The position numbers were made by a program, and so were the translations under genes. Positions 1 to 64,000 of a DNA stretch of 64,000 bases are shown piece after piece; positions within the stretch are counted from its first letter, which is position 1, and the number at the start of each line of letters is the position of its first letter. Source of the stretch: Nitrospira sp. GTDB lineage: Bacteria; Nitrospirota; Nitrospiria; Nitrospirales; Nitrospiraceae. The stretch is taken from assembly GCA_018242725.1 (NCBI GenBank), contig JAFEBI010000022.1, positions 62,001 to 126,000 on the forward strand, in the 5' to 3' direction. A model generated the notes under the pieces. It saw only the letters and a program-made list of their open reading frames with translations. It searched no databases and was not told where the DNA came from.

Positions 1-23
1 ATGAAGAAGGATTGTAACTGATC

Positions 24-692
24 TTATGTCAGTGTGCCTACTATCTGCGGCGAACGTGTCAGCGCCAGCGTGAGTGGTCGCTGACCGGTCAACCAGTGCG
101 TGAGTTGATCGAGTTCAGCTTGAGGACCGATTGTGATCACGATGTCGCCAGGACGGAGAATGAGGTCATGGCTGGGACCCAAGAGGAAGGGCCCTCGCAG
201 TACTGTGGCGATAGAGGATGCGAGCGGTGTGGGAACGGCGCTCAATGGTTGTCCGGCCGCAGCAGCGTCGCGCATCACCGTGAGACGTTCGATCCCAGCT
301 GACCGGACGGTCAGGTCGTGATGCAGCAAGAGCAAGTCTTGATGTATCGCTTCAAGTTTGAGTTCGCGAATTTGTGCATCGACTTGCAGTAAGGAACGTT
401 TCAGTTCATGCACGCGAGCACGGGCATCGGTTAAGGCCTCATCGACCGCGTACACAATCGAATCCGGTTGAAGTCTGGAGTGGAGCCGATCGGATACCTG
501 CACGGCAATAAGTCTCCCAACTCGATCGGTCACATCGTCGATGCGTTGGAGCAAGGAGGAAGCTTGCCAATGTAGTCGGATAATCTCAACTTTACGGTTG
601 ACGACTTCGGAGATTGACAAGATGCCTTCGTAAAAAGCATGTCCGGTGATTGAAAGTTCCTTATGGACTCGGTCAAACAAGTCAAATGCCAT
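24..692 (-). CDS. helical protein with C-terminal RCK_C/TrkA-C-like domain
   Basis: The 222-residue product is mostly helical up to about residue 145, with charged heptad-like stretches and no signal peptide or membrane segment. From about residue 165 it shows the glycine/hydrophobic pattern of an RCK_C (TrkA-C) ligand-binding domain, with a GDIVITIG strand near residue 183 followed by a helix. RCK_C domains regulate potassium channels and other transporters by binding small ligands. No channel or transporter gene is adjacent, so the partner is unknown. It may be a stand-alone regulatory subunit. The domain call rests on pattern recognition only. Confidence 0.7.
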   Translation of the reverse strand: MAFDLFDRVHKELSITGHAFYEGILSISEVVNRKVEIIRLHWQASSLLQRIDDVTDRVGRLIAVQVSDRLHSRLQPDSIVYAVDEALTDARARVHELKRSLLQVDAQIRELKLEAIHQDLLLLHHDLTVRSAGIERLTVMRDAAAAGQPLSAVPTPLASSIATVLRGPFLLGPSHDLILRPGDIVITIGPQAELDQLTHWLTGQRPLTLALTRSPQIVGTLT

Positions 693-1260
693 GTTCTGAT
701 AACGTATATTATGTCAACTTGAAGATTATTCCGCCTAATCGGTAACGCCTACCGGCTTCCTGCTCGACTATACAAGAAAGCGATTCATCAGATGCTGATC
801 GGACTATAGCACATTCATCCCTCAGGAGCAGCACATGATCGGATCATCTGTTCCATCCGCCGTAGCAACTGGCTGTAATAATACGAACCCCCATGGTTAT
901 GGCCGCTTGAGAATAAAGTTTGAGTGTCTGTTGAAGTTATGAAGTGCGAGTAATCCAAGCCTCCCTGCCCTGCCAGACCTGGTCATCCTATACGGCTATC
1001 CGATCTTTAAGCCCGCAACACGCAAGCTGACCGACACGGCATCTCAAGCTGTCGTCTGATAAAAGGTGAACCCTGCGGAGTGAATTTATTGGCGACTCTG
1101 TGGCCAGGTATGGACGACACGGACACCGCTTGTGTGTACCAGGGCTTTACGAAAAAGCTTTATACCAGATGTGCTCGGCCTCAGCGCCATTGGGTCATGG
1201 CTCACACGCAAGCTATTATATTGCACTTGGAGTTAGAATTTGAGTAGATAAACGATATCA
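693..1260. other. intergenic stretch with no recognisable gene
   Basis: These 568 bases separate two divergent genes. I found no open frame with a ribosome-binding site, no RNA gene and no convincing repeat. It must hold the promoters of both flanking genes, but no clear -35/-10 pair can be named. Confidence 0.5.
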
Positions 1261-1938
1261 ATGTCGCTCTTGAACCCCACTGTGCTGATTGCCGATGACC
1301 ATCCGCTTGTAGCGGAAGGACTGAAACAACTACTCGAATCAGACTTTGAGATTTTGGGGACACTCAGTAATGGGGACGAGCTTATTCAACAGGCGCAATT
1401 GTTACGCCCAGATATTATTCTACTTGACGCGGTCATCCCACCGCAGAACGGATTCAGCACGGCTCGGCGGCTCAAGGAATGTGTGCCAAACTCGCGCATC
1501 ATTTTTGTCACAATGCTGGATGAGCCTACACACGTAAGTGAAGCATTTAGGACTGGAGCCAAAGGGTACGTGCTCAAACATTCGCTCTCATCGGACCTCG
1601 TCCATGCCATACGAGCTGTACTTCAGAACGAACAGTACCTCTCACCGGGAATCACGGGCGAGGTCCGCGAGTCGGTGGAATATCCTTGGACAAAACCCGG
1701 GGGGTTCACTGGTCACCTGACTGAACGGCAAAAACAGGTCTTGCAGTTACTTTCTCGCGGAGACTCCACAAAGGTGATCGCGCAAACCTTACATATCTCT
1801 CAAAAGACCGTTTTGTTCCATAAAACAAGCATTTTTAAAAAACTTGGAGTCCGATCACCTAGCGACCTCACCAAGTTTGCCCTGACCCAAGGACTGACCT
1901 CGCTGAGCACCACCAAGCAAACACCGGACTCACCTTAG
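1261..1938 (+). CDS. NarL/FixJ-family response regulator
   Basis: A 225-residue two-domain regulator. The N-terminal receiver domain (about 6-120) has the acidic pair in ADDH (11-13), phosphoacceptor Asp56 in ILLDAVIP, Thr84 and Lys106. The C-terminal LuxR-type helix-turn-helix (about 153-215) has the LTERQKQVLQLL and KVIAQTLHISQKTV helices. One residue is unusual: the recognition helix has VLFHKT where most family members have V-x-x-H-R/I. No kinase is adjacent. The HisKA_3 hybrid kinases further along the window are plausible partners because that kinase class usually signals to NarL-type regulators. No good Shine-Dalgarno precedes the ATG. Confidence 0.9.
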   Translation: MSLLNPTVLIADDHPLVAEGLKQLLESDFEILGTLSNGDELIQQAQLLRPDIILLDAVIPPQNGFSTARRLKECVPNSRIIFVTMLDEPTHVSEAFRTGAKGYVLKHSLSSDLVHAIRAVLQNEQYLSPGITGEVRESVEYPWTKPGGFTGHLTERQKQVLQLLSRGDSTKVIAQTLHISQKTVLFHKTSIFKKLGVRSPSDLTKFALTQGLTSLSTTKQTPDSP

Positions 1939-2117
1939 CGAAGTTGTGAAGGCCAGCTGTCACCGTATTAGGCCGAAGTAGGTGCGTGCCGAGAAGAAGT
2001 GTGCCAGGGTGAGTTGATGAGCCCGCACAATCCTCAATTACCGAAGTTCAAGAAGCGCATTCGCTCTACAATTAAGCAGCGTCTGCCTTGGCATCCTAAA
2101 TGGATATTGTTTTGGCT

Positions 2118-2810
2118 CTATGATGAAGAGGGCTCTGATGGTGTAACGGTTTGCAGCGTGATGAGACCATTTCTAATCGCATATTTCGTAAGCTCAGGTC
2201 TGGTTTTGAGTCTGAGCTCTTTCATGATCCGCGTGCGATGAAATTCCACAGTTTTTGTCGACACGTTGAGGATGGAGGCGATTTCCTTGGTCGATCGCCC
2301 CTCTGCCACCAATTGGAGAACTTCACGCTGCCGCGGACTCAAGGAATGATCGAAACCGCTTTCCCCTGTCTCTCCCTGCCCTGCTTGTTGGATCGGTCGA
2401 TTCATGTGATCTACAAGGCCTTGCGCCACACTCGGAGAAATGTATGTATTGCCTTTCAACACTTCCTTCACAGCGTGAAGGAGTTCGCCTGACAACGACT
2501 GCTTGAGCACGTATCCGGTCACCCCAAGGCGGAAAGCTTCCACTACAAAAACCTGGTCTGCGTGCATGGTCAGCACTAAAATTTTAACTTTAGGATCGAA
2601 CTGTTTGACTTGCCTCGCAGCATCCAATCCGTTCAGTAAGGGCAAAGAAATATCAACGATGATCAAGTCTGGGTGCATTTCCGGTAAAGCTTTTATCAGT
2701 GCTCTGCCGTCGGAGAATACCCCCACAATATCCGCTTCAGACTCAAGAAGCTTCTGAATACCTTCGGCAACCAAAAGATGGTCATCGGCAAGTAATACTC
2801 GCGGTTTCAT
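2118..2810 (-). CDS. NarL/FixJ-family response regulator
   Basis: A 230-residue response regulator, paralogous to the one at 1261-1938 and convergent with it. The receiver (about 3-117) has Asp53 in LIIVDISLP, Thr81 and Lys103. The LuxR-type helix-turn-helix (about 155-218) starts at LSPRQREVLQLV and has the standard STKTVEFHRTRI recognition helix. A Shine-Dalgarno-like GAGGGAGGGG lies just upstream of the ATG. Having two similar regulators next to each other without a kinase suggests duplication and orphan status, with input from a distant kinase. Confidence 0.9.
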   Translation of the reverse strand: MKPRVLLADDHLLVAEGIQKLLESEADIVGVFSDGRALIKALPEMHPDLIIVDISLPLLNGLDAARQVKQFDPKVKILVLTMHADQVFVVEAFRLGVTGYVLKQSLSGELLHAVKEVLKGNTYISPSVAQGLVDHMNRPIQQAGQGETGESGFDHSLSPRQREVLQLVAEGRSTKEIASILNVSTKTVEFHRTRIMKELRLKTRPELTKYAIRNGLITLQTVTPSEPSSS

Positions 2811-2992
2811 TGAACCCCTCCCTCACCAAATGAGCCTACCCGGTAGCACAGAACTTGATTTGATAGGAACCTATGCTAGGTAGTGTCATTTGTACCGACG
2901 TTTAATGTCAAGGGGGAGGGATTGGATAAGCTGAGTAGTCTCTGTGGAACCAGTACGAACTGCGCATTGCCGTAGCAAATGTCCTGTGCAAT

Positions 2993-3163
2993 TCATGAAA
3001 TCTCCGCGAGGACAGTTTTTACCAAGCAAATGCTCGTCAGCGTTTCTTCTTGGGCCTTGGCTCGACACTGCTCTGGCTTGCCTTTTAGTTTGACCTCTCG
3101 GTGCCACAGTAAAACCAAAAAGAGCAGCAGGAAGATGATCGTAAACAGTTGCCGCCGTGCCAT
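2993..3163 (-). CDS. putative small single-pass membrane protein
   Basis: A 56-residue frame (ATG at 3163, TGA at 2993) starts MARRQLF, followed by about 14 almost purely hydrophobic residues (IIFLLLFLVLLW). A charged tail follows with two cysteines (residues 33 and 46). The positive N-terminus plus a membrane helix suggests an N-in inner-membrane microprotein. The upstream TTGGAA is only a weak ribosome-binding site. A longer frame on the same strand (2886-3194) has a much less protein-like composition. I do not recognise the family. Confidence 0.4.
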   Translation of the reverse strand: MARRQLFTIIFLLLFLVLLWHREVKLKGKPEQCRAKAQEETLTSICLVKTVLAEIS

Positions 3164-3326
3164 GTACATTCCAAGAGTTAGTGGTTAGTTGCAATCAAGT
3201 CCGCGCCAGGATGAACATCTTTCACGCAGCATAAAACTGAACCTGCGAACCGCTTCAGCGAGCGCTTGCTGAAATCATACGAGAGCAGGTCATCCTTTCT
3301 TATTCACGCCCTCTGGCCTCTGAATA

Positions 3327-4712
3327 TTATGTGGAAGACCCCAGCTCTTTGGACCAAAAAAGAACTAGACCATGACCACCTCGTGACGGCCCATCCCCCG
3401 AATCACGAAAAATTCCGAAGTTGTACGTATAATTTATCTCAATCTGGGACTTCCATGGGGCTCCGGAAACAAACCCGACACCGACAGTAGGCATGGAGTC
3501 CGTCACCTGTCTGATCGTCCGTTGAGAGGTAAAATGCGCCTGCTCAATGAATGCCCATCCTGCTTCGACATAAGGATAGAGGAAAAATAATGCTTCGTAG
3601 CGGTACTGCACATTCGCGATTGCATACCGGCTTGGAACAAGCTCATTAAAAGCAACACCGTGAATCATAGGAAGTGAGACGGCCTCCCATTCATAGCCCG
3701 TCGGACGCCCAGGAAGACGAAACGCGCTGAAGCGGTCCAGATCTTTTCCAATGCCTCCATGTAGACTTGAAATCAGCCGATGCTTCTCACTTTTAAAAAA
3801 TGGCAGACCCGCAGCCGCCAGAATATACCCACTCATCGCTAAGTACGTCTGTTCCCTCCTAACATCTGGCGTTTCGAGCGGTGGACCTCCCCATGGGACC
3901 CACTTTGCTCGGTGTCCATAGAAGAAGTCTCCCCCAATGGTCACGCCCTTGTGGGGCAACTCCATGAGATTGCGATTCAAAGAATCCGTCCGAAGTCTCA
4001 CATGAACTCGACCTTCATAGGTGTCACTGGGGACACCGTATTGCGGCGAGGTATGATTGGTGCCCCGAAACCAGCGATACCCAGGTTCATACGTCACAAA
4101 CAGATTGACTGCGCTGTCCTGGAGGAAGGGATGAACAGGCAGTCGGTAACCAACACCGATCCCTCCAAACACATAATTCCATTCCAATTCCGTTTCCCGG
4201 ATACGCTGTCCCTCGACATACTCCGATCGTCCTAGTGGCGCAATGAAGCTGTTCAAAGAAAATAGGAGCGTCCAATTGGGATAATCTCGAAGACCGATGG
4301 AATATGCGAGATCGTTTACGGCAACGGAAATGGTCCCGCGGAAACGTCGGTTATCATCATCCCAATTCCGCCAGATATATAACGCCCCAAAGGGAAGCAC
4401 CTCGACCTGAGAAGGTCCATCCGGAATCCACTGTACCCCGAAACTAGCTGCTGTGACGGATCGTCGGTCGCGAGAGGCGACATGGATTTCCTCTCCAAAC
4501 AGTTTGGTGCGAAAGTCTTTTCCAGCAAGCGGTGTAGGCTCTTCCGTGGGACTGGTATCTTCCGCAGAGACATCAGCGAGAGTGTCTCCCGGATTGCCAT
4601 ATGAGACGACCAATAGAACAAGAGATGTGGAAAATAATCGGCTTAATTTAAGACTGCTAACCAAGGCATACACGTTGGGGCTACTATCCTTTCCATGAAC
4701 GGCAACTCGCAC
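3327..4712 (-). CDS. outer-membrane beta-barrel protein
   Basis: A 461-residue exported protein from a GTG start. A hydrophobic export signal (about 22-46) precedes a Thr/Pro/Glu-rich linker. The rest is alternating beta strands rich in aromatic and polar residues, with repeated Tyr/Trp-Gly turns. The C-terminus is strand-rich (GGHGLVLFWSKELGSST), though not the classical terminal Phe. The architecture fits a barrel of roughly sixteen strands. I see no periplasmic accessory domain and cannot name a substrate. No operon partner is evident. Confidence 0.7.
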   Translation of the reverse strand: MRVAVHGKDSSPNVYALVSSLKLSRLFSTSLVLLVVSYGNPGDTLADVSAEDTSPTEEPTPLAGKDFRTKLFGEEIHVASRDRRSVTAASFGVQWIPDGPSQVEVLPFGALYIWRNWDDDNRRFRGTISVAVNDLAYSIGLRDYPNWTLLFSLNSFIAPLGRSEYVEGQRIRETELEWNYVFGGIGVGYRLPVHPFLQDSAVNLFVTYEPGYRWFRGTNHTSPQYGVPSDTYEGRVHVRLRTDSLNRNLMELPHKGVTIGGDFFYGHRAKWVPWGGPPLETPDVRREQTYLAMSGYILAAAGLPFFKSEKHRLISSLHGGIGKDLDRFSAFRLPGRPTGYEWEAVSLPMIHGVAFNELVPSRYAIANVQYRYEALFFLYPYVEAGWAFIEQAHFTSQRTIRQVTDSMPTVGVGFVSGAPWKSQIEINYTYNFGIFRDSGDGPSRGGHGLVLFWSKELGSST

Positions 4713-4821
4713 AGGGCAACGACTCTGGCGCTCGCAGATATGCCGCGAACATCGTCAGGAACCCATCTCCCCAACCGAAATCCTGACAACCGGCTCCTTG
4801 CTTTTTTCTCGAATCACCGTC

Positions 4822-5198
4822 CTATTTCTTTTTTTCCATGTTCGTTTTTTCAGCGTCGGATTGTGAAAGGGGTCGTATAGACAGAAGATGCTGTTGGTCA
4901 TTAGCCTGGGCTTCGATCATATCTCCCTGCCTGATTTGCCCGACCACCTTCGTTGCATCGTCTCGATGCAACCGGACCTCCCCTTCTTTTGCTTTAATGA
5001 CGATCTCTTTCCCATCAATATGCAGCACCTTTCCTCTGTACCGACCTTCTTTGAAACCGGTTTGATCCGTCGCAGAGAACGTTTTCATATTGTCTGATGG
5101 AGATGGAGAGTTCTGCGCTTCAGCGCCCCCCCGACGCCAAATAGTGCGACAACAAGCGACAGATAGCACATCCATGCGGTAATCTGACGACCGTTCAT
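4822..5198 (-). CDS. small exported protein, reading frame broken at a G7 tract
   Basis: The ATG at 5198 is preceded by a strong GGAGGAGG ribosome-binding site (5203-5212). It opens a signal peptide (MNGRQITAWMCYLSLVVALF) but runs into a stop after 37 codons. The mature domain (about 80 residues, GRYRGKVLHIDGKEIVIKAK and onward) lies in another frame. Adding one G to the seven-G run (plus-strand C7 at 5126-5132) fuses the two into a coherent precursor with an AEAQ cleavage region. The mature part is an OB-like small beta domain with a Lys-rich tail. The break may be phase variation, a real mutation or a homopolymer error. Confidence 0.6.
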
Positions 5199-5285
5199 GA
5201 CAATCCTCCTCCGTTAGGCGTTTGAACGTTCCAGCTATTTCTCCTCACTCGGTCATAGCGAAGACCGTGAACCATGAACTCGTGC

Positions 5286-5471
5286 TTATTCACACGCTAT
5301 AGCTTGTCGAAATCGGCAACTATCGCACTCGAATATTAACGAGGCTTGATGGCTAATCGCTCCGACTCGAAAAACAAGATGGTATCGTTGCCCAGCACAG
5401 ACGAGGCAGATATAGCTCGCCGCTTCTCCCTCGACATCCTCGGTCGGTATGTCGCATTGGTTTCGTATCAT
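5286..5471 (-). CDS. zinc-ribbon microprotein
   Basis: A 61-residue product whose ATG (5471) follows a clear GGCAGGAGGGATGA ribosome-binding site. Two CxxC knuckles (CLVC near residue 23 and CDSC near residue 50) are separated by about 23 residues, which is the layout of a treble-clef or zinc-ribbon fold. Acidic residues dominate the first 16 positions. Its role is unknown: it could bind nucleic acid or a protein partner. It sits among single-gene units for stress and envelope proteins. A weak copy of the CTAGGG element lies about 75-95 nt upstream. Confidence 0.6.
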   Translation of the reverse strand: MIRNQCDIPTEDVEGEAASYICLVCAGQRYHLVFRVGAISHQASLIFECDSCRFRQAIACE

Positions 5472-5580
5472 TCATCCCTCCTGCCACAATCATGGTGGAC
5501 CAGCGTGATAGATGAAGCACAGCATAACGGAAACACCTCCGGTGCCCCCCTAGACTAAACCCTTGAGCATCGTGCACCAC

Positions 5581-5908
5581 TACCTAGCAATACGACTAGT
5601 TTCGGCTGGAGGATAACGTGGCGTGATCTCGAGATAAGTTCTTGATACCAGAATAATTAACTGTCGTGATATGGGATCAAATGTCAAGACAAGGTAGCAG
5701 GGGTGGCTTGGCTATCCTAAAGTGGTTCGCGTGTTATTGACACAGAACCCGACGCACATGGAAGCGGGAGATGCATTAGTGAGGTCTTAATCCGCTCCGC
5801 CCCTCACCCAGGCGAGGAGCAGAGCAGTGCCGACGTGTAGAACCTGACTAGAAATTGGAACTGCTTCTATTCCAAGAACACATCATCAGGACTGACAATC
5901 GCTGATTC
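5581..5908. other. intergenic stretch with no recognisable gene
   Basis: No open frame here has a plausible start. The sequence is a mosaic without repeats I can match elsewhere in the window. Confidence 0.4.
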
Positions 5909-6307
5909 TTAAATGCTAGGAGGATCTTCTCGATCTTCCCCTGTGAGTACGTTCGATTCCTGAGCTTCCAATGTCTCCATCTCCGTGAGCATGGCAAGTA
6001 ATGCCTGTCGCCTCTGTTGTAAACCAGTCTTTGCCGAATCGGTTGCGAGTGGCTCCTGAGCAGACTCCGGCAAATTGACCAAGGCTTCAGCTTCGCCCAA
6101 GGTTGCATACTTGTATAAGTCTAAATGTTGATGCCCTTCCCCGTACAGACGGGCTAAAACTGATTGTGTTTTGGCATCAAACGCGAGAACGCCCTTCTGA
6201 TCCACATTTCCGTGGTCTTGGGAAGACAGTTGCTCCAAACATTTCAATTGTTCTTTCAAAGCATCACTGCGAGTGAAGGCTGCAAACGAAGCGTTGGTAT
6301 TCGGCAT
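5909..6307 (-). CDS. hypothetical soluble protein, 132 residues
   Basis: The ATG follows a strong GAGGAGG ribosome-binding site (around 6316). The product is soluble, mostly helical and Glu/Gln/Leu-rich, with no signal peptide. Residues 40-75 (VLAFDAKTQSVLARLYGEGH) look like a compact conserved core, and 95-130 form an amphipathic helix ending in an acidic tail. I do not recognise a family. The single-gene layout and neighbours suggest the same stress or envelope regulon as nearby small genes, by context only. Confidence 0.65.
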   Translation of the reverse strand: MPNTNASFAAFTRSDALKEQLKCLEQLSSQDHGNVDQKGVLAFDAKTQSVLARLYGEGHQHLDLYKYATLGEAEALVNLPESAQEPLATDSAKTGLQQRRQALLAMLTEMETLEAQESNVLTGEDREDPPSI

Positions 6308-6355
6308 AATGTAACCTCCTCATACATTAACTACTGTGAACGAATTGGATGAGGT

Positions 6356-6385
6356 ATGAACCGAGATCATATGGCTTCGGTTCAT
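6356..6385. terminator. 9-bp inverted repeat (hairpin)
   Basis: ATGAACCGA at 6356-6364 pairs with TCGGTTCAT at 6377-6385 around a 12-nt loop. It lies downstream of the lipoprotein gene at 6484-6972 and upstream of the 5909-6307 gene, both on the - strand. It could end transcription of the former or act in the leader of the latter. There is no clear U-tract. Confidence 0.3.
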
Positions 6386-6483
6386 GATTGCTCGGTGGAA
6401 GCAGTGCATACATAAAACACCCTCTTTCCGATTCTAGGATGTAAGCTCATTAAGACGTCCCAGTCACATAGTGACAGTCCTCC

Positions 6484-6972
6484 TCATGGCTCTGTATGTG
6501 CCTCAACGGGTGCTAACCACACAACATCAACAAGGCGTGTGAGATCCGAGGCCTTCTGATCGGCCACAAATATGTTGGCGTACTGGCCCTGGAGATTATG
6601 AACAAATTCAGGTTGGTGGTCCATCGGAATCTCCGCAAGCATTGCCAACGAGGAAAGGTACTCGCCGCGGCCTTGCGCAATTTCGTGCTCCACATTGCCG
6701 AAGTTATGGGCAATGAAGGCGTGCACGCGTTGCTTAGCTCGAATTAAATGCTCGTTTCCCACTCGAGTCCCGGGTGTGGTGCTTGAAGTAAACTCCTTAC
6801 TGGGCTGGGTAAATTCTGAGGAGGCCTGTGTTGTGCCATTAGAGACCGCAGTGGTCGCGTCGAATGGGGCTTTCACAAGTTCGACGGTGGCGTCACACCC
6901 AGCAAGCCCGATCAGAAGACAAAGCGTCAATCCTGTGGTTGGAAGACTGAAAAGTATCGATTTCAACATCAA
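6484..6972 (-). CDS. DUF3015-like lipoprotein
   Basis: A 162-residue precursor with a lipoprotein signal: hydrophobic 10-24 and lipobox LAGC with Cys26. A Thr/Ser-rich segment (33-67, with ATTAVSNGTT and FTSSTTPG) follows. The helical C-terminal domain contains GEYLSSLAMLAEIP, the most DUF3015-like stretch. It should be anchored in the outer or inner membrane facing the periplasm. It is separated by only about 36 nt from the LEA-like gene upstream (7009-7293), so the two probably form one transcript. Function is unknown. Confidence 0.7.
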   Translation of the reverse strand: MMLKSILFSLPTTGLTLCLLIGLAGCDATVELVKAPFDATTAVSNGTTQASSEFTQPSKEFTSSTTPGTRVGNEHLIRAKQRVHAFIAHNFGNVEHEIAQGRGEYLSSLAMLAEIPMDHQPEFVHNLQGQYANIFVADQKASDLTRLVDVVWLAPVEAHTEP

Positions 6973-7008
6973 AATCTCCTTATCATTGGCGATAAAGACA
7001 TACTGGTC

Positions 7009-7293
7009 TCAGTCCTTGATTTTTTCTGATAACTCTTTTGCTTTGCCTTTCCCCCGCTCAACGGCACCCTTGGCATTGCCTTTGGCTCTTTCCACACCTG
7101 CCTTCAGATCGTTACCCTTTGCCTCTTCCTTGAGTGCTTTTGCTTCTCCTTTGGTCTCTTCGACGGCTCCTTTCATATCACCTTTGGCCTTTTCCATTTG
7201 AGCCTTGACCTCTCCTGCGCTGCTGCCGGTTGGAAGTCCCACTACGCCTGCCGAAGCCAATGACATTATCCCCAATACTGCACAGATCCACAT
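7009..7293 (-). CDS. exported LEA/CsbD-like coiled protein
   Basis: A 94-residue product. The first about 26 residues form a signal peptide or membrane anchor (VLGIMSLASAGVVGLP). The remainder is a low-complexity Lys/Glu/Gly/Ala helix with repeated KGxxKGAVExxKGxAK units, typical of late-embryogenesis-abundant and CsbD-like desiccation or stress proteins. A GAGGAGG ribosome-binding site precedes the ATG. A CTAGGG-N6-CCAG element lies about 97-116 nt upstream. It probably heads a two-gene unit with the DUF3015-like lipoprotein. Protection of periplasmic components under stress is inferred from the family. Confidence 0.75.
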   Translation of the reverse strand: MWICAVLGIMSLASAGVVGLPTGSSAGEVKAQMEKAKGDMKGAVEETKGEAKALKEEAKGNDLKAGVERAKGNAKGAVERGKGKAKELSEKIKD

Positions 7294-7389
7294 AATGACC
7301 TCCTCGTGGTGAATAGAGCTAAATAGGAATTGAAATACAACAATAATCCATTAGCTATGAATGTCTTTTAGATGAATCCCGGATGTTGT

Positions 7390-7409
7390 GGTCCTGGCTG
7401 AATCCCTAG
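7390..7409 (-). promoter_or_regulatory. CTAGGG-N6-CCAG element
   Basis: Read on the - strand, CTAGGG, six bases (ATTCAG) and CCAGGACC, placed about 97-116 nt upstream of the LEA-like gene at 7009-7293. It is nearly the same as the copy at 16870-16889 and matches the copies at 27045, 7540, 10499 and 29301 in layout. It could be an operator or an alternative-sigma promoter element. I cannot tell which. Confidence 0.5.
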
Positions 7410-7539
7410 CTGAGCATGTCTTATCCCCCGGTGTGACCCCACGGATAAAATTGGGTGAGGTAATGAATCGAGACAGGTGCCCTTATCTGTACAGAATGTT
7501 TCACCATCTCGTACGGTTGTGACCTCATCACACCAAGAA

Positions 7540-7559
7540 CTAGGGCTTTTTCGAGTACT
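7540..7559 (+). promoter_or_regulatory. CTAGGG-N6-CGAG element
   Basis: CTAGGG, CTTTTT, CGAGTACT lies about 120-140 nt upstream of the DUF883-like gene at 7681. It agrees with the copy at 29301-29320 at 17 of 20 positions and with that at 10499-10518 in the GAACTAG and AGTAC blocks. Confidence 0.5.
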
Positions 7560-7680
7560 CACTAGACAGGAATCCGATAGAGTGCGCCTACCGTTGTTGT
7601 GGTTCACGACACGGTGCGTGGAAATGGTCGTGGCAAGACTATCTAGCTGAATATGTTCACTTTTAACTAGGAGGTACGCG

Positions 7681-8031
7681 ATGCAGAGAACGGAATCTCT
7701 TGAAAGAACCGGTGAGCAGCTGACCCGTGAGGGCATGGATTTTATCAACAAGGCAAGCGACAAAACCCGTGAAACCGTGGAATCCGTAGGAGACAAAATC
7801 GCGGGTGCCTCGGAAACTCTTCAGGGTAAGTTGAAAGAAACCGGCAAGGAGGTAGGGGAAGTGGTAACGGCCGTGTCAGATAAGGTTCGATCCTCAGCTC
7901 AGTACCTTGAGGATTCAAGCGTTCAGGAAGTGGTGGAAGACGTGACCAGCCTTATCAAGCGATATCCCATTCATGCCATTCTGATTGGTGCAGGAATCGG
8001 CTTTCTTCTGGCGAGAGGACGCACCCAGTAG
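7681..8031 (+). CDS. DUF883/YqjD-like membrane-anchored protein
   Basis: A 116-residue protein after a strong AGGAGG ribosome-binding site. Residues 1-85 form a long charged amphipathic helix with repeats such as SDKTRETVESVGDKIAGASETLQGKLKETG. Residues 93-112 (YPIHAILIGAGIGFLLARGR) are the C-terminal membrane anchor with the GxGxGxLLxR signature of the YqjD/ElaB family. In enterobacteria those proteins are stationary-phase, ribosome-binding inner-membrane proteins. It is first of three co-directional genes with the same theme. Confidence 0.8.
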   Translation: MQRTESLERTGEQLTREGMDFINKASDKTRETVESVGDKIAGASETLQGKLKETGKEVGEVVTAVSDKVRSSAQYLEDSSVQEVVEDVTSLIKRYPIHAILIGAGIGFLLARGRTQ

Positions 8032-8042
8032 GATCACATGAC

Positions 8043-8498
8043 ATGGCTACTATAAGACGACACAAAACGGACGCTGATCGCGAGATTCAACCCAATCCGA
8101 CGGGTCGGGTCGGCGTGCGTCGTTTGGTTTCCGGAATCATGGACGACCTTAAGAAGCTTGCCTACCAACAAGTCCAGCTGGCCATCCATGAGCTACAGAT
8201 GGAGGCTGACCGCGTGGTAACCATCGTTACCACAGCGGTCGGCGCCGTCATTCTTGTGACACTCTGTGCGACATTCCTGCTCTTGACGGCGGTTGCAGCA
8301 CTACATGAGATGGGCGGCTTCTCGCTTTGGAAGAGCTGTGGAGTAGTGGCTCTCATACTAATGGTCCTGGCCGGAATCCTAGGGTTATACCTTAGACTTC
8401 AAACGCAACGCTTTCGGATTCTTCCCATCCGTTCATTGCATACCGTAAAGGAGGATATCAGATGGATCAAGGAATGGATCGCATCACCAAGGATGTGA
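8043..8498 (+). CDS. YqjE/phage-holin-superfamily-like membrane protein
   Basis: A 151-residue protein 11 nt after the previous gene. A basic N-terminus precedes an amphipathic segment (30-58). Two transmembrane helices follow (about 62-85, VTIVTTAVGAVILVTLCATF; and about 98-120, VVALILMVLAGILGLYLRL). This is the YqjE/DUF1469 layout, and in enterobacteria yqjD, yqjE and yqjK are likewise neighbours. Its C-terminal 36 nt overlap the start of the next gene, which suggests translational coupling. An alternative start at Met29 is possible. Confidence 0.75.
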   Translation: MATIRRHKTDADREIQPNPTGRVGVRRLVSGIMDDLKKLAYQQVQLAIHELQMEADRVVTIVTTAVGAVILVTLCATFLLLTAVAALHEMGGFSLWKSCGVVALILMVLAGILGLYLRLQTQRFRILPIRSLHTVKEDIRWIKEWIASPRM

Positions 8499-9166
8499 AG
8501 GATATCGTTGAAACACGTACGGCCATCGCCGACAAACTCGAAAAGCTCGAGCAGCGGTTTGCGTCCAGCGTGGAGGAGACCAAAATGATAGCGGAGAATC
8601 TTGCTGATCGTACCCAGTCGGTGATCGAAAATACGGTTGACTCCATCAGGAAAGCGACGGATCCATCGCGTGTTGTTTCCCACTACCCTTGGGTGATGGT
8701 CGGCGGGGCGGTCATGGCGGGATTTGCCTTGAGACAGGTGTTTAGAAATAGTAGAAGCGGCGTCATGCCCCATTACCCTCCTGGGTCACGAGGAGCCAAC
8801 ATCATGCCCCAGTCGCCGTCGAACACAGACAGCAAGGAAGGTATATACCCGTTATATCCCCCCCGCTCTAGTGATGATGCTTCACGACCCATGCCTTCAT
8901 CTTCCGCTACGACAGCGTCGTTGTTCACCTATCTTAGTCCTGTCATTGCCGAAGGACTGAGGCAGGTAAAAGGAGACCTGGTAGCGATTGGGACATCTGC
9001 GCTACGCACATGGATAAAAGAAGCGGCGCAGTCCGGAAGAGGGAGCTCCAGAAATTCAGACAGTGTGATAAGTGGTAGCCTGGCTTCACCAACGCCACCG
9101 GAAGGTAGCGACACAAAGGAGCGAGGCAATGAGATGCACGAGACGGAATCACGGAGCCACCGTTAA
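8462..9166 (+). CDS. DUF3618-like membrane protein, C-terminus altered by IS insertion
   Basis: The ATG at 8462 follows GGAGGATATCAG inside the preceding gene. Residues 12-60 are a coiled coil starting with RTAIADKLEKLEQRF, which resembles DUF3618 (R-T-x-I-A-x-K-L). Residues 76-95 (SHYPWVMVGGAVMAGFALRQ) form one membrane helix. A Pro/Ser-rich linker and a second amphipathic segment (143-180, SPVIAEGLRQVKGDLVAIG) follow. The last dozen residues are encoded in the start of an IS3-type transposase remnant, so the native C-terminus has probably been replaced. A C7 run near 8858 stays in frame. Confidence 0.75.
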   Translation: MDQGMDRITKDVKDIVETRTAIADKLEKLEQRFASSVEETKMIAENLADRTQSVIENTVDSIRKATDPSRVVSHYPWVMVGGAVMAGFALRQVFRNSRSGVMPHYPPGSRGANIMPQSPSNTDSKEGIYPLYPPRSSDDASRPMPSSSATTASLFTYLSPVIAEGLRQVKGDLVAIGTSALRTWIKEAAQSGRGSSRNSDSVISGSLASPTPPEGSDTKERGNEMHETESRSHR

Positions 9167-9608
9167 AGCACAGGTGACGTTGGCGGCGGTCAAAGGAGAG
9201 AAGACCCTGGCCGAATTGGCCGAACGATTCCGCATCCACCCCACCCAGGTCATAGAATAGAAACAGCAGTTGCTGGCGGGAGCTGCGGACATATTTGCTG
9301 GGACGAAGCCATCAGCGGAGGCTCCTGATCTCAAGACCATGCACGTGAAGATTGGGCAACTGATCTTGGAGAATGCTTTTTTTAGCAAGCGCGCTCACCA
9401 AGGCCGGCTTGCTGAGCGCAAAGCGATGATCGATCGCACGCATTCCTTGCCGATTGTGCGGCAATGCCAAATCCCGCAGCTGGCTCGCTCGACCGCCTAT
9501 TACCAGCTGACGCCGACCTCCGAAACAACGCTGGCGTTGATGCGGCGGATTGACGAGCTGCATCTGAACTCTCCCGTTGGTCGTCAGCAACCCACCAGGC
9601 ATCACTGA
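9129..9608 (+). pseudogene. decayed IS3-family transposase (OrfA plus start of OrfB)
   Basis: The frame opens with RRNHGATVKAQVTLAAVKGEKTLAELAERFRIHP, an IS3-type OrfA helix-turn-helix. An amber codon at 9258-9260 stands where tryptophan (QVI-x-W-K) is expected. The same frame then continues with KQQLLAGAADIFAG and KIGQLILEN. A frameshift near 9375-9390 follows: ALTKAGLLSAK reads in the next frame from 9391. The OrfB start is then recognisable (MIDRTHSLP to MRRIDELHLNSP) before similarity stops near 9570. Three separate lesions make it a dead copy. It overlaps the 3' end of the gene at 8462-9166. Confidence 0.8.
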
Positions 9609-9648
9609 TGAACGGGGAAAAACTGTCCAACCAACCGGAGCCACCTCA
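9609..9648 (+). mobile_element. possible right end of the IS3 remnant
   Basis: The segment AACTGTCCAACCAACCGG followed by AGCCACCTCA resembles the terminal inverted repeats of IS3-family elements, which commonly end in a CCACCTCA-like motif. It follows the truncated OrfB directly, as if an internal deletion joined it to the right end. No matching left end is visible upstream of 9129. Confidence 0.3.
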
Positions 9649-9825
9649 GTACCCATTCCACCCTTTACCCCTCAACGCGTGGTCCATCTCCCCGAGATGC
9701 GTCCGGTAACGCACCAGATAAACTTTGCACCTGAATGGGGTACCTGCTATTTCTGAATGCGCCGCTGAAACGAGTTAGTAATTGGCAGACGATTCTTCTC
9801 CTTGTCGCCGAGTAGTATCCGATGT

Positions 9826-10302
9826 TCATTGATTGTCCTTAAGATCACGGCGATCGTCAGTGCCTCGAGGTTCATCTGAGCGTTCTTTTGAGGATGTCGT
9901 CCCCTTATCCTGAGCCCTCTCCCCTTGAGGGTGATGGTCTTCCTTAAGATCGCGCCGATCCTCAGTCCCACGAGATTCGTCAGAGCGGGCTTTCGCCCGT
10001 TGAGGATGTTTCACTGACTTGTCGGTCTTATTCTTCTGAACGGGCTTATCCTTCTTGATCCGCTCTCCAGCCACATTAGTGTCATCGTGGTCACGAGTAT
10101 CGATCAATTGTGTAAACGGAGAAGAGGATTCAGCGCGATTTGTCGATCCAACTGTCAACCAAGTCGCAGTTCCAAACCCCATTGATGAGAACGTTGCATG
10201 AGCGTGAGCATAACCAAACACAATGGCTCCGGCCAACAATAGACTCCTTAGTACCACGTGGTGTCCCTTTTCAGCTGTCTCGGGTTGTTGCGTGTTCTGC
10301 AT
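9826..10302 (-). CDS. exported low-complexity protein with duplicated acidic/basic repeat
   Basis: A 158-residue protein from an ATG with GAAGGAG upstream. A basic N-terminus precedes a hydrophobic export signal or anchor (about 20-36, LLLAGAIVFGYAHAHA). A Ser/Thr-rich stretch follows. From about residue 75 the chain is highly charged, probably disordered, and carries two near-identical units, SDESRGTEDRRDLKE (about 107-121) and SDEPRGTDDRRDLKD (about 142-156). I recognise no family. Such tails often bind cations or envelope polymers, but no function can be assigned. Confidence 0.6.
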   Translation of the reverse strand: MQNTQQPETAEKGHHVVLRSLLLAGAIVFGYAHAHATFSSMGFGTATWLTVGSTNRAESSSPFTQLIDTRDHDDTNVAGERIKKDKPVQKNKTDKSVKHPQRAKARSDESRGTEDRRDLKEDHHPQGERAQDKGTTSSKERSDEPRGTDDRRDLKDNQ

Positions 10303-10498
10303 GATGGCTCCTTCCGTGAATAAGCAAGATTATTTATGTTGCTGTTTCCGTACGATACCCCTCATTCTGATCAGAAGGAGCCTGGAAGTAACCATAGTTT
10401 CGAGGGCTCTCGCCCCTATACACCCTGCTTCATGACTAGACGCGTACGGTGCCCATCCCAACTGATCTGCACAAGTGCGTCCACCACTTCCCCCTGAA

Positions 10499-10518
10499 CT
10501 AGAGGTTTTGCCAGTACA
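10499..10518 (+). promoter_or_regulatory. CTAGAG-N6-CCAG element
   Basis: CTAGAG, GTTTTG, CCAGTACA lies about 76-95 nt upstream of the gene at 10594. It shares the flanking GAA, the T-rich spacer and the AGTAC block with the copy at 7540-7559. Confidence 0.45.
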
Positions 10519-10593
10519 TTCTCCTAGAAAGCAGCACTAGCATAAGTACAAATACAATCAGCATGCTCGGATGTTTCACCATGGAGGTGGGAT

Positions 10594-10857
10594 ATGGCGA
10601 ATAAAGATGTGACACAAGCCATTAGCTACGCAGTCCGGACTCGACCTGGCTTGAGCATGGATGATCTGATTCTTTGCTGTGCACCTTACAGCTGGAATCA
10701 AGTCATCTTGGAACTCGACGAGCTCGTTAGGAGCGGAGCCGTCACTATGAAGCAGGGCCAAGGGTTACACATGATCACCCCCTGCTCAAGTAGGACGAAA
10801 GAGAGGAGCTATACATTAGAGGCGTCCAGAATACTACATCTGCGTTCCCAGGTTTGA
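10594..10857 (+). CDS. small winged-helix-like protein
   Basis: An 87-residue protein whose ATG follows ATGGAGGTGGGAT. Residues 8-62 have the pattern of a compact helix-turn-helix/wing domain: ISYAVRTRPGLSMDDLILCC, then WNQVILELDELVRSGAVTMK, and a wing (QGLHMITP). In related winged helices the second helical block makes the DNA contact. The C-terminal 20 residues are basic and probably flexible. It may be a small transcription factor for neighbouring stress genes, but no target is shown by the sequence. Confidence 0.6.
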   Translation: MANKDVTQAISYAVRTRPGLSMDDLILCCAPYSWNQVILELDELVRSGAVTMKQGQGLHMITPCSSRTKERSYTLEASRILHLRSQV

Positions 10858-10903
10858 TAAGGGCGACGGAACCAATCTGTAATTCTCTCGGATTGCTAGG
10901 GAC

Positions 10904-11224
10904 ATGAGCAGTGAAGAAAAGCCCGGTCAGCCCGTATTCCGACCATTTGTTAATGCAACCGTAACCCAAATGCCCCGGCGATCAATTAGATCTCAGCCAA
11001 GGTCTCGCTCTGAGTTTGTGGTCATGACCGGTGTCTCTGTCGGAATTGGCCCGATTGAAATCTGGATCAATAACGCACAATGTATCAACCATTCATCGGA
11101 TGGCGCACCGAAATCGTGGCACCAGTGGTCAATTCTGGTCCGTCCTCGCGGCATACGATTGTGGCCGAGCCCTCGATTGATGGCTTGTTCGCAAACCCCT
11201 TCACGCGCTGACGACTTCCGGTAA
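10904..11224 (+). pseudogene. remnant of a short-chain dehydrogenase/reductase
   Basis: The frame contains EFVVMTGVSVGIG, matching the SDR cofactor-binding motif (TGxSxGIG), followed immediately by PIEIWINNAQ, matching the SDR NNA motif strand. In intact SDRs these blocks are about 70 residues apart, so an internal deletion has joined them. No catalytic YxxxK can be found in frame downstream. The start codon and ends are arbitrary. It overlaps the zinc-ribbon gene on the other strand by 24 nt, which also argues that it is not functional. Confidence 0.4.
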
Positions 11225-11542
11225 TACAGAAGCTCCAGCCGGTTGTTCATCCCATATAGCGCCTGCATCCTTAGTTTGTTTCGCGGAAGCGGGATCCAGG
11301 CGATTACGAAGAATCACCCGGTCTAGGATATCCCCACATTGAACACATCGTAAAGCAGACACCTGTTGCTCGAAGATCGAATCGGGTGTGCTATCGAGGC
11401 GGTCTGTGACCAGCAATCCTCCGCAGCGCGTACAGTTTCGTGATTCACGTAACATCAGAAGCAGTCGCGTGGCATCCAGATCATCATGATGCGGTAGTGT
11501 CCATGCTGTCTCGGATTTCCTGGCCTTGTGCTTTACGTTCAT
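11201..11542 (-). CDS. zinc-ribbon protein, 113 residues
   Basis: The ATG follows a good ACGGAGGTAGAGT site. Two CxxC knuckles (CTRCGG near residue 37 and CVQCGD near residue 71) surround a central segment with hydrophobic and acidic residues, consistent with one zinc ribbon. The N-terminus is basic (MNVKHKARK) and the C-terminus Ala/Val-rich. The family is unknown to me. A DNA- or protein-binding adaptor is the likely general class. It is transcribed divergently from the large kinase at 12006. Confidence 0.65.
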   Translation of the reverse strand: MNVKHKARKSETAWTLPHHDDLDATRLLLMLRESRNCTRCGGLLVTDRLDSTPDSIFEQQVSALRCVQCGDILDRVILRNRLDPASAKQTKDAGAIWDEQPAGASVLPEVVSA

Positions 11543-12005
11543 ACTCTACCTCCGTAATAGTTGATAACTGAATGATGATGCGCCTCCGACACTCCGTACC
11601 TGCCCATAGCCGTTCAATAGATCAAACCTCAATAGGCAATAGGCATGGTCGTACTATAGCGTTGAAAGGGCACTGGGAAGGCTAGCAAACCCTCCAGATC
11701 AACTCCTAGGGTTGGCCTGTTTCCGGGGCATCAATCCATCGTTTCAGAAAATGCAAGTTAGAGCAGACAGATCATAGGAAGACTTGCCAGGTTACGGTCC
11801 CTAGGTGGGGTCGGTGACAGCACATGACTCACTGCGTGATCACATGGCGGACTCCATCCAATCCGACATATGCGGAGACGAACCTAGAACGGGACTGTCT
11901 ACTGTTTCGGATGCGATCAGAAGCAGAGCAAGGTGAGGCTGATGTCCAGCAACAAGGGTTAGTACCAGTTAGACCTCCTATAACGAGACTTTATATCCTG
12001 GGGCT
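11543..12005. promoter_or_regulatory. divergent intergenic region
   Basis: This 463-nt gap separates the zinc-ribbon gene (-) from the hybrid kinase (+). It holds two CTAG-centred sites, CCTAGGG at 11705-11711 and CCCTAGG at 11799-11805. The first, read on the - strand, is a poor copy of the CTAGGG-N6-CCAG element. A 61-codon frame at 11824-12009 has no ribosome-binding site and unconvincing composition, so I do not call it. Confidence 0.35.
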
Positions 12006-15000
12006 GTGACTTACACACAACCTAGCAATCATCCTCCGACTCCAGAGAATGCATGGGGCAACAACGCCGAAGTGGCCAGATCTCTTCCCTCGTTTAGAAC
12101 AATGGGATGGTTCACAAAAGCGGGGTCCCTCCTGGCAATTGTATGGTCACTGTTAGCGTTGGCAGGACAAGCGATCCAGCCGGTTGGGTTCAAAGCCCTC
12201 TTCCCTGCGGTTTTCGCGATGAGTGCAATGAACGCCGTAGGATTTCTCCTGGGTGGCGCAAGTCTCCTCCTCTACTTCCATGGAAGCCATTTTCGTATAT
12301 CCAGAACGGCTGCCAAAATCGGCGGAGCATTGAATGTGGTATGGGCCTTAGGATGTATAATAGAGAATCAACACTTCCTCCCCTTAGAAATCGAAACCGA
12401 AAACCGTTTTCCAGTTACGAATTCTCCTCCTTCTATCCCGATTACTTGCACCGTTCTGCTCTGTTTGGGCTCTGCGATTCTGACCTTGCCGATCAAAACG
12501 GCCTCGGGCCATCGACCCACCCAATATCTCGCGGGAACCCTCATTCTGATGGGAGCAATCGCCGGTACGGGATACCTCTACGGCATCCCGCTTCTTTATG
12601 ATTCCCCGCGTTATGGCGCCATCGACGCGTCGAGCGTAATTCTCTGCATTGTCTTAGGTATCGGTCTTCTCGCTCTATATCCGACAGAAGGATTCATGCG
12701 CACGTTGATGTCCCCGGGAATTGGGAGTGCTCTCTTGCGACGTTTTATGCCGATTGTCATTGGCCTGCCGATTCTTGCCGGATGGCTGCGCATTCTGGCA
12801 CAACGACAGAATTGGTATCCCTTCGACTTCGGTGTCGCGGTTGTGATCGGCCCCGTGTTGCTGATTCTTCTTGCAAGCCTATGGTATCTGGCCAAGTGGG
12901 GAAACCGAATAGACCAGGAACGCTATAACCTCGTTCAAGCCTGGACGGAACAGGAGACCAAGTTACGGTTGGCTACGGCGGCAGCTCGAATTGGGTATTG
13001 GCGATGGATGCAATCGCAAAACGTCATTGAGATCGATCAGGTTTCTACGGAACTACTCGGCCTTTCTTCAGGTTCGCCCATACCCTTGGACGTGTTCGTC
13101 CAGGCCATTCAACAGGATGATCGCAGAAACTTTCTACACGCTTTTGAGCAAGCTCGGCAGGAAAACCAATCGTTTATGGTCGAATGTCGACCTCACCTCG
13201 CCACACATATCAAGTGGATCAGTGTGAAGGGGTATCCGTCTGAGATGTCTTCCTATCAAGCTCATGGCATCGTGGCCGATATCACTGAGCAACGCCAGGC
13301 CCAACAAGCACTCCAGGACAGCCAGCAGCGGCTCCACAGCATCGTGCAATCCGCGATGGACGCCACGATCACGGTGGATCATGACCAAAACATCATCCTC
13401 TTCAATAAAGCCGCCGAACAACTCTTCCAGTGCAGTGCCGATGACGCACTCGGAACGCCGATCAGCCGGTTCATCCCACCGCGTGCTCGGGAGCGGCATC
13501 AGTCTCATATCATGACGTTTCAACAAAGCGATGCTGCCGCGCGTCCCATGGGAACCCCTGGTTTCATCAGTGCTCTCCGGACCGACGGACACGAGTTCCC
13601 CATTGAAGCATCCATCTCCCAAGTTAATGTGGCCGGACAAAGTATGTGCACGGTAATTCTCCGAGATATCACGGAGAGGTTTCAAAGCGAGGCCGCCCTT
13701 CGCGAACGAGAAGCCCGTTTCAAGAACATGGCAGACAGCGCTCCGGTCATGATGTTCATCACCGATTCAACAGGCTTATGCACGTACCTTAATCGGCAAT
13801 GGTATGAGTTTACCGGCCAAACTATGGAGACCGGGGAAAACACGAAATGGTTGACTCACGTGTACGAAGCCGATCGCGGACCGCTAATTGGGTTACTCAA
13901 TAGACCCGACGACGTACAACTCCGCCGTGTAGAATGTCGCGTGCGAAGGCACGATGGGGAGTTGCGATGGGGGCTCTGTTCCATTCATTCGATGGTCGAC
14001 GACCAAGGATCCACCGGAGGTTCTATCGCATCTATTATTGACATCACGGATCATAAACGAGCGGAATACATCTTAAAACAATCAGCTGAGGAGCTCGAAA
14101 ATCAAGTTGCCGATCGGACGGCAGCCTTAAGCCATTCACAAGAACGATTGCGCGCGCTCACGTATCAACTCACGCGGGCCGAACATGCGGAACGGAAGCG
14201 CATCGCTGGCGAGCTCCACGATTATCTGGCTCAGCTCCTCGTTGCCGCCCATTTGAAGTTGGCACAGAGCTCTCTGCCGTTACTGACCGATCGGGACCGG
14301 GCGCTAGCACAAGATCTGGAGAGTATTCTGGACGAAGCACTGACGTATACCCGATCGTTGGTCGCGAAGCTGAGCCCTCCGGTGTTATATCATCTTGGAC
14401 TTCCGGCTGCCCTTCAGTGGCTGGCCGAGCAGATGGAGGAGCATCAACTGGTCGTTGAAACGGCATTCGACGTCCCCCCTACTCTGCCAAAACTGCCGGA
14501 CGATGTCGCCGCGATTCTGTTTCAGTCTGTTCGAGAACTGCTGTTCAATGTCGTAAAACACGCGGACTCGCCTGAGGCTCAAATCGTTCTACGGACAACC
14601 CCGGATCAAACTCTGGTGATTGTTGTTACAGACCACGGTCGGGGCTTCGATGTCTCTCAGTTGGATCAGCCCTTCGGATCCAACACATCCTTTGGCCTGT
14701 TCAGCATTACGGAACGAATAGAGTCCCTCGGGGGATCCATGCACATCAACACCCGTGTTGGACACGGCACATCTATCACCCTCCTCTGTCCCTTCAGAAC
14801 CTGGGGTCGAACCGGCGCTGTGCTATCTCAAGCGGAGAAGCAAGCTGGAGTAAGCGTATTCCCCACCCTTATGGAGTCGAAGGCAGTTCGTATCCTCTTA
14901 GCCGATGACCATGCCATGGTTCGCCAAGGGATCCGCGCACTGCTTGAGCGGCACGATGACTTGCTGGTAGTGGGTGAAGCCTGGGATGGTCAACACGCCT

Positions 15001-15266
15001 GTGAACTTGCAGACGTCCTGAGGCCTGATGTCATTGTGATGGATATCAATATGCCTCGTGTTGACGGCATTGAAGCCACTCGTCGAATCAAACGAGAACA
15101 TCCGCATATCGTCATCATTGGTCTCTCCGTGCAATCCGTGACGCAAGTGTCAAACTCCATGCTGCAGGCTGGGGCCAGCCGATATTTAACGAAGGAATCG
15201 GCCGGAGATCAGCTCTACGAAACCATCGTGGCAGCAGTCTCCTGCCATCATTTTTCTCAGGAATGA
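12006..15266 (+). CDS. membrane PAS hybrid histidine kinase with C-terminal receiver
   Basis: A 1086-residue sensor from a GTG start. About eight hydrophobic segments (roughly 35-300) form an integral-membrane sensor. Three PAS domains follow (about 315-430, 437-560 and 565-690), then a coiled coil. The HisKA_3 dimerisation/phosphoacceptor domain has His738 in GELHDYLAQL. An HATPase domain (about 830-930) has the N-box FNVVKHA and G-box DHGRGFD. A receiver domain (about 958-1078) has Asp1013 in VMDINMP. There is no output domain. HisKA_3 kinases normally pair with NarL-type regulators, so the orphan regulators at 1261 and 2118 are candidate targets. Confidence 0.9.
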   Translation: MTYTQPSNHPPTPENAWGNNAEVARSLPSFRTMGWFTKAGSLLAIVWSLLALAGQAIQPVGFKALFPAVFAMSAMNAVGFLLGGASLLLYFHGSHFRISRTAAKIGGALNVVWALGCIIENQHFLPLEIETENRFPVTNSPPSIPITCTVLLCLGSAILTLPIKTASGHRPTQYLAGTLILMGAIAGTGYLYGIPLLYDSPRYGAIDASSVILCIVLGIGLLALYPTEGFMRTLMSPGIGSALLRRFMPIVIGLPILAGWLRILAQRQNWYPFDFGVAVVIGPVLLILLASLWYLAKWGNRIDQERYNLVQAWTEQETKLRLATAAARIGYWRWMQSQNVIEIDQVSTELLGLSSGSPIPLDVFVQAIQQDDRRNFLHAFEQARQENQSFMVECRPHLATHIKWISVKGYPSEMSSYQAHGIVADITEQRQAQQALQDSQQRLHSIVQSAMDATITVDHDQNIILFNKAAEQLFQCSADDALGTPISRFIPPRARERHQSHIMTFQQSDAAARPMGTPGFISALRTDGHEFPIEASISQVNVAGQSMCTVILRDITERFQSEAALREREARFKNMADSAPVMMFITDSTGLCTYLNRQWYEFTGQTMETGENTKWLTHVYEADRGPLIGLLNRPDDVQLRRVECRVRRHDGELRWGLCSIHSMVDDQGSTGGSIASIIDITDHKRAEYILKQSAEELENQVADRTAALSHSQERLRALTYQLTRAEHAERKRIAGELHDYLAQLLVAAHLKLAQSSLPLLTDRDRALAQDLESILDEALTYTRSLVAKLSPPVLYHLGLPAALQWLAEQMEEHQLVVETAFDVPPTLPKLPDDVAAILFQSVRELLFNVVKHADSPEAQIVLRTTPDQTLVIVVTDHGRGFDVSQLDQPFGSNTSFGLFSITERIESLGGSMHINTRVGHGTSITLLCPFRTWGRTGAVLSQAEKQAGVSVFPTLMESKAVRILLADDHAMVRQGIRALLERHDDLLVVGEAWDGQHACELADVLRPDVIVMDINMPRVDGIEATRRIKREHPHIVIIGLSVQSVTQVSNSMLQAGASRYLTKESAGDQLYETIVAAVSCHHFSQE

Positions 15267-15349
15267 TCTCTTTATGAGGTATCGTCAAGCGATCCGAACC
15301 TCGATTCGGCGATCCGAGATAGAAACGAGGTTATTGATCAATCTTTCGA

Positions 15350-15386
15350 ACACATCACCTGGCGAGCTCCTCACAAGGTGATGTGT
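15350..15386. terminator. 11-bp perfect inverted repeat between convergent genes
   Basis: ACACATCACCT (15350-15360) and AGGTGATGTGT (15376-15386) form a perfect stem with a 15-nt loop. It lies between the convergent kinase and DUF1328 genes and is therefore a good candidate bidirectional terminator, although neither side has a long T run. Confidence 0.5.
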
Positions 15387-15425
15387 CGATTGACCGAATC
15401 AGACGGCCTCACTGCCGGTGTTATT

Positions 15426-15590
15426 TTAGGCCGTTGGTTTTCGCCCAGTGATAAATCCGATCAGCGCAAGGAGAATAAAAATGATGAATAAGGAATACGC
15501 AATACTTGTGGCCGTACCCGCTACCCCCGATAAGCCAAGTACTCCAGCAATGATGGCGATGACGAGAAATGTAACAGCCCAGCTCAGCAT
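15426..15590 (-). CDS. DUF1328 (YtjA-type) small membrane protein
   Basis: A 54-residue protein starting [16 protein letters not shown]. The ATG at 15590 is chosen because CAGGAGGTACGTT lies immediately upstream; a longer frame to 15647 has no such site. Two membrane helices (about 3-24 and 29-48) separated by a Gly/Ala turn match DUF1328, a widespread stress-associated inner-membrane family of about 55 residues. A short basic tail (GRKPTA) ends it. Confidence 0.9.
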
Positions 15591-15651
15591 AACGTACCTC
15601 CTGGTTTCATGGTTCACTTGCCCACTACTGTGGCAGCCCGTGCGCATCTTT

Positions 15652-16083
15652 CTATTTACAAGAGAGGCGGAGCGACTCGATGTCGTTTTTCATTTGTGCG
15701 TCTGACAAATTACCCAGGTTCTGGTTTGCTATCAAAATGAGTGTGCGGCCTCCGAATTCCTGGTCGGCATACAACACCATATAGGCCTCAGGACCGACGA
15801 TAATGCTCTCAATATCATTGTCCCAGTTTTGATCATTGAGGCTCTTGAGGGTCGTAAGCTCGTGAGGCCCCACCAGCAACAGCCGAGACCCATTCTTATC
15901 GAACTCAGCATTCATATAGATTTCCGCCCAGCATTTGTTGTCATGCTTGAGTGGATTATTGTCCTGCTGTTGTGAGACCCCTGCGGCCAGGGATTCAGTC
16001 CCCGTACTATTCAGAATCACGATAGGCAGAGCCGTGATGAGAATCACGACATGTACCAACACTGCCACACGGAACGCTTTCAT
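15652..16083 (-). CDS. exported beta/gamma-crystallin-like protein
   Basis: The start at 16083 is chosen for the AAAGGAAGGG directly upstream. It gives a 143-residue precursor with a basic, hydrophobic signal peptide ([20 protein letters not shown]). The mature part has two repeated blocks: [15 protein letters not shown] to [15 protein letters not shown], and [15 protein letters not shown] to [16 protein letters not shown]. Each has the aromatic strand and the D/N-D-x-I/S-S motif of a Greek-key crystallin unit. Such proteins often bind calcium. One Cys pair (near the mature start and at the C-terminus) could form a disulfide. It is periplasmic or extracellular. Confidence 0.65.
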
Positions 16084-16163
16084 CCCTTCCTTTCGCACAA
16101 GAAGCCTCCAGAGCCACGTTAGACGATCAGCAATACGGTGGCGAATCCATCTGGAAACCCACA

Positions 16164-16754
16164 TCAGAAGTGAAAGTTGAGGCCCACCGTAATCATGTGG
16201 CCATTATCATTGAACTTCTTGTCGTCGAGGGACGCACTCTTCGATTCGATTTTTTCCAGCCAGATATGCCGGTACGAAGCGTCAGCAGAAACCTGATTGC
16301 TGATGAATACTTGCACCCCTCCGCCAACATGTCCGCCGAATCGCTGCTGCGTATCATCGAAACCACCTGGACCTGTGACCGTCGTGAAATACCAACCACC
16401 CCCACCAAGTATGAAGGGTGAGATACGCTTGAGCCCCAACGGATAAATCATCAGCGAACCCTGCACTGGATAGGAATGGACCTTTGTGCTGCCAAAATCA
16501 TTCCGTCGATAATCAACCGACCCTTCCACGGCGAGATACCGTATCGGGTGAACACGAACTTGTGCGCCTCCAAACCATCGATCATCACCTTCCTTCGGGT
16601 TAAAATAGGTTGCACGACCACCGATCGAAAATAGGCCGACATCCACATCGTCGAAGATGTTTCCGGCTCTCGAGCTGCCTACTTGTGTCATGCAGATGGA
16701 TCCAGCTGTGATCAATGCCCCGGCATATATCATTACCCGACTCCGAATAATCAT
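16164..16754 (-). CDS. small outer-membrane beta-barrel protein
   Basis: The start at 16754 is preferred because GAGGAG lies upstream; this gives 196 residues. A signal peptide (about 1-30, ending SSRAG) precedes eight predicted beta strands with porin-family features (VGLFSIGGRATYF, GPFILGGGGWYFTTV, GHVGGGVQVFIS). The C-terminal motif HMITVGLNFHF ends in Phe, the classical BAM recognition signal. It resembles OmpW/OMP_b-brl eight-strand barrels. Its stop lies close to the longest possible start of the crystallin-like gene, so the two may be co-transcribed. Confidence 0.8.
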   Translation of the reverse strand: MIIRSRVMIYAGALITAGSICMTQVGSSRAGNIFDDVDVGLFSIGGRATYFNPKEGDDRWFGGAQVRVHPIRYLAVEGSVDYRRNDFGSTKVHSYPVQGSLMIYPLGLKRISPFILGGGGWYFTTVTGPGGFDDTQQRFGGHVGGGVQVFISNQVSADASYRHIWLEKIESKSASLDDKKFNDNGHMITVGLNFHF

Positions 16755-16869
16755 ATGATGATTCTCCTCATGATGAGAGACCTGTGGCGTATTCTCCAAT
16801 GGTCTCCCTTATTCGCTGGCTCTTCTCATTCTCTAGGAAATATGTATACCCGGAACCGCATAGGATGAG

Positions 16870-16889
16870 CATCCTGGCAGATGCCCTAG
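16870..16889 (-). promoter_or_regulatory. CTAGGG-N6-CCAG element
   Basis: On the - strand CTAGGG, CATCTG, CCAGGATG, about 116-135 nt upstream of the barrel gene at 16164-16754. A further CTAGGG on the same strand (16906-16911) follows a related GAGTAC block. The region also serves as upstream sequence of the kinase at 17105. Confidence 0.5.
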
Positions 16890-17104
16890 TCCCATGCATG
16901 TACTCCCCTAGACGCAGTGGGTAGCAGTTACAACCGAGTGGTTGAATTCCGGATCGGTGAGAGCGTAGTCTGACCCGACAGACATCGCAGGAGTGAACAC
17001 TCCTGCGAGTGATTGGGCAGAACAATACTTTCAGCGTTCAGCACTTCCTCCCTTCCTCAGTCAGAATCGTTGGCCTGTGTGTATTGATTGAGGGCGACAC
17101 GTCC

Positions 17105-20100
17105 ATGAGTTCTCCATTCACCGAACGGAAAATCACGCTCATCGGACTCAGTTTGGGGTTACTCGTCCTCGTGGGGCTGGCCAGCTACGCTCTTAACCGA
17201 AAATTGGAACAGAGCGAACAACAAGAAAGTGTTCGCGAACTCCAAGGCATCGTTGAGGATGTGTTGTTGATCCAAACGCATCTTTCAAATGCAGAGAGCG
17301 GGCAACGAGGCTTTCTTCTCACTAAAGATTCACAGTATCTCAGTCCCTATCATGTCGCGGTCGACAGCCTGCCTTCAGTAATGACCCGTCTCGAGCAGAA
17401 GACCAACCACGATCCTGAGACGAAGCGCCACCTTGAAACCTTGCGGCTGTTGGCCGAGAAGAAACTTGACGAACTCCGCACCACACTGGAAATGGCCAAG
17501 GACAATTCCGCAACGGCCATCAATCTGGTGCGAAGCAACGCCGGCAGAGCGTTGATGGACCAACTCACACACACGCTCAACGTCATTCTCAACCGGCAAT
17601 ATAGCCGGCTGGAGCTTGCCGATCAGCAAGAGCGTACGGCAGCCGATGAGGCCACACAAACTATCATCTGGAGTACGGTGCTGGCGCTGGCCCTCATAGG
17701 AACCGGCACCTACCGAGTCGTTCGGGATACAGGCGCCCGTGAACAGGCCGACCGACTGATCGAGCAAACTCGACTCTTGAACCTCGCACCAATCATGACA
17801 CGAGATCTTGACGGACGTATCCTCTCCTGGAGCAAAGGTTATGAAGAGCTGTACGGCTGGACAGAGGAAGAGGCAGTCGGAAAAATCTGCCATGAGCTAC
17901 TTCAGACACGGTTCATGACACCGCCGGATGAGATTCGCAGGAGTCTCGAGGTTGAGGGCCACTGGTCCGGTGAGCTCACCCATACCCGATACGACGGCAC
18001 GAGCATCGCCGTTGCAGCTAATTGGACGCTCTTGAAAGAGGGAAAGCGGAAGCCCACAGCGATCGTCGAAGTAAATAGCGATATCTCTGACTTAAAGGCG
18101 GCTCAGATAGCCCAGGCCGAGAGTGAGGCTCGGTTCAGACTCTTAGCCGACAACATGTCCCAGTTTGCTTGGATCGCCGATGAAAAGGGATGGGTCCACT
18201 GGTACAACAAGCGATGGTTCGACTACACCGGCACGACCCTTTCAGAGATGGAAGGGTGGGGATGGAAGAAGATCCACCATCACGAACACCTAGATCGAGT
18301 CGTCGAGAAACTCTCGCACTGTCTTGAAACCGGAGAAATCTGGGAAGACACATTTCCATTGCGTGGACGGGACGGTCAATATCGCTGGTTTCTGTCAAGA
18401 GCTATTCCGATCCGCAGCGACCAAGGACGGATTCTTCAGTGGTTCGGCACCAACACCGATATCACGGCTCTGCATCAGGCTGAGCAGGCGCTCACTGAAC
18501 AAACAACCTTCACCAATTCCATTTTGAACTCGCTGCAAGCCACGATCGCCGTCATCGACAAACAGGGCGTAATTCTCCAGGTTAATGAAGCCTGGGCCAC
18601 ATTTGCTCGAGAAAATAGTGTGCAGAGCTGGGCTCACACGGTCGGCGTCGGTACCAATTATCTCGACATGAGTAGTCAGACCTCGTCTTCTGATCCCATC
18701 GATTGCAAGGCGGTGGACGGCATCAAGGCTGTTCTGGAAGGATCTCGGGCCACGTATGAATTGGCGTACCCCTGCCATTCCCCGTCAGAACGGCGCTGGT
18801 TACAGATGACTGTGGCTCCGTTGAAAACGGCCAGTGGCGGCGCGGTCATTGTCCATGTCGACATCACGGCGCACAAAGCAGCGGCAGAGGCTCAAGCCTT
18901 TCTTGCTGCCATCGTGACCGGCAGCACCGACGCGATCATCAGTAAGTCTGTTGAGGGAATCATCCTGACCTGGAATCAGGGTGCCGAGACGCTATTCGGC
19001 TATACCAAGCAAGAGATAATCGGGCGACGAGTAGATCTCCTCGTCCCCGGGGAATTGCTTGATGAGGAACTGACGCTGCGCAACCGCGTGTTGCTGGGGA
19101 CCAGAGTGGAGGACATTGAAACCACGCGATTGCATAAAGCTGGTCGCCGACTTGATGTGTCGATCAGCATGTCGCCAATACTAAATGAATTTGGGACAGT
19201 CGTCGCCTCGGCACAGACGATACGGGATATCACTCTCCGCAAGAAAACACAGAATGCACTTCGAGCAAGCGAAGAGCGGTTCCGTGCCCTGACCACGAAC
19301 ATTCCCCAACTGGTTTGGTCCTGTAAGCCGGATGGAACCTGTGACTATCTGAGCGAACAATGGATGGCCTATACCGGTACGACTCTCCAGCAAAATTTAG
19401 GGTATGGATGGCTCACCTTGATACACCCTGATGATGCTCCGAGAGTCGACCAACGATGGAAGGAGTCCGTGGCCTCCGGTTCTCTCTTTACAACCGAGTA
19501 TCGACTGAAAGCTGCGGAAGGAACTTACCAATGGCACTTGGCCAGAGCCACCTCTCAGCGAAATAAGGTGGGAGAGATTTATGCCTGGTTTGGCACGACC
19601 ACCAATATCTCAGCTCAAAAGGCGAGTGAAACGGCGCTGGAACAATTCAATTTCCTCTTGGAATCAAAGAGCACGGCGCTGGCAGTAGCAAACAAGGAGT
19701 TGGAGGCCTTTTCCTATTCCATCTCTCATGACCTCCGGGCACCGCTCCGCACCATGACGGGGTTTGCTCAAGCTTTGCTCGAGGATTATGGTGATAAACT
19801 GGAACCGGAAGCCACGCGTTACCTTCGGATCATTTCCAACGGCGCAACCCAAATGGGTCGCCTGATTGATGATCTACTTTCCTTTTCTCGACTATCCCGT
19901 CAACCGTTGGCTATGAACACACTTTCGATCGGGGACTTAGTCAAGGAAGTCCGAGAGGACCTGGCGGCGGATCAAGCTGATCGTAAGATTGAATGGGATG
20001 TCACCGAATTGCCGAGTTGTCGAGGCGATCGCACCACCATCAAGCTGGTCCTTGTCAACCTGCTCGGTAATGCGCTTAAATATTCTCGAACACGAGAGAT

Positions 20101-20374
20101 TGCCAAAATCCAGATTGGATGGCAGGCCGACAACCAGCGCCCGGGGCATTGCCAAATCTTCGTCAAAGACAACGGGGTTGGGTTCGATATGAGATATGCC
20201 GACAAGTTGTATGCCGTGTTTCAACGGCTGCATCGAGCGGACGAGTTCGAAGGAACGGGCGTGGGCCTTGCCATCGTGCAACGCATCGTCCATCGCCATG
20301 GCGGGCGCGTGTGGGCTGATGCACGGCCCAACGAGGGTGCCACATTCTGGTTCACATTGGAGAATGTTTCATGA
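17105..20374 (+). CDS. CHASE3-PAS sensor histidine kinase
   Basis: The ATG at 17105 is preferred over the GTG at 17009 because the membrane segment follows directly (SPFTERKITLIGLSLG). The kinase has 1089 residues. Two membrane helices (about 10-30 and 185-205) flank a periplasmic CHASE3 domain with NAESGQRGFLLT. Five PAS domains span about 225-840. The HisKA domain has His875 in SISHDLRAPLR, and a HATPase has NLLGNALKYS, DNGVGFD and GTGVGLAI boxes. This is the phytochrome-like kinase class that works with Rcp1-type receivers, and exactly such a receiver overlaps its stop by 4 nt. Confidence 0.9.
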   Translation: MSSPFTERKITLIGLSLGLLVLVGLASYALNRKLEQSEQQESVRELQGIVEDVLLIQTHLSNAESGQRGFLLTKDSQYLSPYHVAVDSLPSVMTRLEQKTNHDPETKRHLETLRLLAEKKLDELRTTLEMAKDNSATAINLVRSNAGRALMDQLTHTLNVILNRQYSRLELADQQERTAADEATQTIIWSTVLALALIGTGTYRVVRDTGAREQADRLIEQTRLLNLAPIMTRDLDGRILSWSKGYEELYGWTEEEAVGKICHELLQTRFMTPPDEIRRSLEVEGHWSGELTHTRYDGTSIAVAANWTLLKEGKRKPTAIVEVNSDISDLKAAQIAQAESEARFRLLADNMSQFAWIADEKGWVHWYNKRWFDYTGTTLSEMEGWGWKKIHHHEHLDRVVEKLSHCLETGEIWEDTFPLRGRDGQYRWFLSRAIPIRSDQGRILQWFGTNTDITALHQAEQALTEQTTFTNSILNSLQATIAVIDKQGVILQVNEAWATFARENSVQSWAHTVGVGTNYLDMSSQTSSSDPIDCKAVDGIKAVLEGSRATYELAYPCHSPSERRWLQMTVAPLKTASGGAVIVHVDITAHKAAAEAQAFLAAIVTGSTDAIISKSVEGIILTWNQGAETLFGYTKQEIIGRRVDLLVPGELLDEELTLRNRVLLGTRVEDIETTRLHKAGRRLDVSISMSPILNEFGTVVASAQTIRDITLRKKTQNALRASEERFRALTTNIPQLVWSCKPDGTCDYLSEQWMAYTGTTLQQNLGYGWLTLIHPDDAPRVDQRWKESVASGSLFTTEYRLKAAEGTYQWHLARATSQRNKVGEIYAWFGTTTNISAQKASETALEQFNFLLESKSTALAVANKELEAFSYSISHDLRAPLRTMTGFAQALLEDYGDKLEPEATRYLRIISNGATQMGRLIDDLLSFSRLSRQPLAMNTLSIGDLVKEVREDLAADQADRKIEWDVTELPSCRGDRTTIKLVLVNLLGNALKYSRTREIAKIQIGWQADNQRPGHCQIFVKDNGVGFDMRYADKLYAVFQRLHRADEFEGTGVGLAIVQRIVHRHGGRVWADARPNEGATFWFTLENVS

Positions 20375-20820
20375 CCATGCCCATACCAGTTGACATACTC
20401 CTCGTTGAGGACAACCTGGCCGATGCCGAATTGACGGTTCGCGCATTAACAAAAAGCAATGTGACGAATCATGTAAGGGTGGTTCACGACGGAGTGGAGG
20501 CTTTGGAGTATCTGCGAGCGATAGGTCGATATGCTGATCGATCAATCACCGCGCTCCCGAAAGTGATCCTGCTGGATGTCAAACTGCCTCTGATGAGTGG
20601 AATCGAAGTGCTTCGGCAGTGTAAGGCCGACCCGCACCTATGCCATGTTCCCATTGTTATGCTCACCTCCTCGCGCGAAGAACCCGATATTCAAAGTTGT
20701 TACAACCTTGGCGTCAACAGCTATATCGTCAAGCCAGTAGATTTCCAACAATTCACAGATGTGGTAAGACAGGCTGGTCTCTATTGGCTGCTACTCAATG
20801 AGCCGCCGAGCGCACCATAA
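20371..20820 (+). CDS. single-domain CheY/Rcp1-like response regulator
   Basis: A 149-residue stand-alone receiver that begins in the ATGA overlapping the kinase stop, a sign of translational coupling. It has EDN (13-15) for metal binding, phosphoacceptor Asp69 in ILLDVKLP, Ser/Thr99-100 and Lys121 in YIVKPVD. The extra loop between strands (RAIGRYADRSITALPK) is typical of Rcp1-type regulators of phytochrome-like kinases. With no output domain, it likely relays phosphate to the next protein or to a phosphotransfer partner. Confidence 0.92.
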   Translation: MTMPIPVDILLVEDNLADAELTVRALTKSNVTNHVRVVHDGVEALEYLRAIGRYADRSITALPKVILLDVKLPLMSGIEVLRQCKADPHLCHVPIVMLTSSREEPDIQSCYNLGVNSYIVKPVDFQQFTDVVRQAGLYWLLLNEPPSAP

Positions 20821-20837
20821 CGTCGTAGAAGTACCTG

Positions 20838-22535
20838 ATGCCAACACCAACCGACGCCCAGACGCTCGTGCCGCTCAGGCTCCTCATCGTCGAGGACCGC
20901 GAAACCGATACTGAGCTGATCGTCCGCGAGCTCAAGAAGCAGGGGTTTGAGCCTACCTGGGTGCGCGTCGACACGGAGGAGGAGTTCCTTCGTCAGCTTC
21001 AGGAACCCTTCGACTTGATCACCGCCGACGCCGTCATGCCGCAATTCAGTGCACGGCGCGTGCTAGCCCTACTCAGGGAACACCGAGTCGAGCTTCCCTG
21101 CATCATCGTTTCAGGGTCAATCGGAGAAGAGGAGGCAGTCTCATTGATCCGTGAGGGGGCAGTGGATTACATCCTCAAAGATCGCTTCGGCCGCCTGGGA
21201 CAATCTATCCATCACGTGCTTGACCAACACCTCCTGCGTGCCGAGCACCGTCAAGCTCACGAAGCCCTCGTGAGGTTGAATACGGAACTGGAACAAAGGA
21301 TCGCGGAACGAACCGCCAAGCTTGAAGAAGTCAACCAGCAATTGGCTCAGGAGCTGGAAGAACGCAAGCAAATCGAACTCTGTCTCCGACAGCAGGAGGT
21401 CACGCTCGAACGTCGTGTGGCGGCGCGCACGACGCAGCTGGAACGGTCCCATGCTCGATTGCGCCGTCTCGTCACGGAACTCACGCTGGTGGAACAGCGA
21501 GAACGGAAGCAACTGGCGTCGGAGTTACATGACTATCTTGCTCAGCTTCTAGTCGTCGGCAAATTGAAAATCGATCAGCTTCGCCGGAATCCATCGGTGG
21601 ACCACGCTGCTCGGATGCTCGAGGAAGCGGGATCCTCGCTTGATCAGGCCCTCACCTACAGCCGCACGCTCGTCGCTCAACTCAGTCCAACCATACTCTT
21701 TACTCAGGGGTTGGTGGCTGCTCTTCGTTGGTTGCCAGAATATTTTTCCCGGTATGGACTTCGGGTCTACGTGCAGTCGGTCGTCCCATCCGTGGAACTT
21801 CCCGAAGATCAATCCGTGTTGTTATTTCAGTCAGTGCGAGAGCTGTTATTTAATGTGCTGAAACATGCCGGAACCGGAGAGGCGACCGTCGCACTCGATC
21901 TCCCGAACGATCAGGCTTTACGGATTACCGTGGCGGATCGTGGACCAGGTTTCGACGTACAGGCGTCAGCCGAGACATCCAAAGGCTTTGGTCTCTTTAG
22001 TATTCGTGAGCGCATCGAGGTGCTGGCCGGAACATTTTCAGTGCAGTCTTCCGGTGCGACCGGCACTCAGGTTGAAATTACCATACCGCTCACGGAATTC
22101 ATCGAATCATCTTTGCTGCAGGATCAGCCGACGAACGACAGAACGACGAGTGCACCGGCGGATGCGCAAACCTGGCGTGTTGTGATCGTCGACGACCATG
22201 AATTAATCCGAAATGAAGTCTGTCGGCTTTTAACCTCTTTGAAGAATGTGGTGGTCATCGGCGAGGCCTCAAATGGGCGACAGGGGGTCGCTCTGGCTGT
22301 TGAGTTATGTCCGGATCTGGTCTTGATGGATATCAATATGCCGGAGATCGACGGAATAGAGGCGACCAGACAGATCCTCGCCCATAACCCAGGAATAAAA
22401 ATTATCGGTATCACAGTCAACACTGAGCCTAATATCCATGCCCGTATGTTGGCTGCAGGAGCGGTCGCATCGCTCGAAAAAACATCGCTAGCCTCTGCTC
22501 TTCATCAGACTATCAAGCAGATACTTATCCAGTAG
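20838..22535 (+). CDS. soluble REC-HisKA_3-HATPase-REC hybrid kinase
   Basis: A 565-residue cytoplasmic kinase 17 nt after the Rcp1-like gene. The N-terminal receiver (about 14-130) has Asp64 in LITADAVMP. A long coiled coil (135-220) leads to a HisKA_3 domain with His231 in SELHDYLAQLL. HATPase boxes are FNVLKHA and DRGPGFD. The C-terminal receiver (about 438-560) has Asp498 in VLMDINMP. The kinase core and last receiver are close relatives of those at 12006-15266. With the two upstream genes it makes a plausible His-Asp-His-Asp relay. Confidence 0.9.
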   Translation: MPTPTDAQTLVPLRLLIVEDRETDTELIVRELKKQGFEPTWVRVDTEEEFLRQLQEPFDLITADAVMPQFSARRVLALLREHRVELPCIIVSGSIGEEEAVSLIREGAVDYILKDRFGRLGQSIHHVLDQHLLRAEHRQAHEALVRLNTELEQRIAERTAKLEEVNQQLAQELEERKQIELCLRQQEVTLERRVAARTTQLERSHARLRRLVTELTLVEQRERKQLASELHDYLAQLLVVGKLKIDQLRRNPSVDHAARMLEEAGSSLDQALTYSRTLVAQLSPTILFTQGLVAALRWLPEYFSRYGLRVYVQSVVPSVELPEDQSVLLFQSVRELLFNVLKHAGTGEATVALDLPNDQALRITVADRGPGFDVQASAETSKGFGLFSIRERIEVLAGTFSVQSSGATGTQVEITIPLTEFIESSLLQDQPTNDRTTSAPADAQTWRVVIVDDHELIRNEVCRLLTSLKNVVVIGEASNGRQGVALAVELCPDLVLMDINMPEIDGIEATRQILAHNPGIKIIGITVNTEPNIHARMLAAGAVASLEKTSLASALHQTIKQILIQ

Positions 22536-22633
22536 TATCTTGGACTCCTTGAAATTGTGACCACCGTCACGACACGGTCTTGAGCGGACCGAGGAGATGG
22601 TCTCAATTGCAAGGAGTGCAAGATAGGAGGGCT

Positions 22634-23164
22634 TCACGGATTAGTCTGTAACAAGTATTTTACGCGCTGTGCCTTTTCTCGATGGCCCTCCAGAATAGGC
22701 ACAAGTAAAGTAAGCCACTGTTCAATCTCTTGGTCTTGTACAGTCCCCGCTAATCCTTGAAGATCTTCTATCGTGGTTTGATGATTTTGCATGCTGTAGC
22801 TCATATACTCACGGTCAAAAGCATGACCAAAAAGCTGGGACAACTCCTCGAGTTTTTGTTTATGTTTGTGATTGGTGCTAGGAGACAGTTTTACCTGTTG
22901 TTTTAACGCGAGCGCCTGGACTTGTTGACCGACTTTCTCGTGCTCCACCACCATTTGCCGCCCAAACTCTTTCACCTCTGTATTGGTAGCACGCTGAACG
23001 GCCAATTGCCCGAGGGATATTTCAATTTCCAGTTCCTCAGCGGTTTTATTAAGAATCGTTTCTGTTTTGAGCGGACTATTCGGTGGCGCCGCAAACGCCA
23101 AAGGCATAAACATGAATGCCACTACCGTTGTTGTCCACCGAAACATATGTACTGGAAGCAGCAT
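22634..23164 (-). CDS. exported DUF4142-family protein
   Basis: The start at 23164 is chosen for the AAGGAG upstream; the 176-residue precursor has a signal peptide (VVAFMFMPLAFA, about 15-26). The mature four-helix, ferritin-like region contains the DUF4142 hallmarks: an E-x2-L-G-Q-L-A-type helix, VKEFGRQMVVEHEKVGQQV, FDREYMSYSMQNHQTTIE and the C-terminal LVPILEGHREKAQ. The family is periplasmic and linked to stress; its activity is not established. It may share a transcript with the esterase gene directly upstream (49 nt gap). Confidence 0.85.
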   Translation of the reverse strand: MLLPVHMFRWTTTVVAFMFMPLAFAAPPNSPLKTETILNKTAEELEIEISLGQLAVQRATNTEVKEFGRQMVVEHEKVGQQVQALALKQQVKLSPSTNHKHKQKLEELSQLFGHAFDREYMSYSMQNHQTTIEDLQGLAGTVQDQEIEQWLTLLVPILEGHREKAQRVKYLLQTNP

Positions 23165-23213
23165 AAGATGCTCCTTGGTTGCATCTTGACATGAAACAAG
23201 CTGGTGCACTGAT

Positions 23214-24404
23214 CTATTCCTGAAGCGGTTCTATCTGGATGCCTTTCCCCAAACGGCCGTGATCGCGAGAGAATGCCGGGTCATCAATTGCACCATTGAT
23301 TCCATTTGCCACCAGTCGCACAGCTCTTCTTGCATCTCGAACGACCGCACTCATTCCAAAGAACTCATGCGTCACTCCCAGAAAATTTTGGTGAGTCACC
23401 GGAACGCCGGCCTCGAGCAGACGTTCGGCATAGCGTTTTCCCTCGGATCGCAAGGGATCGAGTTCCGCCGTAATAATTGTCGCCGATGGTAGTCCGCTGA
23501 GATTCGGGGCGTTCACCAGATCAATCCATTGACTTCTCCCTTGATCGGGTGTTCGTAAATACTTTTTAAAAAACCATACCATCATTGGTTTATCTAAAGG
23601 TTTCGCTTCGGCATTTTCCTGGTAGGACGGGGTATCGAAGTAATATCCGGCAACCGGATAGATCAGCACCTGATGAACGGGCAGCAATTCCCCACGTGCC
23701 CGAGCCATCAAGCAGACGGCTGCTGCCAAATTACCACCCGCGCTTTCTCCGGCAACGGCAACCATTGATGGATCACCACCGAAGGTATCCGCATTGCGCA
23801 AAACCCATTGGTATGCGGCGTAGGCATCCTCGTGAGCCGCAGGAAATTTGTGTTCCGGTGCTTTGCGATACTCGACAGAAACAACAATGGCGCCGACGGT
23901 GCTCGTGAGCGCCCGCGCCGATGAGTCATATGTATCGATCGTCCCAATCACCCACCCGCCGCCGTGGTAGTACACAATGACTGGAAATGGTCCCATTCCC
24001 AACGGGGTGTAGACGCGAATTGGCAAAGGCTCACCGGGACCGGGAATGAGTCGATTCTCGGTCTTCCCGATTGTAATGGGATTAGCACTCTGGTTTCGTT
24101 CCCGTAGTAAGGCCGTCACCGCATCGGCAGGCGTCGGTTGTTGGCGGGCTTCCTCCGCAGAGAGCGATACAATAGGTTTGGGATGCAATCCTTGAAACTG
24201 CTCCAGAACGTCGGCCATGTCTTTATCTGACCGGGACTTTGTATGGTCCATGGCTCGTTTCAAGTGTTTGGCAGGTGGCGCGTCGGGTTTTCGTTGTCCG
24301 TCGTATGTTTCCATCCGAAACCCCTGGCAGCTCAGGAGACTTTGGACACACATAACAAGCGCTACAAGAACCAATGCATTTACCTTAATGTGTTCGTTTT
24401 TCAC
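23214..24404 (-). CDS. HSL-type alpha/beta hydrolase lipoprotein (esterase)
   Basis: A 396-residue hydrolase. The N-terminal signal ends in a lipobox-like LLSC with Cys26, so it is probably membrane anchored outside the cytoplasm. The hormone-sensitive-lipase oxyanion motif HGGG is at 147-150, the nucleophile Ser221 is in GESAGG, the acid is Asp316 in AELDPLR, and the base is His346 in VTHEFFG. All catalytic elements are intact. The substrate is probably a short-chain acyl ester. A C-terminal extension (about 370-396) is basic and probably flexible. Confidence 0.88.
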   Translation of the reverse strand: MKNEHIKVNALVLVALVMCVQSLLSCQGFRMETYDGQRKPDAPPAKHLKRAMDHTKSRSDKDMADVLEQFQGLHPKPIVSLSAEEARQQPTPADAVTALLRERNQSANPITIGKTENRLIPGPGEPLPIRVYTPLGMGPFPVIVYYHGGGWVIGTIDTYDSSARALTSTVGAIVVSVEYRKAPEHKFPAAHEDAYAAYQWVLRNADTFGGDPSMVAVAGESAGGNLAAAVCLMARARGELLPVHQVLIYPVAGYYFDTPSYQENAEAKPLDKPMMVWFFKKYLRTPDQGRSQWIDLVNAPNLSGLPSATIITAELDPLRSEGKRYAERLLEAGVPVTHQNFLGVTHEFFGMSAVVRDARRAVRLVANGINGAIDDPAFSRDHGRLGKGIQIEPLQE

Positions 24405-24608
24405 GTCTCACCCCTTCGTATCTTATTGCCGATGCGATGTCTGCTGTCCACAACACTTCTTTCTATTTGGTTACACTTATTGGCTGCCGTAGAGTACTAG
24501 CAGATTCCCCAGAATCTTTTGGTCAGCACAGATCGTGACAAGCTAGGCCCTCCTGGAGACAACGATCTGTCTGGTGAGAGACAGGGTATCGAAGCAAGAT
24601 TGGGACGG

Positions 24609-25230
24609 TTAGAATCTATACCGAGGCAGCAGATCGCTGTCTGAATATTTTGTTCGATGCTGGCGGATGCTTAAGGTGATGCCAACCACAGACACATCAT
24701 AGTGATGGGCAGCATAGAGGGAAAATCCTCCCCAGCCACAACTTATATCGAGCACCCGATCTCCAGCTTTTAGCAGAAGCATTCGACAGAGATAATTGAG
24801 TGTATTGGCTTGCGCTTCATTTAACTCATCATCGTCATGCTTAAAGTATCCACAGGAGTAGACCATACGAGAATCCAACCACAACTGATAAAATTGGCTT
24901 AGAAAGTCGTAATGATACCGCACTACGCTTAAATCACGCAGTTGGCCGTGCTTGACACATTTCCGGTTGACAGTAATCGCAATCCTGAGAACTGAGATGA
25001 CTAAGCCGATTTCAGATGAACCTCAACCGATCTGTCGGTCGCCATCTTCGCTCCAGCAGGTAATCCGCGAGCGAAAACACTTCTCCAAACTCTTCCATGA
25101 CATCGACCTCATCACAAATATATGATTCTCCAAGAGCGTGTTCCGGCGGGGAGCGAAACATGCAGGCCAAGGCCTCTCTCATTCGGCTGTCACTCCGAGT
25201 TGCACGAAGAGGTTCTGATATCACCTGCAT
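24609..25230 (-). pseudogene. decayed cyclopropane-fatty-acyl-phospholipid synthase-like gene
   Basis: Two fragments in different frames belong to one methyltransferase. The upstream one (25012-25230) has ALGESYICDEVDVMEEFGEVF, the N-terminal lid region of CFA synthases. The downstream one (24609-24923) has RYHYDFLSQFYQLWLD, MVYSCGYF and the SAM motif VLDISCGWGGFSLYAA. A stop and at least one frameshift lie between them. The second fragment ends soon after the GITLS motif, so the C-terminal catalytic half is absent. An active enzyme would methylenate unsaturated phospholipid chains. Confidence 0.75.
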
Positions 25231-25348
25231 AAATTGGTGCCATTTAGGTTATGCGGATGGAGACATGCATAGGCTTAGCCGTATCCAACCGATGACTTCC
25301 AGCAACTCCGAGAATCTCCGTATCGCTTTGCCCTTCCTCGATACATGC

Positions 25349-25519
25349 TCATAATGTTGGGATGGTAGCGATAGTCTCCCCGCAAACAATGCAATTATAA
25401 TTACCAGTGCGATAACCACCTTCACTCTACTCCAATTCAAGAGTGAGGTGCTCGCACTTGGAAGGATCCGGTAATTGTTTCCATTTCACTCGTAGCGTGG
25501 CGGCCTGAGCGGTAGTCAT
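25349..25519 (-). pseudogene. small zinc-binding protein gene interrupted by an amber codon
   Basis: The ATG at 25519 follows GTGGAGGATGTTCACT. The frame runs for 30 residues (ending KCEHLTLELE), meets TAG at 25427-25429, and continues in the same frame for 25 residues (SEGGYRTGNYNC, then IVCGETIATIPTL) to TGA at 25349. Together the two halves make a 56-codon protein with a C-x-H plus C-x2-C metal site split across the stop. The matching composition on both sides argues that one codon (probably tryptophan or arginine) mutated to TAG. Whether readthrough occurs is unknown. Confidence 0.6.
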
Positions 25520-25891
25520 AGTGAACATCCTCCACTGGGCTTATAAGGCGATATGCCCATAAAGTTGGAGTCTTCGTTTACACAAGACGTGTCCCATTAG
25601 TGCTTCATATATATGTACACGTTCAGAGGGCGGCCTCCTATCAGCACAATCCCTGGCATTGAGAGGAAACACTTTCTGTCAAACAAGACGCAAGATTAGT
25701 GCGAGCGCTGAGGAGTCTCGGAACTCACCGATTTGCCAAATCGACGCAGATTTCAGACTCGGGGTATGTTGGTTGCTAGTTAATGAAGCTTCTCCCCGCA
25801 GCAAGCTGCGGGGTATCATAGAACATAGGTTTGGAGGCTTCTCAGAAACAGAGCTGAACCCCGTAGCAAGAATATCCAAGTTTACGGGAGT

Positions 25892-25975
25892 TTAACGAAG
25901 AAACCCAAAGAGATATAGAAAGACAACTATGATTCCTGGAACGCCGAGAATCCATAACAGCAATCCTTTTGCCAT
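25892..25975 (-). CDS. 27-residue hydrophobic membrane peptide
   Basis: The ATG at 25975 is preceded by a near-ideal GGGAAGGAGATCACC site, and the frame ends with TAA at 25892. The product has a short MAK head, about 20 hydrophobic residues with a Gly-Val-Pro-Gly kink, and a terminal Arg, which is the make-up of a single-helix membrane microprotein. It stands alone between the split zinc-binding gene and the CsbD genes. It resembles in kind, but I cannot show homology to, the tiny hydrophobic stress peptides near DUF1328 and CsbD genes. Confidence 0.55.
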   Translation of the reverse strand: MAKGLLLWILGVPGIIVVFLYLFGFLR

Positions 25976-26100
25976 GGTGATCTCCTTCCCGTTCATGACT
26001 AGAACATGAGTTTTCGACTACCAGAACACAACACCTCCTCTGCTGTTAGGGAGTAAGAGAGGAACTAGGCGGTGTGACCCCGGCTAGTCCCTCTCCTCAA

Positions 26101-26127
26101 AGAAGCATGTATGCACGGCATGCTTCT
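26101..26127. terminator. 9-bp inverted repeat downstream of the exported CsbD gene
   Basis: AGAAGCATG (26101-26109) pairs with CATGCTTCT (26119-26127) around a 9-nt loop, 28 nt past the stop of the CsbD-like gene on the - strand. It is a likely terminator, without a strong U tract. Confidence 0.45.
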
Positions 26128-26155
26128 CCGAACCTAACGCCTCTGAGGCTCTGTG

Positions 26156-26524
26156 TCACTTTGCGCGGTTGCGTCCCTGAGCGTCATGTCGCTTGAACCA
26201 CTCATCAATCCACTGTTTCACTTCTTCGCGACGGTCTCCGTAGCGTTCCAGAATCTTGCCGTCCAATTTCTCTTTGTGGCCTTCGATGTATAGGAGATCG
26301 TCATCGGTAATATCCGCCCATTCCTTTTTCAACTCTCCTTTAAACTGTTTCCAGTTTCCCGTGAGCTGATCGGAATTGACCGCTAGACGCACATATGTGC
26401 TATCGAGGTCGATAGTCGTGAGCGAACTCCCTGGCGATGTCGTCATCGCAAACCCCTGAGGCGTCACCGTGACACAACTTAGAATAAACATACCTACTAA
26501 GGATTGCAGAAGATCACGTTTCAT
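26156..26524 (-). CDS. exported CsbD-like protein
   Basis: The start at 26524 gives 122 residues with a signal peptide (SLVGMFILSCVTVTPQGFA). The mature C-terminal 65 residues are a CsbD domain: NSDQLTGNWKQFKGELKKEW, ITDDDLLYIEGHKEKLDGKI and the basic/aromatic end VKQWIDEWFKRH. CsbD proteins are normally cytoplasmic sigma-B-type stress proteins, so a version with an export signal is unusual. A cytoplasmic paralogue is encoded immediately upstream (26709-26933). Confidence 0.8.
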   Translation of the reverse strand: MKRDLLQSLVGMFILSCVTVTPQGFAMTTSPGSSLTTIDLDSTYVRLAVNSDQLTGNWKQFKGELKKEWADITDDDLLYIEGHKEKLDGKILERYGDRREEVKQWIDEWFKRHDAQGRNRAK

Positions 26525-26660
26525 CTGTTTCCCTTCGCGTGTGAACAACAATGTGTGACCGCCATCACAATGACCCCGAACTCTTTCCAGAACCGCACGC
26601 AAGAGCTAAAAGGCTCTCCCTTTGTCACCACAGCTCAGGCCGACGATAAAACCCTTACCG

Positions 26661-26698
26661 CCCGATCCAGCGCGGCGAATCGTCCGCGCTGGATCGGG
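26661..26698. repeat. 15-bp perfect palindrome between CsbD paralogues
   Basis: CCCGATCCAGCGCGG (26661-26675) and CCGCGCTGGATCGGG (26684-26698) are perfect inverted copies around an 8-nt loop. The stem is very GC-rich. It lies just past the stop of the cytoplasmic CsbD gene and before the exported one, so it could end or attenuate transcription between them, or be a REP-like repeat. No U tract follows on the - strand. Confidence 0.6.
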
Positions 26699-26708
26699 TA
26701 CGCGCGAT

Positions 26709-26933
26709 CTACCGTCTTGGCGCTCCAGCGCCATCAGGCTGCCGCTCATACCAGTCATTGGCCCATTTAAGCACGTCTTCCTTTTTGTCTCCGTATCGTT
26801 CCTGAACACGGCCAACAAATTTATCGTAGTTGCCTTCGGCTTCCGTGAGATCATCGTCAGTAAGCTTCCCCCACTGACGCTTGGCTTCTCCTTTGAACTG
26901 TTGCCACTTGCCTTTGAATTGATCGGCGTTCAT
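26709..26933 (-). CDS. CsbD-family stress protein
   Basis: A 74-residue protein with the complete CsbD signature: MNADQFKGKWQQFKGEAKRQWGKLTDDDL, then EGNYDKFVGRVQERYGDKKEDVLKWANDWY. The ATG is preceded by TGGAGGTTCAT. The length is typical for the family, which is induced by general stress and probably binds and stabilises other molecules. A CTAGGG-N6-CCAG element lies about 112-131 nt upstream. Confidence 0.93.
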   Translation of the reverse strand: MNADQFKGKWQQFKGEAKRQWGKLTDDDLTEAEGNYDKFVGRVQERYGDKKEDVLKWANDWYERQPDGAGAPRR

Positions 26934-27044
26934 ATGAACCTCCAGTGATAGTTAGAATACTAACTGTGCCTCTTTGGCCTTATTGAAGGAAGAGAGCACC
27001 AGCGTTGTCTATTGATAACAATATATAGAAGGGTTATTGCAAAA

Positions 27045-27064
27045 AAGACTGGATGATCCCCTAG
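27045..27064 (-). promoter_or_regulatory. CTAGGG-N6-CCAG element
   Basis: On the - strand CTAGGG, GATCAT, CCAGTCTT, upstream of the CsbD gene at 26709-26933. It has the same layout as the copies at 7390 and 16870. Confidence 0.5.
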
Positions 27065-27117
27065 TTGTGCACCGTGATCCTCCCCTGATTTCACAGACAC
27101 CTCCATAAAGTTGGAGA

Positions 27118-27296
27118 ATGATGAAATCGAAGGACAGCAGGAGCAAAAAGACTCGGCGGTCGTATACGGAGGCGTTCAAAGAAGAAGCAGTGCGCCTCGT
27201 CGGGGAGTCAGGACCTCCTGTGGCTTAGGTGGAGCGGGATCTGGAGGTTAGGGTTGAGGCAGATTACTGTTGCTGGCGGCTGGGCAAGTTCTAAGT
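27118..27296 (+). pseudogene. IS3-family OrfA remnant
   Basis: From ATG 27118 the frame reads KKTRRSYTEAFKEEAVRLVGESGPPVA, the helix-turn-helix start of an IS3-type OrfA. An amber codon then replaces the expected Gln of VAQVERDL. Transposase-like residues continue (VERDLEVRVEAD), followed by a stop near 27295. It is a truncated, inactive copy, different in sequence from the remnant at 9129. Confidence 0.75.
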
Positions 27297-27617
27297 ACGC
27301 CACAGCACATAACCAACTACCGAAAACAAGAACACATTGAGCATAATAGCAATTACCAGTGACAGGATAATCATACTTATTTTGGAGTCCGCATACGCGT
27401 CAGCAGCCGCATGGATAACCACGCATGGCCAAAGAACTCATGTTGCCAAGTCCGACGTAAAGAGAATTTCTCCGGTTCTGTTTTCAATCCATGTGATAAC
27501 CAGAAAGACCATGCTAACGTATCGACCTCCCATCTCCATGATCGACGGAAGACGCGGCCTGAAGCTCGCCCGACTTCTCGAGCGAGAGACCAAACGAGAT
27601 TCAGAAAGAGCAAATTT
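27297..27617. other. intergenic stretch between IS remnant and transporter
   Basis: Frames of 60-98 codons exist on both strands but none combines a start site with protein-like composition. A tiny 28-residue hydrophobic frame on the - strand (about 27300-27383) has no ribosome-binding site that convinces me. I call nothing here. Confidence 0.35.
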
Positions 27618-28718
27618 TCAATTCGGTCTTTGATTCATGTGCCCGTTGACTTTTTGATTCTCAATACCTCGCCCAATCACCTCGTGCACCGCACCGGCCA
27701 CCAGATGCTGAACCAGATTGTAAAAGATAATCGGAACCATGACGCGAGGATAAGCGGAAAGGGCCAGTGACGCGAGGACCAGCCCGGTTCCGTTATTATT
27801 CATGCCCAATCCGTACATGAGCGAGACGCGCTCGGCCTCATTCACCTTGAACAGTCGACTCAATCCATAGCCTGAGGTAAAGGCCATGAGACAGAGACCG
27901 GCGGTAATGGCCAACGTCACTGCTAAGAAGTCGTAATCGCGGTCAGCGACCGCCTGAGGAAGCGACACCGAACCGTTCGAGTAATTCAACAGCAGCAAGA
28001 CAACGGAATTGATGAGTTTGATGAATGGCATGAGAGCGGTCAGTTGGGTTTCAGGTACAAGGACACGCACACCAAGGCCCAGTAAGGAAGGAACGACGAT
28101 CCAAATTCCTAGGAATGCCGCTGATCCATAGGCGGCAAGGTTATGGATGACCTGCTCATATTCCTCCGAGGCCATTTCACCGAACACGGACAACACGACC
28201 GGCGTCAGGACAGGACTCAGGAGGGTCGACGCGAGGACTAATCCTAAGCTCAACGCCAGATTGCCGTTGGAATTCTGCGCCCAAGCGGTGGAGGCTCCGG
28301 CAATCGGCATCGCAGCAACCAAGGCCAGGCCGACAAGAATATGTTGGGATTCCTCCGGGTTATGCCAGAGCCGCATGACGAGAGTGACCAGAAAGATATA
28401 AGCCATGGGGATGACAAGATTGGCGGTGAGGCCTGCCAAGAGTACGGTTGTTTTCTGTGCGAGAGACGTAATGTGTGCAGCTTTGACGCCCAATCCGGCG
28501 TTGAACATCAAGGTCGCCAGCAGAAGCAGGAGTAAAGAGACATGGAGCTGTCCATGAAAGATCCTGACATCACCGAAGCCGACATTCCGAATCCAGAGGC
28601 CTGCGGTGGGCCACAGAGCGGAGGCGGCGTATGCGCCGATCAAAAACCACAGCAGGTGATGATGAATGAACTGAGTCAACGCGAGAACACTGACGTTACG
28701 GCCACCAGATCTATTCAT
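27618..28718 (-). CDS. BASS/ArsB-like sodium-dependent transporter family protein
   Basis: A 366-residue integral membrane protein with about ten hydrophobic helices. It resembles the bile-acid:sodium symporter superfamily: the FNAGLG motif (about 67-72) lies in an early helix, AAMPIAGASTAWAQNSNGNLALSLGL (about 132-158) is the conserved crossover region with small and Asn residues, and GLGMNNNGTGLVLAS (about 304-318) is the second crossover. Substrates in the superfamily include bile acids, organic anions and arsenite. The one here is unknown. No accessory gene is adjacent. Confidence 0.8.
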   Translation of the reverse strand: MNRSGGRNVSVLALTQFIHHHLLWFLIGAYAASALWPTAGLWIRNVGFGDVRIFHGQLHVSLLLLLLATLMFNAGLGVKAAHITSLAQKTTVLLAGLTANLVIPMAYIFLVTLVMRLWHNPEESQHILVGLALVAAMPIAGASTAWAQNSNGNLALSLGLVLASTLLSPVLTPVVLSVFGEMASEEYEQVIHNLAAYGSAAFLGIWIVVPSLLGLGVRVLVPETQLTALMPFIKLINSVVLLLLNYSNGSVSLPQAVADRDYDFLAVTLAITAGLCLMAFTSGYGLSRLFKVNEAERVSLMYGLGMNNNGTGLVLASLALSAYPRVMVPIIFYNLVQHLVAGAVHEVIGRGIENQKVNGHMNQRPN

Positions 28719-28883
28719 GTACGAGACATTATAAAGATTCTGATACGAGTGGACAAAGTCATTCCAAGAGGAAAGATGAGCGCTATGAATCCCCTATTTA
28801 TGGGTGAAAGACGATGACGTCGTTCTGGCTTGGCCTGTCATCGCAGCGATCTCATCAGGGAAGGTAATAGCGAACCGTGGTCA
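28719..28883. other. short spacer with no gene
   Basis: This gap upstream of the transporter gene contains no open frame with a start site. It presumably carries the transporter promoter. Confidence 0.3.
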
Positions 28884-29300
28884 TCATCGTATGTTCTTCT
28901 CCTCACGGCCGAACCCCGTTGAATCCCGACCATACCGTACGGTGCGTGTAGGCATATAGGATAATCTGAACGCGACACTTCCCACGTCCGGGGTGATCAC
29001 CCGATACCAGAGTCCCGGTTGGACCTGAGTGATTGTCGCATTGGCTGCCTGGCACGGTTGCGTGCCTGGATCTTCCACGGCACAGCCACTGAGATCAGCC
29101 AGAGGAGAGCCGTAGCCGATCGGTGTCGCAGCATACGCGGTCCTTGCATAGTGTTCGACTCCGTAATAGGCATAGACATCCCATTCCTTGGTCGGGTGCC
29201 ATTCCACCCCCTTACTTTGGACTTCGGCTAGGTCTTTCTTCGGCCACCCGAATGTCTTGGCATAGCGCTGGAGCCGACAGGATAGCCCGGACGAGAGGCC
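28884..29300 (-). pseudogene. C-terminal fragment of an outer-membrane protein
   Basis: The frame is open from a stop near 29303 and reads LQRYAKTFGWPKKDLAEVQ, VEWHPTKEWDVYAYYGVEHYARTAY, and then strands rich in Tyr, Gly and Arg. It has no signal peptide and no ribosome-binding site. The beta-strand pattern and YYGVE segment look like the last part of a large exported barrel. The 5' part is gone. Two cysteines (SGCAVEDPGTQPC) may form a loop disulfide. Confidence 0.5.
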
Positions 29301-29320
29301 CTAGGACTTTCCCGAGTACT
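29301..29320 (+). promoter_or_regulatory. CTAGGA-N6-CGAG element
   Basis: CTAGGA, CTTTCC, CGAGTACT lies 35-54 nt upstream of the DUF3943 gene start (29355). It is nearly identical to the copy at 7540-7559. Confidence 0.5.
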
Positions 29321-29354
29321 CCTCTATCTTGAGTTGTGCTTCACTCGTTGACCA

Positions 29355-30843
29355 ATGACTAAGTCGCTGTTGGTCGCTCTCGTCCTTACACTTCTCCAGC
29401 CAATGGCGGGCAAGGCTATTGTCCATGCTGCACACGATTCCTCTGAGCCTCAGCCTAGGGAATTAATCGGCCCGGTTCTTCCCCCCCGAAGTGATTCCTA
29501 CCATTCACGCCAGCCAGAAAGATCAGTTCTCTGCTCTCAATTGGGACACCGGTGCCGGTCGGAGTTATCTCATTCCCGCAGGGGAAGTGCTCGCTTACCT
29601 CTTCCTCCTCAATCAATACGACCGGCATTTTAGCCAGCCGACGGCTATTTATCGCACGAACGGGGATACCATCTACCAACATCTCACCGATTCCAAGTGG
29701 GTCCTGGACAACGATCAATTCTCGGTCAACCAGTTTCTACACCCTTACGGAGGCAGCGTGTATTACGGACTTGCCCGTTCGGCCGGTCTCACCTTCTGGG
29801 AATCATTCCTCTATAGCTCGACCGGAAGTTTCCTGTGGGAAATCGGGGGCGAAAAGACCGCTCCCTCGATCAACGATATGATCGCAACCCCCATTGGGGG
29901 CTCATTCTTGGGAGAACCGCTGTTTCGTATGGCAAGTCTGTTACTGGAAACTGACGAAGGGAGACCGGGCTTCTGGCGCGAACTGGGCGCAGCCGTACTC
30001 TCCCCCCCCACGGGGTTTAACCGTCTGGTGTTTGGACACCGTTTTGACGCAGTTTTCCCAAGCCGTCACCCCGCTACGTTTTTGCGACTCCAGGTCGGTG
30101 GTATCGTCTCATCAAGCAGTCATAATGTTCCTTCCGGTCTTCGAGAGCACGGGGCCATCGGCGACATCACCTTCACGTACGGGTTGCCGGGAAAACCAGG
30201 CTATCGTTACGATCGTCCATTTGATTATTTTGACGTTCACGTAACGGCAGTTACCACGAACACCTTGGAAAGTCTCAATACGCGAGGCCTGCTGAAAGGC
30301 ACCGCATTTACGCTGGGAGACGCGACTCGTGGAGCTTGGGGACTCTTCGGCACTTATGACTATATTTCCCCACAAATATTTCGAACCTCGAGCGTCGCGC
30401 TTTCCCTGGGAGCCGTCTGGCAATCCTGGCTGTCACAGTCGATCGCGCTTCAAGGCATAGCCCTTACCGGCATGGGGTATGGGGCGGCCGGCAACATTCA
30501 ACGCAGAGAAGAGCGTGATTATCACTATGGAGTCACCGGACAGGGACTCCTCGCGTTACGATTGATCTTCGGTGACCGCGCCATGATCGACTTCACTGGA
30601 CGGGAATACTATGTCAGCGGGTTAGTTTCGCCCGAACCGCAAGGACAAGAAAACATGTTACGCGGAGAAGGCTCGTTCACCTTCCGAATTATAGGTCCTC
30701 ATGGCGTGGCGCTTCGATATGCCGTCTCGCACCGTGATGCCCACTACCCCAACCTCGCCGTACGCGATCAGACCATCGATACCATTAGCCTCATGTATGT
30801 CTTCCTCGGTAACACCGGGTTTGGAGCCGTGGAGTGGCAATAA
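29355..30843 (+). CDS. DUF3943 exported outer-membrane protein, frame broken at a C7 tract
   Basis: The ATG at 29355 opens a signal peptide (MTKSLLVALVLTLL, ending near AIVHA). After 44 codons the C7 run (29481-29487) changes the frame: removing one C joins it to the 450-residue downstream frame beginning EVIPTIHASQKDQF. The long part shows the DUF3943 pattern (NQYDRHF, WVLDNDQFSVNQFLHPYGGS, YYGLARSAGLTFWES, PSINDMIATPIGG), with barrel-like strands at the C-terminus. It is probably an outer-membrane protein of unknown function. The frameshift may be real, phase variable or a sequencing error. Confidence 0.75.
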
Positions 30844-31457
30844 ATCCCAGACCCACGACCTCTTTTCACAAACTAGTGTTTATGGAAGAGTCGCATCTAC
30901 TCATTTGGCAGAGTCCTACACTCTCGCTGTACTCTATTAAACATCTTAGCTGCTGTTTTCGAACAGCGAATCAGCCGCCTGTAGGTTTCAATGGCGCGCT
31001 CGTAGTTTGCCCGCGCAAGGATTGCTTTATCACGGCCGTGAAACTGGGCGCAGCCAAGTTCGAAGAACGCGCGGACGCGGCCATCATCATAAACGCCGTA
31101 ACAGCATAGACGATGCATCAGAGAAGCGCGTTCTCACCTTCCACTACCTCACCAACGTCAACATAAGGGGTCAAATCTTGAACCGTGCATCATCACTATT
31201 AACAGCGGCAACGGTCCGGTACCACAGCGCGCAGGGATCTCACCGGGCTACTGTACGCCAAGTGACTGAAGCCGCCAGCAGGTCGGCACGAATACGCTGG
31301 ACATCATCGACCACCATCGGCTTCGTGAGGTGAGCTACGGCGAGAATTTGTGTTAGGCGGCAGTAAGAAGGGTGACATGGGCATGTATCACACAAAAGAT
31401 CTGATCCTGATTACAATTACTTTTTCATCGACCCTCCGACCTCTGAGTTATCGTTCA
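30844..31457. other. 614-nt region without an assignable gene
   Basis: Several frames of 60-110 codons overlap here, none with a convincing start or a family I know. A GGGGTCAAATCTTGAA stretch near 31167 recalls the ends of IS200-like or REP-associated elements, and one - strand frame (30897-31118) contains an amphipathic ANYERAIETYRRLI helix. The likely content is decayed accessory DNA. Confidence 0.35.
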
Positions 31458-32999
31458 TTAACGGGCGAACAACCATGCTGCCCCGATAATTTTGTTATCA
31501 TCCGGCCCTCCGATGGCGACGGTTGTCCCATTGGCACTCACGGCTACCGAGAAGCCCCGACTAGCTTGACCGGCCGCCCCTGTCCCGACCAGCTTCGGGC
31601 CTTGCTGTGTCCAGGTGGTCCCCGTGCGGGTCCATACCCATCCAGCTCCAGTGAATCCGTTATCACCTGGTCCTCCGATGACAGAGGTTGATCCATCGGC
31701 ACTCACGGCCACCGAGAAGCCCTGACTAGCTTGACCAGCCGCCCCCGTCCCGACCAGCTTCGGGCCTTGCTGCGTCCAGGTGGTCCCCGTTCGTGTGAAC
31801 ACCCACGCTGCACCGATGCCTCCGTTATCGCCGGGTCCTCCAATCACAGCGGTTGTGCCATCGGCACTCACAGCCACCGCGCCGCCCTGACTAGCTTGAC
31901 CGGTAGCCCCCAACCCCACCAGTTTTTGACCTTGTTGCGCCCAGGTGGTCCCCATGCGGGCAAAGACCCAGATCGCTCCGGTGAGTTCGTTATCTTCGGG
32001 GCCTCCGATGAGGGCAGTCATTCCATCAGCACTCACGGCCACCGAGAAAGGTTCCAGAAGAGCAGTATTAGGGACCGCGTTTGTTCCAATCAGCTTCGGA
32101 CCTTGTTGCGTCCAGATCTCACTGGTGCGGGTCCACACCCACGCTGTGACTTGCTGGTTTTCATTTCGTCCTCCGATGACGGCGGTCGCACCATCTGCGC
32201 TCAGGGCCACCGAGGCACCCTGACCAGCTTGACCATTGGCGTCCGTCCCGACCAGCTTCGGGCCTTGCTGCGTCCAGGAGGTCCCCGTTCGCGTGAACAC
32301 CCACGCTGCACCGATGCCTCCGTTATCGCCGGGTCCTCCAATCACAGCGGTTGTGCCATCGGCACTCACAGCCACCGAGAAACCTTGAAGAGCTAGATCA
32401 ACCGCGCCTGTCCCAACCAGCTTCGGACCTTGTTGCGCCCAGATGCCACTGGTGCGGGTCCACACCCACGCCCCTCCGATTTGTCCCACATCATATGGTC
32501 CTCCAATCACAGCGGTCGTGCCATCGGCGCTCAGGGCTACCGAGACGCCTTGACCAACTCCACCGCCGGTGACCGTACCCACCAACTTCGGGCCTTGCTG
32601 TGCGATAGTCCCTCCCGTGGGACTTACGGTGAACAGACCTGAGCTGGTCAAAGGACCCTTGTCGGTCGTAACACTCACCGGACCGGAGGTGGAACCCGGC
32701 ATCGTCATGACCACTAACACGCTAGTTGATCTGCTCAACGGAATTGCAGCTGCACCCCCAATACTCACCGAGTGGATAGTGGAAAAATCTGCCCCCGTGA
32801 TCGTGACCACCGTGCCGACCGGCCCTGAGATGGGAGAAAACGTCAGCGGCGCGGCCGACGACTGAGACGGTGCATTGGTGTCCGATGCGCCACAGCCCAT
32901 GGCCATGAGAAGACAGCCGATCAACCACAGTGGCGAGGCACCGAGGTTCCGGAGTAGATTCCGCCGGTATGATAATCCCGGCCTGTTGTGTTGTGTCAT
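31458..32999 (-). CDS. lipoprotein with IPT/TIG domain and seven-bladed FG-GAP-like propeller
   Basis: The start at 32999 is chosen for GATGGAGGAATC upstream (513 residues). A lipobox-like MAMGC (about residues 32-36) anchors the protein. An IPT/TIG immunoglobulin-like domain (about 50-125, SPISGPVGTVVTITGADFS) follows. Then come seven repeats of about 54-57 residues, each with QQGPKLVGT, a VAVSADGTTAVIGG core and a WVWTRT strand. Seven such units fit one closed beta-propeller. The product is probably displayed on the cell surface and could bind a protein or glycan. The repeats are highly similar at DNA level. Confidence 0.82.
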   Translation of the reverse strand: MTQHNRPGLSYRRNLLRNLGASPLWLIGCLLMAMGCGASDTNAPSQSSAAPLTFSPISGPVGTVVTITGADFSTIHSVSIGGAAAIPLSRSTSVLVVMTMPGSTSGPVSVTTDKGPLTSSGLFTVSPTGGTIAQQGPKLVGTVTGGGVGQGVSVALSADGTTAVIGGPYDVGQIGGAWVWTRTSGIWAQQGPKLVGTGAVDLALQGFSVAVSADGTTAVIGGPGDNGGIGAAWVFTRTGTSWTQQGPKLVGTDANGQAGQGASVALSADGATAVIGGRNENQQVTAWVWTRTSEIWTQQGPKLIGTNAVPNTALLEPFSVAVSADGMTALIGGPEDNELTGAIWVFARMGTTWAQQGQKLVGLGATGQASQGGAVAVSADGTTAVIGGPGDNGGIGAAWVFTRTGTTWTQQGPKLVGTGAAGQASQGFSVAVSADGSTSVIGGPGDNGFTGAGWVWTRTGTTWTQQGPKLVGTGAAGQASRGFSVAVSANGTTVAIGGPDDNKIIGAAWLFAR

Positions 33000-33502
33000 G
33001 ATTCCTCCATCACGTGATAACGACGAGAGTTCCATTGCGACATCCCGTCAGTAAATCCGTGCACACGTAGGTAAACGCAGCATTAGATAGCACTTACCCC
33101 TTCGTTACGAAAGGATTCCTCAGCAAACATTATGCCTGTCACCTCACACCACCACCGTGCCCGATTTGCTGAAGAACAAGCGCACGAGGATAGATCGGAG
33201 CCATGCATCTGTATCGAAAATGATTCAGGGTGTATCTAATTCGTATTGAGAGGTGACGTCCGGCGTGGGGCCCGCTCAAAAGATCTCTTGCCCACGGCGC
33301 ATTTGTTCTGACCACATACGCCATCCCCTCGGATCTCGGAGGTGATAGTTCGAGCAAATCCCCTCTCCCCTTGTGTCCACACTTCCTGTTCGTCTGACTC
33401 AATGAACTCACCACAGGATTCGAGCGCCTCAGAATGAATGAGGGCGCTCCAGCTTATTCGAAACATACCTGTCTCAATTTGCATTCGGTCTAGTTCGTCC
33501 GT
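33000..33502. promoter_or_regulatory. divergent intergenic region
   Basis: This 503-nt region separates the propeller lipoprotein (-) and the tRNA thiolation gene (+). No open frame with a start site is evident in it. It should carry both promoters. Confidence 0.35.
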
Positions 33503-34453
33503 ATGATCACGGCGATGAATTGTACAAAATGTAAAACCAAGGCCGTGCTGAAATTGCCGCGTCACAACGCGGCATTCTGCAAGAACTGCTTTAACTCGTT
33601 CGCACATGATCAAGTCATACGAGCGATTAAGTCGCAGGAGATGTTCGGGAAGGATGACCGCATTCTCGTGGCCGTATCGGGAGGAAAGGACAGTCTGGCG
33701 CTCTGGGATATTCTCCTGAAGCTGGGCTACAAGGCCGATGCGCTCTATGTGAATCTCGGCATCCCAGGCTACTCGGATCGCTCGAAAGACAAAGTCCAAC
33801 GCTATGCCGAAACAGTTGCCGCACCCTATCGTGCCACGCTGCACCTCCACACCGTTGAGCAGACCGAAGGCGCCGGGATCAAAGAGCTTGCGCAGCTCGT
33901 GCATCGCCCGACCTGCAGCACGTGCGGCACTATCAAGCGTTATCAATTCAACCGCGTCGCGATCGAGCAGGACTATGATGTGATGGCGACCGGCCACAAC
34001 CTCGATGATGAGGCCGCCAGGCTGCTTGGAAACGTGCTCCATTGGCAGGAAGATTACCTTGAGAAACAGAGCCCGAATCTTCCCGCCTCAATCGAAGGTT
34101 TTGCGAAAAAGGTGAAGCCGCTCTATCGATTAACGGAGCGTGAACTTGCCGCATACTGCGTGCTGAATGGGGTCGATTACATCGTGGATGAATGTCCCAT
34201 GGCTCAGGGCGCGCGCACTCTGCTTTATAAGGAGGTGCTCAACCGACTGGAGACTGAATCGCCAGGGACGAAACAATATTTCTATTGGGGATTTTTGGAA
34301 AAGCAACGTAAGCAGGCGCCTTCCGTAACAAGTATGACTGAGAAAGACCAAGCCTCGCTCCACCCCTGCCCTACGTGTGGGCAACCCACCACCGCCGAGA
34401 CCTGCTCCTACTGCAAACTCATGGCGCGAGCCAAGGCGGCACCTGCTCGCTGA
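33503..34453 (+). CDS. TtuA/CTU1-type tRNA 2-thiolation protein
   Basis: A 316-residue N-type PP-loop ATPase. It has an N-terminal zinc finger (CTKC and CKNC, about 7-29), the PP-loop SGGKDS (about 59-64), a central catalytic CSTCG, the DDEAARLLGN helix, and a C-terminal zinc finger (CPTCGQ and CSYC, about 288-306). This three-part cysteine layout is that of TtuA/NcsA, which uses an Fe-S cluster to thiolate tRNA uridine. TtcA-type proteins lack both terminal fingers. Which tRNA position is modified cannot be told. The sulfur donor protein is not encoded nearby. Confidence 0.85.
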   Translation: MITAMNCTKCKTKAVLKLPRHNAAFCKNCFNSFAHDQVIRAIKSQEMFGKDDRILVAVSGGKDSLALWDILLKLGYKADALYVNLGIPGYSDRSKDKVQRYAETVAAPYRATLHLHTVEQTEGAGIKELAQLVHRPTCSTCGTIKRYQFNRVAIEQDYDVMATGHNLDDEAARLLGNVLHWQEDYLEKQSPNLPASIEGFAKKVKPLYRLTERELAAYCVLNGVDYIVDECPMAQGARTLLYKEVLNRLETESPGTKQYFYWGFLEKQRKQAPSVTSMTEKDQASLHPCPTCGQPTTAETCSYCKLMARAKAAPAR

Positions 34454-34544
34454 CCCATTCGGCTCTTGCAAACCTGCCGTGCACTCCGTAAGCTGATCGG
34501 CATCGGCATCCATTACAGTACTTCTCGCAGAGACGTGGTGTGGT

Positions 34545-35594
34545 ATGGGAACGGCACCTCAAGATTACTATCAGACGCTCGGCGTTTCTCGAACAGCTTC
34601 TGCCGAGGAGATCAAGAAAGCGTTTCGTCGGCTCGCTCGCCAATACCATCCCGACCTTCATTCCGGTTCGAAGAAGGCCGAGATGGAAAAGAAATTTAAA
34701 GAACTCAATGAAGCGCAGGAGGTCCTCACCGATCCTGAGAAACGAAAGAAGTATGATCAGTATGGGAGCGAGTGGGAACAAGCCCAAGCATTTGAAAAAG
34801 CTCGCCAGCAGGCTTGGACGAGAGGCCAAAGCAGTCCGTGGGATGTCGACCAAGATCCTAATAGCCGCGGCGGTTCCGGGGAACACTTCTCTGATTTCTT
34901 TGAGAGCTTGTTTGGGAATCGTAACGAAGGGACCGGGGGACGAAGTGCGAGCGGACGAGCCGGGCAGGATTTAGAGACAGAAGTGCAGTTGACCTTGCGG
35001 GAAGTCCTGACCGGTGTCATTAAACGAGTGAATTTGAGGGAGCCACAAACTTGTTCGACCTGTCACGGGCACGGCATGGTGCGAGGACGCCCCTGCGGAA
35101 CCTGCCAGGGAACAGGAAAAACGATCGACCACAAGACGATTGAAGTGAGGATTCCCGCCGGTGTGCAGGATGGAACTCGTGTCCGGGTCGCGGGAAAAGG
35201 TCAGCTTGGGAGTCATGGGGGAAAGCGCGGCGATCTCTATCTTCTAGTGAGTATCGCCACCGATCCGGTCTTTCGTCGGCAGGGGTCAGATCTCCATGTC
35301 GCTCTCCCCATCTATCCGTGGGAAGCGATTCTGGGAGCAGACGTGACCGCTCCCACCTTGTCTGAACCGGTGAAGGTCAAGGTCCCTCCAGGGAGTAAGG
35401 CTGATGCGAAGCTTCGACTCAAGGGGAAAGGACTTCCCTCAGCCGCCGGTGGGGCGGGAGATCTTTTTTTGACGTTACAAATTGTGATGCCGACGATGGC
35501 CACGGAAGAAGAGCGGATCCTCTACGAACGGTTGAGCAAACAACGGCATCCGGATCCTCGCGCGGAACTCCTCCATCACGCTCAACGGCAGTGA
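34545..35594 (+). CDS. DnaJ-like co-chaperone with a two-motif zinc region
   Basis: A 349-residue protein with an N-terminal J domain (about 6-75) including HPD near residue 36 and the QYG end. A Gly/Ser-rich linker follows. Only two CxxCxGxG-like motifs (CSTCHGHG and CGTCQGTG, about 168-191) occur, where canonical DnaJ has four, then a CTDI/CTDII substrate region (VRIPAGVQDGTRVRVAGKG onward). It therefore lies between CbpA and DnaJ in architecture. It would stimulate DnaK and hold unfolded clients. No dnaK is in the window. Confidence 0.9.
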   Translation: MGTAPQDYYQTLGVSRTASAEEIKKAFRRLARQYHPDLHSGSKKAEMEKKFKELNEAQEVLTDPEKRKKYDQYGSEWEQAQAFEKARQQAWTRGQSSPWDVDQDPNSRGGSGEHFSDFFESLFGNRNEGTGGRSASGRAGQDLETEVQLTLREVLTGVIKRVNLREPQTCSTCHGHGMVRGRPCGTCQGTGKTIDHKTIEVRIPAGVQDGTRVRVAGKGQLGSHGGKRGDLYLLVSIATDPVFRRQGSDLHVALPIYPWEAILGADVTAPTLSEPVKVKVPPGSKADAKLRLKGKGLPSAAGGAGDLFLTLQIVMPTMATEEERILYERLSKQRHPDPRAELLHHAQRQ

Positions 35595-35707
35595 GTCGAC
35601 GAGTCAGCTGCTTGCGACGTCGCTGTGGAGTCGAACAGCTCGCTTGCGTTGCAGCGCGTGCTGTGGCAAGCTTCGAACAAGGGGCTTCCAAACCAAGGAG
35701 GAAATTC

Positions 35708-36340
35708 ATGAAGTCAGTCATTAAGACGACAACCGTTGCGGTCCTGTCGGCCTGTCTGTTGGTCTTGGGTGTACCCAGTCTGTGGGCAAATGATCCAAGC
35801 TATGGCCATGCGGGAGGCGGACATGGTGCCGGTGGCAGTCATGGGTACGGCAAAGGGATGATGCATAGCGGAACAGGTCACCTGATTCGGCATCTGCTCA
35901 AGCATGAGAAGGATATCGGACTCAGTAGTGATCAGATCGCAAAGCTTAAGGAACTACAGTTGAACCTTGATCGTGTCCGAATTAAGGCGGAGGCGGACAT
36001 TCAGATTGCCGAACGTGAGGTGAAAGCGCTGAACGATGACGACAAGTCCGATCTCGGGGCGATCGAGGCAAAACTGAGACAGAGTGAAGACCTCCAAATT
36101 GGATTGCGCATCGCGGCGATCAAGGCTCGCCGCGATGTGATGGCTGTATTGACTCCGGAACAGCGTGCGAAGGAGAAGTCAGAGCATGACAAAGTGATGG
36201 AGCAACACAAAGGCTCAGGGGCGCATCATGGAGGGACGATGCCGTACGGGACGAATCCTCATGGAGCCAACCCACATGGCAGCAATCCACACGGAAAGAA
36301 TCCTCCTGAGGTCGCACCGCAGCCATCACCCAGTTATTAG
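35708..36340 (+). CDS. Spy/CpxP-like periplasmic protein (LTXXQ-type)
   Basis: The ATG at 35708 follows AAGGAGGAAATTC; the frame extends further 5' without a start site. The 210-residue precursor has a signal peptide ending near SLWA. A His/Gly-rich segment (GHAGGGHGAGGSHGYGKGMMH) follows, then the helical Spy-like core (HEKDIGLSSDQIAKLKELQ to VLTPEQRAK). The tail contains an NPHGxNPHG repeat. Spy/CpxP proteins act as ATP-independent periplasmic chaperones or metal-stress sensors. The His-rich termini suggest metal binding. Confidence 0.82.
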   Translation: MKSVIKTTTVAVLSACLLVLGVPSLWANDPSYGHAGGGHGAGGSHGYGKGMMHSGTGHLIRHLLKHEKDIGLSSDQIAKLKELQLNLDRVRIKAEADIQIAEREVKALNDDDKSDLGAIEAKLRQSEDLQIGLRIAAIKARRDVMAVLTPEQRAKEKSEHDKVMEQHKGSGAHHGGTMPYGTNPHGANPHGSNPHGKNPPEVAPQPSPSY

Positions 36341-36482
36341 CGAGAGGGCGAAGACATTCACTCACGTTGCGCATACGGCGCTTCCAAACTCGTGAATCAT
36401 ATCCTGTGAAGCGTCGTTCACCTGTAAGCGGCGAAATCCGAACAGCGAGATCCACGATCCAGAAAGAGGATATCAACCACCG

Positions 36483-38156
36483 ATGAAAAAACACGTCAAG
36501 CTTCAAAGTCACGATCTCCTGGTGGGAGCCGGCCGTGCGCCCGCTCGGGCGATGTTGAAAGCCGTCGGCTTTACCGACGACGACTTGACGAAGCCGATTG
36601 TCGGTGTCGCCAATACATGGATAGAGGTCATGCCCTGTAATTTCCATTTGCGCCGGCTTTCCGAGCGCGTGAAGGCCGGCATTCGAGCCGCCGGTGGGAC
36701 TCCGATCGAATACAACACCATCGCCGTGTCCGACGGAATTTCCATGGGGACCGAAGGCATGAAGGCCTCGCTTATCAGCCGTGAGGTCATTGCGGATTCG
36801 ATTGAACTCGTCGCACGAGGACACTTGTTTGATGCGGTCGTGGCCCTGTCCGGTTGCGACAAGACGATTCCCGGAACGGTCATGGCACTTGCGCGGTTGA
36901 ACGTGCCGTCGCTCATGCTGTATGGCGGGTCGATCATGCCGGGACAGTTTCAGGGGCATGATGTGACCATTCAAGATGTCTTTGAAGCCGTGGGAAAACA
37001 TGCGTCCGGAAAGATGACCGATGCAGAGCTCAAGGACCTGGAAGATCACGCCTGTCCGGGACCAGGAGCCTGTGGAGGCCAGTTTACGGCCAATACTATG
37101 GCGATTGCCTTTGAGTTTCTTGGTATTTCTCCCATGGGGCGCAACGGAGTGCCCGCTATGGATGGGCGGAAAGATGATGTGGCGTTCGAGTGCGGCAAGA
37201 TGGTGATGGAGCTGGTAAAACAGGATCTTCGTCCGCGTCAGCTTATCACACGCAAGTCATTGGAGAACGCGATTGCCGCTGTCGCCACGACGGGTGGCTC
37301 TACGAATGCCGTGCTGCATCTTCTCGCGATTGCCCGCGAAACGGGGATCAAACTGAGCATCGACGACTTCGATAGGATCAACCGCAAGGTCCCTTTGCTG
37401 GCCGATCTGAAGCCGGGCGGTCGCTTTGCCGCAGCAGATCTTTATGCGGCAGGGGGAACCACCTTGGTCGCCAAGCGATTGCTCGATGCCGGGTTGCTCC
37501 ATGGGAATCAGCCGACGGTCACCGGGCGGACGATCGGTGAAGAGGCATCGCAGGCTCATGAAGCATCTGGGCAGCAAGTGTTGCGTCCCCTCGCCCATCC
37601 GATCAAGCCAACCGGCGGCCTTGTCATTCTGAAAGGAAACTTGGCGCCGGAGGGTTGTGTGGTGAAGGTGGCCGGCCATTCGATGACGAAGTTTCAAGGA
37701 CCAGCGAAGGTGTATGATCAAGAAGAAGATGCGTTCGTGGCGGTTAAAGCCGGGCAGATCAAGGCCGGTGACGTCGTCGTGATTCGGTACGAAGGCCCCT
37801 CAGGCGGTCCTGGGATGCGCGAGATGCTCGGTGTGACGGCAGCGATCGTCGGCGCGGGGCTTGGCGATTCCGTTGCCCTACTCACCGACGGCCGTTTTTC
37901 TGGAGCCACGCATGGGCTCATGGCGGGCCATGTCTCGCCGGAGGCGGTGAAGGGCGGGCCTATTGCGGCGGTCAAGAACGGCGACATCATTACCTTCGAT
38001 ATCCCCAAACGCCGCCTTGATGTGAAGCTCTCGAAAAAAGATATCGTGACTCGATTGAAAAAAGTCAAACGACCGACTCCGCGATACACTTCAGGAGTCA
38101 TGGGAAAGTATGCCAGACACGTCTCGTCTGCTTCGGAAGGCGCAGTGACGAGTTGA
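36483..38156 (+). CDS. ilvD: dihydroxy-acid dehydratase
   Basis: A 557-residue enzyme of branched-chain amino acid synthesis, converting 2,3-dihydroxy-isovalerate and its homologue to the 2-keto acids. The Fe-S cluster cysteines appear in [15 protein letters not shown] and CPGPGACGG. The substrate/Mg motifs GGSTNAVLH and GGPGMREML and the C-terminal [10 protein letters not shown] are intact. Length fits the short bacterial form. It is oriented against the glycan cluster, whose last gene ends 30 nt away. Confidence 0.97.
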
Positions 38157-38186
38157 GTGCCGCATCGGTGAGACGACTCTAAACTC

Positions 38187-39020
38187 TTACTCAATGGTTT
38201 TACGCGCTATGAATCTGTGCGTCGTGGCGAGCAGCTCTTCTCTTGTATATCCTCGTTGAGTAAGTTCGGATAATATTTCCACCGTCAGTTCCTCTTCATG
38301 TCCCATTTCCAATTGGTGATAGAGAACTCTTACGTCGCGTAATCCCTTGCATGCCTCCACATAGTCCCTTGCTGGAAGTTTGTTAAAGTGCCGCTTGCTC
38401 AGCATATAACTGACGGATCTCTCGTCCACAATACTTCCATCTGAATCTCGCAGATTGTGATCTCGGCAGTACTGAATGATTTCTCTTTCATTTAGGCGAA
38501 GATGGATCCATGGAAAGCGTCGAAAAATGTGCTCCTGGTGATGTCCCTGGATTGAATGCCACAGATGTCCCTGGATTGAATGCCACAGATGTCCCTGGAT
38601 TGAATGCCACAAGGGTGACGCGACGCAATAAATATACTCACCGCGCTTGGTGACTCGAACAGCTTCAGCAAGAGCCAGGCGTATCCGAGAAATATGTTCC
38701 AAGGTTGCCTGACAGTACACGATATCGTACTGGTCACTTGCTATCCCCAACGATTCAGCAGATGACCGACAATATTTCACGCGTGGGTGGGGAAATTCAC
38801 ATCCAATATTCCCGGCAATATCCACACCATGAACTTCTTTGGCCCCGAACTCTACAAAGCGTCGACATTCATTGTTTCCCGTTGAACAACCGATGACCAA
38901 TATTGTTTTGCCGGAAAATACCAACCGCCAGGCAAGATTCTTCAGGGAGGTAAATTGTCCCAATAGGCCCATGCCGTGTTTGACCGCTGTTCGTAAGAGC
39001 AATGCCATGTTCGACTGCAA
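38187..39020 (-). CDS. class I SAM methyltransferase with an expanded 8-residue repeat
   Basis: A 277-residue protein. A Rossmann SAM-binding motif (LVIGCSTGNNECRRF, about 40) is followed by the acidic VHGVDIAG and by CQATLEHISRIRLALAEAVRV, the typical motif-IV region. Near residue 145 the segment LWHSIQGH occurs three times in tandem, where one copy would be expected, because of a 24-bp DNA repeat. The C-terminal 100 residues include a predicted substrate region. It is the most distal gene of the glycan cluster on the - strand and may methylate a sugar or lipid carrier. Confidence 0.8.
   Translation of the reverse strand: MQSNMALLLRTAVKHGMGLLGQFTSLKNLAWRLVFSGKTILVIGCSTGNNECRRFVEFGAKEVHGVDIAGNIGCEFPHPRVKYCRSSAESLGIASDQYDIVYCQATLEHISRIRLALAEAVRVTKRGEYIYCVASPLWHSIQGHLWHSIQGHLWHSIQGHHQEHIFRRFPWIHLRLNEREIIQYCRDHNLRDSDGSIVDERSVSYMLSKRHFNKLPARDYVEACKGLRDVRVLYHQLEMGHEEELTVEILSELTQRGYTREELLATTHRFIARKTIE
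38541..38612 (+). repeat. three tandem 24-bp units
   Basis: The unit ATGTCCCTGGATTGAATGCC plus ACAG repeats exactly from 38541 to 38564 and 38565 to 38588; the third (38589-38612) differs in its last base. The 24-bp length keeps the reading frame of the methyltransferase gene. Confidence 0.9.
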
Positions 39021-39122
39021 TGAGAGCTAGCTCATGGTGCGACGATTGATCCAGTATCTACGAGCGTTCCGCAAGGTGCGATGCTGGCTGGGCTCACTAT
39101 CGTCGTCTTAACATCGATGTGA

Positions 39123-40325
39123 TCATAGTGGAACCTCCGCGGATCGGTCGGTACTCCTTGCCTGGAATCGCCCGCAGAATTGTTCGTAGAGTGAACTGTA
39201 TTGTGCAACCATTTCATTGACGTGAAACTCGTTCGGGAATGTGTGCGAGTGACTCTCCATCACTTTCCCCTGCTCGGGTTTTCTGCGCAATATGTGAATA
39301 ACCTTCTCTGCAAGAGACACACAATCCCCAGGCGCGCATAGATACGCCTCGGTGCCGTGGGAAACCGCTTCCCCGGCGCCTCCTACTCGTGTGGCGACGA
39401 TCGGCAAGCCGGCTGCGCGAGCCTCCAATAGCACGCGAGGCAGTCCCTCCCAGTGAGATGTGAGGAGAAATGCATCAAGCGTCTGCATCACGTTTGGGAT
39501 GTCACGTCGCCAGCCAGCCAGTCGAACTCGATCAGAGAGTCCTTCCTGGTTGAGGAGGCCATCAATTTGAGAGCGCAGTGCCCCATCCCCGACAAGAACG
39601 AACCGAGCTTGGGGGATGGCTGCACAGACGTATTTCGCAACGGCCACAAAATCATGCGGAGCTTTTTGTGGTTTGAGACAGGCAACAGTTCCGATGAGCC
39701 ATTGGTCTTGTGTTGCTCCGAGCTCCGCCCGTAGAGCGGTTCGTTGCTGGGGATTGAGGGGCCTGAGAAATAGCGTTGGATCGATACCTGGACGGATCAG
39801 CGAGACCTGGTCAGATCGAAACAGCCTCCAGGCCATGCCCTTGGCAATATCGACCTGTGAAACAGCGATCCAATGTGACGTGATCAGGCCGGTCAATCGC
39901 TCGAGCAGAGTGAGTAGCCGGCGAAGCCACCCGGGCTGGTTCGGCGTGATTCCAAAACCGTGGATGGTGTGCAAAATGACCGGCACCCCGGCGAGCCAGG
40001 CGGCCCATCGGCCAAGAATGCCTGCCTTTGAACTGTGTGTATGGACGATCGATGGGCGAAGCCGGCGAAGGAGTTTGGTCATTCGAACCAGAGCAACCAG
40101 ATCATCCAACGGATGGATCCGACGACCGAGCTCCGGAAGAAGATGCATCTCGATGTGAGGTAGGCGCTGGGCCTCCTCCGTCAGAAGTCCCCCAGGTCCG
40201 CTGATCAACACCGCTCGATATTTTAGGGGATCCAGGTGTGACACGACATGGAGCGCCACTTCCTGCGCTCCTCCAAGTTCAAGCTTGGTGATGATATGGC
40301 AAATAGTATCCACGACATGTTCCAC
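39123..40325 (-). CDS. GT4-family glycosyltransferase
   Basis: The start is taken as GTG at 40325, which shares one base with the stop of the upstream oxidoreductase (TAGTG), giving 400 residues. The GT4 N-terminal domain begins with HIITKLELGGAQEVALHV, and the nucleotide-sugar half has HWEGLPRVLLEARAAGLPIVAT (E-x7-E) and GGAGEAVSHG. A longer frame to 40418 lies within the upstream gene and is unlikely to be used. It probably transfers a hexose onto the growing lipid-linked glycan. Confidence 0.88.
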   Translation of the reverse strand: MEHVVDTICHIITKLELGGAQEVALHVVSHLDPLKYRAVLISGPGGLLTEEAQRLPHIEMHLLPELGRRIHPLDDLVALVRMTKLLRRLRPSIVHTHSSKAGILGRWAAWLAGVPVILHTIHGFGITPNQPGWLRRLLTLLERLTGLITSHWIAVSQVDIAKGMAWRLFRSDQVSLIRPGIDPTLFLRPLNPQQRTALRAELGATQDQWLIGTVACLKPQKAPHDFVAVAKYVCAAIPQARFVLVGDGALRSQIDGLLNQEGLSDRVRLAGWRRDIPNVMQTLDAFLLTSHWEGLPRVLLEARAAGLPIVATRVGGAGEAVSHGTEAYLCAPGDCVSLAEKVIHILRRKPEQGKVMESHSHTFPNEFHVNEMVAQYSSLYEQFCGRFQARSTDRSAEVPL

Positions 40326-41653
40326 TATGCCGAGAGCGCTTGATCCTGTTCCATTCGGAGCCGTTCCGCGAGGTGCCTTCCCTGTCCGATGGCATCCTCC
40401 ATGGAGGTATGTTCCCAACGGCCATACCGGCCGATGGAGTAGATGCCTCTCCGCTCGAGCTCGGAGAGGATGGCTGGAATCGCACGTACGCGATGATGAT
40501 CAAAGTAGACATACGCATAGTGCAAATCCTTCGCATCCGAGACGACAATATCGTCACTGGGTCGGAGGATGCCTACCTGTTCCAATCCTGCTCTGGCTTG
40601 GGCGGTAAGCTGGTCGACCGATTGATGCTCCGTCGGCCGGTGCGAGATCTCAACGTACATCGAGCTACAGCCAGGTCGTCCTAACGACGGAGAGAAATTC
40701 ATGGGAAATCCGACTCGGTAAAAAGGAAATTCTGGTTCAGGAAAATAGAGCCAATGCTTGTCCGACACCTGCTCACGTGCCACGGCCATGTTGAGGTTGT
40801 AGACTGACACCCACCGAAGTTCCTCAGCAGCTGCTTTGAGATAGGTGGGCATATCAAGGCATCGACGCACAAGTTCCGGAATCGGGATCGTCGAGACCAA
40901 GGACTCGTAGTGTTCAGTGATGGTTGTACCGCGGCGCCGATCCTGAAAACGTGCGAGCCGGCGCTTTGTATCCACCTCCAAAAGTTCGATACTGGTGGTG
41001 ACCCCAGTGATATGAGGCAGGAAAGATTCCGGAAGGATGCTGATCCCGCCGGATGCAGGATAGAGAAACGACGGATTGTAGCCGAATGCTTTGTCCTTGA
41101 TGCCCAGCGCCCCATTGATCACATCTTTCAACTCCGGCTTCGGCACCAGCCACGAGACCCAATCTGAGGTGAGCTCATCTAATGACACCTTCCACAGCTT
41201 TTCGTTGAACGGGATCATGAAGTGCTTGGCTATTCCCTCTCCGAGATTTTCCATGATCCATTGCTTGAAGGAGTGATCTTTCGGAGCACTCACAGCGGCT
41301 GGATGCAGCAATGTGGTGATGAATCCCATCACGCACTCCCGCACGACTTCAGGCGGAAGGCCGTGGATGTTCACCTGAAATGGATATTCCGTGTAGGTTC
41401 GGTGTGAGTAAATAAACGACTTGCGATCGTGTTTCCTGAGTTTGTCCGCGAGCAACTGCTCCACAAGAGCCTTGATCGGTGGCTGGCGGAAATGCAACAA
41501 GTGTCCCGTGTAGTCGAAGGTAAACCCGTCTTTGCGATAGGATCGGCATAGTCCCCCAACCTCCGACTCGCGCTCATAGAGTCGGTAAGGAATTCCCTCA
41601 AGATGATAAGCGGTGCTCAGCCCGGCAAGGCCGGCGCCGACGATCAGGATCAT
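40325..41653 (-). CDS. FAD-dependent oxidoreductase of the glycan cluster
   Basis: A 442-residue flavoprotein with a Rossmann motif at the N-terminus (VGAGLAGLSTAYHL, 5-18), then ERESEVGGLCRSY and the TGHLLHF segment typical of UDP-galactopyranose mutase/protoporphyrinogen-oxidase relatives. The C-terminal GIYSIGRYGRWEHTSMEDAIGQG matches their FAD-closing motif. In glycan clusters such enzymes rearrange or oxidise nucleotide sugars. It overlaps the WecA-like gene by 4 nt and the GT4 gene by one base, so the three are tightly coupled. Confidence 0.85.
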   Translation of the reverse strand: MILIVGAGLAGLSTAYHLEGIPYRLYERESEVGGLCRSYRKDGFTFDYTGHLLHFRQPPIKALVEQLLADKLRKHDRKSFIYSHRTYTEYPFQVNIHGLPPEVVRECVMGFITTLLHPAAVSAPKDHSFKQWIMENLGEGIAKHFMIPFNEKLWKVSLDELTSDWVSWLVPKPELKDVINGALGIKDKAFGYNPSFLYPASGGISILPESFLPHITGVTTSIELLEVDTKRRLARFQDRRRGTTITEHYESLVSTIPIPELVRRCLDMPTYLKAAAEELRWVSVYNLNMAVAREQVSDKHWLYFPEPEFPFYRVGFPMNFSPSLGRPGCSSMYVEISHRPTEHQSVDQLTAQARAGLEQVGILRPSDDIVVSDAKDLHYAYVYFDHHRVRAIPAILSELERRGIYSIGRYGRWEHTSMEDAIGQGRHLAERLRMEQDQALSA

Positions 41654-42696
41654 GCCGCTCGCCTTCTTTCTTCTAGAGATGGTTCAACTTTCACCGTGGT
41701 GACTTTCCTGACATCGAGTCGTTTCAACAGCAGTGTCAGTGCGAAGAGCAGCACTATAGTGCCGAGGCAGAGACCCCATGCCAGCTCGTACGGGACCATC
41801 ATGAGCATGAGACCGACGGCCCCAATGACGGCGGTGGCAAGATAGCTGATGATCACGATGTGTTTGGTCGACATCCCCCAATGCCGGAGCCGAATGGCGA
41901 TATGGTCAGGGCTACCCAGGAAGATCGGGAGGCCTCGTTGATAGCGGATATACATGACGAAGAGAGTATCGAAGATCGGAATTCCCAAAATGAACACGGG
42001 TGTGAGCAGCGAAAGAGGATGCGTGCTTGGAAATTGTCCGATCATCGCCATGGCACCCAGCAATAAACCGATGAACATGGCTCCGGTATCACCCATATAT
42101 ATTCGCGCCGGTTGCCAATTATATTTGAGAAAGCCGACGAGGCTTCCGATCAAGGCAGCCAGCATGAAGGCGATGACCTGATCGCCCTGGAGCAATGCCG
42201 CGAAGAGTAAACAGACGGCGCTGATGGCTCCGATCCCGGCGGAAAGGCCGTCCATGATATCCAGAAGGTTGAAGGCATTAATGAGCCCGACCATCCACAG
42301 TACGGTCAACGCGAGATCCAGCCATTCCGGGAGTACTGCGATCTGAATGCGGATGCCGCTCTTGATCAGCACAAAAACGGCGAGGAGTTGCCCGATCAGT
42401 TTCGTCGTAGGAGAGAGCACCCCAAAATCATCGATGAGTCCCAGCATGACCACGATGGTTGCACCGAGAATAATGCCCAGGACGTCCTGCCGGAATTCAA
42501 ACGTGAATGCGAGACTCATCAAGAAGGCCAGATAGATCGCGAGTCCTCCGAAGTACGGGACAGGTTCCTTCTGGTGTTTGAGACGACCGTCAGGGGCATC
42601 GACAATGCCGTATTTCAATGCGGCCTGTCGGGCAATGGGAACGCCATACAGCGACAGCAAGAGCGCAATGAGAAACGTTAAGCTCAACAAGTACAT
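41650..42696 (-). CDS. WecA/MraY-type polyprenyl-phosphate sugar-1-phosphate transferase
   Basis: A 348-residue integral membrane protein with about ten helices. Family motifs are present: GLIDDFG (about 96-102), NLLDIMDGLSAG (about 143-154), the cytoplasmic DTLFVMYIRYQRGLP, and HIAIRLRHWG. This family transfers a HexNAc-1-phosphate from a UDP-sugar to undecaprenyl phosphate, starting the lipid-linked glycan. As the only initiator in the cluster it defines where synthesis begins. Its stop overlaps the FAD oxidoreductase start by 4 nt. Confidence 0.92.
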   Translation of the reverse strand: MYLLSLTFLIALLLSLYGVPIARQAALKYGIVDAPDGRLKHQKEPVPYFGGLAIYLAFLMSLAFTFEFRQDVLGIILGATIVVMLGLIDDFGVLSPTTKLIGQLLAVFVLIKSGIRIQIAVLPEWLDLALTVLWMVGLINAFNLLDIMDGLSAGIGAISAVCLLFAALLQGDQVIAFMLAALIGSLVGFLKYNWQPARIYMGDTGAMFIGLLLGAMAMIGQFPSTHPLSLLTPVFILGIPIFDTLFVMYIRYQRGLPIFLGSPDHIAIRLRHWGMSTKHIVIISYLATAVIGAVGLMLMMVPYELAWGLCLGTIVLLFALTLLLKRLDVRKVTTVKVEPSLEERRRAA

Positions 42697-42747
42697 GAAG
42701 TTACTTTCATGGCATTGGGATACGCGTAGTCTGATGAGACTGAGAGA

Positions 42748-43878
42748 TCACGAGCTGCCGCCCGAGACCTGAGCAAGGCACGCCGTATAAACCTGCTCAT
42801 GTTGTCGTACGACCTTCGAGATATGATAGCGTTCTCGTGCATGAACTCTTCCCTTAGCCCCCATGGCCTGTGCCTGCTGTGGATGACTCAAGAGCCGGTC
42901 GATCGCGTCAGCCAACGCCTCAATATTTTCCGGTTCCACCAGCAGTCCTGTTTCTCCGGGCAGGACAAACTCAGGGATTCCTCCCACTGCGGTGGCGATC
43001 ACCGGCGTTCCTGCCGCCATGGCTTCGAGAATCGCAATGCCGAACCCTTCGTACAACGACGGAAGCACGAACACATCCAACGCGTGCAGCACGCGAGGGA
43101 TATCGCGTCTAGATCCCGTGAACACGATCCACGAAGAAAGACCCAACTGTTCACGCAGCAATTCCAATTCGTGACGTGATGGCCCGTCCCCGACTATCAA
43201 CAATTGACAAGGAGGTTGCCCATACCGTCTGGCTAACTCGGCCATTGCTTGCAGGAGGATCCTGAGCCCCTTTTTGGGTTCGACGAGACGGCAGACTGTT
43301 CCGATCACTTTCCCGTCATCTCGAAGCCCGAGTTCGCGCCTTGTCGCCGCTGCGGCAGGCTCAAACTGATCGGTGTTCACGCCGAAGGGGATAATGGCAC
43401 AGTGTTCGATTTTTCCACCAATCCGAGAGACGACCGACCGACTGACTGCGCCAGAGCAGCAGACGATGCGGTCAGTCCAATTGAGTGTGAGTCGATCCAC
43501 CAAGCGTACCAACCATCCTTCACTGACAATTTCATCATGATATGACGAAATAACTGGAAATGCCCGCAAAATTCGCCCGCACGCACGGGCAGCCGCATTC
43601 GCCCAAAAGAGAAATGCCTGTACGACATCCGGTTGTTCGGCTCGAAGGAGCTTGAACAATCTTATGATGATGCGGGCATCCAGTTTTCCGGTACCACCCA
43701 AGGACAGAACCCTGACTCCCCTCTTTTGCAGTTCCTGCGCCAGTATTCCGCCAGGTTTGAAGGTACAGACCGTTACCGTAAATCGTGAGCGATCCAGTCG
43801 CGAGGCCAACTCCAGAATATGGGTCTCCGTCCCTCCTACTCCAAGCCCAATTGCCAATAACATGACCTTAGCAGGCAT
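42748..43878 (-). CDS. GT4-family glycosyltransferase
   Basis: A 376-residue GT-B enzyme. The N-terminal MLLAIGLGVGGTETHILELA loop binds the acceptor. The C-terminal half has RLVEPKKGLRILLQAM, YEGFGIAILEAMAAGTPVIATAVGG (the E-x7-E nucleotide-sugar motif) and DRLLSHPQQ. It overlaps the next GT4 gene upstream by 11 nt. It adds one sugar of unknown type to the lipid-linked chain. Confidence 0.92.
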   Translation of the reverse strand: MPAKVMLLAIGLGVGGTETHILELASRLDRSRFTVTVCTFKPGGILAQELQKRGVRVLSLGGTGKLDARIIIRLFKLLRAEQPDVVQAFLFWANAAARACGRILRAFPVISSYHDEIVSEGWLVRLVDRLTLNWTDRIVCCSGAVSRSVVSRIGGKIEHCAIIPFGVNTDQFEPAAAATRRELGLRDDGKVIGTVCRLVEPKKGLRILLQAMAELARRYGQPPCQLLIVGDGPSRHELELLREQLGLSSWIVFTGSRRDIPRVLHALDVFVLPSLYEGFGIAILEAMAAGTPVIATAVGGIPEFVLPGETGLLVEPENIEALADAIDRLLSHPQQAQAMGAKGRVHARERYHISKVVRQHEQVYTACLAQVSGGSS

Positions 43879-45250
43879 GAGCGGTTATGCCGGCTCGTTG
43901 TGATGAGGAAAGAATCTGCTCATACCAATCCAAATACGTTTGCACTTGTCTCTGAATACCGAACGAACGTGATGCGATTTCTGCAGCGGCTGTCCCTATG
44001 GAGGTCCGCAACCGCTCGCTCGAAAGCAGATGGATCACGCGACTAGCCATGGCGCCGGCCTCTCCGGCCTGAACTAAAAATCCTGAACGATTCTCTTCGA
44101 TCTGTTCAGGAATGCCATCGACTGCGGTCGCGACAACCGGAAGACCGCAAGCCAATGCTTCCAGCACGGTATTGGGAAACGTATCGGACTTGGCAGCATG
44201 TACATAGACATCCGCCGATTGGTAATACTCAACCAGAGTGTTCACGTCTCTCTGAAACTCAACAAATTGGATCTCACCGTTCTCGAAGATGACCGGCTTC
44301 CCTTCCTCCCCTAGGACCAGCAAGATCACCCTGCGATGGTGATAGCCGGCCGCGGTTGCGAGGGCACAGCGTTCTATCGTTCGATAATCTTTGAAGATAT
44401 TGCTTCTGGCCTTATTGGCGACAAAGAGCAGGATCGCGACCTCTTGTGAGAGACCACGTGCCGCTCGTGCTGCTCGTTTTGAACCTGGCCGAAAATGAGC
44501 AAGATCGACTCCGTTCGGAATGACGCGACCTTGAACGATTGCGGGTGCCAGTATGGAGTGTTCCACTTGACGCAACAGCCATCGTGAGGGGGTCGCAATG
44601 TAGAACCGGCTGGAAGCATAGATTGCTCGCTTGCGCCGCCAGTTGTCGGCTGTGCTGTCGCGTGAGATTGCAGGATAGATTGAAAGATCAGGACAATGCC
44701 CGCACCCTATTCTCCATCGATCACATCCAAGCGTATATGCACAATGTCCGCTCAGCATCCAGGTATCATGCAACGTCATGACGGTTGGAATGTTCCGGCT
44801 GAGTTCTGGCAGCGCTCTCAAATCGAAGTAGCCGCCGCGTGAGAGCCACCCGCCGTGCAGATTATGGCAATGAAGGATGTCCGGGCGGTCGGGTAAGCGA
44901 TCAAGGAGGTTCCAGGTTTCAGGAAAGGTGAAGTGGTCTCTCCCTGCACAGAACTCCCGCCAGTTACCTGGGTGTGCCACATACGCATCAAGCCAGCGAC
45001 GCATTCGCCAGACGCCACGAAGACGTCCTTCATACGCCGCAAGCCATCGGCTGAAACGGGCAAGAGAGAGACCATCTGCGAGATGGGATTCGGTCCCGGA
45101 GAGAGGAATGACCTGAGGATCGTTGCCGACCTTTTCGCCGACCACGAGAGTGGAATCATGTCCTCGGCGCCGATAGTGTTCAAAGAGCCGCCGAGCAATG
45201 GATTCGGCTCCACCTCCCTGATCGTACGTGCTGACCTGGAGTATCCGCAT
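43868..45250 (-). CDS. GT4-family glycosyltransferase (460 residues)
   Basis: A GT-B glycosyltransferase starting MRILQVSTYDQGGGAESIARRLF. The middle has the HDTWMLSGHCAYTLGCDRW segment with a cysteine cluster (CDRWRIGCGHC) seen in GT4 enzymes with capped N-domains. The donor domain shows SDTFPNTVLEALACGLPVVATAVDG. It overlaps the next gene by 11 nt and lies 17 nt from the GT2 gene upstream. Donor and acceptor are not predictable. Confidence 0.9.
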   Translation of the reverse strand: MRILQVSTYDQGGGAESIARRLFEHYRRRGHDSTLVVGEKVGNDPQVIPLSGTESHLADGLSLARFSRWLAAYEGRLRGVWRMRRWLDAYVAHPGNWREFCAGRDHFTFPETWNLLDRLPDRPDILHCHNLHGGWLSRGGYFDLRALPELSRNIPTVMTLHDTWMLSGHCAYTLGCDRWRIGCGHCPDLSIYPAISRDSTADNWRRKRAIYASSRFYIATPSRWLLRQVEHSILAPAIVQGRVIPNGVDLAHFRPGSKRAARAARGLSQEVAILLFVANKARSNIFKDYRTIERCALATAAGYHHRRVILLVLGEEGKPVIFENGEIQFVEFQRDVNTLVEYYQSADVYVHAAKSDTFPNTVLEALACGLPVVATAVDGIPEQIEENRSGFLVQAGEAGAMASRVIHLLSSERLRTSIGTAAAEIASRSFGIQRQVQTYLDWYEQILSSSQRAGITAHAC

Positions 45251-45267
45251 TCGCCTAGATTACACGG

Positions 45268-46176
45268 CTACACCACGAATCCAGAAATCATTCTCCATTC
45301 TGTGCCGCCCCAGACGATTACTTTGCTAGGGAAGGTCAGTCCTGACCAATGCGCCACCATCCGAATCCATTTCGGCAGTGGCTTCAGTGCCAAGTGCCGG
45401 CATGTTTTCCACACGACTCCTCGCAGAACGGCCTCAGGCCAGGGACAGGGGCCGCCTCCATTCTGTTCTAAAATCATCTCGGCCTCGGCGAGGTATTCTG
45501 TTGCATGCAAGACCGATCGCTGATTCCCATGAGATCGAAAGCCGCCCAATGGGGTCAAGACCCCATAGAGTTCACTATGCTGGTAAAATCTGGCCCATAG
45601 TTCAAAGTCGGCAGCCAGATGATGCGTGCTGTTCAATCGCCCACCGGCCTGTTCCCATAGTGATCGTCGCCAGAATGTTGATTCCTGTTGAATAAAGCGT
45701 CGTTGTAATGATCCTTTCGTTGGGAGATTGCCTCCTTTCAAGAACGAGGTTCGATTGAATCCTCCGCAGAAATTGATGGATGTGGCCTGCCCTTGTGCAT
45801 TCCATCCGAGTGCCTGCACCGTACTGAGCCACTGTATTTCAGGAAACTGTGTGAAGATGTCCCGTACGACGGAAAAGGCCCATGGGGTATATTTATCATC
45901 GCTATTGATCCAGGCCATAATGTCTCCTGCCGTGTGGGCGAAACCTTTATTGATTGCATCATAGGGCCCCTGATCAGGTTCACTGATCCAATACCTCAAT
46001 CGTCCAGCATACTGTTTGATGAGATCAACACTGCCGTCGGTCGACCCTCCGTCGATAATGACATACTCACAATTGGGGTCTCGCTGTGACAATACAGAGT
46101 CGATCGTTTCTTGAAGAAACGAGACTTGATTATAGGATGGCGTGACAATCGATATTTTCAACGGCGATGTGTTCAC
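45268..46176 (-). CDS. GT2-family glycosyltransferase
   Basis: A 302-residue GT-A enzyme. It opens with KISIVTPSYNQVSFLQETIDSVL, followed by DGGSTDGS for nucleotide binding and the metal-binding NSDD (about residue 92). The QESTFWRRSLWEQAGG motif carries the catalytic-site residues. No C-terminal membrane helices are present, so it works at the cytoplasmic face on a lipid-linked acceptor. The 5' end overlaps the small gene at 46173 by 4 nt. Confidence 0.92.
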   Translation of the reverse strand: MNTSPLKISIVTPSYNQVSFLQETIDSVLSQRDPNCEYVIIDGGSTDGSVDLIKQYAGRLRYWISEPDQGPYDAINKGFAHTAGDIMAWINSDDKYTPWAFSVVRDIFTQFPEIQWLSTVQALGWNAQGQATSINFCGGFNRTSFLKGGNLPTKGSLQRRFIQQESTFWRRSLWEQAGGRLNSTHHLAADFELWARFYQHSELYGVLTPLGGFRSHGNQRSVLHATEYLAEAEMILEQNGGGPCPWPEAVLRGVVWKTCRHLALKPLPKWIRMVAHWSGLTFPSKVIVWGGTEWRMISGFVV

Positions 46177-46388
46177 GGGAACTTGTTTGACGCTCCATTC
46201 AAGAGAAAAGAGCAGAACTGCTGATTCTGTCGCCTTCGTTGCTCAGGGGTGGCATACGAATGGATTTGCCGGAGTAGGCCTTCTTCTTTCACGAACACCA
46301 CATCAACCTGCGACAGTGCATCATCGATGAAGCGGTATTGATGCCCCAGGAAGTCATAGGAAGCAAACCTTTGGAGAAACCGCTTCAT
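46173..46388 (-). CDS. small protein, 71 residues, unknown
   Basis: The frame starts MKRFLQRFASYDFLGHQYRF and ends with KFP; GGAACGGATAAATC upstream gives a weak ribosome-binding site. It overlaps the GT2 gene start by 4 nt (ATGA), which favours real translation and coupling. Residues 5-50 look like an amphipathic, mixed alpha/beta chain with several Phe and Tyr. It may be a genuine microprotein or the retained N-terminus of a former enzyme. I do not recognise a family. Confidence 0.5.
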   Translation of the reverse strand: MKRFLQRFASYDFLGHQYRFIDDALSQVDVVFVKEEGLLRQIHSYATPEQRRRQNQQFCSFLLNGASNKFP

Positions 46389-46443
46389 GATTTATCCGTT
46401 CCAAGCTGGGGGCAGCATGCTCTCCATCGACGGTGTCCGTCGA

Positions 46444-47322
46444 TCATGGCCGAACCGCTTCCATAAACAATGAATCAGGCTTTCGCACATCCCCGTTCAC
46501 TACATCCAAGTTGTAGGAATCAAATGTGTCCATACGACTCTCAAAGGCCGTGCAGCGTCGGATGTCGGAGAACCCACACTGTTCGAGTAATTGCTTCAGT
46601 GAGAACTGGTCGTACATCCATCGATGGCATTCACCGGATGCCCGGAACAATCCCTCTTGAACAGCCGACCGGCCACGTCGGCCGATCAGAAGGCTGCAGA
46701 CCCCTGTCACGAGCCGTTCTTGGAGAGCCGTGAATGCATGCTGAAACTGGTGACTGTTAGGGTTATCCGATGAATTGCGGTGTGACTGACTCGAAGGACC
46801 TTGACGCTCGCTCTCCTGCGTGAAATAAGGAGCAGCTTCGGATCCGATTCGCGATGTGACATAGTCGACATTTTCTGAGGCCCGGCTCCGGAGGTACCGT
46901 TCCATCTCACCACCGGACTCCACACGCACCAGTTGGTCCAGTAACTCAAGCGTGATCCATTCATACTGTTTCATCGCAGCCTGATCCCCTTCCTGCGCTT
47001 GGCCCAATGCACGGAGGTATTCCCGTGCGATTGTTTCAAGATCTGGAACGGCCAATCGAATGACCCCACCGGAACGAAGCACCCGGAAACACTCCCGCAC
47101 CAATGTTCGCGCGCCTTCGCGCGTAAGATGTTCCAGAAGATGCGAGGCATAGCATCCGTCAACGGACCCGTCATCGAATGGAAGCCCGTTCTCCACATCC
47201 CATGCTTGAATCTCTGAGCCCATAGGACGAACGTCCAGGTTGTCCCACGCTGGATGCCAGACCGAACCGCAGCCGAGATTGACCAACCTGGGAAGTCTTG
47301 AACCGGATCCATTCTTATTCAC
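46444..47322 (-). CDS. class I SAM methyltransferase
   Basis: A 292-residue enzyme with the DUF/Methyltransf_11-like motif I LVNLGCGSVWHPAWDNLDV (14-32), motif II GLPFDDGSVDGCYASHLLEHL (57-77) and CFRVLRSGGVIRLAVPDLE (87-106). The insert after residue 160 (SRIGSEAAPYF, then a Ser/Asn-rich segment) is probably variable. The C-terminus has a second conserved block with DQFSLKQLLEQCGFSDI. It overlaps the TylF-like gene by 4 nt. It likely methylates a glycan hydroxyl. Confidence 0.88.
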   Translation of the reverse strand: MNKNGSGSRLPRLVNLGCGSVWHPAWDNLDVRPMGSEIQAWDVENGLPFDDGSVDGCYASHLLEHLTREGARTLVRECFRVLRSGGVIRLAVPDLETIAREYLRALGQAQEGDQAAMKQYEWITLELLDQLVRVESGGEMERYLRSRASENVDYVTSRIGSEAAPYFTQESERQGPSSQSHRNSSDNPNSHQFQHAFTALQERLVTGVCSLLIGRRGRSAVQEGLFRASGECHRWMYDQFSLKQLLEQCGFSDIRRCTAFESRMDTFDSYNLDVVNGDVRKPDSLFMEAVRP

Positions 47323-48092
47323 AGTGGCTTCACTCCGATTCGACCGGTGTAGTCGATTTCGTGGAGCGGCATCTTGATCTGGTGTTGATGCAGATACTCG
47401 TCAACGGCCCGGCGAGCCCCCTGCCAGTGACCATAATCGTCGATAATCAACACTCCGCCTGGACAGACCTTTGGAAAGAGTATGTCCAATTCGTGTTTGG
47501 TCGATGCATACCAGTCCGTGTCTAACCGCAAGAGCGCGATGTGCTCAGGTGTTGAGACTGTCAATGTCTGTTCAACCGGTCCAGGAACAAAATGGATATG
47601 TGATTTGGAGTACTTCGTCAGGGCAAGGGACTCAATAACTCGTCCCATCGGGGCATAGCACCACACCAGGTCTTCTTCAGTTCGAGCCGATCGCTTCAAC
47701 AGTGTTTCTGCGGTATCTCCCTTCAGGGAGATATCGAGAGGTCCTGGTTCGGTCATTCCTTCAAAAGTGTCGAAGAGATACAGATCGCGAGCAGTTCCTC
47801 CGGAGTTGATGAGCGTTCGCGCAACCGCCATCATACTTCCCCCGCGCCAGACGCCGCATTCAACCACGGCGCCTTCGATCCCTGCCTGTTCGATGTATCG
47901 GACTGCTGAACAGAGCGCACGAATGCGCTCCGGAGACGTCATGGTATAGGGCTGGACGAATTGAACCGTTTCGTCGTCGCTCTGTTGTTGGTACTGAAGC
48001 GCGGGGCACGGTTCGTGGCTGGCGCTGTGTCGGCTATTGGAATTCCACTGCTCGATCAGAGTACGCAGAGGTTCAACCAGCTTGTCCAACAC
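47319..48092 (-). CDS. TylF/MycF-type O-methyltransferase
   Basis: A 257-residue macrocin-O-methyltransferase-family protein. Motifs are EGAVVECGVWRGGSMMAVARTL (about 75-96), YLFDTFEGM, LLRLDTDWYASTKHELD and the metal-binding, catalytic ILIIDDYGHWQGARRAVDEY. TylF and MycF methylate deoxyhexose hydroxyls in macrolides; homologues are common in O-antigen clusters. This makes a methylated sugar the best inference. It sits directly downstream of another methyltransferase gene. Confidence 0.9.
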   Translation of the reverse strand: MLDKLVEPLRTLIEQWNSNSRHSASHEPCPALQYQQQSDDETVQFVQPYTMTSPERIRALCSAVRYIEQAGIEGAVVECGVWRGGSMMAVARTLINSGGTARDLYLFDTFEGMTEPGPLDISLKGDTAETLLKRSARTEEDLVWCYAPMGRVIESLALTKYSKSHIHFVPGPVEQTLTVSTPEHIALLRLDTDWYASTKHELDILFPKVCPGGVLIIDDYGHWQGARRAVDEYLHQHQIKMPLHEIDYTGRIGVKPL

Positions 48093-48123
48093 GGTGACCT
48101 CATCAATAAGAGGGAACGGATGC

Positions 48124-48804
48124 TTATGGGTTGCGCAGGACGATGAGGGAATCCCGTTTGAGAAGGCCTAGGTCGGCGCAGAGCACGTCCCAACCGGCTT
48201 CAATCGCGAGCTTCGTCATGGCTTGTTGATCATTGCGCGGCCACCAAATATCCCCGTCGTTTTGTGATTTGAACGCCAGTGGAACGCCCCCACGATTCCA
48301 GCCAAAGCGCTCCAATTTAATCCAATCCCCATATTGATGGATCGAGACCGCACCCCGCTTCATGGTGCGTCGAGCGGAGCGAAGAATGTTAAGAATCGAA
48401 GCGGATTCGTTATGACAGAGCACTCCGAATGACCAGAAGAGGTCAAAGTACTCGTTGGCTAGCTCTCTAAAACTGTTGTCCTGGACGCGGTGACAGGTCA
48501 GTCGCCCGGCATAGTCATCCGGACTCAACCATTGAGTGACATCCTGGAAGTCGACGGTGTGTAGTTCGCCATCAGGGATAAACCTGAGAATCGCACGTGA
48601 CCATGAGCCCTTGCCGGGCCCCAATTCAAATACCCGTGAACTCTGATTTAGATACGGTCGTAATGCCTTATTGAAGACCTGTCTATACGATCCCCCGCTT
48701 CTCCGTTCTTCGGAAAACCTGACTCTTCCTGGTATCCAGGCCAGTACGTTGCCGCTGTTGTAACCGTAACTAAATTCTTGTTGTAACCAACTACGCGTTG
48801 GCAT
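48124..48804 (-). CDS. class I SAM methyltransferase
   Basis: A 226-residue enzyme. FELGPGKGSWSRAILRF (about 59-75) is the SAM-binding loop, followed by LHTVDFQDV and LFWSFGVLCHNE as later Rossmann strands. The rest has a long helical cap. It is 31 nt from the TylF-like gene, so it is part of the same transcript. The substrate is not known. Confidence 0.82.
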   Translation of the reverse strand: MPTRSWLQQEFSYGYNSGNVLAWIPGRVRFSEERRSGGSYRQVFNKALRPYLNQSSRVFELGPGKGSWSRAILRFIPDGELHTVDFQDVTQWLSPDDYAGRLTCHRVQDNSFRELANEYFDLFWSFGVLCHNESASILNILRSARRTMKRGAVSIHQYGDWIKLERFGWNRGGVPLAFKSQNDGDIWWPRNDQQAMTKLAIEAGWDVLCADLGLLKRDSLIVLRNP

Positions 48805-48862
48805 GGGCGAGCAATTATCCCTTCTAGTTTCTCCTGCCTGATGGCAGAAGAGACTATCCGCT

Positions 48863-49780
48863 TCATTCTACTCGCCACATGCGGAGTCGCGAAGCCATTT
48901 CAGCTATCCTGCTTTTCTGTCTTTGAGCACCTAACTTGATAAAAAACGAGCGAATTTTATTCCTCGCCACGGGCGATTCTTCGATATGATCTGAAAAGTG
49001 CCATGCCGAAGATCTGCTCAGGCTAACGTCAAACTGTGATGATGGGTTGCAATGCATCCCGCTTCCATCCATCCCAATATTCTGCACCAGCGATTGACCT
49101 GGGTAGAGGCAGAGTCCCTGTGCCGCAAACATGCTGGCATACCAGCGAACTCCCCACACATCCAGTTTTCCAGCAGCATGGAGCTTCAGCTGTGTGTAAT
49201 AGGGATAGGCTCCTTCCACATCGAAACTGTCCTGGTCTGCTTTCGCGCTCAACCCAGCCAGTAGTTGAGTCGAGTCAGGCTCGAACTGTTTCCATGCTCG
49301 ATGCCAGGTGCCCCATCCCCAACTGGTCGGAACAGGAAAAAAGAATGTTGAGGCTAGGTGCTCAGGATACTCAACAGGGAAGAGATACCCTGATACCGTC
49401 ATGACTCGTGAAGCATGTTGATAGTGTTCAAGCGCCTGATTCATAAAGGTCAGAAATCCAGGTGCCACGACGAGATCATCTTCAAGGACGATGACGGATC
49501 CATACCGTGCGGACAACTCAGTGACACCGGCAATGATCGAACGTGCCAACCCGATATTGGCTGTCTGTTCATGAATGATGACCTCCGCAAACCCGTCGGC
49601 TTCCTTGATCACTTGTCGGACCTGGGTGACAGCGGTTTCGTCACGCGGAGTCTTCGGACCGTCGCTATAGATATAGAGCCTGCTCTGGTGAGCCAACGGA
49701 TTATCTCGTAATGCTTGGAGTGTTCGAGCGAGGTGAGTCGGTCGATTGTAGACAAACAGAGCAATAGGCGCATAAACCAT
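48863..49780 (-). CDS. GT-A glycosyltransferase (GNT-I/GT13-like)
   Basis: The start is placed at 49780 (MVYAPIALFVYNRP) for AGAGGACC upstream, giving 305 residues. The N-terminus lacks the usual GT2 DGSxD, having YIYSDGPKTP instead, and the metal-binding EDD motif is in SVIVLEDDLVVAPGFL (about residue 102). SWGWGTWHRAWKQFEP follows. This pattern is that of the GNT-I-related family found in bacterial glycan clusters. The acceptor is unknown. Confidence 0.85.
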   Translation of the reverse strand: MVYAPIALFVYNRPTHLARTLQALRDNPLAHQSRLYIYSDGPKTPRDETAVTQVRQVIKEADGFAEVIIHEQTANIGLARSIIAGVTELSARYGSVIVLEDDLVVAPGFLTFMNQALEHYQHASRVMTVSGYLFPVEYPEHLASTFFFPVPTSWGWGTWHRAWKQFEPDSTQLLAGLSAKADQDSFDVEGAYPYYTQLKLHAAGKLDVWGVRWYASMFAAQGLCLYPGQSLVQNIGMDGSGMHCNPSSQFDVSLSRSSAWHFSDHIEESPVARNKIRSFFIKLGAQRQKSRIAEMASRLRMWRVE

Positions 49781-49840
49781 GGTGCGAGGTCCTCTTGGAT
49801 CAATACCGTACGCTTCTCGCAATGCTACTATCTTGGAGGC

Positions 49841-51817
49841 CTACGCAGCCTGCCCTAGCTTGAGCTGTGGGCATGGGCCAGACCGTCGAGCCTGTGTTGT
49901 CACTGCGATCAGCTTCCTGCTCCAGAGCTCAAGCGTCAGGGCTTTGAATGAAAGCGGTGCTCCGGCTCCCGCCGGATAGATTCCGTTGGAGAGTTCTTGT
50001 GCGCTCGACGGTTTGAGTATGCCGGTGTCGACAAGAAACCCGCCGTCAAGCGTCGCCCCGTGAGCAGCGAAGATTGCCTTGTGCCATTCCTGCAGGGGAG
50101 GCGTAAACCCTCTCTTGGGACGATTCAATACCCATTCAGGCACCATGGTACTCAATGCCTGACGAAGCCACGTCTTTGGCGGCAGGGTGTGATCATGCGA
50201 AGCCTTTCGCAATCCGATGACGGTTTCCACTAGCCGGTAATCGACAAATGGAAGTCGCAGTTCGACAGAGGAGGCCATGCTGAGCCGGTCTCCCTGAGCA
50301 ATGCCATTTTCTTGCAAGTATGTTCTGCAGATGAGTTGGGTTAGGACAATGTCAACCGATGGCCGAGGAAACGGGATTCTAAACACATCGTACACCGCTG
50401 TCTCTTGCAACTGGTGAAGAAACGTTTGGGTATACAGGCTACCGACTCCCTTGCGGGCCAATTGAAAATCGGGAGTGAGGTCATAGAACACGACCTGGTC
50501 GTTCGGAGTGGACCGGTCGCGCGAATAGGCTTCCCATGCAGGGCGCAGTCCTGCACCAGATTTCAGCCATTCCGTCACCCCCCATAATGACCAATAGTCG
50601 GGAGGCTTCAGTGCCAAGTAGTCATGGAAGTTGAAGGAGCCTGACGCCTGTCCCCTCACCTTTCGCGTCGTCTGCGTCACCGCCTCACACACCCAAGGAT
50701 ACCCCCAAAAGAGTTCATCGCCTCCATGTCCTTGAAGCATCACGGACACTCCGTGAGCTTTGGCCGCTTTCATGACGGAGTAGTAGCCACATGCGGAAAT
50801 ATCTGCGATCGGATCATCGAGCCAATACATCAATTCAGGGAAGAACGTTGCGACATCATCGGCACACAACTCAACTTCGTGAATGGGCATGTTGAGATGT
50901 TTTGCAAGAGCCTTTGCGGCCTCTCGCTCATCGAAGGGGCTCTCCTCCCGATAGCCGACGGTGAGTGCCTGCATCACGCCGGGATATTGGCGAGAGGTCA
51001 TCGCAGCAATGGCACTCGAATCGAGTCCACCACTCAAGGCAATTCCAATTGGAACGTCTGAGCGGACGATGAGTGAACTGATCGTCTCCAATTCATGTCG
51101 GACGGCTTCGACAGGATTGTCAGTCCTGGCCGGAATATCCTCCATGCGCCAATAGCACCACTGGTTCTGTTCCCAGCTGTGAGCATCGATTGTCAGGATG
51201 TGAGCTGCCGGCAGCTTACGCACTGATCGTATTGGCGTCATCGGTTCCGGGACATATCCATAGTGAAAGTAAAGGTTCACCGCTGTCGGATCCAGAGCAA
51301 AGGGGACACAGCCGGCAGCCAGGAGTCCTTTAAGCTCGGACGCAAAATAGATCTCACGTGGTCCGATGTAGAGATAGAGCGGCTTCTCCCCCATTCGATC
51401 ACGCGCCAACATTAACCGTTGAAAACGGGCGTCCCACAAAGCGAAGGCAAACATGCCTCTGAGGTGTTTCACGCAATCCAGACCATATTGCTCGTAGAGA
51501 TGGATGATCACTTCGCAGTCACTGCCGGACTTGAATCGATGCCCTTTGGATCTGAGCTGATCGCGGAGTTCGACATGATTGTAGATCTCTCCGTTGGCGA
51601 TCAGCGCCAAGGAGCCGTCTTCATTGAAGAGCGGTTGTTGCCCTCCATGAAGATCGATGATGCTCAATCGGCGCATGGTCAACGCGACCGGTCCATCATG
51701 AAAACTGCCTTGTCCGTCAGGTCCTCGATGGACCATCGCGGCACTCATATCCACGACACGGGAGAGATGGTCTGGTGTCAGTGGTTCTGCGGCGATTATT
51801 CCAGCTATTCCACACAT
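49841..51817 (-). CDS. asnB: asparagine synthase (glutamine-hydrolysing) homologue
   Basis: A 658-residue two-domain enzyme. Cys2 of MCGIAGII is the class-II glutaminase nucleophile, with the RLSIIDLHGGQQPL and NGEIYNHVELR motifs following. The synthetase domain has the ATP pyrophosphatase PP-loop ALSGGLDSSA near residue 260 and GDRLSMASSVELRLPFVD. In glycan clusters AsnB-type proteins amidate a carboxylic acid, for example on uronic acids. Here the cluster position favours that over general asparagine synthesis. The length, about 100 residues more than E. coli AsnB, fits the exosortase/O-antigen-associated form. Confidence 0.9.
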   Translation of the reverse strand: MCGIAGIIAAEPLTPDHLSRVVDMSAAMVHRGPDGQGSFHDGPVALTMRRLSIIDLHGGQQPLFNEDGSLALIANGEIYNHVELRDQLRSKGHRFKSGSDCEVIIHLYEQYGLDCVKHLRGMFAFALWDARFQRLMLARDRMGEKPLYLYIGPREIYFASELKGLLAAGCVPFALDPTAVNLYFHYGYVPEPMTPIRSVRKLPAAHILTIDAHSWEQNQWCYWRMEDIPARTDNPVEAVRHELETISSLIVRSDVPIGIALSGGLDSSAIAAMTSRQYPGVMQALTVGYREESPFDEREAAKALAKHLNMPIHEVELCADDVATFFPELMYWLDDPIADISACGYYSVMKAAKAHGVSVMLQGHGGDELFWGYPWVCEAVTQTTRKVRGQASGSFNFHDYLALKPPDYWSLWGVTEWLKSGAGLRPAWEAYSRDRSTPNDQVVFYDLTPDFQLARKGVGSLYTQTFLHQLQETAVYDVFRIPFPRPSVDIVLTQLICRTYLQENGIAQGDRLSMASSVELRLPFVDYRLVETVIGLRKASHDHTLPPKTWLRQALSTMVPEWVLNRPKRGFTPPLQEWHKAIFAAHGATLDGGFLVDTGILKPSSAQELSNGIYPAGAGAPLSFKALTLELWSRKLIAVTTQARRSGPCPQLKLGQAA

Positions 51818-51837
51818 ATCAGGTTAGGCGCATGCGG

Positions 51838-52788
51838 TTATTCAGTGCGATGAGTGACCTGTTCGTACGTGCTGCCGAGTGCTTGGAGGTGAACAAAGAC
51901 CACTTCATAGAGATAGTTCTCTATGAAAGGATATCGGATGCGGTCTCTCGCCAAGATTCCGATTGCCATGTCTTTGACCAATGCGAGCAACGCGCGTATG
52001 CCGTAAAGGCAGGCACGAATAGCATGGGCTCGCTCTGTCGCCGTCTCATACAACACACGTTGCCAATCTCGCCCGGATATGAACATTTGTTTGGCACACC
52101 AACTCAGTTGCATTTTTTCCGATCGTACAAGATGGAAGACTACCAAGCGCGGCTCGTAGTAGATCATCTCATCCTGACGTTCGCGGCGAACGTGCCGCTG
52201 AAACGCGGTTTCTTCACCATATCCTAGTCGGGTTCCTGCCATCCCTACCCCGGTATGAAAGCCACCGAGTTGCTCTAAGAGGGAACGTCGAATGAAGAGA
52301 TTTGTGCCGGACAGATATTCGTTGTGGTCGAGTATGCGAGCGACGGGTCCGTCATCATACGTTCCATATCGATCCAGATACCACTTCGGTTTCAGTGAAG
52401 CATAAAATGGTTGGTACGGTCCTCCGAAGAGCGCGGGCGCAACGTGCACAATCACATCTTGAGCGATCTCCAACCATTCTCGTGGTACCGTACAGTCGTC
52501 GTCGACATAGGCAACGTACTGGCCTCGAGCCGATTGGAAGCCGGTGTTTCGTCCATGGGAGAGTCCTTGTTGTGCCTCAAAACAATACCGAACATGCGGA
52601 TACTGTCGGCTTATCTCGGCGACGTGTTGCCTCGTTCCATCAGTCGAATTATTGTCAACGACGATGATTTCATGCAGCGATGGTGCGAGGGTCTGCTCAT
52701 AGAGACTTTTTAGTGCAGCCGCCATGAGGTCGCAACGATTGTAGGTGCAGAGCACTACACTCATCAGTAGCGACTCAGTCCGTGCCAC
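51838..52788 (-). CDS. GT2-family glycosyltransferase
   Basis: A 316-residue enzyme from a GTG at 52788 (an ATG at 52764 is an alternative). It has SVVLCTYNRCDLMAAALKSL, DNNSTDGT, and the metal-binding VDDD at about residue 95, followed by GFHTGVGMAGTRLGYGEETAF. It overlaps the neighbouring GT2 gene by 14 nt. The C-terminal 80 residues contain hydrophobic helices (LYGIRALLALVKDMAIGIL) that may tether it to the membrane. Confidence 0.9.
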   Translation of the reverse strand: MARTESLLMSVVLCTYNRCDLMAAALKSLYEQTLAPSLHEIIVVDNNSTDGTRQHVAEISRQYPHVRYCFEAQQGLSHGRNTGFQSARGQYVAYVDDDCTVPREWLEIAQDVIVHVAPALFGGPYQPFYASLKPKWYLDRYGTYDDGPVARILDHNEYLSGTNLFIRRSLLEQLGGFHTGVGMAGTRLGYGEETAFQRHVRRERQDEMIYYEPRLVVFHLVRSEKMQLSWCAKQMFISGRDWQRVLYETATERAHAIRACLYGIRALLALVKDMAIGILARDRIRYPFIENYLYEVVFVHLQALGSTYEQVTHRTE

Positions 52789-53851
52789 GACCCATCCTCA
52801 TGAATTTCTTGTGGGGATCTTTCCGAAGAATGCATTTCACGACAAACTTCAAGTGTTGGCTCAAACTCCAGGCAGAGGTTGCCAAGCGTGGAGCGCGCCA
52901 AAATTCGAGCGCTGTTTGAACTCCTTCCTGAGATGCCGACGAACAGATCTCGCTCCATCGTCGACCCAAGGCCGTCACAAACTCATGATCCGGGTAGACC
53001 CTATGCAGTCTATTCGCATCTCTCAGCTTATCAAACCATGCGCGAGTCGCCGAGAGAAATGTCGTTGACGACTCAAGCTGCCATCGACTGAGATAGTGAT
53101 GCAGTTGTGCTTCCTCAGGTGCAGGGCTGATGCCTAGGCGAGTAAGCTGACTCAAGCGGATCGCTTGTGATGACTCTTCCATTGTCGATTCATGACGTCG
53201 GCCAACTTGCTGCGGATGGACCCGATAGCGAAGCAGGATTGCCGGTATATTGGCGAAACGGGTGTGTTGAGACGCTCGCACCCATAGATCGTAGTCTTCG
53301 GCATGGACTGCCCGCTCATCGTAGAAGAGCTGATGATGGAGGATCAGCTTTCGCCGAAACATGGTTGAGGGGTGAGCCAACGATGAGGCGAACAATAACT
53401 GGCAACGAATGGCATCGTCGTCGCATGGGTATTCCACAACTTTGGACGTGTCCACGCCAAACGTTTCAATCCAGGACCCGCAGATTCCGATGTCCTGATG
53501 TCGATTCAAGTACTCGACTTGTGTGGTGAGTCGATCCGGCATACTGACATCGTCGGCATCCATCCGTGCGATATACTCACCTCTGGCCACCAGGATGCCT
53601 TGATTCAATGACGCAACGAGGCCTTGTTTCGACTGGTGATAGACCCGTATGCGTGTATCTTCTCGTTGAAAGTGATCGAGAATCTGAGACGTGCGATCGG
53701 TAGACCCATCGTCCACTACGATCAGCTCCCAGTCGTGGAAAGTCTGGGCCTGGATACTTCGAATAGACTCGGGAAGATAGGTCTCTCCATTCCATACCGC
53801 TAAGACACAACTGATTCTCGGTGAATTGAGCACGTGGTGACCTTTGAGCAC
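52775..53851 (-). CDS. GT2-family glycosyltransferase
   Basis: A 358-residue GT-A enzyme. The core has SCVLAVWNGETYLPESIRSI, DDGSTD, the metal-binding MDADD, then GSWIETFG and HAEDYDLWVRAS. The start codon is a GTG, and an in-frame GTG six codons later is possible. The C-terminal 100 residues are basic and lack similarity I can name. It is coupled to the next GT2 gene by a 14-nt overlap. Confidence 0.88.
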   Translation of the reverse strand: MLKGHHVLNSPRISCVLAVWNGETYLPESIRSIQAQTFHDWELIVVDDGSTDRTSQILDHFQREDTRIRVYHQSKQGLVASLNQGILVARGEYIARMDADDVSMPDRLTTQVEYLNRHQDIGICGSWIETFGVDTSKVVEYPCDDDAIRCQLLFASSLAHPSTMFRRKLILHHQLFYDERAVHAEDYDLWVRASQHTRFANIPAILLRYRVHPQQVGRRHESTMEESSQAIRLSQLTRLGISPAPEEAQLHHYLSRWQLESSTTFLSATRAWFDKLRDANRLHRVYPDHEFVTALGRRWSEICSSASQEGVQTALEFWRAPRLATSAWSLSQHLKFVVKCILRKDPHKKFMRMGRGTD

Positions 53852-53943
53852 AGTCTTGCGAGCCTACGTGAATACTGTGCGGTCAGAGTATGAGCCGATA
53901 AACCCTATCCGCCGGCTGTGTGGATATTGACAACCTCGGTCGG

Positions 53944-54756
53944 TCATTGGATTGAGACATACCAATCATCTTGTTTCGACAAGCGTTCAAGGGTTCGCTT
54001 GTAGCCGTTTCGTGAAAGTAAACTGAAAATCTTGTCACGGGACGAGGTGAAGTTATGTTCACATGTGATGACACGAAACCGATGCCGTCCAAAATCGAAC
54101 GTGTTTAATATGTCAAACTCGCTACCTTCAGTATCGATCGACAGATAATCAATGACTGCTGGTGCGCGGTGCCGCATGAGCAAATCCTGGAGGGAAATCG
54201 TCGTCACGTCGTACTGTATCCCCTGTACGCGCATACCTCCGTGGAGGTCTTTCCCTCTATAGCTGTCGATCGTAGAAAGATCAGCGGCAGCGGTTTCATG
54301 AAATGGTAAGGTCTGGTTCGACTCTTTCCACACACACCGTGTCTCGACAACCACCATTCGGTTTCTTCTCAAGGCTTCGTGCCAACAGCGAGCTGGTTCC
54401 GCCAAAATACCCGTCCAACCGAACTCCTTCTCTAGTAGATACGTATTCGAGTGATCGATGCCATTGGTCGCGCCAAACTCGACAAAAAACCCGCCTCGCT
54501 TAAAATTGAGCTGTGACAACACGAACACATCCTGCCTGCTTTGAGCTGTGGACTGTGAAAAGCACCTGATGATATCGAGGCTGTGTTCGGGAGAGGCATT
54601 GATAAGAAGTTCGATATCGCCGTCGTTGGCTGCGTTCAGTCGTTGTCTTAATGCTTCAAGACGACTGTGTCGTGTGATGACAATGTCAAATCGCTTCAGT
54701 ATTTTATTGAGTCTTGTCGCGACAGACATCAGGCCGGAACTCATGGTACGCCTCAT
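53944..54756 (-). CDS. FkbM-family methyltransferase
   Basis: A 270-residue protein. The FkbM Rossmann core runs from GGFFVEFGATNGIDHSNTYLLE (about 91-112) to ILAEPARCWHEAL, then VIDYLSIDTEGSEFDIL (about 202-218) and VITCEHNF. This family methylates sugar hydroxyls in polyketides and glycans. The first 85 residues are an additional helical segment with no obvious motif. It follows the fucosyltransferase-like gene by 6 nt. Confidence 0.9.
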   Translation of the reverse strand: MRRTMSSGLMSVATRLNKILKRFDIVITRHSRLEALRQRLNAANDGDIELLINASPEHSLDIIRCFSQSTAQSRQDVFVLSQLNFKRGGFFVEFGATNGIDHSNTYLLEKEFGWTGILAEPARCWHEALRRNRMVVVETRCVWKESNQTLPFHETAAADLSTIDSYRGKDLHGGMRVQGIQYDVTTISLQDLLMRHRAPAVIDYLSIDTEGSEFDILNTFDFGRHRFRVITCEHNFTSSRDKIFSLLSRNGYKRTLERLSKQDDWYVSIQ

Positions 54757-54762
54757 CAGCTG

Positions 54763-55614
54763 TCAAGAATGTGTGATCCGTTCAAAGAATGTAATGAGGG
54801 CCTGTCGATCGAGGTGGCGGGACTTTGGAATAGTAAAGTGTTGTTGTTTCAAGATGGCGAAGTATAAGTCATCGTTCCGATCAACTTCCTTGATATATTC
54901 AATGAGCTGTTTGCTGTTTGGAAATTCATAGGCATTGATGAACGCGTTCGTATTCCAGTCTTTGTGAACATCGGGGTTGCCCCAATAGATGGGAATGCTG
55001 TTGACCAACTTGGGATGGACCAGTTTCTCTGTGGTATAGCCGGGATATTCACTGTTCTCAAATGCGATAGTGAATTTATACTGGCTTAAGAACCGCATCT
55101 TGTCCTCGACATAGTAACCGAGATTGTTGTGGGCTCTTCCTCCCGAGTCTATCGGCTTGTACTTCGAGAGTTTCTGAAACAATGTGTTTCTTTCCCGAGC
55201 GTTCGGATTGGAAAAGAGGAAATTGCAGAATTTGGTTTTCTCACGCTTGATCTGCTCACAATCGATGGGTTTGTCGAAGTCATCCAGAATGCCCCATTCG
55301 TACAAGGTAACCGCCGATAACGGAAATCGTAGGTGGCGATCATCATTCAGATAGTCAAACGTGATTGCGTACTGACATTCACGAAAGTTTGGTCTGACGT
55401 TTTCTCCCGTGTAAAACACTTTGGCGCATGTATAGCGTTTGTGATCGGATCCAAAGACGCTATAGATCAGGAACTCGGGATTGTCCGAGATTTCAATGTC
55501 GAAGCGTTCCGCTAGTATTCGATACAACACGTTGTCGAACTGAGATTTACCCGTCGGATTACAATCAAACCCTTCCCAAAAATCGGTGAATGCCAGTTTC
55601 AGCCGTTGTTTCAT
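54763..55614 (-). CDS. GT10 fucosyltransferase-like enzyme
   Basis: A 283-residue protein whose C-terminal half has the alpha-1,3/4-fucosyltransferase motif: YKFTIAFENSEYPGYTTEKL followed by LVNSIPIYWGNPDVH (about 182-216). The N-terminal FWEGFDCN, EFLIYSVFGSDH and KVFYTGENVRPNF match the acceptor-side fold of the H. pylori-type family. It would use GDP-fucose or a related GDP sugar; no GDP-fucose synthesis gene lies in the window. It probably decorates the glycan near its end. Confidence 0.85.
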   Translation of the reverse strand: MKQRLKLAFTDFWEGFDCNPTGKSQFDNVLYRILAERFDIEISDNPEFLIYSVFGSDHKRYTCAKVFYTGENVRPNFRECQYAITFDYLNDDRHLRFPLSAVTLYEWGILDDFDKPIDCEQIKREKTKFCNFLFSNPNARERNTLFQKLSKYKPIDSGGRAHNNLGYYVEDKMRFLSQYKFTIAFENSEYPGYTTEKLVHPKLVNSIPIYWGNPDVHKDWNTNAFINAYEFPNSKQLIEYIKEVDRNDDLYFAILKQQHFTIPKSRHLDRQALITFFERITHS

Positions 55615-55669
55615 CGATATCTCATGTTTCAGTCATAACATTTGGATATATAATGTAAAATCTATAGAC

Positions 55670-56842
55670 TTATCTCACCTCTTGAGTCTGCCCAGCGACG
55701 AAGGGTTTGTCACCCTGGGCTGAGGCTGTCTGCTCACCCAGACCGATCTGTGAAAAGATGTCATTGAATCGCTGTTGGTAGGTATGGTTGCTCAGCGTCC
55801 GCTGGTATCCAGCCTCTGCAATGGCAGTGCGCTCAGCGTCATGTGCCAGGTAGTAGTGGACCTTCTCGATCATCTCCTCGGTGGAGTGGAAGCTGACGAC
55901 TTCCCTGCCGGGTTCATAATAGTCTTCGAGATGTGCCGCATGCTGCGTCAGGAGAAATCCACCGGTGCCTGGGACCTCAAAGTTACGCCCCTTGATTTGT
56001 TCGGTGCTGTCTCCGGCTCGTTCACGCACTGTCGGGTGATCGGGTTCGGATGCCGGCGAGCTTTGCTCGCATCCAATCGTACCTCCTCTCCAAGCAGTCG
56101 CGAGGGGAATGCGCTCGAGTAGCCGCCGAAGAGGGTGCTTCTTGCGCGAAGCAGCTTCTTGGACGCCATCAGCGTTCGCACCGTATGAAGCAGTCAGATT
56201 AAGGTTGATGCGGCTTGTGTTGAAGATCTTGATCATCTCATCCTGAGAAGCTCGTCCTTCGTCCCACCCCTGTCCCCAAGTACTGACAGTAATACCTGCA
56301 TGCCTCAGTTGCTCAATGACTTTTCGGCGTTGTCCATAGGGTTGCCCGACAAAGGTTACATCATACTCAAGGGGAAGGTTCATTCGGCGATACAAGAATG
56401 TGTTACACGCCCATTGACTCTTGATGACATTGCGATAACCGATCTGTGCATACTTGGGAAGTGCGCTTTCTGCTGTTGTCACAACCCATTGGAAGCATGG
56501 CGCCCACAGGCGGGAATACCGTTCGAATCGCCAATGATCGTCACAAAACCAGTTGACGGAAATGACCCCGAGGTCTTCCGTCACGCCGCGCAGGACCGGT
56601 GCATCAAATTCATCGGTGAAGAGTACCGTAAACATCAAGTCCGGCTTCTCAAGCTTGGCCACTTCCATCAGTCGGGTATTCATCCAAGACCGTCCATGTT
56701 CTTGCATCAAGGTCATGAAATCGAAGTACACGATGTCATGCCCCATCTGTCGCAAGCAGTCATAAAAATTGTAATGCTCAAAGCTAGGCCCCTGGTTACG
56801 ACGGCCATAGTCGTATTTCATCGCGACGTATAAAATGCGCAT
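55670..56842 (-). CDS. CgeB-like glycosyltransferase
   Basis: The ATG at 56842 (MRILYVAMKYDYGRRNQG) is chosen over 56902 because it avoids overlap with the upstream gene and has AGGCAGG nearby; length 390. The GT-B halves are DUF3880-like (VTFVGQPYGQRRKVI) and Glyco_trans_1_2-like (GRNFEVPGTGGFLLT, YYEPGREVVSF). A Pro/Glu/Arg-rich insert of about 60 residues (about 235-290, AASRKKHPLRRLLERI onward) interrupts the usual order. CgeB homologues modify spore or cell-surface polysaccharide, so the same role is likely here. Confidence 0.82.
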   Translation of the reverse strand: MRILYVAMKYDYGRRNQGPSFEHYNFYDCLRQMGHDIVYFDFMTLMQEHGRSWMNTRLMEVAKLEKPDLMFTVLFTDEFDAPVLRGVTEDLGVISVNWFCDDHWRFERYSRLWAPCFQWVVTTAESALPKYAQIGYRNVIKSQWACNTFLYRRMNLPLEYDVTFVGQPYGQRRKVIEQLRHAGITVSTWGQGWDEGRASQDEMIKIFNTSRINLNLTASYGANADGVQEAASRKKHPLRRLLERIPLATAWRGGTIGCEQSSPASEPDHPTVRERAGDSTEQIKGRNFEVPGTGGFLLTQHAAHLEDYYEPGREVVSFHSTEEMIEKVHYYLAHDAERTAIAEAGYQRTLSNHTYQQRFNDIFSQIGLGEQTASAQGDKPFVAGQTQEVR

Positions 56843-56856
56843 ACCGGGGAACCTGC

Positions 56857-58236
56857 CTAACACCTTCTGGATGCTCGGCCTATGATGGCTGGAGCAGTAC
56901 AAACCTGTTGAAGCACCGTTTCATACTGTTGGGCGATGTGTTCCCATGTGAACCGAGCAGCCCAATTCCGTTTCCCATGTCGTCCACGCTTGCGCCTTCC
57001 CTCTTCGTCGTGCATGAGTTGAATCCATCGTGCAGTGAATTGCTTGGAATCGATTCGGGTATACCCTCTCTTATCGATGACGGAGGGACCGATCACGCCG
57101 GCTCCCGTCCACTCTACGATTTCCTCCGCATTGCCTACTTGCGCAGAGAGAAACGCGGTGCCGGCTGCCGCTGCTTCAAAGAGAACCAGAGGGGAGTACT
57201 CGATATGTGAGGCGAAGACAAACAGATCGGCATTCATGTACGCTTGTACAAGTTCCGGCCGAGGCATATCCATAATCATGACCCGCTTGGTAGTCCCTGG
57301 CTGGTTGAGTTGTTCCAAGAGGGACTGTATCTCATCTCGAAACGGTAGAGGATCGCGATCAGGTTTATTGCCGGTAATGAAATGGGACAGTGTTCGGTAC
57401 GCCTTGGACAATACTTCTCTTCCTGTTTTCTTGTCCCAACGAGTATCACAGGTGGCCCTGTTCTGATGGTGCACACCCGTCCCTGATGAAACCGTTGAAA
57501 CCTTGGAATGTTTCTCGTTCGCTTCGGCAATGTAGGTATTGGCGTTCAACAGCAATACAGAGGCTTGCCCATTGAAATTACAGTCCATGTAGGATTTCAG
57601 GAGGTCGATATGTCCTTTGTCAACGGTCAAGGCACCCACGGTGAGGAATAGCCATTCCTGATTCGAAATACCCAACCGCGTTCGAAACGCATGGTCTTTC
57701 TCAACGGCAAACTCCGTTTCACTTGCCCCGTTTGGAATGATGGAGAACTGTTTCACTCCATGCTTCTTTGCGAAGCAGATGTCTCGATAATCGGATGCAT
57801 GAAAGATCAGATGGTCAAATCGCCGCAAGACGTTCGGCATCTGACGGAAATAGGCCGCATAGGATGGCTCGTAGAAACATGAAAACCCACAGGGTATGAG
57901 TATTTTTCGAGAAGGGATCTCGGACAGGACAGGAATCAATGCATCAAGAGTCCACTGTTGGGCCATGTTGATCAGCACGACATCAAAATCGCCGGTAGAG
58001 ACAAATCGCTGGTACTGTGCCACCTCACCCTCCACTCCCTTCACGAAGTTACCAGACACGTCGAATCCCACGATCCGTACTCCGTTGAGCTCCCTGAATG
58101 TGCGGGCCGGAAGGTGTGAGGTTGCCACTGTGACGTTGTGCCCGCGTGATACGAGCCGTTCAGCGACCTGCCGCATGACTTCTTGAATGCCCCCGACGCT
58201 GGGTGCGTAAAATTCGCAGCAGAACAGGATTTTCAC
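56857..58236 (-). CDS. GT4-family glycosyltransferase (459 residues)
   Basis: A GT-B enzyme starting MKILFCCEFYAPSVGGIQEVMRQVAE. The nucleotide-sugar half contains FLTVGALTVDKGHIDLLKSY and the diverged E-x7-E region EYSPLVLFEAAAAGTAFLSAQVG. A segment of about 90 residues (about 250-340, HSKVSTVSSGTG onward) is inserted between them. It follows a long run of co-directional transferases and probably adds one of the outer sugars. Confidence 0.88.
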   Translation of the reverse strand: MKILFCCEFYAPSVGGIQEVMRQVAERLVSRGHNVTVATSHLPARTFRELNGVRIVGFDVSGNFVKGVEGEVAQYQRFVSTGDFDVVLINMAQQWTLDALIPVLSEIPSRKILIPCGFSCFYEPSYAAYFRQMPNVLRRFDHLIFHASDYRDICFAKKHGVKQFSIIPNGASETEFAVEKDHAFRTRLGISNQEWLFLTVGALTVDKGHIDLLKSYMDCNFNGQASVLLLNANTYIAEANEKHSKVSTVSSGTGVHHQNRATCDTRWDKKTGREVLSKAYRTLSHFITGNKPDRDPLPFRDEIQSLLEQLNQPGTTKRVMIMDMPRPELVQAYMNADLFVFASHIEYSPLVLFEAAAAGTAFLSAQVGNAEEIVEWTGAGVIGPSVIDKRGYTRIDSKQFTARWIQLMHDEEGRRKRGRHGKRNWAARFTWEHIAQQYETVLQQVCTAPAIIGRASRRC

Positions 58237-58328
58237 AATCTTAGCCGCCTAGGTCTCGTGTTATTCCTGCGAGTGTCGGGTCAGTGTCGACGTTGAATTG
58301 ACGATGCAATCGTCGAGCGGTTCTGCCG

Positions 58329-59945
58329 CTAGGCGGCATGTGTTCGAACGCCGGTTGCTTCGAATTGCTCCACCCACGCTTGAAGCATTCGCATTTCAGT
58401 TGGGGACTCATCCACCAGACTCAATTTCAAAAGCTCTCTCCCGCAGTGAACCTGTCCTGCCTTCGATACAGCCGGACTCCCCTTTGTGCCAATGACAGTA
58501 ATGTTATACGTTCCTTTCCATTCTCCGGTTATGAATTCTAGTTTTTGATATCCCAACGCGGTAAGAGTATGAGTAAACCGTTCACGATACCAGCCGTCGT
58601 AGTGGACGGCCCAACCGGCTTCATGCGATCCGAAAAGATGTCTCACAATCTTCATCTGATCATTTAGATCCGAACTACTCAGATATGCCTGTACACAACG
58701 ATGAAAGTCCGGCGTCTCGATAATGAGTTGCCCGCCCTCCCTGAGCCAGCCATACCAGTCAATCAACAGTCGCAAGGCGACAGGTCTCTCAAAGTGCTCA
58801 AAGACATGGTGCAACCGAATTTCGTCTACTGTTCCTGGAGAATAGTGAAGCTGAGAGAGGTCGGCAAACAAGTCGGCTTTTGATTGTCTCTGGACGGAAT
58901 GCTGGGTTGGAGGAAAATCAACGTTGACATAACCGGGCAGATATACCTCACCACAGCCGAGATGTAACTTAAGACGTCCGTCTCCTCTTATATCAGTTGG
59001 GGAAGATAGAGGTAGAGTGGCTGATTCAGAGAGAACGCGACCAGCATGTTTTTTAATTCGTCGATATACAGCCCGTATGACACGAACAGGGTGATGATGA
59101 CACATGACAAGAAGATGAGGAATAGCACGCAGATACTGACGTTCTGACCAGTAGGCCTTGACGCAATATTCACGAAACTGAGATGACTGGTCTTGCACAA
59201 TAGCTTCAGTTTTGCCGACGTTGGCCAGGTGGGATCGCAAGGACTGGCGCAATCGTTTGAGAATCAGTAGCCGAGACTCCCACTGCCTGGCTTCAGATGA
59301 TCGGCCCCTGATGCTAGCCGAGGGAACATCGCGATAAATAGCGAGGGTTTGCGGGAGATAGATAATCTCTGAAGCGGTCGCAATCCTTAGCCACAAATCG
59401 TAATCCTCACCGAATACTAATGCGGGTTCTTCGCAGAACAGCCCGACTTGGTTTAGAAGAGATCGCCGAACAACGACGGTTGATGTGATGACAAAGTTCT
59501 CTTCCGCCAATGCCTGCAGGACGAGTCCGCTCTTGCCTTGTCCTACCCGTAAGTACGGGATACGTGGATTTTCATTATCCTGGTGTATGACAAAGGCATT
59601 TGAGCAGACCAGACTTGCTCTAGGGCTTCTGCCCAGTGCGTCTAGCTGCTGAGCAAGCTTATCTGGAAGCCACTCGTCATCGGAATCCAGGAACGCAATA
59701 AATTCTCCTGTTGCGAGCTTGATACCAGCGTTTCGTGCGACGGCGGGCAGTCCTGAATGTTCAACATTTACATACTGAATAGATGGAAACTGCTGAGAAA
59801 ATAAGGCCGGCGTGTCATCCGTGGAGCCATCGTCGATCACGATGATTTCAACATCACCATGGGTCTGTTTCAACACAGAATCCACCGCACAGCATAAAAA
59901 GGGAAACCGATTAAAGGTTGGGATAATGACGCTTACGCACGCCAT
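58329..59945 (-). CDS. GT2 glycosyltransferase fused to a class I methyltransferase
   Basis: A 538-residue fusion. Residues 1-240 are a GT2 domain (VIIPTFNRFPFLCCAVDSVL, DDGSTDDT, metal-binding LDSDD, GEDYDLWLRIA). Residues 325-505 are a methyltransferase with LKLHLGCGEVYLPGYVNVD, FADLSQLHYSPGTVDEI, HVFEHFERPVALRLL and GYQKLEFITGEW. The linker is about 80 residues, with basic and Pro-rich parts. One polypeptide can therefore add and methylate a sugar, or methylate a neighbouring one. The gene overlaps the next GT2 gene by 13 nt. Confidence 0.92.
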   Translation of the reverse strand: MACVSVIIPTFNRFPFLCCAVDSVLKQTHGDVEIIVIDDGSTDDTPALFSQQFPSIQYVNVEHSGLPAVARNAGIKLATGEFIAFLDSDDEWLPDKLAQQLDALGRSPRASLVCSNAFVIHQDNENPRIPYLRVGQGKSGLVLQALAEENFVITSTVVVRRSLLNQVGLFCEEPALVFGEDYDLWLRIATASEIIYLPQTLAIYRDVPSASIRGRSSEARQWESRLLILKRLRQSLRSHLANVGKTEAIVQDQSSQFREYCVKAYWSERQYLRAIPHLLVMCHHHPVRVIRAVYRRIKKHAGRVLSESATLPLSSPTDIRGDGRLKLHLGCGEVYLPGYVNVDFPPTQHSVQRQSKADLFADLSQLHYSPGTVDEIRLHHVFEHFERPVALRLLIDWYGWLREGGQLIIETPDFHRCVQAYLSSSDLNDQMKIVRHLFGSHEAGWAVHYDGWYRERFTHTLTALGYQKLEFITGEWKGTYNITVIGTKGSPAVSKAGQVHCGRELLKLSLVDESPTEMRMLQAWVEQFEATGVRTHAA

Positions 59946-60886
59946 AGATTTCTCAATGTGAACCGGGAGTGCCTGTCATGTTGCAGCTCTGTCGGGGCCG
60001 GTATGCCGCCATTCGCGCGTGTGAACCCCTCGGCTGTCTTCGTCAAATCTTCATAGGCCAAGTAGATCCAATCACGACGATTCGGTCTGTTTGGGTCGAA
60101 GAAAATCCCGCGCCATCTTTCCTGATAGGCGATACGATCCATCTGTTCACTCTCAAGGTTGGAGGTCCTGACCGCTAGATTGGCATGCGAAAAATGCTCA
60201 ACGAATGACGTGGGACAATCTACGACTTCATATCCTTGTTGCCACAGTTTGAGGCAGACATCGCCATCGGCGCAGTAGAATTGATACCGATCTTCGTCAA
60301 TCCACGCCACTTGTTGGAGTGCTGCACGTACGTAGAGGCCGTGATTCACGAACATCTTTTCGCCATGTGTCAACCCAACCCAATACTCTTGCTGCTCCGG
60401 CCAATTCCTCCAATAGAACGCGACCGCACCAATATTGCGCCCATTTTTCCGTAGTGTTTCACAATGTTGAATACCGTTCATCACAGCGCCTGGAACGAGC
60501 AGGGAATCATCACTGATCATGACGATGTATTGGCCCGCTGCACACTTGAAGCCCAGATTCATGAAGTAGCCCCAACTTCTTCGTGTGCGCACTTGGCTGC
60601 CAGAGGCGGTACGGTTGTGCTGAATGATCGTAATAATGTCCGGTTGATCGACAAGCCATTCTTTGGAGCCGTCGGTGGATCCGCCATCGACAACGATGAT
60701 CTCGTAGGGTGCTGTGATATCATTCCGGCGAATGCTTTGAATCGCCTCCTGGAGAAACGTCTTACGGTTGTACGTGCCAAGTACGATGCTCACGGCCGCC
60801 GATGCCGAGTTTCTCGGACTTATCTGAGAACTTTGAGTTTCATGACTGTCCACTGTTGCAGCAAATGGATTTGTGTTCCCCATCAT
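59933..60886 (-). CDS. GT2-family glycosyltransferase
   Basis: A 317-residue enzyme. A Ser/Thr-rich N-terminus precedes SIVLGTYNRKTFLQEAIQSI, then VDGGSTDGS and the metal-binding MISDDS (about residue 124). The GYFMNLGFKCAAGQYIV stretch is typical of the family. The C-terminal region carries YLAYEDLTKTAEGF before a basic end. It is second in the transcript after the methyltransferase at 60961. Confidence 0.9.
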   Translation of the reverse strand: MMGNTNPFAATVDSHETQSSQISPRNSASAAVSIVLGTYNRKTFLQEAIQSIRRNDITAPYEIIVVDGGSTDGSKEWLVDQPDIITIIQHNRTASGSQVRTRRSWGYFMNLGFKCAAGQYIVMISDDSLLVPGAVMNGIQHCETLRKNGRNIGAVAFYWRNWPEQQEYWVGLTHGEKMFVNHGLYVRAALQQVAWIDEDRYQFYCADGDVCLKLWQQGYEVVDCPTSFVEHFSHANLAVRTSNLESEQMDRIAYQERWRGIFFDPNRPNRRDWIYLAYEDLTKTAEGFTRANGGIPAPTELQHDRHSRFTLRNLWRA

Positions 60887-60960
60887 TCAGCTCTGCTCTC
60901 TACCACTCGGTTGGCTCCATAATGTCCTCGCCCAAATCAGACGGTGCGCCCTTCCGTGTC

Positions 60961-61689
60961 TCATGTACCCTTGTTACATCCGGTGCCGGTTGATTCGTCG
61001 GTACCCTTCTGTGCACAAATGAAGAAGCTGTGCATGGCATCCGGACCTTTGTTAATGCGGTTGATGTGGCATCCCATCTGCTCTAGGGCCTGCTGAATCA
61101 CATGCGGCGTTGGGATCCATTTGTGACCATCACCGACAAATGGCGAACCAGGATGCCATATGGCGCAATCGGGATGCGGGAGGTACAGGAATATCGTTCC
61201 ACCGATTCGTACGCGATCTATCCATTCGTTAAGGCTCTCTTGCCAGGCCTCAATGTGTTCAAGGCAATGTGAACTAAACATGTAGTCCAGGGAATCTTTC
61301 TCGAAGTCTGCCACGCATTTATTCGTGCCCGCTCCTCGCCACAGATCGACAGGAATGGCGCCTGGCAGTGGCCACAAGCCAGCGCCAACATCAATGCCCT
61401 TTCCCTGGCAATGCTTCATCGCTTCTGGGAAAATGGCATGCCCCGCACCTCCTATGGTGAGATAGTCCGGGTAAAATGTGTTCTGATAGATCCATCCACC
61501 AGGTCTACGCATGAGGTCGGGGTGATCAAGCAAGATTCGGTACATGTGAAAGAGGTCCGGCACATGAGGGAGTGATTCGAGAGGCTGTTGGGTAGAATTG
61601 CCTGACTCTGGAATCGCTCCAGAATGGAATCGGAGGCACAGCGCTTTCATTGAGCGGACAGGATGAAGAAGATGGCGAAATTGAATCAT
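60961..61689 (-). CDS. class I SAM methyltransferase, first gene of the glycan cluster
   Basis: A 242-residue protein. The SAM fold starts at GKGIDVGAGLWPLPGAIPVDLW (about 95-116), then VADFEKDSLDYMFSSHCLEHIEAW and WIDRVRIGGTIFLYLPHP. The last conserved block is PHVIQQALEQMG. It lies at the promoter-proximal end of the - strand cluster. A 73-codon frame that overlaps its start (61686-61907) lacks protein-like composition and is not called. Confidence 0.85.
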   Translation of the reverse strand: MIQFRHLLHPVRSMKALCLRFHSGAIPESGNSTQQPLESLPHVPDLFHMYRILLDHPDLMRRPGGWIYQNTFYPDYLTIGGAGHAIFPEAMKHCQGKGIDVGAGLWPLPGAIPVDLWRGAGTNKCVADFEKDSLDYMFSSHCLEHIEAWQESLNEWIDRVRIGGTIFLYLPHPDCAIWHPGSPFVGDGHKWIPTPHVIQQALEQMGCHINRINKGPDAMHSFFICAQKGTDESTGTGCNKGT

Positions 61690-62089
61690 AGGTATCCTGT
61701 CACCGGCGCAGCAGAATGATCAGATTGTCCTTGACGCCACAATTCTGTAGCGGCGGGACGCGTCCGTCCGAAGCTGCACAGAGGCAAGATCTTCAGCCAG
61801 CACTCCTTGCTCTCTCGCTCAACACTCTCACAGGCTGGCACCATCTTCTCGCTCGTGCTGAGAGCCCCCACGATGGTGAGGAGCGCACGCGCGATGCCCG
61901 CCTTCATATACAGGCCGTCGACTCGTCAGAGGAACGTCGTGACGTCCTCCTCCAGGTGCTGTTGATATCCAATCGAAGGGGTACGCCGCCTTCATCCTAT
62001 TCCCACACCTAAAGATAATACTTCCCTATGCGGGCGCCTCTACACTGTCGCTCCACTCATGAGCCCTCACACATCGCGCAAGCACTGGA
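61690..62089. promoter_or_regulatory. intergenic region upstream of the glycan cluster
   Basis: This 400-nt gap between the complex I genes and the glycan cluster must hold the cluster promoter if the cluster is one transcript. No JUMPstart-like element or clear -35/-10 pair could be found. Open frames here on both strands lack start sites. Confidence 0.4.
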
Positions 62090-63577
62090 TCATGGTTTCT
62101 GCTCGGCGACCATGAGGAGGTTATTGACAGAATCTCGGATCAATTCCATCAGTGGATTGGGATAGACCCCGAGCATGAGAATGAGCGAAGCGACGAACCC
62201 AAGGGAGAATGCTGTGGTCCACCCTACCCTCGGTGCAGACGGCTCAACCTGTGCTAGAGAAGCAACGGCTGGTTCTGGTGCTTCACTGAACAGCGTCACG
62301 ATCAATCGGAGATAATAGTACAGACTGACGACGCTATTTCCGATCAGCGCAAAGACAAGCCACCACAAACCAGCATCAACACCAACCGCGATCGCATAAA
62401 ACTTTCCGATGAATCCCGCCGTCACCGGAATCCCCGCCAACGACAACAGGCTCAGTGCCAGCATGGCGGCAAGCCAGGGACGTGTCCAAAACAAACCTTG
62501 ATAATCCTCGAAAAGATTCTTGTCCCCTTTCTCACTCGAATACACCGTCACTACGCCAAATGCACCCAGCGACATTGCACAGTAGACGATGACATAAAAG
62601 GTGACGGCTTCGGCAGCGGGAGGACCACCGGCCAGCAGCGCAACCAACACATAGCCAAAGTGTGCGATTGAGGAATAGGCCAGGAGCCGTTTCACGTTCT
62701 GTTGCAGCAGCGCAAGAATATTCCCTGTGACCATGGACACCACAGCCAGAAGGCTGAATAGATGGACAACGGGAGGCAGTTCCAACACCCCAACCTCGGT
62801 GGCGAATCGGAGGAGCAGGGCCACTAACGCTGCTTTGGAGACGGTGGCGATATAGGTCGTGATGGGAGTCGGCGCTCCCTGGTAGACATCGGGAACCCAC
62901 ATATGAAACGGTGCGAGCCCGAGCTTCAAGGCGATCCCAATCAGAACCAAGATCAATCCTCCCAGCCACAGGGCAGAAACGGACTGCGCCTGTTTCGGAA
63001 TGGCTCCCACCGCATGAAAGGTCATGGCGCCGCTTTCGAAATACAGCAGAGCCAGGCCAAAGAGGAGCAGTGCTGACGCGGTGATGGACAACAGCAGGTA
63101 TTTCACTGCGGCTTCGAGCGGATGGCGTCTTGTCCGTAAGTACCCGATCAGACTACAGAGAGACAAACCGAGGAGTTCAAACCCAAGGAAAAACGAGACG
63201 AAATGCTCAGCCGTGGTGAGGACCAATCCCCCGAATGTGGCCAACAGGAGGAGCAGGTAGTACTCCTCCACACCTTCCTCCTCACGAAACTGGACATTCA
63301 AGTATCGGTACGACAATGCGATAATGACCATCGTAGCAGTCAAGATGAGTCCCATGTACAACAACGCATGTCTATCCACGACCAGCAAGGTCGTCACGGC
63401 TCGTGGAGCAACCGTGTCCGCCCAGGGTAAGGTTGCCAACGTGAAGAGACAGGACAGAAACGCGAAGACCACGATGCGGGCATGGTGTCGCTGAAAGGCA
63501 ATCGCGAGCATCGTCACAAGGGAAAAGGCCCCAAGATCAAGGATGGGTGATAGGGCTATAAAATCTTGGAGCATCAT
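62090..63577 (-). CDS. nuoN: NADH-quinone oxidoreductase subunit N
   Basis: The start at 63577 (MMLQDFIALSP) is taken because AGGGGAGCACCCC precedes it and it overlaps the nuoM stop by 4 nt; length 495. About fourteen membrane helices form the antiporter-like proton-pumping unit. Hallmarks are FLGFELLGLSLCSLIGY, with the conserved Glu of the helix, GIALKLGLAPFHMWVPDVYQGAPTP, with conserved Lys, and LLAYSSIAHFGYVLVA. It is the last gene of the nuo operon on this strand and pumps protons during NADH or ferredoxin oxidation. Confidence 0.96.
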   Translation of the reverse strand: MMLQDFIALSPILDLGAFSLVTMLAIAFQRHHARIVVFAFLSCLFTLATLPWADTVAPRAVTTLLVVDRHALLYMGLILTATMVIIALSYRYLNVQFREEEGVEEYYLLLLLATFGGLVLTTAEHFVSFFLGFELLGLSLCSLIGYLRTRRHPLEAAVKYLLLSITASALLLFGLALLYFESGAMTFHAVGAIPKQAQSVSALWLGGLILVLIGIALKLGLAPFHMWVPDVYQGAPTPITTYIATVSKAALVALLLRFATEVGVLELPPVVHLFSLLAVVSMVTGNILALLQQNVKRLLAYSSIAHFGYVLVALLAGGPPAAEAVTFYVIVYCAMSLGAFGVVTVYSSEKGDKNLFEDYQGLFWTRPWLAAMLALSLLSLAGIPVTAGFIGKFYAIAVGVDAGLWWLVFALIGNSVVSLYYYLRLIVTLFSEAPEPAVASLAQVEPSAPRVGWTTAFSLGFVASLILMLGVYPNPLMELIRDSVNNLLMVAEQKP

Positions 63578-64000
63578 GGGGTGCTCCCCTGCGAGGTTGT
63601 GATATGAGATGACAGCAAGGATTCGGAAGGCGGATGACTTGTATTGGGCGCTGCCCCTGCAGCTTGTACAAGCTGTTCCATGACCGGTTGCGCCGTGTTC
63701 AACACGATTTTCGGATACAACCCAAGCCAGATCTGCAGAACTGCGATGCACAGGACAGTTCCAAATGCGACATTCGACAGGTCCGGAACTGAACGGGTCT
63801 CCTGCTGCCGTCCAAAAAAGGTGCGTTGCATCATCCCCAGTGAGTAAATGGCTGCCATGACCATCCCAAGCGATGCGAGGATGATCATGATCGGTTGAGT
63901 CGCATAGGATCCAAACAGGACGAGAAACTCACCGACGAAATTGGCCATGCCCGGCAACCCTAATGAGGCGCAGGAAAAGAAAAGCGCCATCGTGGCAAGA
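63574..64000 (-). CDS. nuoM: NADH-quinone oxidoreductase subunit M, C-terminal part (cut by window edge)
   Basis: The frame is open to the window end and continues beyond it. The visible residues include ATMALFFSCASLGLPGMANFVGEFLVL, the conserved helix of NuoM, then helices with IILASLGMVMAAIYSLGMMQRTFFG and VLCIAVLQIWLGLYPKIVL. The tail is Ser/Thr-rich. The stop overlaps the nuoN start by 4 nt (ATGA), as usual for this operon. Confidence 0.95.
   Translation of the reverse strand, partial: LATMALFFSCASLGLPGMANFVGEFLVLFGSYATQPIMIILASLGMVMAAIYSLGMMQRTFFGRQQETRSVPDLSNVAFGTVLCIAVLQIWLGLYPKIVLNTAQPVMEQLVQAAGAAPNTSHPPSESLLSSHITTSQGSTP

Follow-up and report, generated by a model that had tools for sequence, protein, structure and literature searches.

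The window (the whole 64,000-nucleotide stretch of Nitrospira sp. DNA analysed in this study) carries on its minus strand, between 5211 and 4822, a small gene whose signal peptide and mature domain lie in different reading frames. A Shine–Dalgarno sequence, GGAGGAGG (5204–5211, approximate coordinates), which is identical in the nearest orthologue, precedes an ATG at 5198. The start codon and signal-peptide segment, MNGRQITAWMCYLSLVVALFGV, occupy 5133–5198, and the signal-peptide-like segment reads MNGRQITAWMCYLSLVVALFGVGG. The frame is broken at a homopolymer of seven G (5126–5132; C7 on the plus strand), where the spacing in the orthologues fits eight bases. As sequenced, the start frame comprises 37 codons (5085–5198) and ends at a TGA (5087–5085), which overlaps an ATG of the mature frame (5088–5086) as ATGA. 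The mature domain (4822–5125), a predicted CusF-like OB fold, is offset by one base from the frame of the signal peptide; it begins AEAQNSPSPSDNMK, has a signal-peptidase-type site (AEA↓QN) at its start and is open to its own stop at 4824–4822. Direct reading confirmed the original prediction that a ribosome-binding site, a start codon and a signal peptide are followed by the loss of one base of frame at G7. Its claim that one added G restores a single 125-residue exported protein was correct in both count and coordinates. Automatic annotation would call a 117-aa ORF (4822–5175), which starts at an internal ATG and has no signal peptide.

The mature domain was predicted to form a five-strand OB fold with a mean pLDDT of 75 and a core near 90, and the best matches among solved structures were the CusF entries 1zeq, 2qcp and 3e6z (E-values from 2e-4 to 8e-4). 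As modelled, the window protein resembles CusF (PF11604), a periplasmic Cu/Ag chaperone, in being a small exported protein with a five-strand periplasmic OB fold. However, the copper-ligand loop of CusF is replaced in the window protein by a short turn, KAKEG-EVRLHRD. The window protein did not match the PF11604 profile, three of the 17 family members matched it weakly (best E-value 0.009), and no Pfam match above the cut-off was obtained for the window protein. The nearest orthologue had a weak similarity to ExtJ (NCBIfam NF040942; E-value 1e-4, 22 bits), which is under the curated cut-off of 52.5 bits. A fair description of the predicted product is a small accessory periplasmic OB-fold protein with a Sec-type signal peptide and an AxA cleavage site. 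Its gene has as neighbours two LuxR-type response regulators, a DUF3015 protein and a holin-X-like membrane protein. A search of the plasmid collection gave no match.

The gene appears to be accessory, because ortholog-level matches were present in only seven of the 79 genus genomes, this genome included. The six other orthologous loci (L002, L003, L036, L037, L038 and L039, from genomes G003, G004, G059, G061, G098 and G100) were compared with the window. All six have an unbroken frame from the start codon through the signal peptide and the cleavage region to the mature domain, and none of the six has a G run at the signal/mature junction. The original prediction had proposed this comparison of orthologues, and as far as can be read from these genomes the frame is split, by a deletion, in this strain alone among the seven; with a fixed deletion, this is the outcome that the prediction had named as its refutation. 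The segment from the initial Met to AQN is 30 aa long in L003, and by hand count the window gene reaches 30 only with eight G. Compared with L037, the nearest orthologue (G100, MAG RBC069), the signal part read in the start frame had a dN of 0.154 and a dS of 0.84 (dN/dS about 0.18), and the mature part read in its own frame had a dN of 0.153 and a dS of 1.15 (dN/dS about 0.13). These low ratios indicate purifying selection on both sides of the break, which argues that until recently both parts still formed a single functional gene and that the break is either recent or false. The G7 tract itself is unremarkable; the part that is not due to chance is the frame break.

We believe, with somewhat better than even confidence, that this is an ordinary, strain-specific null allele of an accessory periplasmic protein, produced by a recent slippage of minus one base. 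Substitutions in this lineage would have created a pure run of eight G at the signal/mature junction, and replication slippage would then have removed one G (G8 to G7). The strong start would now yield only the 37-residue signal-peptide fragment. Weak internal starts, either the ATG at 5175 or the one within the ATGA overlap at 5088, would be the only source of the mature domain; such a product would remain cytoplasmic, so that the allele would be null for export. Three things are inferred here: a genuine base change, slippage as its cause, and tolerance of the loss of the protein owing to the accessory nature of the gene. A null allele would present just this picture, with orthologues that are whole and a disabling indel confined to this lineage. 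Strain-specific frameshift alleles at mononucleotide runs, which arise by slipped-strand mispairing, are alike in the one-base change in a pure G/C run, in the otherwise intact flanks and in the intact run-free relatives, and nothing that we tested differed from them. If the gene is a null allele or contains an error, the matter is mainly one of annotation: in the automatic 117-aa call the signal peptide is missing, and the periplasmic nature of the protein is obscured.

It is rather unlikely, though the most serious alternative, that the true tract is G8, that the exported protein is intact in the cell and that G7 is an isolated miscall of the assembly or consensus. Homopolymers are the usual place of indel errors, both flanks appear to be under purifying selection and are otherwise undamaged, and two of the four G/C tracts of at least seven bases in the window are frame-broken. 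The genome is a 4.0 Mb draft in 34 contigs, and if this draft is metagenomic, a mixture of strains could yield a false consensus. We surveyed 1.24 Mb of it and 1.0 Mb of G100. The surveyed DNA contained orthologues of 213 G100 proteins (71,769 aa). Only one of them, the G7 gene, had a frameshift, and there was no other homopolymer frameshift in the genes surveyed; conserved genes thus had no general excess of such frameshifts. All 26 interior G/C tracts of at least seven bases with a clear coding signal on both sides kept their frame, a test that may miss atypical accessory genes. The difference between these tracts and those of the window (0/26 versus 2/4) gave a Fisher p of 0.014 in a post hoc comparison. 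G9 runs lie inside intact ORFs for FtsZ, RpiA, a carboxylase and an LpxD-like protein, and a G10 run lies within the intact ORF for glucokinase. That runs longer than G7 are correct in such core and essential genes argues both against a general homopolymer error and against strong instability of such runs here. The homopolymer spectrum of 440 kb was neither truncated nor swollen, and this spectrum together with the orthologue survey led us to reject a general long-read homopolymer error. Assembly error, which the original prediction had named as the alternative to switching, was weakened by these internal controls.

The original prediction had suggested that export might be switched by slippage; evolved phase variation, in which slippage of the tract under selection turns export on with eight G and off with seven, we consider improbable. 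The split of a once intact exported protein at a G7 between signal peptide and mature domain was supported; an on/off switch of its export was not. The position of the tract at this junction, the export of the product and the presence here of two more exported proteins whose frames break at G/C tracts close to the corresponding junction all speak for switching. Like the poly-G contingency loci of Campylobacter jejuni and Neisseria meningitidis, the gene has a G run within the frame of an exported protein, where one-base changes switch the frame and the sequenced state is one base from in-frame. Unlike them, its run is short, is kept in none of the six orthologues and belongs to no genome-wide enrichment. 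One study classes tracts of six to eight G as "mutable", changing at 1e-7 to 1e-5 per division, and tracts of more than seven G as hypermutable, and states that C. jejuni lacks mismatch repair (PMC4235727). By this measure the seven G sequenced here fall in the mutable class, and the inferred in-frame length of eight lies at the border of the hypermutable one. MutS is present in this genome as an open 912-codon frame, and the intact G9 runs in FtsZ and RpiA suggest that such tracts are not very unstable here.

Counts of G tracts were close to expectation. The window held five G7 matches, compared with 7.5 expected from dinucleotide shuffles. Under a third-order Markov model, 440 kb of the genome held 16 G/C 7-mers (17.5 expected) and four G/C 8-mers (5.5 expected), which means that there was no excess of long G tracts in these 440 kb. 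The number of G9 runs was within the range of other genomes of the genus. Two longer runs were also observed in this genome, both outside ORFs of at least 80 aa: a G14 run (L126, 2071–2084), which exceeds the Markov expectation by far and has a transposase-like ORF some 220 bases away, and a G12 run (L137, 2063–2074). Phase variation by slipped-strand mispairing has mostly been studied in host-associated bacteria. If switching were true here, it would be a case among the exported proteins of a free-living environmental nitrite oxidiser.

The finding is real but ordinary, and the part that stands out is its recurrence in three exported proteins. The second is a DUF3943 gene on the plus strand (29355–30843), which is split by one base at a C7 (29481–29487); its signal peptide is in frame from 29355, and its 450-aa body ORF lies at 29491–30843. 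In eight other genomes the orthologues have no break at this junction, and the one in G016 appears to be split further downstream. Because the spacing in the closest orthologues fits C6, the C7 would be a change of plus one. The third, a gene for a Kelch-like exported protein (L138 1030–2084), lies on contig C18, where a G9 (G000:C18 3645–3653) breaks the frame between the signal peptide and the Kelch-like body. Homologues in two genomes share 97–98% DNA identity with it over 2.7 kb; in them the 8-base G-rich run is interrupted and the frame is intact, and this contrast between a broken pure run and an intact interrupted one parallels the G7 gene. The ORF beside the Kelch-like gene is partly masked with N. 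All three broken genes have a pure run that is special to this genome.

Three exported proteins broken alike in one genome exceed what we would expect if the pseudogenes were unrelated, but three is a low count and they came to light through a search for tracts. On account of this recurrence, real switching keeps a low probability. The broader proposal, that slippage in the G/C runs at the signal/mature junctions of all three genes (G7, C7 at 29481 and the C18 G9) switches the export of several accessory envelope proteins, likewise seems to us improbable. The idea that G tracts recur at signal/mature junctions throughout the genus was rejected: the tracts of at least nine G retrieved from related genomes (every listed tract of the closed genomes G059, G022 and G024, and one from G061) were in-frame within genes or intergenic, and none was at such a junction. 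The scan for a Shine–Dalgarno sequence plus start returned mostly spurious starts within genes and served for leads only.

Recoding of the seven-G gene by ribosomal −1 frameshifting, transcriptional slippage or ATGA re-initiation, which would give some full or partial protein, is very improbable: a −1 shift would bring the frame back and the stop and internal start do overlap as ATGA, but the frame break is used by no orthologue and hence is not conserved, the downstream RNA structure is not above chance (z −0.08), the ATGA is a simple consequence of the conserved N-M-K codons, which give TGA when read in that frame, and it has no Shine–Dalgarno sequence ahead of it. Programmed frameshifting was rejected in the same way, with no conserved break and no stimulatory RNA fold.

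We return to the null allele as the preferred reading and add some observations on the surrounding DNA. Several small genes of envelope or stress type lie together at 5286–8498 of the window (a CxxC mini-protein, the DUF3015 protein, a YtxH/CsbD-like repeat protein and the holin-X family membrane protein), and this group is partly syntenic in related genomes. The neighbouring gene for a 461-aa protein (3327–4712) has a homologue in G100 (L070 16498–17500, G100:C21) with two frame changes and no long homopolymers. An IS-like element lies at 9038–9608; several similar copies are present in related genomes, and its frame looks interrupted (ORFs 9072–9260 and 9270–9608).
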